From positions 1 through 35,610 of the forward strand of contig CANRMD010000020.1 of NCBI GenBank assembly GCA_947631645.1: a DNA stretch of 35,610 bases, read 5' to 3'. This document shows positions 1-35,610 of the stretch, in pieces. The translations under genes and the position numbers were made by a program. The DNA comes from Candidatus Gastranaerophilales bacterium (GTDB taxonomy: Bacteria > Cyanobacteriota > Vampirovibrionia > Gastranaerophilales > Gastranaerophilaceae). The stretch's first letter is position 1. Each line of letters opens with the position of its first letter. The notes beneath the pieces were generated by a model. It did not search any database and was not told the origin of the DNA. It worked only from the letters and a program-made list of their open reading frames with translations.

Positions 1-957
1 TTTAAAGAATGTATGAAAGATTACTTCTTGCCTCCTGAAGCATTGGCAGTTAATCCTGTAATTATATCTTCTCCGCTCCCCGGAGGTGCATTAACCGCTA
101 ACACTCAGATGATGAGAGATAACGGAACAATGGATAGATTCCCTGAAGTAGTTGCGGCAATGAAAGAAGTAGTTGAAAAAGGCGGTTTCGCCACATCAGT
201 TACCCCTGTTTCTCAGTTCTACTTCCAACAAGCATACGCAAACGTTATGTTCGGACCTTGGAAGAAAATGACTGAAGGCTACGGAAAAATGGTTCTCGGG
301 TATTTTGGTAAAACTCCTTGTGAACCTGATGCGGAAGTTATAAAAGAAGCATCGGAACAATTAGGACTTGCACCTACAACAGAAACTGTTCTTGATTTGA
401 ATGATAAAGATCCGAATAAAGGTATTGAACCTGCTAAGAAAATGCTTGCTGATGCAGGGTTAGAACAAACAGAAGAAAATATATTTATAGCAGCAGCTTG
501 TAAAGAAAAGGGTATTGCTTTCTTACAAGGTCACGGAACAATCGGAGTAAGAAAAAATGAACCTGCTAAGGCTGAAGCCGCTGCAGTTACATGCTCTAAT
601 ACAGAGGGCTGTACCGTAAAAGTTAACGGTAAAAAGTTTGCAGTTAAACTTCATAACGGAGTAGCTGTTGTTAACGGTAAAGAATATACTGTTGATATTA
701 CAGACGGTATTGAAGAAACTTCTCATTCTCAAGGTAATGCCGAAGGTACTGAAGTTAAAGCTCCAATGCCGGGTGCTGTATTAAGAGTTCTTAAACATGT
801 TGGTGATACCGTTGCAGAAAATGAAGAAATACTTGTTATAGAAGCTATGAAAATGGAAACTCCTATTAAATCTCCTGTTTCAGGTACTGTTAATTCAATA
901 TCCGTAGGACAGGGCGATAAAGTTCAATCAGGTCAGGTAATGGCCACTGTAGGTTAG
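1..957 (+). CDS. oadA: Oxaloacetate decarboxylase alpha subunit / pyruvate carboxylase subunit B, 3' part
   Basis: This is the C-terminal 318 residues of a biotin-dependent carboxyltransferase; the frame is open from base 1, so the 5' end lies outside the window and the ATG at 13 is internal. The first ~115 residues match the conserved carboxylase (PYC_OADA) region, with LPGG, VTPVSQ and a QQAYANV stretch. A linker follows, and then a C-terminal biotinyl domain with the EAMKMET attachment motif; the biotin lysine is codon 284 (bases 850-852). In this family the alpha subunit moves CO2 from oxaloacetate to biotin, and the beta subunit decarboxylates carboxybiotin while pumping Na+. The beta subunit starts 10 bp downstream behind AGGAGG, so the two are one operon. 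A pyruvate carboxylase B subunit has the same domains; the adjacent Na+-pump gene favours the decarboxylase. No gamma subunit is seen downstream. Confidence 0.9.
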
Positions 958-967
958 GAGGATAACA

Positions 968-2155
968 ATGCAATTAGTTGACGGATTAACTCAATTATGG
1001 TACTCAACAGGTATTTATAATTTTATAAAAACAGCACAATCAAATGTTGACGGAACTTGTGTTGAACAATTTTTAACACACTTTGGTCAGCCTATTATGA
1101 TTGTTATCTGCTGTTTTCTTCTTTGGCTGGGTATTAAAAAGAAATTTGAACCGTTATTATTGGTTCCGATTGCTTTTGGCGGTTTATTATCAAATATTCC
1201 TATGCCTTTAGGAGAAGAAATAGCAGGCCCGAATGGCTTTTTGGGAATTATATTTGCAGCCGGTATAGATAAAGGATTATTCCCGTTAATTATATTTATG
1301 GGAGTAGGTGCTATGACAGACTTCGGGCCATTGATAGCAAATCCTAAAACCTTATTATTAGGCGGTGCAGCTCAATTTGGTATTTTTGGTGCATTATTAT
1401 TGGCGTTGGTTTTAGGTTTTGATTTACAGGCAGCCGGTTCAATTGGTATTATTGGCGGTGCAGATGGTCCTACTTCAATCTATGTTACAAGTAAATTATC
1501 ACCTGATTTATTGGGTTCAATCGCTGTTGCCGCATACTCTTATATGGCGTTGGTTCCTGTTATTCAACCTCCGATTATGAGGTTATTAACAACGAAAGAA
1601 GAACGTAAAATTCAGATGAAACAACTGCGTGCAGTTTCAAAACGTGAAAAAATCGTTTTCCCGCTTGTTGTTTTAGTTCTTTGTTTAATATTCTTGCCTT
1701 CTGCTTGCCCGTTGGTTGGTGCTTTAACTTTCGGTAATTTATGCAAAGAATGCGGTGTTACGGATAGACTCTCTGATACTATGCAGAATGCTTTAATTAA
1801 CATAGTTACAATCTTTTTAGGTTTAACCGTAGGTTCAAAACTTCAGGCAGACCATTTCTTAACTGTTGAAACATTGAAAATATTATTATTAGGTATTATT
1901 GCATTCTCATTGGCTACGGCAGCAGGTGTAATTATGGCAAAAATAATGAACTTATTCCTAAAAGAAAAAATCAATCCGTTAATAGGTTCAGCCGGTGTAT
2001 CTGCTGTTCCTATGGCGGCAAGAGTTTCACAAAATGTCGGTGCTGAAGAAAATCCTCAAAACTTCCTGTTAATGCACGCAATGGGACCGAATGTTGCAGG
2101 CGTTATCGGCTCTGCTGTTGCAGCCGGTGTTCTGCTTGCATTGATTGCACATTAA
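968..2155 (+). CDS. oadB: Na+-translocating oxaloacetate decarboxylase beta subunit
   Basis: This 395-residue polytopic membrane protein belongs to the beta-subunit family of Na+-transporting carboxylic acid decarboxylases (OadB/GcdB/MmdB). It removes CO2 from carboxybiotin and exports Na+. The family signature GGADGPTS is at residues 163-170, with the conserved Asp at 166. A second conserved block ([16 protein letters not shown]) lies in the C-terminal third, as expected for the second half of the pore, and [19 protein letters not shown] closes the protein. Many hydrophobic segments are visible. The ATG is preceded by AGGAGG at 7 bp spacing. The gene ends just before a strong terminator. The beta subunit alone does not tell oxaloacetate, methylmalonyl-CoA and glutaconyl-CoA decarboxylases apart; the upstream PYC_OADA domain points to oxaloacetate. 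Confidence 0.93.
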
Positions 2156-2170
2156 TTATTTTGTTAATAC

Positions 2171-2204
2171 AAAAAAGGAGCTTCGGTTTATAAGCTCCTT
2201 TTTT
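2171..2204. terminator. Bidirectional intrinsic terminator
   Basis: A 13-bp perfect stem (AAAAAAGGAGCTT / AAGCTCCTTTTTT) surrounds an 8-nt loop. The A-run and T-run flanking the GC core give a U-tract on either strand. It lies between the convergent oadB (+) and the EF-hand/CHAP gene (-), so it can end both transcripts. Confidence 0.92.
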
Positions 2205-2207
2205 ATT

Positions 2208-4238
2208 TTATGTCATTTTGAAGTAGGTTAATCTGGGGTCGTCTATTTTGTATGTTCTGTATGCTACTTGATTTGATGTATTACCTTCAATTGTTTTAAC
2301 AACGCCATTTTCAATTGATACGATTATTCCGACGTGGTCATGTACACAATTGTCGCTTTTATCCCAGTCAAATATTACCATATCTCCTGTTTGAGAATCA
2401 GCTCCGTTAATTTGGGCTCCGGCAGCTTGTCCTGCTCTGTATAAGTTTCCGCAGCTCCATTTATTATCAATGCTGCTGTACCATTCCGGCAGACTGCCTG
2501 CCGCATCAGAGTGCTCATATATATATTGAACAAATGCGGCACACCATGGCGTTTGCTTTGAATTTGTCCATGATGCAAGAAATTTATCTGCACTACCGTC
2601 TGCTTCATTGCAGCCGATAAACTGTGCCGCAAATTCTACAATATCTTCACCCATTGAATTTTTAAAGTAATCTTTTACTGAGTTTGCATTATCTTTTTTA
2701 TTTATTGCACTATTGATGTTTTTAATTTCGTTTTGCTCTTCTGCTACGGCTTCTTTTGCATTAACCAGTGCAGTATCCTTAGCTGTATTATATTTTTCTT
2801 TCGCTTCATTATACTGATTTTGGTATTCTTTTATTTCAGGATATTGCTCTGATATTTCATTTGCTAATTGACTCATTCTACTGTTTAATTCATTAAGCCC
2901 ATTTTCACCGCTTTGTAAATCTTCACGCTCTTTGTTTAAATTTTCGAGTGTTGTATTTGCCTCATCTAAAGCTTGTTTTGCTGTTTCCTCTTGTTGCTTT
3001 GCAGTATCAATTTGATCTGAAATTTCATTAATCTGTGCTTGTATTGATGCTTTTTGTTCATCATCAGTACATGATTGGGAACTTGCCACAAGTGCTTCTT
3101 TTGTTGTTTCCAGATTTTCTCTTGTAGATACCGCATTTTGATAGTTAGTTTCGCATGTTGAAACAACATTTTCCTGATTTGCAATTTCAATATCTTTATT
3201 ATTTATTTCTTCTTCTTTTGCATCAATACTTTTCTTTAAATCATCAACTTGCTTTGCTTTGTCTTCATCAACTTTTTGAAGAGCTTCTTGATATTCTTCG
3301 TATTTTTTATCGATGTTTTCTTGCAATTCTTGAAGCTCAGGGGTATTACCCGCAATAGTATCATTTAAAGTTGTTTGTTTTTCAGCTAACTTGGATTGTG
3401 CGTTTGAAAGCTCGCTTTGGAGCTCTTCTTTTGTCATTTTATCATAATCTTTATGTTCAACCGCCTCGGGGTTTGTTACAGGCTCCGACACAGTTCCGCT
3501 GCTTGGGGCCATTGAACCACCGGTATTAGCTGATTGTGCTGCTGAAGGTGTATTTGGTACATAATCAGATTTTTCTGTTGTTGCATCATTTACTTCATCA
3601 TAGTATGTTTGCGGTTCGGGAGTCGCAGAAAATTCATTATTTGCTATAGCTTCTGCTGCACTTAGTATATCTTCAAGAGATACATTTGTTTTATCTCCGT
3701 CTAAACCGCTTATTGTATTAAAGAATTCCGATAATTCTTTTTTACTCATATTTCCATTTTTATCTGCATCTATTGCTCCACTAAATCTTTCATCTTCCAT
3801 TAAAGAATTTAGTATATCAGTAACTGCAGTTTCGTCAAATTTAACTTGTCCTTCAACAGGAGCATTTGCTCCTTCGGGTTGGGGTGTTGTTTCTGTACTT
3901 TCGGGAGTTTGTTCCGGATTGGCTTCAGCTGTTTTTTCCGCATCAGTGTTAATATTTTCTTCTGCGTTATCTTCTTGTTCTTCAGCTAATTTATCAGTGT
4001 CAACGAGTTTACCGTTTACAACTTCTAATTTTAATATATCACTTACACTCATTGATATTATATCAGGCGATACATCATATTCATCACTTATGTAATCTTT
4101 AAACTCTTTTGCATGAGTAAAAATACTTATATCTGAATAGTCATTTAACGAAGTATCTTCCTGACTGGTTCCATTATTTTTTTCAAGTTCCTGAAGATAA
4201 CTTAAAAAGCCGGCTTTTAATGATTCTATATTCATCAC
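2208..4238 (-). CDS. EF-hand, coiled-coil, CHAP-type cysteine hydrolase protein
   Basis: This 676-residue acidic protein has no recognisable signal peptide. Residues 1-85 form a domain shared with the paralog at 4354-6306. Residues 157-168 are a canonical EF-hand calcium loop (DADKNGNMSKKE), followed by a degenerate second hand near 180-190. Residues ~205-265 are a Thr/Ser/Pro-rich linker, and ~265-540 are long Glu/Gln/Lys/Asn-rich coiled coil. Residues ~545-676 form a CHAP-like amidase/peptidase domain with likely nucleophile Cys566 (PWCAAF), His635 (DHVGII) and Glu651/Asn653 (EGN). CHAP domains usually cut peptidoglycan peptides or amide bonds. Two in-frame ATGs (4238, 4235) follow AAGGAT; the paralog aligns with the second. 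A sigma-28-like promoter lies 29 bp upstream. The target (own wall, other bacteria or host) cannot be told from sequence. Confidence 0.85.
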   Translation of the reverse strand: MMNIESLKAGFLSYLQELEKNNGTSQEDTSLNDYSDISIFTHAKEFKDYISDEYDVSPDIISMSVSDILKLEVVNGKLVDTDKLAEEQEDNAEENINTDAEKTAEANPEQTPESTETTPQPEGANAPVEGQVKFDETAVTDILNSLMEDERFSGAIDADKNGNMSKKELSEFFNTISGLDGDKTNVSLEDILSAAEAIANNEFSATPEPQTYYDEVNDATTEKSDYVPNTPSAAQSANTGGSMAPSSGTVSEPVTNPEAVEHKDYDKMTKEELQSELSNAQSKLAEKQTTLNDTIAGNTPELQELQENIDKKYEEYQEALQKVDEDKAKQVDDLKKSIDAKEEEINNKDIEIANQENVVSTCETNYQNAVSTRENLETTKEALVASSQSCTDDEQKASIQAQINEISDQIDTAKQQEETAKQALDEANTTLENLNKEREDLQSGENGLNELNSRMSQLANEISEQYPEIKEYQNQYNEAKEKYNTAKDTALVNAKEAVAEEQNEIKNINSAINKKDNANSVKDYFKNSMGEDIVEFAAQFIGCNEADGSADKFLASWTNSKQTPWCAAFVQYIYEHSDAAGSLPEWYSSIDNKWSCGNLYRAGQAAGAQINGADSQTGDMVIFDWDKSDNCVHDHVGIIVSIENGVVKTIEGNTSNQVAYRTYKIDDPRLTYFKMT

Positions 4239-4266
4239 ACAATCCTTTACATATTTGTATTAGAAT

Positions 4267-4293
4267 ATATCGGCATTTTTAGTTAAAAGTTTA
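4267..4293 (-). promoter_or_regulatory. Sigma-28 (FliA-type) promoter for the CHAP gene
   Basis: On the minus strand the site reads TAAACTTT, 11 bases, then GCCGATAT. The established FliA consensus is TAAAGTTT-N11-GCCGATAA, so each half differs at one base and the spacing is exact. The start codon lies about 29 bases downstream, giving a short leader with an AAGGAT ribosome site. The same element stands before the paralogous gene. Confidence 0.85.
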
Positions 4294-4353
4294 ATATGTT
4301 TTACAAAAGTTAATGTTTAGTATTTACAGCTATTAAAACACTTTAGAAAAGAT

Positions 4354-6306
4354 TTAATTTGTTCCGGTAGGAATAAATACTCTGAAATGTCCTTTAGTAT
4401 ATACAGTTATTGATTGTTTATGGTCACTTATTTCATTGCCTTTACCGTCTGCAATAAAAGTATGACCATAAGGATCAACATTTTCTTGTGCCCAAACAAC
4501 AACTGCACCGGGAGGTAGTCCGCCATCTTCATATGATTTTTTAATATTATCAAAATCAAAACAATCGGTAACTTCTGACCAACCTTCTGCTTTTGCAAAT
4601 TGATCAGCTAATTGATATGCATTGCCACCAAATCTTTGTCCGATTGCGTTTCTGATTGATTTTTCAACACCTCCGGCACATAATCTTTCACCCTCAGTTT
4701 TATTGCCGTATATTGATTCTGCTGTATCAGCAATATGTTGACCTGTTTTAGAATCGTAAGCTGCTAATTTAGAGCTATTTGTTGAGTATAATTTATCGGC
4801 TTCAACTTTTTTAACATCGACAAGTTTATTACTTATCTCTTTAATGCGATTTTGAGCGGTTAAAATTTCATCTTTCGCTGTATTATTAGCTTTTTCTTTT
4901 GTTGAAAGAAATTCTTGTTTTGCATTTGTATAATTTTCTTTTAATTGTTTTAACTCGGGGTTTTCTTCAAGGATTGTGTCTTCGAGTTCAGATTGAGTTG
5001 ATTTTAATTCTGTTAATTCTTCGGTAGTCAAAGTTATTGAATTTTTTATGTTATTTAAATCATTTTGAGCATTAGTTAATTTTTCTTGAGATTTACTTTT
5101 TAGTTCTTCGGCATTTTGTTTTTCAGATAATAAATTTTCTTTTTCACTAGAAGCTGCATCTATTTGAGCTTGAATTGCGTTTCTTTGTTTCTCGGCAATT
5201 TCCGGATTCTCCGGATCTTGTGCTATAGATATTTTTTGGCTTTCAAGAGAAGAAATTTTAGAGTCTATATTAGCTATCATGTTGTCATAGTTATTTACGA
5301 GGGTGGTATAAGTTTCTATATTTTTTGTTTCAATATTAATTGAATCATTAAGATTTTGTTGTTTTTCTTTGTTTTCTCTTTGTTTTGTTTCATTTTCTTC
5401 TATTTTTGCAGTCACTTCGGCTAATTTTTCAGCATCTTTAGAACCTTGTTGGTTAAGGGCATCAGTGTAACTATTGAAAGCATTTTGCATTTGTTGTTTC
5501 AACGGGGCGACAACATCATCTGTTCCGTTTTGAATGGCGTACAGGTTATCTTGTTTATCTTTTAAATCATCATTAGCGGTCCCAAGTTCAGACTCAAGTT
5601 GTTCTGCATTCATTCCGTCAAGGGCTGAATTCGAGGATGAAGGTGTATTTGTTGATGTTGCATTGATGGATTGTATCTGGTTGCCACCTGTTATTGGTGT
5701 GCCGTTAGAAGGAGTAGTATTTTGAATCTGAGGTGATTCTTCTGTTTGATTTTCAGTTTCAGGTTCTTCTATTTCTTCTGTTTCTTCTGTTTTTAAAATT
5801 TCATCTTCTGCTGAAATCGTTTCACCGGTTTCTTCTAAATTTTTAAATAAATCATCAAGTGATAAATTATCATTATCTTTGTTTAAATTTTTAATAGATT
5901 CTTGAAATGAGGCAAATTCTTCTTGGCTTATTTCTCCATTTTCATCTGTATCATATTGTGTTTTAAAATTTTTATCTTCCATTATCAGATTCATTACATC
6001 AAGCATGGATGGAATTTCTTGCTCTGTTTCATCTGAATTGGGCATATTTTCCTGACTGTTATCTTCAGGATCAATAAGTTTCCCGTTTACAATTTCCAGT
6101 TTTAATATGTCGCTTACACTCATTGATAATATGTCAGATGACATATTATATTCATCACTAATATATTCTTTAAATTCCTTAGAATAGGTAAAAATACTGA
6201 TATCTGATAAATCAGATAATGACATATCTTCTTGATCTGTATTGTCCTTTTTTTCCAACTCTTGTAAATAACTAATAAAACCGGCTTTTAATGATTCTAT
6301 ATCCAC
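4354..6306 (-). CDS. EF-hand, coiled-coil protein with divergent cysteine-hydrolase C-terminus
   Basis: This 650-residue paralog of the 2208-4238 product starts with GTG (6306-6304), preceded by AAGGAT at 6 bp; no nearby ATG fits. Residues 1-80 closely match the paralog (shared SMSVSDILKLE block and YISDEY). Residues 119-130 form a canonical EF-hand loop (DTDENGEISQEE). A Glu/Thr-rich linker and about 300 residues of coiled coil follow. The C-terminal ~130 residues differ strongly from the paralog but keep a cysteine-hydrolase look: Cys543 in LCAGGVEKS, His615 in YGHTFI and Asp628/His629. This suggests a distinct CHAP/NlpC-like amidase. No signal peptide is visible. Like its paralog, the gene has its own sigma-28-like promoter, so the two are probably co-regulated. 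Catalytic activity is inferred. Confidence 0.8.
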   Translation of the reverse strand: MDIESLKAGFISYLQELEKKDNTDQEDMSLSDLSDISIFTYSKEFKEYISDEYNMSSDILSMSVSDILKLEIVNGKLIDPEDNSQENMPNSDETEQEIPSMLDVMNLIMEDKNFKTQYDTDENGEISQEEFASFQESIKNLNKDNDNLSLDDLFKNLEETGETISAEDEILKTEETEEIEEPETENQTEESPQIQNTTPSNGTPITGGNQIQSINATSTNTPSSSNSALDGMNAEQLESELGTANDDLKDKQDNLYAIQNGTDDVVAPLKQQMQNAFNSYTDALNQQGSKDAEKLAEVTAKIEENETKQRENKEKQQNLNDSINIETKNIETYTTLVNNYDNMIANIDSKISSLESQKISIAQDPENPEIAEKQRNAIQAQIDAASSEKENLLSEKQNAEELKSKSQEKLTNAQNDLNNIKNSITLTTEELTELKSTQSELEDTILEENPELKQLKENYTNAKQEFLSTKEKANNTAKDEILTAQNRIKEISNKLVDVKKVEADKLYSTNSSKLAAYDSKTGQHIADTAESIYGNKTEGERLCAGGVEKSIRNAIGQRFGGNAYQLADQFAKAEGWSEVTDCFDFDNIKKSYEDGGLPPGAVVVWAQENVDPYGHTFIADGKGNEISDHKQSITVYTKGHFRVFIPTGTN

Positions 6307-6337
6307 AACGCAATCCTTAACATAGATGTATTAGAAT

Positions 6338-6364
6338 ATATCGGCATTTTTAGTAAAAAGTTTA
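6338..6364 (-). promoter_or_regulatory. Sigma-28 (FliA-type) promoter for the second EF-hand gene
   Basis: On the minus strand the site reads TAAACTTT, 11 bases, GCCGATAT, identical in both boxes to the element at 4267-4293 with small spacer changes. About 80 bp around the two promoters are homologous, so the promoter duplicated together with the gene. Confidence 0.85.
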
Positions 6365-6386
6365 ATATATTTTACAAAAATTTATA

Positions 6387-7382
6387 TTATAAATTAGAAA
6401 TTATCTGTTTTGTATATTCTAAAGTTGTCGCACTACCGCCTAAGTCTGCCGTTAAAAACCTGCCTTCTTTTAGTGTTTTAAAAAGAGCGTTTTCTATTTT
6501 TTGAGCAATGTCTTTTTGATTAATATATTTTAGCATTTCTATTGCAGATAATAAAAGTGCTGTCGGGTTTGCTTTATTTTGTCCTTTTATATCGGGAGCA
6601 CTGCCATGAACCGGTTCAAATACTGCGGCATTCAGTCCGATATTTGCTCCTTGTGCTATACCCAAACCTCCTATTAATCCCGCACATAAATCTGAAACTA
6701 TATCTCCATATAAGTTAGGCAAAACTAATACGTCAAATTGTTCGGGTTTTTGAACTAATTGCATACAAAGATTATCAACAAGTATTTCTTTATATTCTAT
6801 TTGCGGGTATTTTTGAGAAATTTCTCTTGAACAGTTTAAAAATAAACCGTCCGTAAGTTTGCAAATGTTCGCTTTTGATACTGCATGAACTGTTTTTCTG
6901 TTGTTTTTTAATGCGTATTCAAAAGCAAATTCCGCTATTCTTAAAGAGGCTTTTCTTGTAATTATTTTTATACTTTCCGCCGTATCTTCATCAATTTGTC
7001 TTTCAATACCGGCGTACAAGTCTTCCGTATTTTCTCTTACAATTACTAAGTCAACATTTTCAAATTTTGTTTTAATACCCGCTATATTTTTACAGGGACG
7101 TAAGTTTGCATATAGGTCAAGAGATTTTCTTAGTTGAACATTTACACTTCTGAAACCTTTCCCGATTGGGGTAGTAACAGGTGCTTTTAGTGCCACTTTA
7201 TTTTTTTTAATTGATTCAATTACTCTTTCGGGCAAAGGAGTTCCCTCTGTTTCTATAACGTCACTTCCTGCTGTTTGTATTTCCCACTCGATTTGAGCTC
7301 CCGCAGCTTTTAAAATTTGAATTACAGAGTCTGTTATTTCAGGACCTATCCCATCACCGGGAATTAAAGTAACTGTTTGCAT
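6387..7382 (-). CDS. icd: NAD-type isocitrate dehydrogenase
   Basis: This 331-residue member of the isocitrate/isopropylmalate dehydrogenase family should oxidatively decarboxylate isocitrate to 2-oxoglutarate. Substrate residues fit IDH rather than IPMDH: Ser79 and Asn81 with RKSLDLYANLRP (Arg85, Arg95), then VRENTEDLYAG with Tyr123, where IPMDH has RELTGGIYFG. Lys170 (HAVSKAN), Asp203, Asp227 and Asp231 give the catalytic and metal site. The cofactor loop HGSAPDIKG carries Asp-Ile, the NAD pattern, not the Lys-Tyr of NADP enzymes. AGGAG precedes the ATG. It is the last gene of the citrate operon, 8 bp after the small hydratase subunit. Homoisocitrate dehydrogenase is an alternative, but the synthase upstream looks like citrate synthase. 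Confidence 0.85.
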   Translation of the reverse strand: MQTVTLIPGDGIGPEITDSVIQILKAAGAQIEWEIQTAGSDVIETEGTPLPERVIESIKKNKVALKAPVTTPIGKGFRSVNVQLRKSLDLYANLRPCKNIAGIKTKFENVDLVIVRENTEDLYAGIERQIDEDTAESIKIITRKASLRIAEFAFEYALKNNRKTVHAVSKANICKLTDGLFLNCSREISQKYPQIEYKEILVDNLCMQLVQKPEQFDVLVLPNLYGDIVSDLCAGLIGGLGIAQGANIGLNAAVFEPVHGSAPDIKGQNKANPTALLLSAIEMLKYINQKDIAQKIENALFKTLKEGRFLTADLGGSATTLEYTKQIISNL

Positions 7383-7390
7383 TTTATCTC

Positions 7391-7891
7391 CTATACCAAG
7401 TCAAAATCACCGTGTTTTTTTATGTGTTCAATTAAACCGCCCTCGTTTAGAAGTTTAATCATAACATCAGGCAAGGGAGTTATAGGCATTTTTATGTTTT
7501 TTGTAATGTTATGTACATATCCTTCTTTTATGTCTATTTCAAGCTCATCGCCCGCATTTATTTTATCTGTGTCGCATTCAATTAGTAAAAGCCCTATATT
7601 TATTGCATTACGGTAAAAAATTCTTGCAAAACTTTTAGCTAAAACAGCCCCTACCCCTGCGATTTTAATTATTTGAGGTGCATGTTCTCTTGATGAACCC
7701 AGTCCGAAATTATTTCCCGCAACTACAAAGTCGCCCTTATTCATTTTTGAAGCAAATGTTGGGTCTGCGTCTTCAAGTACATGTTTTGCGAGTTCGGGTA
7801 GGTTAGAACGCAAATGAAATAAACGCCCGGGGGCTATATGGTCAGTTGAGATATCATCTCCGAATTTAAATGCTTTTCCTTTTAATTCCAT
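7391..7891 (-). CDS. Aconitase/homoaconitase-type hydratase, small (LeuD-like) subunit
   Basis: This 166-residue swivel-domain subunit of the LeuCD/homoaconitase family pairs with the 417-residue large subunit. The family block NNFGLGSSREHAP and the KSFARIFYRNAINIGL block are present. The substrate loop after GDDISTDHIAPGR reads FHLRSN, with Arg28. In this family an Arg in the YLRT position goes with substrates carrying an extra carboxylate (homoaconitate, cis-aconitate), while isopropylmalate isomerases have a hydrophobic residue (YLVY). That favours aconitase activity in the citrate operon. The start overlaps the stop of the large subunit by one base (TAATG), with GGAGG upstream, so translation is coupled. 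It is often annotated leuD; the operon context argues against leucine synthesis. Confidence 0.85.
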   Translation of the reverse strand: MELKGKAFKFGDDISTDHIAPGRLFHLRSNLPELAKHVLEDADPTFASKMNKGDFVVAGNNFGLGSSREHAPQIIKIAGVGAVLAKSFARIFYRNAINIGLLLIECDTDKINAGDELEIDIKEGYVHNITKNIKMPITPLPDVMIKLLNEGGLIEHIKKHGDFDLV

Positions 7892-9144
7892 TATAATACC
7901 TCCCTAACGTCAGCTATATATCCTTTTATTGCACTGTATGCGGCAGTAGCGGGTGATGAAAGATATATAAAGCCTTCAGTATTGCCCATTCTACCTTTAA
8001 AATTTCTATTTTGAGTTGCAAGACAAACTTCGCCGTCACCAAGTATTCCTGCGTGAACTCCCACACAAGCACCGCAGCCTGATGTAACAATTGAAGCTCC
8101 CGATTCAACAAATGTTTCAATTAATCCCTCTTTTAAAGCTTCCAAAAATACTTTTCTTGATGCGGGAGCAACTAATAATCTTACTCCCTCTTTTACTTTA
8201 TTCCCTTTTAAAATTTTTGCCGCTATTCTTAAATCTTCTATTCTTCCGTTTGTACATGTTCCTATATAAACTTGATTTACTTCAACATTTTCAAGTTCAT
8301 CAATTGTTTTTGTATTATCTACCGTATGCGGGCATGAAATTGTCGGTTTTAATTCGTTCAGGTTTATATTTATAACTCTTTCATATTGTGCATCAGAGTC
8401 TGCTTTTATTTCTTTGAATTTATCTTCCCTGCCTTGTGATTTTAAGTATTCATAAGTTTTTTCATCGGTTTCAAAAAGCCCCGCCTTAGCTCCCGCTTCA
8501 ACTGCCATATTAGATATAGTAAAACGCTCAGACATAGTAAGATTCTTTACGGCACTCCCCGTAAATTCAAGAGCTTTATAAGTGGCTCCATCTGCACCGA
8601 TTAATCCGATTAGGTGTAAAATTAAATCTTTTGCATAAACCCCTTTTTGAAATTCGCCCTCTAAAACAATTTTATATGTTGCAGGGACTTTTAACCAAGT
8701 TTTACCAAGAGCCATAACTACGGCAATATCTGTAGAACCTACGCCCGTTGCAAATGCACCTAATGCTCCAGATGTACAGGTATGAGAGTCTGCACCTAAC
8801 AGAACTTCTCCGGGATTAATGTAGCTTTCAACCAATCTTTGGTGGCAGACACCATCTCCCACTTCAGATAAAACCGCACCATATTCTTTTGCAAATTTTC
8901 TTAAAACGCTATGGGAGTTAGAAAGTTCTTTTCTCGGGCTTGGTGCTGCGTGGTCTATAAATAGTATTGTCCTTGCGGGATTGAAAAGTTTTGTTTTATT
9001 CAGTTTCTTAAATTCATTTACCGCTAAAGGCCCTGTTCCGTCCTGTACCATTACGGCATCTATGTTTGAAATTATAAGTTCACCGGGGGTTACGTTTTTC
9101 CCTGCGTGAGCGGATAATATTTTTTCTGCAATTGTTTGTCCCAT
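7891..9144 (-). CDS. Aconitase/homoaconitase-type hydratase, large (LeuC-like) subunit
   Basis: This 417-residue [4Fe-4S] subunit belongs to the archaeal-type LeuC/homoaconitase family. Cluster ligands are visible as Cys297 (GTCTNGR) and Cys357 and Cys360 (SGCGACVG). The GADSHTCTSGALGAFATGVG block and the FIDHAAPSP block are intact. Together with the LeuD-like subunit it should interconvert citrate and isocitrate through cis-aconitate here. AGGAGA lies just upstream of the ATG, and the gene is 8 bp downstream of the Re-citrate synthase gene. Substrate identity is inferred from the flanking genes and the small-subunit Arg loop; isopropylmalate isomerase is the main alternative. Confidence 0.87.
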   Translation of the reverse strand: MGQTIAEKILSAHAGKNVTPGELIISNIDAVMVQDGTGPLAVNEFKKLNKTKLFNPARTILFIDHAAPSPRKELSNSHSVLRKFAKEYGAVLSEVGDGVCHQRLVESYINPGEVLLGADSHTCTSGALGAFATGVGSTDIAVVMALGKTWLKVPATYKIVLEGEFQKGVYAKDLILHLIGLIGADGATYKALEFTGSAVKNLTMSERFTISNMAVEAGAKAGLFETDEKTYEYLKSQGREDKFKEIKADSDAQYERVININLNELKPTISCPHTVDNTKTIDELENVEVNQVYIGTCTNGRIEDLRIAAKILKGNKVKEGVRLLVAPASRKVFLEALKEGLIETFVESGASIVTSGCGACVGVHAGILGDGEVCLATQNRNFKGRMGNTEGFIYLSSPATAAYSAIKGYIADVREVL

Positions 9145-9152
9145 AATCTCTC

Positions 9153-10463
9153 CTATACAAATAAATGAGGCTGGGTGATAAAGTTATTATCAACCCTCTT
9201 TTTTAAGTTTCCCGTCGGCATATAATAAGGCGTTACCGTCATTATTTTTGCCGCGATATCGGGATAATAATATATGAATTTTAATTCGCTTTGTGTTAAT
9301 GGTTTTTGTGTATGAACATTTGCATAGCGTGCAAGTTCAAGAATGTTTCTTGCTTCATCTTCATCTTGAAATTCTATTTCCATTTTTTCATATACATTTC
9401 TAAAACCTTTAATCCCGCCATATTCTCCGGTTGTAATCATTCGGCCTGTTTCAACTATTTCAGGTTCTCCTCTTCCCAATTCCGCATAATCATATAATTC
9501 GTAATTGAGTCTGTCTTTTAAAGCTCCGTCGGCGTGAATACCTGATTCATGAGCAAATGCGTTAGCACCTGTTGCGGGCTGATTTATGGGTATCGGAATA
9601 CCAAAAGCATATGCAGTATATTTAGCAAGTTTCCATGTTTTTGATAAATCAATATTCGGATCAATTTCATACTTGCCGTGCATTCCGCTTGATTTTAATA
9701 CACCCAACAAACATGAAATCAGGTCTGCATTACCTGCCCTCTCTCCCATTCCGTTTATTGCGGTATTAATATATGCATTAACTCCCGCATCTATTGCGGC
9801 TTTAGCCCCCATAACGGAATTGCCCGCAGCCATTCCAAGGTCATTATGGAAATGCAGTTCTATATCCATTTTTGTCGCTTGTGCTATTTTTGAAATTCTT
9901 TCATAAGCACTTATTGGGTCGTCATATCCTAAAGTGTCGCAATATCTGAATTTTTTAGCTCCGTGTTTTTTTGCTTCCAAAGCAAAATCAATTAAATAAT
10001 CTATATCACTTCTTGATGCGTCTTCCGCATTTACACCTATATCTTGTGCTCCGCAAGCAATAGCCGTATCAAGTGCTTTGTTTGTCAATTTTATTATGTC
10101 ATCACGGGTCTTTTTTCCGCCGAATTTCCCTTTTATCATTTGGTCTGATGTTGAAACCGAAAGGTTTATGTATTTTAATCTCGGTACATTTTGGAAGGAT
10201 AAAAGTACATCTTCTTCAATACCTCGCATCCAGCCTGATAGCCTTGTTTTTGTAATGACTCCTCGGTCAACAAGCTCTAAATTTCCGTTTAAGTAATTTA
10301 TTTCATGTTTTGTAGTAGGGAAACCAAATTCGGATTGTGTTATTCCTAAATCATCCAGCATTAAGTTTATTATTGTTTTTTGCAGTTTTGCCAAACCTAA
10401 TCTTGATGTCTGTACTCCGTCCCTATTAGTTACATCTACAAAATATATGTATTTTTTCGGCAT
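9153..10463 (-). CDS. Re-citrate synthase
   Basis: This 436-residue DRE-TIM metallolyase belongs to the isopropylmalate/homocitrate synthase superfamily. Arg14-Asp15 (VDVTNRDGVQTS) and the metal HxH pair His204/His206 (LHFHNDLG) are present. The overall sequence (VDVTNRDGVQTSRLGLAK, SEFGFPTTKHE, GVNAEDASR, RYCDTLGYDDP, GMGERAGNADL, FAHESGIHADG) resembles the Re-face citrate synthases described in Clostridium kluyveri and Desulfovibrio, more than LeuA or NifV as I remember them. The enzyme would condense oxaloacetate and acetyl-CoA. It heads an operon with aconitase-type subunits and NAD-IDH, the exact set for making 2-oxoglutarate and glutamate anaerobically. No leucine regulatory domain (LeuA_dimer) is visible. 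Homocitrate synthase remains a possible alternative. Confidence 0.82.
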   Translation of the reverse strand: MPKKYIYFVDVTNRDGVQTSRLGLAKLQKTIINLMLDDLGITQSEFGFPTTKHEINYLNGNLELVDRGVITKTRLSGWMRGIEEDVLLSFQNVPRLKYINLSVSTSDQMIKGKFGGKKTRDDIIKLTNKALDTAIACGAQDIGVNAEDASRSDIDYLIDFALEAKKHGAKKFRYCDTLGYDDPISAYERISKIAQATKMDIELHFHNDLGMAAGNSVMGAKAAIDAGVNAYINTAINGMGERAGNADLISCLLGVLKSSGMHGKYEIDPNIDLSKTWKLAKYTAYAFGIPIPINQPATGANAFAHESGIHADGALKDRLNYELYDYAELGRGEPEIVETGRMITTGEYGGIKGFRNVYEKMEIEFQDEDEARNILELARYANVHTQKPLTQSELKFIYYYPDIAAKIMTVTPYYMPTGNLKKRVDNNFITQPHLFV

Positions 10464-10492
10464 AATAATTCCCTTTTTAAACTATAAAAACT

Positions 10493-10501
10493 ATTATAAC
10501 A
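10493..10501 (-). promoter_or_regulatory. Extended -10 promoter of the citrate operon
   Basis: On the minus strand TGTTATAAT forms a perfect extended -10 (TGn-TATAAT). It lies about 30 bp before the ATG of the citrate synthase gene. No good -35 box is seen, as is usual for extended -10 sites. A GGG-containing ribosome site follows. Confidence 0.55.
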
Positions 10502-10531
10502 CATATTTTAATGTCTTTATATAAATTTAAT

Positions 10532-11458
10532 TTAAGTATCTAATTCTTTGATTTTGTTATATATTTTACTGTTTTCGGGTGTATTTATATTGTATTTTTT
10601 ACCTAATTTTATTATTGTACCTGCAAATATATCAACTTCGGTTTTTCTTTTGGCTTTTATATCTTGAAGCATAGATGGAGTAGCATCTTCAAGTTCATTA
10701 AATAAAAAATTAACGGCAGATTCATAAATTTCTTTGCTTGCTTTAATACCTTCTTTTTCCGCTATTAAAAAAGCTTCATACATCAAATCTTTAAGCTTCT
10801 TAGAAAGTATTTTATCTTTTCTTATTTCTTTCAAAGTTAATCCTGTTACGGCACTAAGCTGGTTAATTCCTACATTTATTATAAATTTTTTCCAATACTC
10901 TTCTTGTATATTGTCACAAACTTCGTAGTCTATTTTTGCATTCTCAAAAAAAGTTGTGACTTCTTTAAGTGTTTCTTTTTCAAGCCCGCCTATTACAAGT
11001 TTATAAGTTCCGTCTTGAGTAATTTTTCTTCCCTCTCTTATACAGGAATGTCCTATATAAAAACAGGTTAAAATGTTTTCTTTTTTATAAAATTTACTTA
11101 TTACGTTCTCGCTGTGTATACCGTTTAAAAGAGAAATAAAAAGAGTTTTTTCCGTTACAAAATTTTTAATTTCTTTTACTGCCTTATTTAATCCGTCAGC
11201 TTTAGTTGCAATTATTATTAAGTCGGCTTTAAAATCGTTATTATCCGGCAAAATATAATCAAATTCATATTCTTTTGAGTTAAATGAAGTTTTGCATTTT
11301 TTATATTTATCTAAACGATTTTTGTCTACAAGAATTTTTAACTCTGCGGAATTAGAATCTTTAATTTTGCTTGCACATAAACATCCTAAACCACCTAAAC
11401 CGCAAATTAGTACTTTTTTAATCTTATTTGTATCTGGTTCTTCTTTTGTATTCATCAT
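10532..11458 (-). CDS. panE: 2-dehydropantoate 2-reductase (ketopantoate reductase) family
   Basis: This 308-residue ApbA/PanE-family oxidoreductase reduces ketopantoate to pantoate with NADPH on the way to coenzyme A. The N-terminal Rossmann motif GLGGLG is at residues 20-25. The C-terminal helical domain has the family blocks YWKKFIINVGINQLSA, with catalytic-type Lys and Asn, and a late DIKAKRKTEVD...NINTPENSKIYNKI stretch. The start overlaps the upstream gene by 35 bp and has no clear ribosome site, so it is probably translated by coupling. Length is normal for the family. Some paralogs of this family act on other 2-oxo acids, so the exact substrate is uncertain. Confidence 0.8.
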   Translation of the reverse strand: MMNTKEEPDTNKIKKVLICGLGGLGCLCASKIKDSNSAELKILVDKNRLDKYKKCKTSFNSKEYEFDYILPDNNDFKADLIIIATKADGLNKAVKEIKNFVTEKTLFISLLNGIHSENVISKFYKKENILTCFYIGHSCIREGRKITQDGTYKLVIGGLEKETLKEVTTFFENAKIDYEVCDNIQEEYWKKFIINVGINQLSAVTGLTLKEIRKDKILSKKLKDLMYEAFLIAEKEGIKASKEIYESAVNFLFNELEDATPSMLQDIKAKRKTEVDIFAGTIIKLGKKYNINTPENSKIYNKIKELDT

Positions 11459-11912
11459 AAGTTAAGTTTGTGATTTTCCCTTTAAAAAAACCTAATAAAA
11501 TCACAATTAATAAAAATATTACATCCAAAAATGTTGCAAATGAAGTTATACTTGCAACTGAAATTGGCAGTTGAGGGTTTTTCCATTGGCAATAAATAGC
11601 AATAATTTGTACAAATACTATAAATTTAAGAATAGAAGAAATGTTTTTATATAATTTAGTTTCTCTTTCACCGCTTACATCAAAAAGTCGTCTGTCTATA
11701 AGTGCAAAAAAGGTTATTAAATAAATAGCAAAAACAAAATATAATATAATCTTTGCTACCCATTCATATGTTTCTGTTCTTGCATTAGGTATAATGTAAT
11801 TTTGAAATATGACATTTGTAAATAAAGTAATTATTCCTAAAATTACAATATTAATAAAATACCATTTTCTGCCTATTGCATTATTAGAAGCAAAAAGTCT
11901 GTCATCACTCAT
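11424..11912 (-). CDS. DUF805-like small membrane protein
   Basis: This 162-residue protein has about four predicted membrane helices. GRKWYFIN near the N-terminus and DRRLFD after the second helix resemble the GRisRkeYW and kRLHD signatures of DUF805 proteins. The function of that family is unknown. AGAGG precedes the ATG. It is related in layout to the neighbour at 11962-12420 and probably arose with it by duplication. Its 3' end overlaps the panE-like gene. Confidence 0.65.
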   Translation of the reverse strand: MSDDRLFASNNAIGRKWYFINIVILGIITLFTNVIFQNYIIPNARTETYEWVAKIILYFVFAIYLITFFALIDRRLFDVSGERETKLYKNISSILKFIVFVQIIAIYCQWKNPQLPISVASITSFATFLDVIFLLIVILLGFFKGKITNLTYDEYKRRTRYK

Positions 11913-11961
11913 AAAATAACCTCTGTATTGATAATTAGTATATATTATTATTTGTTTGTTT

Positions 11962-12420
11962 TCAATTACTTTTTATAAAACAAAAGACAACGGATGAAAT
12001 AAAAGCTATCGGTAAAACTATAAAGAATACAATAATATCTAAAATATTAATTAAAAATGGCATTATATCAAGAAAATATCTTATACAAAATATATAAAGC
12101 ACGGGTAAAACATATAAAAATACGAATACCCTTCTCATTATTAAATTAAACTTATATGACTTGTATACGGAAAAATCAGCAATTCTTCTGTATATAACGG
12201 ATAATGCCGATAATAAAACAACAAATTTTAATAAATCCGCCATAAAAATTAAAATTGTTAAAAGAATTTTATATCTTATAAAATCCGAAAAATTTTCAAA
12301 ATGAATAAAAGATAAACCGATATAAATCGCAGACAGTATAAGCATGTTAATTATGTAGTTTTTTCTGCTTATAGAGCCTTGATAACTGAAAAAGTCATTG
12401 TTTGATTCTCTTTGAGCCAT
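11962..12420 (-). CDS. DUF805-like small membrane protein
   Basis: This 152-residue protein has about four membrane helices. FFSYQGSISRKNYIINML at the N-terminus fits the DUF805 start (GxISRxxY), and YRRIADFS takes the place of the RLHD motif. Its function is unknown. AAGGAT precedes the ATG, and the gene begins 8 bp after the thioredoxin stop, so the two are co-transcribed. Confidence 0.65.
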   Translation of the reverse strand: MAQRESNNDFFSYQGSISRKNYIINMLILSAIYIGLSFIHFENFSDFIRYKILLTILIFMADLLKFVVLLSALSVIYRRIADFSVYKSYKFNLIMRRVFVFLYVLPVLYIFCIRYFLDIMPFLINILDIIVFFIVLPIAFISSVVFCFIKSN

Positions 12421-12428
12421 AAATATCC

Positions 12429-12752
12429 TTACAAATGTTTGTCTAAATTTGATGAAATTACTGACTTGGGAACAATATTAACAATACGTTCAACAGGTTC
12501 ACCGTTTTTAAAAATTATTAAACATGGAACTCCTATAATGGAATAATTTTGAGCGGTTTTAATATTTTCATCAGCTTTTATTTTTGTGAACTTGACTTTG
12601 TCTTTATATTCTTCTGCCAGTTCTTCAATAACAGGAGTGAGTTTTCGACAAGGTCCGCACCAAGTTGCCCAAAAATCAACAAGTGTAAGTTTTTCTTCAT
12701 TTAAAACTTCCTGTTCAAAATTTTCATCATTAATCTCTGTAACTAAAGTCAT
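12429..12752 (-). CDS. trxA: Thioredoxin
   Basis: This 107-residue cytoplasmic thioredoxin has the active site WCGPC (Cys32, Cys35) and the cis-proline block IIGVPCLIIFKNG. It reduces protein disulfides and supplies ribonucleotide reductase and peroxidases. I chose the ATG at 12752 because GGAGA lies 8 bp upstream and the product then starts like standard thioredoxins; the longer frame from 12794 adds 14 residues with no ribosome site. An extra Cys follows the cis-proline (VPC). It is the first gene of a row with two membrane proteins and the panE-like gene. Confidence 0.92.
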   Translation of the reverse strand: MTLVTEINDENFEQEVLNEEKLTLVDFWATWCGPCRKLTPVIEELAEEYKDKVKFTKIKADENIKTAQNYSIIGVPCLIIFKNGEPVERIVNIVPKSVISSNLDKHL

Positions 12753-12870
12753 AATAATTTCTCCATAATCTGCCAATTTATAAATAATACGCAAATGAAT
12801 TAAAGTAAATTGTCAGAGTATGGGATTATAATAACGGAATATAAAATAAATGGCAAAAAATAAATTTTTC

Positions 12871-12899
12871 TTGACAATGTGGTATGTCCTTTATATTAT
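12871..12899 (+). promoter_or_regulatory. Sigma-70 promoter of the tRNA-tuf operon
   Basis: TTGACA (12871-12876), a 17-bp spacer and TATTAT (12894-12899) form a near-consensus promoter. The first tRNA begins 20 bp downstream. It probably drives the tRNAs and perhaps tuf. Confidence 0.85.
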
Positions 12900-12919
12900 A
12901 CAAGAAGCGTATTAAATAC

Positions 12920-12991
12920 GCCGGTGTAGCTCAACGGTAGAGCAACGGTTTTGTAAACCGTAGGTTGTAGGTTCGATTCCTATCACCGGCT
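12920..12991 (+). tRNA. tRNA-Thr(TGT)
   Basis: The acceptor stem GCCGGTG pairs with CACCGGC. The anticodon stem ACGGT/ACCGT holds the loop TTTGTAA with anticodon TGT. The T-arm GTTCGATTC is canonical. CCA is not encoded. It is the first gene of the tRNA-tuf cluster. Confidence 0.95.
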
Positions 12992-13020
12992 ATTTATAGA
13001 TTGTACATTATATGAAAAAT

Positions 13021-13103
13021 GGGTAGATGGCCGAGTGGCTAAAGGCGACAGACTGTAAATCTGTTGACGCGAGTCTACGGTGGTTCGAATCCACCTCTGC
13101 CCA
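13021..13103 (+). tRNA. tRNA-Tyr(GTA)
   Basis: The acceptor stem GGGTAGA pairs with TCTGCCC (one G-T pair). The anticodon loop CTGTAAA gives anticodon GTA. A long class II variable arm (GACGCGAGTC region) is present, as in bacterial tRNA-Tyr. CCA is not encoded. Confidence 0.95.
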
Positions 13104-13135
13104 TTTATAATAAGTCGGAAAATCGACTAAAATGA

Positions 13136-13334
13136 GCCCTTGTGGCACTCTGCCGACGACGCTTTAGTCGTAGTTGAGTATAAACGAAACGTACGAATAA
13201 AGTGTGTGCAGACGGCGTAAAAAATCGAACGTAAGTTCTGATTTTTGAGCCGTCCAGCTAAACGATTAAGTATCGTCCGAGGAGAGGAAGCACTCCCGTA
13301 GGGAGTAAGCGGCAACAGGCTCGAAATCAAATGA
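13136..13334 (+). repeat. tRNA-Thr-derived repeat, unit A (199 bp, expanded)
   Basis: This unit begins with the first 11 bases of tRNA-Thr(GGT) (GCCCTTGTGGC) and ends with the same 3' block as units B and C (GAGGAGAGG, the ACTCCC-GTA-GGGAGT hairpin at 13292-13306, and GGCTCGAAATC). Where units B and C have a 21-nt hairpin, this copy has 119 nt (13160-13278). That stretch forms several hairpins: 13156-13171, a long one closed by GACGGC/GCCGTC at 13211-13254, and 13262-13276. The upstream 13104-13135 holds a small AGTCG/CGACT hairpin only. No gene is seen. Confidence 0.8.
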
Positions 13335-13441
13335 GCCCTTGTGGCGTAGTGACTCTGCCGACGAAAAAGATACAGTGTATCTTTTGAGGAGAGGAAGCAC
13401 TCCCGTAGGGAGTAAGCAGCAACAGGCTCGAAATTAAATGA
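13335..13441 (+). repeat. tRNA-Thr-derived tandem repeat, unit B (107 bp)
   Basis: The first 17 bases match the 5' end of tRNA-Thr(GGT) with one change. An inserted hairpin follows (AAAAGATAC-AGT-GTATCTTTT, 13365-13385). Then comes an AGC-ACTCCC-GTA-GGGAG element that matches the tRNA anticodon stem with its 7-nt loop cut to GTA. Last is a GGCTCGAAATC stretch resembling a decayed T-arm. The acceptor 3' strand is missing, so it cannot fold as a normal tRNA. Confidence 0.85.
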
Positions 13442-13548
13442 GCCCTTGTGGCACAGTGACTCTGCCGACGAAAAAGATACAGTGTATCTTTTGAGGAGAG
13501 GTAGCACTCCCGTAGGGAGTAAGCGACAACAGGCTCGAAATCAAATGA
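13442..13548 (+). repeat. tRNA-Thr-derived tandem repeat, unit C (107 bp)
   Basis: This is a nearly identical copy of unit B at exactly 107 bp spacing, directly abutting the intact tRNA-Thr(GGT). It has the same 5' tRNA head (16 of 17 bases), the inserted hairpin at 13472-13492, the truncated anticodon-stem hairpin at 13506-13520 and the T-arm-like tail. It also has GGTAGC before ACTCCC, as in the true tRNA. Confidence 0.85.
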
Positions 13549-13620
13549 GCCCTTGTGGCGCAGTGGTAGCGCACTCCCTTGGTAAGGGAGAGGCCACGGG
13601 TTCAAGTCCCGTCAAGGGCT
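13549..13620 (+). tRNA. tRNA-Thr(GGT)
   Basis: The acceptor stem GCCCTTG pairs with CAAGGGC. The anticodon stem CTCCC/GGGAG holds the loop TTGGTAA, giving anticodon GGT. The T-arm GGGTTCAAGTCCC is canonical. It lies 66 bp upstream of tuf, as thrT does before tufB in E. coli. Confidence 0.95.
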
Positions 13621-13673
13621 TTTAAAATCACCTAAAATAAAAAATAGGATATAGTAGAATAATTACAGAAAAA

Positions 13674-13689
13674 GGAGTTTAAACTCATG
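13674..13689 (+). promoter_or_regulatory. tuf ribosome binding site inside a 12-bp palindrome
   Basis: The GGAG ribosome site (13674-13677) runs into a perfect palindrome GAGTTTAAACTC (13675-13686) that ends directly at the ATG. In RNA it could fold as a 4-bp stem with a TTAA loop and partly mask the site. Any regulatory role is inference. Confidence 0.5.
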
Positions 13690-14895
13690 GCACGCGAAAA
13701 GTTTGAAAGAAACAAACCGCACGTTAACATTGGTACCGTTGGACACGTTGACCACGGTAAAACAACGTTAACTGCAGCAATCACATCTTGTATGGCAGCT
13801 GTTGGTAAAGCTCAAGCTAAAAAGTTTGATGAAATCGACGCAGCTCCGGAAGAAAAAGCTAGAGGTATTACAATCTCTACAGCACACGTAGAATATGAAA
13901 CTGATGCTAGACACTATGCACACGTTGACTGCCCAGGGCACGCTGACTATGTTAAAAACATGATTACAGGTGCTGCTCAAATGGATGGTGCAATCCTCGT
14001 TATTGCAGCTACAGACGGTGCAATGCCTCAGACAAGAGAACACATCTTACTTGCTCGTCAGGTTGGTGTTCCGAAATTAGTTGTTTTCATGAACAAATGC
14101 GATATGGTTGAAGACGAAGAATTACTTGAACTTGTTGAAATGGAAGCAAGAGAATTATTAACAAAATATGAATTCGACGGTGACAATACTCCATTCATTA
14201 AAGGTTCTGCTTTAAAAGCTTTGGAAGCTGTTCAAGCTAATCCTTCAATCACTCGTGGTCAAGATAAATGGGTTGATAAAATTTGGGAACTTATGGATGC
14301 AGTTGACTCTTGGATCCCGACTCCTGAACGTGACGTTGACCAACCGTTCTTGATGCCTATTGAAGACGTATTCTCTATCACAGGTCGTGGTACTGTTGCT
14401 ACAGGAAGAGTTGAACGTGGTAAAGTTAAAGTAGGTCAGGAAGTTGAAATCGTTGGTTTCGGCGAAACAAAGAAAACAACCGTTACCGGTGTTGAAATGT
14501 TCAGAAAACTTCTTGATGAAGGTATCGCAGGTGATAACATCGGTACTTTATTAAGAGGTGTTGATAAAACTGATGTTCAAAGAGGTCAAGTATTAGCAGC
14601 TCCCGGTTCTATTAAACCTCATACTAAATTTACTGCTAACGTTTACGTTTTAACTAAGGATGAAGGCGGTCGTCATACTCCTTTCTTCCCGGGTTACAGA
14701 CCTCAGTTCTACATCAGAACAACTGACGTTACAGGCTCAATCAAATTCGACGGCGAAATGGTAATGCCCGGTGATAACGTTGTTATGGATGTTGAATTAA
14801 TAGCTCCTGTTGCTATTGAACAAGGTATGAGATTCGCTATCAGAGAAGGCGGACGTACCGTTGGTGCAGGTGTTGTTGATAAAATTATCGGTTAA
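13687..14895 (+). CDS. tuf: Elongation factor Tu
   Basis: This 402-residue translation GTPase delivers aminoacyl-tRNA to the ribosome. G1 GHVDHGKT (residues 18-25), G3 DCPGH (about 80-84) and G4 NKCD (about 135-138) are intact. The domain 2 block [13 protein letters not shown] and the C-terminal [10 protein letters not shown] are present. The length is normal with a short insertion in domain 1, as in cyanobacterial EF-Tu. The gene follows tRNA-Thr(GGT), not fusA, and is followed by a terminator rather than tRNA-Trp-secE-nusG. It thus keeps the tufB-type tRNA context without the rpl segment. Codon choice looks more regular than in its neighbours, as expected for a highly expressed gene. Confidence 0.98.
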
Positions 14896-14919
14896 TATAA
14901 TTTTTATTAATTTGATTTA

Positions 14920-14951
14920 TAAGCCTGAAGTTATCTTCAGGCTTATTTTTT
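14920..14951 (+). terminator. Intrinsic terminator after tuf
   Basis: An 11-bp stem (TAAGCCTGAAG / CTTCAGGCTTA) with a TTAT loop is followed by a run of T. It ends the tRNA-tuf operon. Confidence 0.93.
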
Positions 14952-15032
14952 GTAAATTATTTTTAATATACTGGCAAAAAATTACTTTTTGATATTTTTG
15001 ATTGCATGTAAGGTATAGTTAAGAGATTTAAT

Positions 15033-16946
15033 GTGAAAATTTTACCCGTTAATAATTTTAATAATCCGTTTAATTTGGTTAATAATAAAATACGGCCTAA
15101 ACATACAATAGATAAAAGTGAAAGTTTTAATTTTGGCTTTGACTCCATTAGTTTTTCAGGCAAAAAATATGATGCCGATGATATTGAAAACCCTACTTAT
15201 CACTGTGCATATTGCGGTTGTAAAGTATATAATCAAGCACAAATTGATTCAATTGCAAAAGAAATTTTACAATCTCGTGCAAGTCGTCTAGAAGGTAAAG
15301 TAAAAAGTGTTCTTGAAAAATTGGAGGGAGCTAAAAATGCACAAGATATTGCTTTGGCTAAAAGATTGGAAAATGATGAACAAATAAAATTCTTTAAAAA
15401 TTTCCTTGATATTTCGGAGAAAAAATCTTTTATGCGGGGAGATGCAATATTTGAGCAAGTTTATAATCTTGATAGTGATGAAGCTTTAGATTTGTTAGTT
15501 AAGAATATGACACCTTTATTGAGGACGGTCGATCATGTTTCTCCTCAAAACGAAGATAAAGATAATAATAATTCGGATGTTAATTTGGTTGAAGCTTGTT
15601 ATTGCTGTAATCATGATTTAAAAAAAGGTGCTTCATTTAGTGAATTTTACGCAATTTTCCCGTCAATAAAAAACAATATGCCTCAAGATAAATTTAATTA
15701 TGCTGTTTCATCTGTTTTAGATTCATCTCAATCGAGTATAACGCATAGAATTTCTGCTCAAAGTATGCTTAAACTTATCGGCAGATTATTTATTCAAAGA
15801 ACAGAAGCATATAATTATTTGCAATCTATTGATCACAGAATTAAAGGTTGCCAATCTTCGGTTCAAGAAGCTATAGATACTTGCAGAGGTGAAATTCAGG
15901 AAAAAAATAATGAAGTAGCTGATTTACGCTCTAAGCTGGATAAATTAATGCAAGATCCCGAATATGTTGCTTTACTGAACAGAAATGGGCTTGTTAGTAA
16001 ATTGGAGTCGCAAAATACGGCTTTAGATTCTTTAAGATTCAGATGGCAAAAAACAAGCGATGCTATTAATGAATTACAAAATCCGTCTAAAAATAAGAAA
16101 TCTCAAGCTAAAATGACTGATAAAGAAAAAGAAGATAAAATTACTTTATTAAAAGGAAGTTTATCTTCTTTAAGTGTACAAATTGAAAAACAGAAAGAAC
16201 TTGTCACTGCTACAGAGTTGGAAATATTGGAACAGGATGAAAAATTCCCTACTATTGATATGCTGCAACAGGAAAAAAATAGAGCAGAGGCAATTGCAAA
16301 AGCACATATTGCACTTGCATCAGAAAGGGCTGCTCTTGAAAAGAAAAGAACGGAAAAAACTCAATTAGAAGAACAAGAAGCTCAATTATCCGCTCAAATT
16401 GAAAAGATGCCTCAAAATTCAGCTTCTTTTAATGCTAATGAGTATTCTGAAAATGAACATAGTTTATATTCTCACTATCTTGATTTAATCGAAGCTATTA
16501 AATATATTGATGAACATCCTAACGGCGGTAGTGTTAAATCTATTATAAAAGATTCCGCTAAAAAATCTATTTTGTCAGAAATTGCAAACTTAGAAAAAGA
16601 AGATATTATAGGACATTACATAACCTCTGTTCGAAGAAAAGACTTGGAACAACAGCTTGCAAAAATCAGAAAATCTATTGAAGCTCTTTGTGCGTCTATC
16701 TCAGAAAGTGAAAAAGCTTGTGAAAAATATGAAAAAGACAGTTCTCCTATGGGATATGAAGAAGTGCAAGAAAAAATAGCTTCTTTATCCGAAACAATGA
16801 GAAGACTTAATGAAAAATCCGTTTCCGTTAAAATCCCTCAATATATTAATACTATTAATATGGAAATAGCACTGCTTCAAAATACTATTGATGAATTATC
16901 TAAAAAAAATCAGGAAATAGATTCTGCCTTTAACGTTACTGTTTAA
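15033..16946 (+). CDS. HNH-nuclease-like protein with long coiled coils
   Basis: This 637-residue protein starts with GTG; no better start is near and the ribosome site is weak. The N-terminus (MKILPVNNFN... then ISFSGKK at 39-45) has the short PVN...FxG pattern that I associate with Gastranaerophilales proteins. Cys58 and Cys61 (CAYCGC) and a block at 166-199 (VDHVSP with Asp167/His168, NLVEACYCCN with Cys189/Cys192 and Asn193, then Lys) form a textbook zinc-stabilised HNH motif. About 100 helical residues lie between the two cysteine pairs. Residues ~270-637 are mostly Glu/Gln/Lys/Ser-rich coiled coil. It may cut DNA or RNA, but partner and role are unknown. It stands alone, after the tuf terminator and 66 bp before a kinase gene. 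Confidence 0.7.
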   Translation: MKILPVNNFNNPFNLVNNKIRPKHTIDKSESFNFGFDSISFSGKKYDADDIENPTYHCAYCGCKVYNQAQIDSIAKEILQSRASRLEGKVKSVLEKLEGAKNAQDIALAKRLENDEQIKFFKNFLDISEKKSFMRGDAIFEQVYNLDSDEALDLLVKNMTPLLRTVDHVSPQNEDKDNNNSDVNLVEACYCCNHDLKKGASFSEFYAIFPSIKNNMPQDKFNYAVSSVLDSSQSSITHRISAQSMLKLIGRLFIQRTEAYNYLQSIDHRIKGCQSSVQEAIDTCRGEIQEKNNEVADLRSKLDKLMQDPEYVALLNRNGLVSKLESQNTALDSLRFRWQKTSDAINELQNPSKNKKSQAKMTDKEKEDKITLLKGSLSSLSVQIEKQKELVTATELEILEQDEKFPTIDMLQQEKNRAEAIAKAHIALASERAALEKKRTEKTQLEEQEAQLSAQIEKMPQNSASFNANEYSENEHSLYSHYLDLIEAIKYIDEHPNGGSVKSIIKDSAKKSILSEIANLEKEDIIGHYITSVRRKDLEQQLAKIRKSIEALCASISESEKACEKYEKDSSPMGYEEVQEKIASLSETMRRLNEKSVSVKIPQYINTINMEIALLQNTIDELSKKNQEIDSAFNVTV

Positions 16947-16976
16947 TATTTGTAAAATATTTGTCTTGAAGTGTAA

Positions 16977-16982
16977 TATAAT
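16977..16982 (+). promoter_or_regulatory. Possible -10 box of the two-component operon
   Basis: A perfect TATAAT lies 30 bp before the ATG of the kinase gene, in the 66-bp gap after the HNH gene. No convincing -35 box is present at normal spacing, so this is a weak call. Confidence 0.35.
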
Positions 16983-17012
16983 CTATCATTTTAATATGGA
17001 GTATGTTGTATA

Positions 17013-18539
17013 ATGGATATTTCATATAAAATTTTAGTTGTTGATGATGATAAGTTAGTAACCTCTTCGTTAAAATCTTTATTTATGATTGAGGGTATAC
17101 AGGGGGCTGTTTTTTTTAATGACCCGATGGAAGCTCTTGATTTTCTTAAAGATAATAAGTGTGATGTTATTATTTCTGATTTTATAATGCCTCAAATGAA
17201 CGGACTTGAATTTTTAAGCAGTGCTAAAAAACTTTATCCGACGGCAAGTATGATTTTACTTACAGGCTATGCCGATAAAGAAAACGCCATTAAGGCTATT
17301 AATGAGGTTGGTTTATATAAATATATTGAAAAACCTTGGGATAATGATGAGTTAATTATTAATATTAAAAATGCTTATGAACGTTCTAACCTTGTTGAAA
17401 AATTGGAAGAATCTAATAAACAATTGAAAAAATATTCACTACATTTGGAAGAATTGGTCAGAGAAAAAACAGAACATTTAAGTGCGGTTATTAATAATTG
17501 TGCCGACGGAATTATTCTTTTATCGAATGATGACCGTATCATTGAGGCAAACCCTGCTTGTGAAAGTATGTTTGGTTTATCTTTGGAAATTTTAAAAGAA
17601 AAAAAACTAAATGAACTTTTTATGTCTGAAGACGGTAATTTATTTAATATTTTCAATTCTAATGATGAAAGAATTTTTAGAAATGTTGATATATTAAATG
17701 CCGTAAATGGTATTAAAATTCCTGTTGAAATCAGTTGTGCGTTTATTGAACCAAAAAATAATATTGAACAAGGGAAATATATCTTGGTTATAAGAAATGT
17801 TCATTTTCAAAAAGAAATGGATAGGCTTAGAGAAGATTTTATTGCAACATTAACTCATGATTTAAGGACTCCGTCATTAGCTTCTATTCAAACCTTAGAC
17901 TATTTTATCAACGGCAAGCTGGGGGACCTTAATGATAAACAGCTGATGCTTTTAAAAACGATGAAAAAAAGCAACGAGGATATGCTTGGTTTGGTTAATA
18001 CATTATTGGAAGTTTATAAATATGAATCGGGAAGATTAAATCTTGTTAAAACCCCTTTTGATTTTTCAGCTCTTACCGATGAGTGTATTGAACAGGTTAT
18101 ATCCATTGCTCAATCTAAAAATCAAGTTATTGAGAAAAATTATATTAACTTAAATTCAGCTCAAATTGTTGCAGACAGAAATGAAATAAGGCGGGTTATA
18201 GTTAACTTGCTTGGTAATGCAATAAAATATACTCAAGAGGGCGGATTAATTCAAGTTAATGCACAGATTGACGAAAATGATTTAAGATTTTCAGTTAAAG
18301 ATAATGGTGAGGGAATTTATAAAAAGGATATCCCTAAATTATTTAAACGGTTCTCTCAAGGTACGCAGGAAAAACGTTCTATCAGTACAGGGTTAGGACT
18401 TTATTTGTCCAAGCAGATTATTGATGCCCACGGCGGTAAAATTTGGCTTGAAAGTGATAAAGGTAAAGGAAGTGAGTTTTTCTTTGTACTTTTAGATGCT
18501 GTTGAAGTAAAAGAAAAGGATACATTATGGACGGCTTAA
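17013..18539 (+). CDS. Hybrid sensor kinase: receiver, PAS, histidine kinase
   Basis: This 508-residue soluble kinase has no membrane segments. Residues 1-122 are a complete receiver domain with phosphoacceptor Asp56 (ISDFIMP), Thr84 and Lys107. A coiled linker (~122-152) leads to a PAS domain (~154-268). The HisKA domain has His282 (LTHDLRTP), and a HATPase_c domain at ~380-500 has the N box (VNLLGNAIKY), DNGEGI and the STGLGLYLSKQI box. The receiver-first order suggests its kinase activity is set by another phosphodonor. The gene overlaps the next response regulator by 13 bp, making that the likely output partner. The signal sensed by PAS is unknown; no cofactor-binding residues were identified. 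Confidence 0.9.
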   Translation: MDISYKILVVDDDKLVTSSLKSLFMIEGIQGAVFFNDPMEALDFLKDNKCDVIISDFIMPQMNGLEFLSSAKKLYPTASMILLTGYADKENAIKAINEVGLYKYIEKPWDNDELIINIKNAYERSNLVEKLEESNKQLKKYSLHLEELVREKTEHLSAVINNCADGIILLSNDDRIIEANPACESMFGLSLEILKEKKLNELFMSEDGNLFNIFNSNDERIFRNVDILNAVNGIKIPVEISCAFIEPKNNIEQGKYILVIRNVHFQKEMDRLREDFIATLTHDLRTPSLASIQTLDYFINGKLGDLNDKQLMLLKTMKKSNEDMLGLVNTLLEVYKYESGRLNLVKTPFDFSALTDECIEQVISIAQSKNQVIEKNYINLNSAQIVADRNEIRRVIVNLLGNAIKYTQEGGLIQVNAQIDENDLRFSVKDNGEGIYKKDIPKLFKRFSQGTQEKRSISTGLGLYLSKQIIDAHGGKIWLESDKGKGSEFFFVLLDAVEVKEKDTLWTA

Positions 18540-19201
18540 AAGTTTTACTTGTTGAAGACCATACTATGGTCAGGCTTGGTCTTTCTCTTGTGTTTGAAAA
18601 CTGTGAGGGAATTGATTTAATTGGTGAAGCTGATAACGGTAAAAAAGGTGTTGAATTGGCTTTAAAACTTAATCCTGATGTTGTTCTTATGGATATCGGT
18701 CTGCCTGAAATGGATGGTATTCAAGCTACGGCTTTAATTAAAAAATCTAACCCCAATATTAAAGTATTGATTTTTACTTCCAGAGAAAGTGAAGATGATG
18801 TTTTTGATTCTTTATCATCAGGAGCTGACGGGTATATTATGAAAGGTGCTAATGAAGAGCAGATGATTTCAGCTATTAAAGCTGTTGCGGAAGGTACCGC
18901 TTGGCTTGATCCCGCTATAGCAAGATTGGTGCTTTCTAATGTGAAAAAACAATCTGCTGTTTCCGTTAATGATAATAATTCAACAGTTAGTAAAAATGCT
19001 AAAAATACATATGGGCTTACAGATAGAGAAATTGAAGTGTTGGCACTTATTGTAGAGGGTTGTAATAATTCTGAAATAGCTAAAAAACTTGTTATCACTC
19101 TTTCTACTGCAAAAGCTCATGTACATAGTATTTTGCAAAAATTGTATGTTACAAACAGAACTCAAGCTACTATTCAGGCGGTTAAAGAGGGGCTTGTTTA
19201 A
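18527..19201 (+). CDS. NarL/LuxR-type response regulator
   Basis: This 224-residue transcription regulator has an N-terminal receiver (acidic Glu10/Asp11, phosphoacceptor Asp56 in LMDIGLP, Thr and Lys in IFTS and YIMKG). A Ser/Asn-rich linker at ~140-158 leads to a LuxR-type helix-turn-helix (LTDREIEVLALI, then the recognition helix in TLSTAKAHVHSILQKL). It should bind DNA as a phosphorylated dimer. It is translationally coupled to the upstream kinase (13-bp overlap, AAGGAT site inside the kinase gene) and to the next gene (TAATG). It may regulate the secreted protein encoded right after it. Confidence 0.93.
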   Translation: MDGLKVLLVEDHTMVRLGLSLVFENCEGIDLIGEADNGKKGVELALKLNPDVVLMDIGLPEMDGIQATALIKKSNPNIKVLIFTSRESEDDVFDSLSSGADGYIMKGANEEQMISAIKAVAEGTAWLDPAIARLVLSNVKKQSAVSVNDNNSTVSKNAKNTYGLTDREIEVLALIVEGCNNSEIAKKLVITLSTAKAHVHSILQKLYVTNRTQATIQAVKEGLV

Positions 19202-20292
19202 TGTTGAAGAAAATTTTTATCTTTTCCTTTTTATTTATTTTCTTTCTGTCTGCTTTCGCAGAAGATGAAGTTAAAAAAGAAAAAAAAGACAAAAATAAAA
19301 TTCCCGATCCTCTTTATTTGAATTCTGAAGTGCTTAATCCTGAAGATTTTGAAAAACCTGTTAAAGAAAAAGACCCCAGAACATTAGAAGAAAAAGTCAG
19401 AAGTAAACTTCATTTACCTCCGACTAAGAAAATATATTTGCATAATATTGATAAAACAGATTACCCTGTTACTATGGATGATTATTTTAAATTATCAATT
19501 GAAAAAAAACGTAAAGATTTTGTTATTCCCGAGCCTGTTTTTTCTCAGCCTGATGATTTAATTTTACCAGACCCTCAGTATAGAGTTATAATGTACAATA
19601 CTCCTCCGGGACAAAGAAATATAAACTTATCTCAGGTTATTGCCCAAAGAGCAGTATCTTCGCCCGGTATTTTATCTCCCGATAAAACTAAAATGGTTTA
19701 TACTAAAGCATTTTATTATCCTAAATTCGGTCAAACTTCATCAGCCGCATATTATGTTCCTGTTGATTCTAAAATTAACGATGCTTATCAGGCACTTTAT
19801 ATGACAAATGTTATGCAAGGTGATATGAGAGCTATTGTTGAAGTGGGTATGGATTATCTTATTAATTATCAGTTTAAATCTCTTTATCCTATTGATTGGT
19901 CTAAAGACAGTAAAAAAATTGCTTTTAAAGAAAAAATAGGTTCAAACCTTGAACAAACTTGGCAAACTAATGTTATTATATACGATTTTGAGTCACAAAA
20001 ATGGAAAAGGCTTACGGCTGTCAGAGAAGCAATTATTTATTGGTGGCGTAATAATAAAAATATTGATTTGAAAGATTATCTTTGGGATATTTTCCCTGTC
20101 GGATGGGATAAGAATAATCCTGACAGACTAGTTGTTTATGCATACGCATTTACTGAAACCAAGCCTTTGTTTTTAGGTACTTGGAGTATTGACTTTAATG
20201 AAGCAAAATCACAACTCGTTTCTATTGATTCTACTCAGGTTGAAATTGATTTAAACGGCTTTGGGCTTAAAGAAGTCAAGTTTGAACATTAA
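19201..20292 (+). CDS. Secreted hypothetical protein
   Basis: This 363-residue protein has a clear signal peptide (KK, a long hydrophobic stretch rich in Phe, cleavage likely after AFA at residue 20) and a Lys/Glu/Pro-rich start of the mature part. I do not recognise the family. The central and C-terminal parts contain SPGILSPDKTKMVYT, DWSKDSKKIAF and DIFPVGWDKNNPDRLVVYAY, spaced like blades of a beta-propeller (TolB/WD-like), but this is only a resemblance. Its ATG overlaps the regulator stop by one base (TAATG) with GAGGGG upstream, so it is the third gene of the two-component operon. The last 42 bp overlap the convergent gene on the other strand. Confidence 0.75.
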   Translation: MLKKIFIFSFLFIFFLSAFAEDEVKKEKKDKNKIPDPLYLNSEVLNPEDFEKPVKEKDPRTLEEKVRSKLHLPPTKKIYLHNIDKTDYPVTMDDYFKLSIEKKRKDFVIPEPVFSQPDDLILPDPQYRVIMYNTPPGQRNINLSQVIAQRAVSSPGILSPDKTKMVYTKAFYYPKFGQTSSAAYYVPVDSKINDAYQALYMTNVMQGDMRAIVEVGMDYLINYQFKSLYPIDWSKDSKKIAFKEKIGSNLEQTWQTNVIIYDFESQKWKRLTAVREAIIYWWRNNKNIDLKDYLWDIFPVGWDKNNPDRLVVYAYAFTETKPLFLGTWSIDFNEAKSQLVSIDSTQVEIDLNGFGLKEVKFEH

Positions 20293-21051
20293 TTCAAGGC
20301 TCTTTTTTATATCTTCTTCCGTAAACATTTCAAGCACCATCGAAGGTTCTATCCCTTGAAGTTTTATTGTTTCAAATATTTTTTCAAAATTTAATGTTCC
20401 GTTTAATAAATTTGAGTGGTCATCATTTTGTTGAAAGTTATTGTGTATGTGCATATGATAAAGTCTGTTTCCGTAGGCTTTTATCCAGTCGCATACATCT
20501 GTTTTTTGTGCATATAAATTGACATGACCTGTATCTAATGCTAATTTTAAATTCGGTGAATTTATTCCGTCGTATAATTCAAGACAATAGTCAGGTGTTG
20601 TTTCAAATACATTTTCTATAACAGCGGTTATACCTGAGGTTTCAAATTCTTTTATAAACTCTTTGAAAAAAGATATAAATTTTCTTTTGAAACTTTTTTG
20701 AGAATCGTAGTGAAGTGTGCCTTTGTTTCCTGTATGAAATAAAACAGTATCGGCACCTATTAACTTTGCGGTTTCAAAAGATTGTTTAAACCTTAGTTCT
20801 GATATTTCTCGTAAATACGGGTCTTTACCTCCTATATTTACATCGGAAAACATTGCATGTACCGTTTTCCTTCCGTTAAAACCCGTTAAATAACTGTTTA
20901 AAATCTCTGCTGCATCTTTGGGGGTTGTTTCTTTTTTATTATAAAAAGGAAGTCGGCTTATCTCTATCCCTGTATTTAATTCTTTTGCAAGTTCAATACT
21001 GTCTTTTATTGTATCTTTCGCAGATGATGATATTAATATTTTATTTCTCAT
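20251..21051 (-). CDS. Sugar phosphate isomerase/epimerase-like TIM-barrel protein
   Basis: This 266-residue protein belongs to the AP_endonuc_2 / xylose-isomerase-like TIM-barrel superfamily. Metal-binding blocks in order are HTGNKG, VIENVFE, LALDTGHVN, YHMHIHNN and a late VLEMF. Members include sugar isomerases, epimerases and endonuclease IV. The endonuclease IV signatures are not complete, so an isomerase-like role is preferred; the substrate is unknown. It starts 2 bp after the stop of the degenerate GGDEF gene, so it is probably coupled to it. Its 3' end overlaps the convergent secreted-protein gene by 42 bp. Confidence 0.75.
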   Translation of the reverse strand: MRNKILISSSAKDTIKDSIELAKELNTGIEISRLPFYNKKETTPKDAAEILNSYLTGFNGRKTVHAMFSDVNIGGKDPYLREISELRFKQSFETAKLIGADTVLFHTGNKGTLHYDSQKSFKRKFISFFKEFIKEFETSGITAVIENVFETTPDYCLELYDGINSPNLKLALDTGHVNLYAQKTDVCDWIKAYGNRLYHMHIHNNFQQNDDHSNLLNGTLNFEKIFETIKLQGIEPSMVLEMFTEEDIKKSLELMFKLDFFKPKAV

Positions 21052-21053
21052 TT

Positions 21054-22328
21054 TTATTCCGGCAATTGGCTTTGTAGTTCATTCATATTTACTCTGTTAG
21101 AAAATTCTGTTATTACATCGTTAATTATTGATGTTAATAACTCTTCGGAAACGTCTTCAAAATCATAAGTTAATCTTCGTATCATCGGTGGTATATCTTT
21201 TTCGCTGTGTTTTATATCTATTATTAACTTTATATATGACGGATACGTCATATTTAATTCACTGATAATTTCATTTTGTGATATAGAAAATTTACTTTCA
21301 CTTTCAGATATACTATATTCAATTTTTGAGTTTGGATATTTATTTTCATTGGCTGTTCTTTGTTGATAAAATACAGGTGCAACTATTTTTTCGAAACTGT
21401 CAAAAAACTCTTTTTTAAAATCTTTAAATGGTTTGTTATTTTCATCTCTTATATCCATTACTTCAACAGCTTCTTGAAATGTTAAGTCATATAAATAATT
21501 AAATTCTTTACCTGTTTCAATTTGATCTTTGACGCTTTGATATAATACAGGTTCCATTTGTTCAAAAGATGTTGTTATTTCTGCAGCAGCACTAAATATT
21601 TGGCATATATTATTTAATGCATTTTTAATTCTTTCGTAAACCGTTTTTGCACCCTTTATACCGGAATTATATAAAATTAGGTAAAAACCTGAATTTCTCC
21701 CGTATGCAACTATATCATTTCCTCTTGGTATAGAGTTTATTATTTCTGCAATCTTATGCATTTGGATTTTTTTGTTTTGTATACTAACCGGCTTTAAATA
21801 CATAAATACTGTATCTTCAAGATTTTCTTCTATGCTTTTGCTAAAGAAATTTCTTAATGCCGTAGGTGCTTGCTCCTTTAAATATATTCCCGTATCTTTA
21901 TCTACTATATTTGTACATACCAGAATATCTTTTGTTGTTTCTATTTTTTTATATAAAATTGATTTTTGCAGAGTTAAAAGTATTCGCATCAATATTATTG
22001 AATCAGTATCAGATAAAAAGAAGAAATCATCAATTCCGTTATCAAATGCATACAGTAATAAATCTTCTACCAAATTGTCCATTATAAATATTATCGGAAC
22101 TTTATTTAAAGATTTTATTGTCCTTATTTCTTTTATAATTCCGACCGAATCAGAATTTGAACAATACACAAGCATTAATGAAGGCTGAGTTGAGTTTAAA
22201 ACAGATATTGCTTCTATATATGATACACTTCTTATTGTGTCACAAGTTCTTAAAAGTTTTATTTTATCAGATATTTGTTGTGATATTTTTTCGTCATTTG
22301 AAATAATTAATATAGAGCTGTTTTTCAA
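21054..22328 (-). CDS. Degenerate receiver plus degenerate GGDEF protein
   Basis: This 424-residue protein starts with TTG behind AAAAGGCGG; the next Met is at residue 52, inside the domain. Residues 1-125 have a receiver-like fold, but the phosphoacceptor position is Tyr55/Cys56 instead of Asp. Residues ~143-260 look like a GGDEF domain start (DKDTGIYLKE, as in DxLTGLxNR). The active site reads YGRNSGFYLIL (209-219) where a working enzyme has YGGDEF. Diguanylate cyclase activity is therefore unlikely; a nucleotide-sensing or protein-binding role is possible. The last ~160 residues are unrecognised. It lies 20 bp after the corA gene and 2 bp before the TIM-barrel gene, in one operon. Confidence 0.65.
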   Translation of the reverse strand: MKNSSILIISNDEKISQQISDKIKLLRTCDTIRSVSYIEAISVLNSTQPSLMLVYCSNSDSVGIIKEIRTIKSLNKVPIIFIMDNLVEDLLLYAFDNGIDDFFFLSDTDSIILMRILLTLQKSILYKKIETTKDILVCTNIVDKDTGIYLKEQAPTALRNFFSKSIEENLEDTVFMYLKPVSIQNKKIQMHKIAEIINSIPRGNDIVAYGRNSGFYLILYNSGIKGAKTVYERIKNALNNICQIFSAAAEITTSFEQMEPVLYQSVKDQIETGKEFNYLYDLTFQEAVEVMDIRDENNKPFKDFKKEFFDSFEKIVAPVFYQQRTANENKYPNSKIEYSISESESKFSISQNEIISELNMTYPSYIKLIIDIKHSEKDIPPMIRRLTYDFEDVSEELLTSIINDVITEFSNRVNMNELQSQLPE

Positions 22329-22348
22329 TTTAACCGCCTTTTATGTCT

Positions 22349-23299
22349 TTAAAACATACCTTTTTTTCTGAAATAAAATACTGCAAGTATTGATGAAATT
22401 ATTGATAAGATTACAACTATTAAAAAACCATAGGGGGTATGTCCAAACGGAACTCTGACGTTCATCCCCCATAATCCGCCTATCATTGTCGGTATTGACA
22501 TTATAATTGTTATGGCGGCTAAAAATTTCATTACCATGTTTAGGTTATTATTTATTATTGATGCAAAACCTTCCATCATCGCCTCAAGAATCATTCTGTG
22601 CATATCAACCATCTCGATTGCCTGACGTGTATCAATAATTACATCTTCCAATAAATCTATATCTTCTTCCGTATTTTTCATATAATTTTGCGAGTTTGAA
22701 TTTGTCATTCTCATTATTTTTTGCAACACTATATCATTGTCTTTTAATGCGGTTGAAAAATATACTAAAGTCTTTTGTATTTCCATTAATTGAAAAAGTG
22801 CTTTATTATTTGTTGCTTTTTGAAGTTCGTTTTCTATATCATCTGTAGTTCTGTTTATTACATCCAAGTATTTTAAATAAAATTTTACGCTTCGATACAG
22901 TATTTTAAGCATAAATTCAGTCTTGTTACGAGTATCAAATGTATATGCGGTGCTCTCGTTAAATGATGAAAGAATGTTATTGTCTTTTGAACATACCGTT
23001 ATTATTGATGTGGGTGTATAAATTATACCTAACGGCAGTGTATCAAAACTGCCTTCCTCTGTCATTATCGGCAAGTTTGTAATTATCAGTATATTACCGT
23101 CTTCTATTTCTATACGAGAACGTTCATCTAAGTCTAATGAATTTAAAAGAAAGTCTTCATCTAATCCTAATACTAAAGATACTTGTTTGATTTCTTCTTC
23201 ATTAGGATTTATCAAACTGAACCATGAACCTGATACAGCTTCACTGATACTTAATCTTGAAAGTTTTTTATTCTCTTCTGTTTTTAGTATCTTTATCAT
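22349..23299 (-). CDS. corA: CorA-family divalent cation transporter
   Basis: This 316-residue transporter has the CorA layout: a large soluble N-terminal domain, a long helical section, and two C-terminal membrane helices. The signature GMN (278-280, in GLWGMN) closes the first helix and the protein ends 36 residues later, as usual. It should carry Mg2+ or Co2+/Ni2+ through a homopentamer in the inner membrane. It is the first gene of a three-gene row with the degenerate GGDEF and TIM-barrel genes. Confidence 0.92.
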   Translation of the reverse strand: MIKILKTEENKKLSRLSISEAVSGSWFSLINPNEEEIKQVSLVLGLDEDFLLNSLDLDERSRIEIEDGNILIITNLPIMTEEGSFDTLPLGIIYTPTSIITVCSKDNNILSSFNESTAYTFDTRNKTEFMLKILYRSVKFYLKYLDVINRTTDDIENELQKATNNKALFQLMEIQKTLVYFSTALKDNDIVLQKIMRMTNSNSQNYMKNTEEDIDLLEDVIIDTRQAIEMVDMHRMILEAMMEGFASIINNNLNMVMKFLAAITIIMSIPTMIGGLWGMNVRVPFGHTPYGFLIVVILSIISSILAVFYFRKKGMF

Positions 23300-23362
23300 A
23301 GTTCTATTCTCTTTAAAAAACTTCTGTTTTTATTAAATCATAAATCTAACATAATTAAAAGT

Positions 23363-23396
23363 AAAAAAAGCACATACATTATGTATGTGCTTTTTT
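23363..23396 (-). terminator. Intrinsic terminator after the ribbon-helix-helix gene
   Basis: A 16-bp perfect stem (arms AAAAAAGCACATACAT and ATGTATGTGCTTTTTT) encloses a single T, so the tip must open to form a small loop. It stops minus-strand transcription from the 62-aa gene before corA. Flanking A/T runs would let it work on both strands. Confidence 0.88.
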
Positions 23397-23418
23397 ATAT
23401 TTCCCTAATCTCAATTAT

Positions 23419-23607
23419 TTAGTCAAGTAATGTTTCTAATATTGCTGCATTTTTCGCTGCAAGTGCATTTTCTCTTACTTTATTTCTGTGAATATATGTT
23501 CTCAATGCTTCTCTTATTAATTCACTTCTTGTTCTGTTTTCATTGTCTGCTACTTTATCTATCTCCCCTAAAAAATTTTCGGGCATTGATATTAAAACTC
23601 TAGCCAT
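23419..23607 (-). CDS. Ribbon-helix-helix (CopG-type) DNA-binding protein
   Basis: This 62-residue protein starts with ARVLISMPENFLGEIDKVA, followed by RTRSELIREALRTYI, the beta strand plus two helices of the CopG/Arc fold. Such proteins bind DNA as dimers and are often antitoxins or autoregulators. AGGAG precedes the ATG. It stands alone: a terminator follows it, and no toxin-sized gene is within reach on this strand, so an antitoxin role is not supported here. Confidence 0.85.
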   Translation of the reverse strand: MARVLISMPENFLGEIDKVADNENRTRSELIREALRTYIHRNKVRENALAAKNAAILETLLD

Positions 23608-23705
23608 TTTTATCTCCTATTTTTCTTCTCTTACTTATATAAAGTTTTTTTTGAGATAAAAATTGTCTATTTTGTATTTAAATAATATATAAAAGTTTAC
23701 AAAAC

Positions 23706-25292
23706 TTAATGGTTTATCTTTAAATTTAATTTGCTCTCATTAAGAATTTTTGCCATATATTGGCTTTCTTGCATTGTTCCTTTTTGTGATTTAAAGTATT
23801 CGTTTTTATATATTGATAATAAAAATTGTCTTTTATTTTCTGTTTTATATAATCTTAATAAATTTTCCGGGATATTAATGTAGTATAAAGAAATTTCTTT
23901 TTTATTATCCGTATATAATTTATTTTCTATACAAATTAAAGTTATTATACATTTTAATTCTTCTTTATCATCTTTTATATTATTTTCTTTTATAAAAGTT
24001 AAATAATTTAATGCTGTTTTTTGTAAGTTTTCAATTGCTTTTGGATAAACAAGGTTTGTTATAAGTATATTTATTTTATATTTTAATGCTGTTGCAGCTT
24101 CTTGCGGAGTTAGTCCGTTCTTTGCCAATTGTTCCGTATCATTTAATAAAGTATACATTGTATTAAAGGCTTTATCATCTGCGGGAGATTTGCCGTAAAA
24201 ACTTTTATATCTGCCTTCAAAAGCCAGCCAAAAATCTGTTAAATCTCCGTCTTTTTGTTTATTGCATCTTTCAAATTGTTCTTTTAATTCGGGGAATCTG
24301 TTTACAATTGCTTTAGCAAAAAAGTAATCAAAAACGGGTATTCTTTCAGATTGTAAAAGTTTATTTTTACTTATTTCATTATAGATTGCCCAATCAGTAT
24401 CATTAAATTGTTTGGTTAATTTACGCATTGAACCGTCTTCTATTTTAATGCCGTAGTGATTGTATACATAATCAGATGCTTCATAAGCACTTATTTCTAA
24501 TGGATTTCTCATATTTTCAGCTAATCTGTAAAAATTTGAATATGAACTTAAAAGTTCAAGGTCGTTTTGGGTCAAAAATCTTTCCAGAGCTTCTTTATAG
24601 TACTCTCCGTTAAAATTTTCTATATCTGCTTTGTCGGATGCTTTCTTCCAAAAAGTTGTATCTATATTTGGAATTCGATTATTTTCAAATAATTCTTTGA
24701 ATTTTTCCAATCCTATATATTTGCATACTTTTGCCAATTTATCGAAATGATCTAATTCGTGTGCTATTATTGCTATAATTACTTTTTTATCTGTTTTTGT
24801 AATCAGATTTTTGCTTATATTTAAATTACCTGTTTTAAAATCAAAATTTGCCGCCATATATGTGTCTGTTGTTTTTGCTTTTTCCTGGCTTATTTCTGTT
24901 GCTTTTACAGGTATTGTATTTGCATTGTATCCTTTATAAATAAGAATTTTATTGACAATATTCCTTATGTAGGTTTCATTATTTGCAGGGTATTGTTTTA
25001 ATTCGTCTAATAAATTATCATATGTCTGAATTTTGCTTTGAAATGCACCGGGGATGTTACTGTTTTGAAGACGGGTATTATTTATTTGAGAAATGGAAGT
25101 CGAAGGAGTCTTTATTTGTTTCTTAATTTGAATTTGCTCTTGATTAATCGGCCTTGACTCTAACAAATCTTCATAAGATTTTTGTTTATTATGGCTTCTT
25201 GGAATAAACAGGTAATATATAATTAGTCCAATCATTAGAAAAACAAAAAATAAAAACCATAATGAAACTGTTTTTTTGGAATTATGTGGCAT
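23706..25292 (-). CDS. Membrane-anchored HExxH protein, putative metallopeptidase
   Basis: This 528-residue protein has one N-terminal membrane helix (residues ~10-30) and a Ser/Asn/Gln-rich linker. The rest is likely outside the membrane. HELDH at residues 178-182, in a helix after VIIAIIA, is a zinc-metallopeptidase HExxH motif. The preceding strand-like section (AANFDFKTGNLNIS) is typical of gluzincin or M48-like entry strands. A third zinc ligand is not obvious. The family is not recognised. AGGGG precedes the ATG. It may be in the same row as the upstream 94-aa gene, 61 bp away. Confidence 0.7.
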   Translation of the reverse strand: MPHNSKKTVSLWFLFFVFLMIGLIIYYLFIPRSHNKQKSYEDLLESRPINQEQIQIKKQIKTPSTSISQINNTRLQNSNIPGAFQSKIQTYDNLLDELKQYPANNETYIRNIVNKILIYKGYNANTIPVKATEISQEKAKTTDTYMAANFDFKTGNLNISKNLITKTDKKVIIAIIAHELDHFDKLAKVCKYIGLEKFKELFENNRIPNIDTTFWKKASDKADIENFNGEYYKEALERFLTQNDLELLSSYSNFYRLAENMRNPLEISAYEASDYVYNHYGIKIEDGSMRKLTKQFNDTDWAIYNEISKNKLLQSERIPVFDYFFAKAIVNRFPELKEQFERCNKQKDGDLTDFWLAFEGRYKSFYGKSPADDKAFNTMYTLLNDTEQLAKNGLTPQEAATALKYKINILITNLVYPKAIENLQKTALNYLTFIKENNIKDDKEELKCIITLICIENKLYTDNKKEISLYYINIPENLLRLYKTENKRQFLLSIYKNEYFKSQKGTMQESQYMAKILNESKLNLKINH

Positions 25293-25353
25293 ACAATATC
25301 CCCTTTCGCATTTAATTATATCATACGAAACGGATTACTCAAAACTAAAATAT

Positions 25354-25638
25354 TTATGCCTTATAATCAAGCCCTGCAAATTTAGGAGTAGATTTATCCA
25401 CATCTCGTTTTAGGGCTTTATTTAACGAATCAATTAGTTTTTGTAAAACGGAAATCTTTGTTTCTTCAGTTTTATTCTGAAGTTCTAGGGAATTATCTCC
25501 TTTGAATAAAGGCATTAAAGGCTGTGAATTTCCAAAAGCTATTGATGAAAGCATTTTATTTGAATTTGCCATCATTTGAGATGTTGCAACGTTTTGGGCT
25601 AATATTGCATTTTGTATTGCTAAATAATTTGAAATCAC
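25354..25638 (-). CDS. Small hypothetical protein
   Basis: This 94-residue protein starts with GTG; AGGAAGG lies about 10 bp upstream and an extended -10 box about 22 bp upstream, which supports the start. It is rich in Ala/Asn/Gln/Ser, with helical N- and C-terminal parts joined by a short loop (LFKGDN). It ends in PKFAGLDYKA. The family is unknown. The short FKG/FAG motifs recall those in the HNH protein at 15033-16946, possibly a lineage-specific trait. No membrane segment or signal peptide is seen. Confidence 0.6.
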   Translation of the reverse strand: MISNYLAIQNAILAQNVATSQMMANSNKMLSSIAFGNSQPLMPLFKGDNSLELQNKTEETKISVLQKLIDSLNKALKRDVDKSTPKFAGLDYKA

Positions 25639-25659
25639 TTTCTTTTACCTTCCTCTTAT

Positions 25660-25668
25660 ATTATAACA
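25660..25668 (-). promoter_or_regulatory. Extended -10 promoter of the 94-aa gene
   Basis: On the minus strand TGTTATAAT is the same extended -10 as in front of the citrate operon. It lies about 22 bp before the GTG start and gives a leader of roughly 15 nt. Confidence 0.5.
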
Positions 25669-25705
25669 TATTATTTTTGTTATGTAAGTCCTTTGTGTAT
25701 AATAA

Positions 25706-25915
25706 TTAAGGAACAGGGTCATAGCCGCCCGGATGAAGCGGATGACATTTTAATATCCTTTTTATGCCTAAATATCCGCCTTTTAATATTCCGTACTTTA
25801 TTATTGCCTGTTTTGTATATTCTGAACAGGTCGGATAAAATCTGCATACGGGCGGAGTTAATTTTGATATCTTTTGGTATATATTGATTATTTTTAATAT
25901 TATGTTTTTAAGCAT
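25706..25915 (-). CDS. yidD: Membrane protein insertion efficiency factor YidD
   Basis: This 69-residue protein carries the YidD hallmarks [10 protein letters not shown] and [13 protein letters not shown], with an amphipathic N-terminal helix. It helps YidC-mediated insertion at the inner membrane. In many bacteria it sits in the rpmH-rnpA-yidD-yidC cluster; here it follows a glycosyltransferase by 2 bp, away from those genes. Length and motifs are normal. Confidence 0.95.
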
Positions 25916-25917
25916 TT

Positions 25918-27639
25918 CTAATATACTATTACCTCGGGTTCTGTTGTATCTTCAAGTTTTTCTTGTTCTTGAGTCATATGTTGGATTAAGCTGTATCTTT
26001 TTCCTGCATCTAAAAGCATATATTTGATTTTATAATCCTCTATATCCCACATGTCTTTTATCTCAACTACTACATAGGCTTTTGGATTGTCTTTCAGATA
26101 ATTTTTTAATGATTCTAAATCTTTTATGTTGTTAAATTTAATAGGATTATCATAATAATATATTAAACTGTATTTTTCAGGTATGAATGCCGTTAATTCA
26201 GCTTTATCCTCTATTGCTTTTTTTGCAAACGTTATTAAATCATTTTCACCTGAATTTAAGCTTATAAAATTAAATATACTCGGAGTTATTACAAAAGACA
26301 AGCTTATCATTAATATAAGATTTGCAATATATGCTGCTGTTCTTCCTTTTAAAATTACTGCAAATATACTTATTACAGGTATTACAAAAAATATTATTAC
26401 AAGAGGTATTAATAAGTGATTTAATCCTTGGAATAACCATTTATTTAATATATTGTGTCCGAATAACCCTATCATTGAACATATTATTAATATTAAATTA
26501 GGTATTATTGTTGCAAAAAATATACTTTTATCGTGGCGTTTTTTTACTATGTATTCCCACCAAAAATATCCCGATATGCAAGAAGAAGGGAATATCATAA
26601 ATAGTATTAAAAACGGTCTGTTTATTCCGTATAATAATGCAAATATTAATGATGTAAAAAATACTATAGTATTTAATGATACGAATTTATCATTAAGGCT
26701 TAGTTTTTTCCATTTCTCTTTTAATTTATCCTGTGAATTATCTTTAAAGTAATTAAAAACTGATTTTATAATATCTTTAAATTTTCTGCCTAATATCCAT
26801 AAAAATGAAAATACCCATGGAGAAAATCCAAGCATAAATATTCCGATTACGAATAAGATATTTTTTATATTTATGCTGTTTATAAAATTATATGAATTAA
26901 AGTATTCTTTTATAAATAAGATACCGTGCGTATAAAACATATAGGAATGCCAAGGTATTGCTATTATTATAAATGCAATTAAGCCGGGTATCATATTTTT
27001 AGGTTTAAATATTTCTTTTAAATCTCCTGAAAATATGTGCATTAAAATTATTGCAAATAGTGATGTAAAAGGGCCGTATAGTCCGGAACATAGTAATGAT
27101 AATGCACTAAAGATATATATTCCAAGCCAGTATAAAAATACATATTTATCTTTCTTTGAAAAAATTGCTAAATATCCGAATAATATTGTCATCATCGTAA
27201 AAAACACATAAAATATGTCATTTGTTGATAATCTTGAAAATATCAATATTCCTAAACAAGTAGCCATTATCAGTGATATTATTAGTGCATATACTTTTGT
27301 AAGTATTTTTTGGAGTACCGTAAATAATGATAAAATCATTATTAAAGATATTATTGAAATAGGCAGCCTTACAACATCAGCACTAATTTTACCGAATATC
27401 ATACAAGATATATTTGTTATCCAAAAATATAACGGGGTCAGACCAAAAACATTTTCTCCGTTTAATCTGATATTCATCCAATCTTTGTATTCAAGCATAT
27501 CCTTTGCTATTGAAACAAATTTTGTTTCTATATCATCCATAAACGGATAACCGGCATTATTTATACAATATAGAAAAAAACAAATGATAAATAGTATTAC
27601 AATATAAATGAACGGTTTATTTTTTGAGAAAAAATTCAT
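25918..27639 (-). CDS. GT-C family membrane glycosyltransferase (ArnT/PMT-like)
   Basis: This 573-residue polytopic protein has about 12 hydrophobic segments. After the first helix, [12 protein letters not shown] has the acidic DDxE-type site of the GT39/ArnT/GT83 group. Such enzymes transfer a sugar from a polyprenyl-phosphate donor on the outer face of the membrane. A C-terminal soluble part (~residues 480-573) is present. I placed the start at 27639, where GGAG lies 6 bp upstream; the longer frame from 27672 overlaps gcvPA and has no ribosome site. The substrate (lipid A, protein or wall polymer) cannot be told. Confidence 0.8.
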
Positions 27640-27664
27640 AGCCTCTCCTTTATTTAGGGTTTGG

Positions 27665-28963
27665 TTACGCATTTTGTATGTATTTTTCGATGTCTTCTTT
27701 AGAATTTATTTCTGTCGTACATACAAGTATTTGATTTTTATTGAGTTTATATCCTGCAAGAATATTTTGTTCTTTTAAGTTTTTGATAAAATCATCGGAA
27801 TTTTCCACTTCAATTACAAATTCGTTAAAAGTGTTATTATTTAAAACTTTATATCCTTTTTGCATTAATGCATCTTTTAAAATTTTTGCATTGTTGGCAC
27901 TAAGATAAGCTGCTTGTTTTACTCCGTTTTTACCGAGTAAAGACAAATATACAACTGCATTTAATACGGCTAATCCTTGATTAGAGCAAATATTGCTGGT
28001 AGCTTTTTCTCTTCTGATGTGCTGTTCTCTTGCTTGAAGAGTTAAAGTAAAGGCTTGTTTGCCGTCAGCATCAAGAGTTCTGCCTACAATTCTTCCGGGA
28101 AGCTGTCTTTTATAAGCATCTTTTGTTGCAATAAAGCCGGCATAAGGACCTCCAAATGATATCGGGTTGCCAAAACCTTGAACATCGCCCACAACAATAT
28201 CGGCTTTATATTCTGACGGCTTTTTTAACACGGTTGCACTTACGGGTTCTATACATACTATTAACATTGTTTTTGGATGCTTATTTATATTTTTTATTAT
28301 ATCTATATCTTCAAGCGTACCGTAGAAATTAGGATTTTGTATTATTAATCCCGCATAATCACCTGATAATAGTTTGTTTTCAATACTTTTTATGTCTGTT
28401 TTAAATTCATTGGTTTCTGCTTCTTCAATTATGGTATCTGAAGCGTGGGCGTAAGTTTTTATTACTTCTGTGTATTGAGGGTTTAATGATTTTGATATTA
28501 ATATCTTTTTCTTATTGCTTATCCTTGTTGCCATTAACATGGCTTCACTACAGGCATGGCCCCCGTCATAAACGGAAGCATTACAAACATCCATACCTGT
28601 TATATCACATATCATTGATTGAAATTCGTATATAACTTGCAATGTTCCTTGTGAAATTTCAGGTTGATATGGTGTATATGCAGTATTAAATTCAAATCTT
28701 GATGAAATTTGTGATACTGCGGCGGGAATAAACCTTTTATAGGCTCCGGCTCCAATAAAACATGCATAATCTGTTTTATTTTCTTTTGCAATTGCTTTAA
28801 TATCCTTTTGCACTTGCATTTCGCTTTTAGCTTCGGGTAAATTTAAGCTTTGCATTCTTGCTCTTTCATCTATCATTGAATATAAACCGTTTAAGTCTTT
28901 CTCACCGATAGAGTCAAGCATTTCTTTTATTGTTGCATCTGAGTTCGCTTTAAAATTATTCAT
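27665..28963 (-). CDS. gcvPA: Glycine dehydrogenase (decarboxylating) subunit 1
   Basis: This 432-residue protein is the N-terminal half of the split P-protein of the glycine cleavage system. Recognisable blocks are FIGAGAYKRFIPAAV, AYTPYQPEISQGTLQ and CNASVYDGGHACSEA. The PLP-binding lysine resides in the other subunit, GcvPB, which is not seen next to it. It forms a heterotetramer with GcvPB in known systems and decarboxylates glycine onto the H-protein lipoyl arm. It begins 2 bp after gcvH, so it is in the same operon. Confidence 0.93.
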   Translation of the reverse strand: MNNFKANSDATIKEMLDSIGEKDLNGLYSMIDERARMQSLNLPEAKSEMQVQKDIKAIAKENKTDYACFIGAGAYKRFIPAAVSQISSRFEFNTAYTPYQPEISQGTLQVIYEFQSMICDITGMDVCNASVYDGGHACSEAMLMATRISNKKKILISKSLNPQYTEVIKTYAHASDTIIEEAETNEFKTDIKSIENKLLSGDYAGLIIQNPNFYGTLEDIDIIKNINKHPKTMLIVCIEPVSATVLKKPSEYKADIVVGDVQGFGNPISFGGPYAGFIATKDAYKRQLPGRIVGRTLDADGKQAFTLTLQAREQHIRREKATSNICSNQGLAVLNAVVYLSLLGKNGVKQAAYLSANNAKILKDALMQKGYKVLNNNTFNEFVIEVENSDDFIKNLKEQNILAGYKLNKNQILVCTTEINSKEDIEKYIQNA

Positions 28964-28965
28964 TT

Positions 28966-29340
28966 TTATTCAACTTCTTCTTTATATACCGAATATTCTT
29001 TTAAGTCTTTACTGTCTTCTTCAAAGTGTGGTGCTGAAATTTTTATTAACCACATATCTTCAAACGGGTTTTCATTTAAAAGTTCAGGCTTTTCAATTAA
29101 TTGTTCATTAATTTCTTCAACTTTTCCGCCAATAGGCATATATATTTCAGATGCGGCTTTTACTGATTCAATTGTTCCGAAAATTTCACCTTTTGTATAA
29201 GTTGAATTTATTTCGGGAAGTTCAACGAATACAATGTCGCCCAGTTGGCTTATTGCATAATCGGTCAAACCTATATAATAATAGCCGTCTTTTTCATAAA
29301 CGTATTCATGAGATGAACTGCATAACATATTTTCTGCCAT
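28966..29340 (-). CDS. gcvH: Glycine cleavage system H protein
   Basis: This 124-residue lipoyl carrier shuttles the aminomethyl group between P, T and L proteins. The lipoyl lysine is Lys61 in IESVKAAS, with the upstream LGDIVFVELPE block. GGAG precedes the ATG. It lies between gcvT and gcvPA, 12 bp after gcvT. Normal length. Confidence 0.96.
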   Translation of the reverse strand: MAENMLCSSSHEYVYEKDGYYYIGLTDYAISQLGDIVFVELPEINSTYTKGEIFGTIESVKAASEIYMPIGGKVEEINEQLIEKPELLNENPFEDMWLIKISAPHFEEDSKDLKEYSVYKEEVE

Positions 29341-29352
29341 TATATACTCCTT

Positions 29353-30456
29353 TTAATTTCCTTTATTGTGTTTTGTAATAAAATCTTTTGTCGTAATCAT
29401 TGCATTATACATTTTATCACGTATTTTTATTTGAATTGTATCATTAACTTTTAAATTTTTATCGGTTTTAATATATCCAAGTCCGATATTTTGCCCTATA
29501 AACGGAGCTATGCATCCGCTTGTAACTTTACCGATTTCTTCATTATTGTAAAAAATTCCGTATTCGTGTCTTGCTATTCCTCTATCCAGCATTTTAAAAG
29601 CAATCAGCCTTTTATCGGTTCCGTTTTTTAATTGGCTCATTATAATGTCTTTGCCTATATAGTTTTGGGTTTTATCTTTATCTATTGTCCAAGAGAGATT
29701 AGCTTCCACAGGGGAAGTGTTTTCGTTAAGTTCATTTCCGTATAAGCTCATAGCTGCTTCAAGTCTTAGTGTATCTCTTGCTCCTAAACCTATCGGCATT
29801 ATATTATAAGGTTTGCCTTTTTCTAATATCGTTTCCCAAAGTTCGGATATTTTTTCATTTCTGATTATTATTTCAAACCCGTCTTCGCCCGTGTATCCCG
29901 TTCTTGAAATATATACATCTTCATTTAATAATTTTGCTTCAGTTATATAAAAAGTTTTAGGCTGTTCGTTTATAGGTATTCCAATTTCGGAAAGAATTTG
30001 AGAAGCTTTTGGACCTTGAAGAGCAACCATGGAATATATATCTGATTTATTCTCAATGTTAACGTTATAAGCTTTTTTATTTTTTAATAACCAGTTATGG
30101 TCAGTTTCAAGCCTTGAAGCATTGACTATTAAAAGGTAATCATTTTCTTTTAATTTATATATTAAAAGGTCATCGACAATTCCGCCGTTCTCATTTGTAA
30201 ATTGACAGTAAAGAGCTTTTTTGTCAATTAATTTTTCAACATTTTGCGGAACAAGGTTTTGTAAAAAGTTAAGTGCATCAGCACCGGTTACAAAGATTTC
30301 ACCCATATGAGAAACGTCAAATAAGCCTGCATTTTTTCTGACATTGTTATGTTCTTCCAGAATGCTTGTATATTGGACGGGCATTTCCCAACCCGCAAAA
30401 TCTACCATTTTTGCACCAAGTTTAATATGATTATTATATAAATAAGTTCTTGCCAT
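29353..30456 (-). CDS. gcvT: Aminomethyltransferase (glycine cleavage T protein)
   Basis: This 367-residue enzyme moves the methylene group from the H protein to tetrahydrofolate and releases ammonia. Family blocks include FDVSHMGEI, SRTGYTGEDGFEI, GLGARDTLRLEA and a C-terminal barrel with TSGCIAPFIGQNIGLGYI. AAAGG precedes the ATG. It begins 11 bp after the FAD-dependent oxidoreductase gene and is followed by gcvH and gcvPA. No glycine-riboswitch-like element is seen in the short gap upstream. Confidence 0.96.
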   Translation of the reverse strand: MARTYLYNNHIKLGAKMVDFAGWEMPVQYTSILEEHNNVRKNAGLFDVSHMGEIFVTGADALNFLQNLVPQNVEKLIDKKALYCQFTNENGGIVDDLLIYKLKENDYLLIVNASRLETDHNWLLKNKKAYNVNIENKSDIYSMVALQGPKASQILSEIGIPINEQPKTFYITEAKLLNEDVYISRTGYTGEDGFEIIIRNEKISELWETILEKGKPYNIMPIGLGARDTLRLEAAMSLYGNELNENTSPVEANLSWTIDKDKTQNYIGKDIIMSQLKNGTDKRLIAFKMLDRGIARHEYGIFYNNEEIGKVTSGCIAPFIGQNIGLGYIKTDKNLKVNDTIQIKIRDKMYNAMITTKDFITKHNKGN

Positions 30457-30467
30457 AATTTTTACCT

Positions 30468-31841
30468 TTATTTAGAACAAATAACTCTTGCCGCGTGGAC
30501 TCCGGAAGCGGAGGCTTGAATTAAACCTCTTGTAACGCCCGCTCCGTCACCGATTGCATATAAGTTTTTAACTCCTTCGGTTTCAAGATCGTTTGTAAGT
30601 TTTACTCTGCCCGAATAGAATTTAACTTCAACACCATATAAAAGTGTATATCTTGAAGCGGTTCCGGGGGCTATTTTATCTAATGCATACAGCATTTCTA
30701 TAATAGCACTCATTTGTCTGTATGGAAGTACAAGACTTAAATCTCCCGGGGTTGCACATGCAAGCGTAGGTGTAATTATACTGCTTTTTATACGTTCCGG
30801 GGTAGAGCGTCTGCCGTCTAAAAGGTCGCCAAAACGTTGAACAAGTACACCGCCCGCGAGCATATTTGCTAATCTTGCTACGTGCTGACCGTATGCTATA
30901 GGTTCTTTAAAGGGTTCCGTGAATTTTTCCGATACCAACAGTGCAAAGTTTGTATTTGCCGTTCTGTAATTAGCATAACTGTGTCCGTTTACTGTTGAAA
31001 TACCTGAGTAATTTTCCGTAACAACTTCGCCGTACGGGTTCATACAAAAGGTTCTTACTTCATCTCCAAAGGTGGGCGAGTGATATATTAATTTTGATTC
31101 GTATAATTTATCCGTAATCGGTTCAAAAACGGGAGCTGGAAGCTCAACTCTTACGCCGACATCAACGGCATTATTTACCATTCCTATTTTATTTTTTGCA
31201 AATTCATGTGTTAACCAATCAGCACCTTCACGCCCGGGGGCTATTATTATGTGCTCAGCTTCTATCTTTTTATTGTCTTTTGTAATAAACCCTTTTACTT
31301 GTCCGTTTTCAACAATTAATTGATCTGCGATTGTGTCATATAATATTGTAATTTTTTTATCAAGAAAATCTTGCATATTTTTAAGTACATTAAGACTTCT
31401 TTCAGTTCCCAAGTGCCTTACGGGAGAGTGGATAAGTTTTAATTCAGCCAAGGTGGCAGCTCTTTCAATATCGGCAAAATCTTCTTTGTTTGTTCCGAAA
31501 ACTTCATCTGTGGCACCAAATTTTAAGTATGTGTCATCAGTATATTTAACAAGTTCTTCAACATCTTTTCTTTGCATATAATCAAGCAAGTGACCGCCGA
31601 CATCGGGAGTAAGTGTAAGTTTACCGTCCGAAAAAGCGCCTGCTCCGCCCCAACCGCATAATAATCCGCACTTTTTACAGGTCGGGCATTTTTCATAACC
31701 TTCTCTTAAAAGGCATTTACGTTCTTCTATTCTTACACCTTTTTCAACTAAAATAACTTTCCAGTCGGGTTTTAATTTCATTATTTCTAAAGCCGCAAAT
31801 ATACCCGCCGGACCCCCGCCTACTATAGCTACATTATACAT
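30468..31841 (-). CDS. FAD-dependent dehydrogenase, COG2509 type
   Basis: This 457-residue flavoprotein has an N-terminal FAD-binding motif VGGGPAGIFAALE (residues 6-18). A cysteine cluster follows (CPTCKKCGLLCGWGGAGAFSDGKL), typical of the poorly characterised COG2509 group. The C-terminal FAD contact YAIGDGAGVTRGL is present. The substrate is unknown. GCGGAG lies 8 bp before the ATG. It is the first gene of a row with gcvT, gcvH and gcvPA, which may only mean shared transcription. Confidence 0.85.
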   Translation of the reverse strand: MYNVAIVGGGPAGIFAALEIMKLKPDWKVILVEKGVRIEERKCLLREGYEKCPTCKKCGLLCGWGGAGAFSDGKLTLTPDVGGHLLDYMQRKDVEELVKYTDDTYLKFGATDEVFGTNKEDFADIERAATLAELKLIHSPVRHLGTERSLNVLKNMQDFLDKKITILYDTIADQLIVENGQVKGFITKDNKKIEAEHIIIAPGREGADWLTHEFAKNKIGMVNNAVDVGVRVELPAPVFEPITDKLYESKLIYHSPTFGDEVRTFCMNPYGEVVTENYSGISTVNGHSYANYRTANTNFALLVSEKFTEPFKEPIAYGQHVARLANMLAGGVLVQRFGDLLDGRRSTPERIKSSIITPTLACATPGDLSLVLPYRQMSAIIEMLYALDKIAPGTASRYTLLYGVEVKFYSGRVKLTNDLETEGVKNLYAIGDGAGVTRGLIQASASGVHAARVICSK

Positions 31842-31884
31842 TTTTATCTCCGCTCTTAATTTTTTGACATGTAAATTTTAACTT

Positions 31885-31922
31885 AAATGTTTTTTGTTTT
31901 AAATAAATCGTAAAAAACATTT
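31885..31922. promoter_or_regulatory. Inverted repeat between divergent genes, possible operator
   Basis: Two perfect 11-bp arms, AAATGTTTTTT (31885-31895) and AAAAAACATTT (31912-31922), flank 16 bp in the 113-bp gap between the divergent FAD protein and rlmH genes. The right arm touches the likely -35 region of rlmH. Operator function is inference. Confidence 0.4.
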
Positions 31923-31948
31923 ACTTAACTCAATCAAATTTTTATAAT
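31920..31948 (+). promoter_or_regulatory. Probable rlmH promoter (leaderless)
   Basis: A perfect TATAAT at 31943-31948 has a weak -35 TTTACT (31920-31925) at 17 bp. The ATG lies only 7 bases after the -10, where the transcript would begin. No ribosome site is present, so the mRNA may be leaderless. Confidence 0.5.
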
Positions 31949-31954
31949 TAATTT

Positions 31955-32425
31955 ATGAACATAAAAATTATTGCAGTGGGAAAGCTTAAAGAACAGTATT
32001 TAAAAGATGCAATAAAAGAGTATAAAAAGCGTCTTACTCCTTTTTGCGGTTTTTCTGTTGTGGAAGTTACGGCCGAACAAATACTTGATGATGCTTTAGC
32101 TCAAAAATATATGGAAATTGAAGCTCAACGGATAATGCAATACATAAAGAGTGAATCTTATGTTATTACCTTAGAAATAAAAGGTAAAAAATTAACCTCC
32201 GAGGCATTTGCTGAAAAAGTTAAAGAGATTACAAATGAAGGTATAAAGGAACTTATTTTTGTAATTGGCGGTGCTAACGGTTTAGATAAATCTTTAAGCG
32301 ACAGAGCTGACTTTAAGCTGAGTTTTTCGGATATGACATTTACTCATCAAATGGTACGGTTAATATTAACGGAACAGATATACAGAGCTTTTAAAATTAA
32401 TTCAAATGAAAGTTACCATAGATAG
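31955..32425 (+). CDS. rlmH: 23S rRNA (pseudouridine1915-N3)-methyltransferase
   Basis: This 156-residue SPOUT methyltransferase modifies pseudouridine 1915 of 23S rRNA using S-adenosylmethionine. Characteristic blocks are IIAVGKLKEQYLKDAI, FVIGGANGLDKS (the SAM-binding knot) and the C-terminal MTFTHQMVRLILTEQIYRAFKI...SYHR. The length is exactly that of the family. The start lacks a ribosome site and has a -10 box right in front. The 3' end, coding for ESYHR, is where phage-like genes begin; in staphylococci the same gene (orfX) is the SCC integration site. Confidence 0.96.
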   Translation: MNIKIIAVGKLKEQYLKDAIKEYKKRLTPFCGFSVVEVTAEQILDDALAQKYMEIEAQRIMQYIKSESYVITLEIKGKKLTSEAFAEKVKEITNEGIKELIFVIGGANGLDKSLSDRADFKLSFSDMTFTHQMVRLILTEQIYRAFKINSNESYHR

Positions 32426-32460
32426 TATAAATATATCTAATCAGAATAAAATATTAACAT

Positions 32461-32488
32461 TTGTAAATATATTTCTAAATGATATACT
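32461..32488 (+). promoter_or_regulatory. Possible promoter of the phage-like module
   Basis: TTGTAA (32461-32466), 16 bp, TATACT (32483-32488) in the 196-bp gap after rlmH. It is a moderate match. The gap is otherwise AT-rich with no gene. Confidence 0.4.
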
Positions 32489-32545
32489 ATAATTTCGAAA
32501 TGTATGTTATATTATAATTAAGATTTGAATTAAGACTTGAGTAGG

Positions 32546-32571
32546 ACTTTTACAATAAAAAAAGTAAAAGT
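32546..32571. other. Inverted repeat upstream of the phage-like genes
   Basis: ACTTTTAC (32546-32553) and GTAAAAGT (32564-32571) form an 8-bp stem around a 10-nt A-rich loop. It could be a weak terminator or a protein-binding site. It has no strong T-run after it on the plus strand. Confidence 0.4.
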
Positions 32572-32621
32572 TAGATTTTGAAAAAGTGGCTGAATTCGTT
32601 AAGTCGAGAGGGAGTATTGTG

Positions 32622-32987
32622 GTGATTTATTGTTGCGGTAAGTATCATGAACCGTTTCAAACGGTTAGACTTTTGCCTGATTTCAAATATAGAAACAGGA
32701 AGTTGGAAGTTCTTGTATGCCCAAATTGCGGAGCGTTGGTTGCTGAATTAACACAGTTTAATGTTATTACAAATAAGTATGAAACATACCGACCTAAAAG
32801 AAAGAAAACAGCGGGGTTTATAAGGCATATTCAGGAAGGAAAGTTAGAAAACGTTAAAATTAAATATGGCACAAAAGAGCGTGCAGGCTTTGTTTATGGT
32901 GTTAATATAATGCGAAAAAACGGTAAAATTTATCAGTATGCCGTTGATTTTAACGGTGAAAAAAAATTAGTTAAGGTAGTTGGTTAG
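32622..32987 (+). CDS. Hypothetical phage-associated protein with zinc-type cysteines
   Basis: This 121-residue protein starts at the GTG at 32622, 7 bp after GGGAG; the longer frame from GTG 32586 has no ribosome site. Near the N-terminus it has YCCGKYH, then CPNCG about 35 residues later, a likely zinc-binding set. The rest is basic (RPKRKKTAGFIRH), then beta-rich (VYGVNIMRKNGKIYQYAVDF). The family is not recognised. It directly precedes terminase genes, so a role in phage late-gene control or DNA packaging is possible but unproven. Confidence 0.65.
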   Translation: MIYCCGKYHEPFQTVRLLPDFKYRNRKLEVLVCPNCGALVAELTQFNVITNKYETYRPKRKKTAGFIRHIQEGKLENVKIKYGTKERAGFVYGVNIMRKNGKIYQYAVDFNGEKKLVKVVG

Positions 32988-33004
32988 ACTTGGAGATATT
33001 AATT

Positions 33005-33322
33005 ATGTCCGAAATGAAAAAGAAGCCCCGAAAAAAATCGGGGCTTAGCTATTCTAAAAATGATTCGTTTGAAAATTTGGAAGCCGTGCAAAAGCTTGCA
33101 CTAAGCCGTAAAGGTAAAGATGATGAGATTAATCCTGATATATCCGTTTATCTTAAAGCTGAAGAATTAAAGGGCAAACTTTGCGGGCTTTATGATGACA
33201 AGAATAACAAAAATTCTAATAAAGTTAATTTTATGGGCTCGGTTAAAGTTGACGGAGTTCCGTTAAATATTGAAGTTGGAGAAGAGGCAAAAACAAATAC
33301 CGATGATGATAGAATTACCTGA
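33005..33322 (+). CDS. Putative phage terminase small subunit
   Basis: This 105-residue protein lies directly before the large terminase and overlaps it by 20 bp. The start is the ATG at 33005 with GGAG upstream; a TTG at 32990 would lie before that site. The segment YLKAEELKGKLCGLYDD resembles the C-terminal KAxELxGKxLGxF block of small terminases. No N-terminal helix-turn-helix is seen, so the DNA-recognition part is short or lost. A 9-bp GC-rich hairpin with an A6 loop (33023-33046) lies within codons 7-14. The call depends mainly on position. Confidence 0.55.
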   Translation: MSEMKKKPRKKSGLSYSKNDSFENLEAVQKLALSRKGKDDEINPDISVYLKAEELKGKLCGLYDDKNNKNSNKVNFMGSVKVDGVPLNIEVGEEAKTNTDDDRIT

Positions 33323-34616
33323 AATTTTAAATATCCCCGATAAATTAATCCCTGTAATTACTAACATAAATAAATATAATTACTTTTTAATTGAAGGCGG
33401 AAGAGGTGGTGGCAAATCCCAAAGTGTGGCAAGAATTATCCTTTGGCTGGCTGAACAAAGGAATGTCAGGGTCTGCTGCGGAAGAGAAACCCAAGCAACA
33501 ATTTCCGACAGTGTTTATAAAATATTTAATGACCTGATTAATGATTACAATTTAAACTTTACAATCAAGTCTAACAAAGTAATACATAATACAAGCGGTT
33601 CAAGTATTATATTTAAAGGGTTTAGAGAACAAGGAAGAGTTAATATCAAAGGGCTTGAAGGAGTTGATATACTCTGGATTGATGAAGCTCAAGCTATAAC
33701 TAAGTCTACCCTTGATGTAATAATACCTACAATAAGGAAAAAGAACTCAATTGTTATGTTTACAATGAACAGACTTGTCCGCAAAGACCCTGTCTATTCC
33801 GAGTTCATCACCAGAGATGACTGTCTTCATATAAAAATAAATTATTACGATAATAAACATTGCCCTCAAAAGCTTATTGACGAGGCTAAACGCTGTAAAG
33901 AACGCAATATCCTCGATTATGAGCATATATGGGAGGGTAACCCCTTAGATGCGGCAAATGATTTTTTATTTTCCGCTATAAAGCTTGATAAGGCTAAAAA
34001 TATAATGTTTCATAACGAAACATACCGAAGAATTAAATGCATGTCTGTAGATTTGGCGGGAAATGGCGGAGACCTCTGTGTGGCAAGCCTTATAGAGGCA
34101 AAAAGCACCACTCAATGGTCGCTTGAAAAACAAGCACATTGGAATGAGCCTGATACAGATGTAACCAAAGGTAAAATTATTAATTTGTATTCTGTTTGGA
34201 AGCCTGAACTGTTGATTTTGGATGCGGACGGGCTGGGGTATTCAATATATATAAGCATAAAAAATATTATTCAAAATACCATCAAGTTTAACGGAGCTGC
34301 TTCAAGCAAACGCCCAAACGCCTTAAACAGGCGAGCAGACGGTTATCTTACTTTAAAAGAGTATATTGATAACGAGTGGCTGAAAATATCCTCCGATATA
34401 ACAATTTCTCAGCTTGAATACATAAAAAAATCTTATAAACCAAACGGACAGATAGTTATTCAATCTAAAAAAGATATGAAATCCGAACACGGCGAGAGTC
34501 CTGATTTTGCGGACAGTCTTATGATGGGGATATATGCAATAAATTACTATTCTTATCTTATAGATGAACAAGATGAAGCGGTAATTTTAGATTCTAACTT
34601 TGACCCGTATTCTTAG
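33303..34616 (+). CDS. terL: Phage terminase large subunit
   Basis: This 437-residue PBSX-type packaging motor is complete. The ATPase part has Walker A GGRGGGKS (residues 32-39) and Walker B ILWIDEAQ. The nuclease part has acidic blocks SVDLAGNGGD, LILDADGLGY and DFADSLMMGIY. It cuts and pumps phage DNA into proheads. I chose ATG 33303 (or the next ATG, 33306); the upstream TTG at 33270 is unlikely. It overlaps the preceding gene by 20 bp. No portal gene follows directly, which is unusual. Confidence 0.92.
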   Translation: MMIELPEILNIPDKLIPVITNINKYNYFLIEGGRGGGKSQSVARIILWLAEQRNVRVCCGRETQATISDSVYKIFNDLINDYNLNFTIKSNKVIHNTSGSSIIFKGFREQGRVNIKGLEGVDILWIDEAQAITKSTLDVIIPTIRKKNSIVMFTMNRLVRKDPVYSEFITRDDCLHIKINYYDNKHCPQKLIDEAKRCKERNILDYEHIWEGNPLDAANDFLFSAIKLDKAKNIMFHNETYRRIKCMSVDLAGNGGDLCVASLIEAKSTTQWSLEKQAHWNEPDTDVTKGKIINLYSVWKPELLILDADGLGYSIYISIKNIIQNTIKFNGAASSKRPNALNRRADGYLTLKEYIDNEWLKISSDITISQLEYIKKSYKPNGQIVIQSKKDMKSEHGESPDFADSLMMGIYAINYYSYLIDEQDEAVILDSNFDPYS

Positions 34617-34661
34617 CAGATAACGTTAATAATAAATATAATAATTATAAGGAGAAAAGAG

Positions 34662-35610
34662 ATGCCAACATGGAACGAGAGTGAACACCCTCGCGATGAA
34701 GAAGGGAAATTTACATACAAAAACGGCGGTGCTTCAAATTCAAATTCAAATTCAAATTCAAGTTCAAGTTCAAGTTCAGATTCAAATTCGACCCCGATGT
34801 TTTATCTCAGTGCCGAATACAACAAAGAAGAAGAAAATAGAGAAGATATACTATATAAAGACACAACCATAAAAGAGAAACTATTAAACTACAGAAATAA
34901 ACTGGTTGATTTTTTAGGTGATAATTTAGACAGAGCGGAAATATTGTTTTCTACCGCATCAGAACTGGAAAGTAAAATACTAAATAACGCAATTGAATCA
35001 GTAGTCACAACAAAAGAAAGACTTGTAAATTCAGTAAACAATTTAAGTAAAAATGATTTCAAGTCGGAAGAAGAATTTAAGAGTTTGGTAAATAAGGCAC
35101 AAAAAAACTATGATTCATTAAAGCAAATAGAACAAAAAACAAACAGTATGTTTAAAATTAACCAAAATAACAAACAAGAAGTACTTGGAGAAGAAACAAT
35201 AAAAAATGTATTGGGATATAAACAAGCGATAGAAAAAGAATCAAATGAAATAGTGATGATAGCGGAGAATATAGCAAAACAAAAAGAGAAAAAAGGGAAT
35301 AAATTAATTGGAGAAAAGCCAATTAATTTAGGGAAACTGCCCAAGAATGAACCTGTAAAATATAAAAAGGCGGAAGAACCTCCGATATCCCGGATTAAAT
35401 CAAACAGTCAAATAAATAACCAATATAAAACAAAAGTAGACCCATCAGAAGTAGTTGCAGATTGGATAATGCCATGCGAGGGCAGAATAACAAGTCCATA
35501 CGGCTGGAGAATCCATCCGATAACTAAGGAAAGAACATATCATCATGGTATTGATATAGCTGCTAAAATAAATACCCCAATATATGCACCAATTGATGGA
35601 ATAATAACAT
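34662..35610 (+). CDS. Virion-type protein with Ser/Asn repeat and M23 peptidase domain, 5' part
   Basis: This frame is open from ATG 34662 to the end of the window (316 codons), with GGAG 7 bp upstream. Residues 4-17 (WNESEHPRDEEGKF) match the HPRDxxGRF tail or start found in phage head and portal-related proteins. Residues 25-42 are a Ser-Asn/Ser run encoded by hexamer repeats. A long Lys/Glu/Asn-rich helical part follows (~60-230). From residue ~270 a peptidase M23 (LytM) domain begins (SPYGWRIHP, then HHGIDIA with His295 and Asp298); its final HxH lies beyond the window. It may cut peptidoglycan during entry or release. It lies 45 bp after terL. Confidence 0.8.
   Translation, partial: MPTWNESEHPRDEEGKFTYKNGGASNSNSNSNSSSSSSSDSNSTPMFYLSAEYNKEEENREDILYKDTTIKEKLLNYRNKLVDFLGDNLDRAEILFSTASELESKILNNAIESVVTTKERLVNSVNNLSKNDFKSEEEFKSLVNKAQKNYDSLKQIEQKTNSMFKINQNNKQEVLGEETIKNVLGYKQAIEKESNEIVMIAENIAKQKEKKGNKLIGEKPINLGKLPKNEPVKYKKAEEPPISRIKSNSQINNQYKTKVDPSEVVADWIMPCEGRITSPYGWRIHPITKERTYHHGIDIAAKINTPIYAPIDGIIT
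34734..34787 (+). repeat. Hexanucleotide tandem repeat inside a gene
   Basis: Nine units of TCAAAT/TCAAGT/TCAGAT lie in frame and encode Ser-Asn, Ser-Ser or Ser-Asp pairs. Because the unit is six bases, copy changes alter protein length without breaking the frame. Confidence 0.9.

Follow-up and report, generated by a model that had tools for sequence, protein, structure and literature searches.

Some integrative elements restore the tRNA gene into which they insert, and in the tyrT operon the repeats known as rtT include the 3′ end of the tRNA. Some relatives of rtT belong to the BIMEs, as far as the available parts of the two sources go (PMC2965389, PMC4986893). REP, BIME and REPIN sequences are short, dispersed, non-coding palindromes with compensatory changes, which are thought to move as single-strand hairpins (PMC3116915, available in part). 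Rickettsia palindromic elements occur in one bacterial group, with one family located in a tRNA-fMet spacer (PMC1950309, in its accessible sections), and insertion sequences that target REP hairpins insert into palindromic DNA (PMC1525189, available as excerpts).

In the window, a stretch of 35,610 nucleotides from a Candidatus Gastranaerophilales bacterium, an array of three directly adjoining units is located on the plus strand between tRNA-Tyr and tRNA-Thr(GGT). Unit 1 (13132–13330) has a length of 199 bp, and unit 2 (13331–13437) and unit 3 (13438–13544) have a length of 107 bp each, as determined by repeat alignment. The array is preceded by tRNA-Thr(TGT) (12920–12991) and tRNA-Tyr(GTA) (13020–13104), both called by ARAGORN and Rfam, and is followed by the intact tRNA-Thr(GGT) gene which the units copy (13548–13621) and by an ORF starting at 13687, identified as tuf by its similarity to annotated tuf genes; all of these lie on the plus strand. 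The original prediction of two 107-bp units and one 199-bp unit in tandem, all derived from tRNA-Thr, was confirmed by the alignment and by in-register repeats. Three 107-nt copies are in register, two of them showing 93% and 75% identity to the first, and the last one extends into the real tRNA. A 19-nt repeat, consisting of the short leader and the tRNA 5′ end, is present in four copies with spacings of 199, 107 and 107 nt.

Each unit opens with the first nucleotides of tRNA-Thr(GGT), and its copy of the D-arm holds a hairpin cassette, here called K. In unit 2 (13352–13394) and unit 3 (13459–13501) the cassette was identified by pattern and covariance model, and unit 1 carries a long K (13147–13287) within which about 106 nt are nested (13160–13265). 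This nested insert folds strongly within unit 1. Every unit contains the anticodon stem CTCCC/GGGAG with the loop cut to GTA, as had been predicted, the shortened hairpins being read from the sequence at 13292–13306 (ACTCCC-GTA-GGGAGT), 13399–13413 and 13506–13520. The decayed T-arm of the same prediction has to be replaced, since the T-arm is missing and the 3′ part of the unit is a strand (about GCGGCAACAGGCTC) which pairs with the unit's own 5′ end. Compared with dinucleotide shuffles, single-strand folding gave z values of −2.8 and −4.4 for the two 107-bp units, −5.8 for unit 1 and −11.3 for the whole stretch of 518 nt. ARAGORN and Rfam (gathering threshold) called only the three real tRNAs and none of the units, which thus do not qualify as functional tRNAs. 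Rfam reported only tRNA above threshold in the window, with no T-box or other known leader RNA, and gave no match for K or the long K.

A promoter-like site (TTGACA-17-TATTAT, 11/12, plus strand, 12871–12899) was found by consensus matching before the tRNA cluster; by the same approach, three promoter-like sites were found in the region compared with 1.8 expected, and no terminator-like site was found on the plus strand between this site and the units. With a promoter-like site before the cluster and no terminator-like site before the units, co-transcription of the units with the tRNAs seems plausible. A TTGAAAACTGAATA-like stretch precedes many tRNAs (L005, L008, L009 and others) and recurs in each unit. 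We take this stretch to resemble a boxA antitermination site.

The cassette has the form A-CTCT-GCCGA-(variable stem-loop)-G-AGAG-G with about 41 nt, and the copies read range from 38 to 147 nt. The first sets were selected by this exact pattern, so that their end letters are fixed by choice, and the copies found by model show the real spread. The stem of K covaries, with 67 cells showing changes on both sides compared with 20.8 (sd 2.9) after shuffling and 1–3 in slid versions, counted on 94 distinct sequences of 133 rows in an alignment fitted to the structure, which favours covariation. The cores vary even within the source genome. A closing stem formed by the left and right flanks of K lies below −12 kcal/mol in 41% of the cases and in 20–22% for three controls, a modest difference, and the same comparison using long flanks was little informative.

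The nested insert of about 106 nt was found seven times in 5 of 98 genomes, once in unit 1 and six times elsewhere, always at the same point inside K. Its copies are 93–97% identical to the copy in the window and were found at several tRNA loci of one genus. For six of the seven places the site could be described: two Thr units, one Pro(CGG) unit and one Leu(GAG) unit have a called tRNA, and two further sites are contig ends with no called tRNA, the flanks of which read as Pro and Leu. Since one nested insert is common to three tRNA genes, the cassette has passed between loci.

In a search of the source genome with unit 2, mainly the inserted hairpin was matched, on four other contigs, two of which adjoin tRNA-Pro and two of which are contig ends with tRNA-like flanks and no called tRNA. 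The exact pattern gave nine matches in this genome and none when reversed, and a broader model identified 11 copies. Beyond these, long copies are present in unit 1 and in contig C55, together with a cut copy at the C55 end. The draft consists of 77 contigs, and several K arrays stop at contig edges. The source genome gave 38 tRNA matches. For 30 of its tRNAs the upstream flank was examined as well, and five of these are preceded by K, namely Thr(GGT), Met, Pro(TGG), Pro(GGG) and Leu(CAG).

In the relatives, the exact pattern was detected in 29 of 98 genomes and the reversed pattern in none of the 98. The first covariance model found K in 53 of these 98 and in 166 of 289 genomes of the class, and the broader covariance model in 127 of 292 genomes sampled from the phylum. 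All but one of the 127 belong to a single gut family (f1) of the order Gastranaerophilales; the remaining genome (G063) belongs to another family of the order. At least four f1 genomes (G262, G275, G048, G287) gave no match, and nearly every sampled genome of this family has K among the matches listed. The presence of K in 126 genomes of the family, with only four lacking it among the genomes listed, may mean that the cassette has a kept function. Among genomes of named species, the exact pattern also occurs in 106 stretches or more, which are labelled Candidatus Gastranaerophilales, Melainabacteria, Cyanobacteria or 'bacterium', except for four named otherwise. Two of the latter (L086, Clostridia; L111, Christensenellaceae) match without a hairpin and were rejected as chance. 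The contigs named as Muribaculaceae (L052) and Acinetobacter (L094) hold real units beside tRNAs and are probably misbinned. In viral contigs of IMG/VR, the exact pattern gave no match, and no published description of such units in Gastranaerophilales was found in the part of the literature covered.

In a set of 357 distinct contexts of K, which is non-random because many loci come from the exact pattern or from K-rich genomes, 226 have a tRNA on their right that shares the strand of K, so that K lies upstream of the tRNA (at least three of them are not units, L253 being spurious and L076 and L301 being palindrome copies that happen to precede a tRNA). In 27 contexts the tRNA to the right is on the opposite strand, so that K lies beyond the tRNA 3′ end; 52 are too near a contig edge and 52 have no tRNA to the right. 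By reading, 28 of these tRNA-less contexts were assigned to dispersed palindromes of three genomes (G176, G261, G313), in which K lies within one arm of a larger repeat palindrome, and others are tRNA-like units with the tRNA uncalled or not near. The palindromes (GTCATCCTGAGC...GAAGGATCT; L261, L289–L328) occur in dozens of places per genome, and their copies without K show a small side hairpin at the position of K. On contig C35 of the source genome (L404, 1380–1655), K is inserted in a partial antisense copy resembling 5S rRNA, a likeness that was recognised by eye and for which Rfam gives no 5S call. This copy is followed by a terminator-like hairpin and by a second 5S-like copy cut by the contig end.

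The points at which K is inserted are narrowly distributed. In the 187 readable 5′ units (39 of the 226 were left out as their start was unmatched), K follows tRNA nucleotide 11–12 in 117, nucleotides 17–20 in 47 and nucleotide 8 in 14 units, together 178 of 187, with nine at other positions. In 3′ units the T-arm holds the cassette, except for three copies (L254, L255, L392) with K in the anticodon arm. The 5′ units are mostly found at tRNAs with GCGC-like D stems, i.e., Met, Pro, Thr(GGT), Leu, Val(GAC), Lys(CTT) and Ala(GGC), and the 3′ units mostly at other isotypes, i.e., Phe, Arg, Thr(CGT), Leu(CAA) and Gln, and also at Met and Lys.

In the tRNA-linked contexts the dead copy is to the left of K and the intact gene to its right. 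In 224 of 253 cases an 8-mer is common to the left flank of K and the near end of the right-hand tRNA. The reversed arrangement was not found, as none of the 37 tRNAs within 200 nt to the left of K has a 9-mer of its near end in common with the right flank of K; three spurious contexts were dropped in this polarity test. Since the classes are defined by the tRNA to the right of K, the side alone is no test of polarity. The survival of the tRNA alone would allow K to point either way, and the fixed order therefore suggests that the cassette and the copy of the gene end originate together in one polar process. The cassette itself, its dispersal, its insertion points and the order of dead copy, K and intact gene are established at the level of sequence comparison.

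The orthologous locus, Thr(GGT) followed by tuf, gave a match in 33 of the 41 genomes of the genus that were searched; the set analysed comprises 30 loci, 28 of them readable. Seven of the 28 are empty, with a spacer of 10–34 nt and no unit, 17 contain one to three K by a relaxed pattern (decayed in L337) and four show remnants or are unclear (L340, L342, L345, L354). The two D-loop letters before K (TG or AG) match the tRNA of the same genome in all 17 readable loci, and the anticodon stem (ACTCCC or ATTCCC) does so in 16 of 16, the decayed unit L349 being left out; this agreement was read by eye, and the genomes are related, so that the cases are non-independent. The hairpin at this locus differs between genomes and the tRNA-derived flanks keep matching the local tRNA. 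This agreement indicates that the units are remade from, or corrected by, the local tRNA. Like the shared nested insert, the empty and occupied loci are documented at the level of sequence.

These results bear on the earlier view of the repeats in two ways. Their description as amplified and remodelled pseudo-tRNA copies with an inserted hairpin is supported, with a sequence that follows the tRNA of its own genome. The idea of a device particular to tRNA-Thr, on the other hand, is not supported by the dispersal of the hairpin beside many tRNAs, by copies at tRNA 3′ ends on the opposite strand, in the 5S-like copy and in palindromes, and by the empty loci. The proposed link to tRNA-Thr is thus half refuted: the units are missing in some relatives and the hairpin occurs in dispersed places, but its association with tRNA genes as a group is strong.

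K is like the REP, BIME and REPIN sequences in behaving as a short dispersed palindromic repeat. It differs from them in residing mainly in partial copies of tRNA ends. With regard to the inverted pair of REPs that makes up a REPIN, no REP doublet was seen; K is a single hairpin, which in G176, G261 and G313 lies in one arm of a larger palindrome. The genomes differ from REPIN hosts, as RAYT is absent in seven of eight tested: a search for the RAYT/Y1 transposase (PF01797) gave none in the source genome, G025, G176, G261, G313, G054 and G125, and three in G045. With regard to MITE features, the ends of K are only CTCT/AGAG, the tRNA end is duplicated with varying length, and no partner transposase was found. 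The units resemble the rtT repeats in being tRNA-derived repeats within a tRNA operon, but they contain K and are copied from the 5′ end of the tRNA (or, on the other strand, from its 3′ end), and the region 13100–13625 gave no match to RtT when searched against all 4227 Rfam families with E values up to 10. As with the tRNA-restoring integrative elements, a tRNA end is regenerated beside the insert, but the units have no integrase or cargo, comprise 100–200 bp and are partial copies at either end. K shares with the Rickettsia palindromic elements its palindromic nature and its confinement to one bacterial group; it is shorter, and partial tRNA copies are not described for those elements in the accessible sections of the source (PMC1950309). 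Insertion into palindromic DNA is shared with the insertion sequences that target REP hairpins, which carry a transposase gene, whereas K is non-coding and has about 41 nt.

The hairpin cassette is family-wide, and the window contains a well-preserved array of it. K does not seem to be tied to one particular tRNA but has the appearance of an undescribed mobile hairpin of DNA, and has most likely spread at the DNA level. On balance we lean towards the units being by-products of a small mobile, or conversion-spread, cassette of one gut family of Gastranaerophilales. In this process, K would settle in the hairpin arm of an RNA gene that lies nearest to the gene end, which is the D-arm if it enters at the 5′ side and the T-arm if it enters at the 3′ side, and sometimes in the anticodon arm. 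In the same or a tied event the gene end would be re-copied, leaving the dead partial copy and K outside and the intact gene inside, and tandem units would arise later by recombination between the copies of the tRNA end. The cause would be DNA movement, by template switching or by hairpin-directed insertion on one strand, and the fixed order along the K strand at either tRNA end would be the trace of the insertion and re-copying step. That K represents a new type of mobile DNA, a single-strand hairpin cassette which enters the arms of tRNA genes, a 5S-like sequence and palindromes and re-copies the gene end in the same step, allowing the gene to survive, is a more tentative proposal, possible rather than probable. 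The covariation of the K stem and the antisense of the units to their own tRNA count against a mobile origin, since a pure parasite need not have either. The absence of RAYT from most genomes tested, the wide presence of K in the family, the non-uniform cores within the source genome and the choice of many loci by an exact pattern also weigh on that side.

The main alternative is that the units are cis-acting leader RNAs which control tRNA maturation, K binding the signal. The antisense strand of the unit would have two possible partners, the tRNA-like 5′ part of the same unit around K and the 5′ half of the real tRNA, and pairing with the latter would block the tRNA. An exact antisense of at least 8 nt to the 5′ part of the own tRNA was found in 51 of 99 units, compared with 9 of 99 when the tRNA was of another isotype, 3 of 99 for shuffled sequences and 0 of 99 for the 3′ part of the own tRNA. 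In addition, 226 of the 253 tRNA-linked units are upstream on the tRNA strand, and BIMEs placed before a tRNA reporter cause attenuation, according to the available part of the source (PMC2965389). For the 66 unit-tRNA pairs in which the acceptor stem has seven pairs, K is short and the flank is long enough, equilibrium prediction gave an acceptor-stem probability of 0.95 for the tRNA alone, 0.78 with the short leader and 0.14 with the whole unit; the controls were 0.18 with the 3′ part of the unit shuffled and 0.31 with the whole unit shuffled. Partition functions thus predict worse tRNA folding with the real unit than with either shuffle (p 0.002 and p 4e-6, respectively), and the idea that the antisense strand protects the real tRNA from a decoy is not supported. 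A unit predicted to disturb its tRNA argues against a protecting antisense and keeps a leader that sequesters the tRNA under consideration; by the same predictions, the units could be costly to the cell. A leader role nevertheless seems unlikely as the general explanation. About half of the units have no 8-nt antisense run, seven of the 28 Thr loci do without a unit, its folding support is an equilibrium prediction, and the K stems show no strand bias of G-U over A-C pairs (8 vs. 4, p 0.39; 165/176 cores). Moreover, a role as tRNA leader cannot account for every copy, since some lie past the 3′ end of a tRNA on the strand opposite to it and others in the REP-like palindromes and in the 5S-like copy.

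The units might instead be released during tRNA processing as small RNAs acting in trans, a role that has been proposed for the rtT RNA of the E. coli tyrT operon. Stable folds and tandem tRNA-derived repeats within a probable tRNA transcript are consistent with this, as are rtT-like RNAs adjoining tRNA genes, one member of which gave Northern signals (PMC4986893, available part). We consider it improbable, given the missing RtT match even at permissive E values and the variable presence of units at one locus, where their number ranges from 0 to 3. If the end of a tRNA gene had simply been duplicated in tandem and had decayed, with no special element, this would account for tandem units with a 19-bp repeat and for the decayed units in relatives (L337, L340, L342), and it may explain how many copies an array contains. 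As a complete explanation, simple duplication is contradicted by the recurrence of one K at fixed tRNA positions across many isotypes and genomes and by the absence of the reversed pattern from each of the 98 genomes, and it is very hard to maintain. Just as little weight is given to K as a kink-turn which recruits an L7Ae-type protein to tRNA transcripts. The commonest K does show a 3-nt bulge followed by G.A/A.G pairs, as in a kink-turn, but other copies have Watson-Crick pairs at these positions, so the G-A pairs are not kept. For the K family as a whole, the kink-turn was therefore rejected.

Contigs of these metagenome-assembled genomes often end in K arrays, which calls for caution. Should the units be leader RNAs, they would represent a bacterial tRNA leader that follows the downstream tRNA in its sequence, for which no published example was found in a few searches covering part of the literature. 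If the preferred reading of K as a mobile or conversion-spread cassette is true, orthologous loci with zero to three units let the steps of its spread be read, and they would provide a natural system for how DNA hairpins attract insertion and copying. A whole bacterial family would then carry a tiny element which invades essential RNA genes without killing them.
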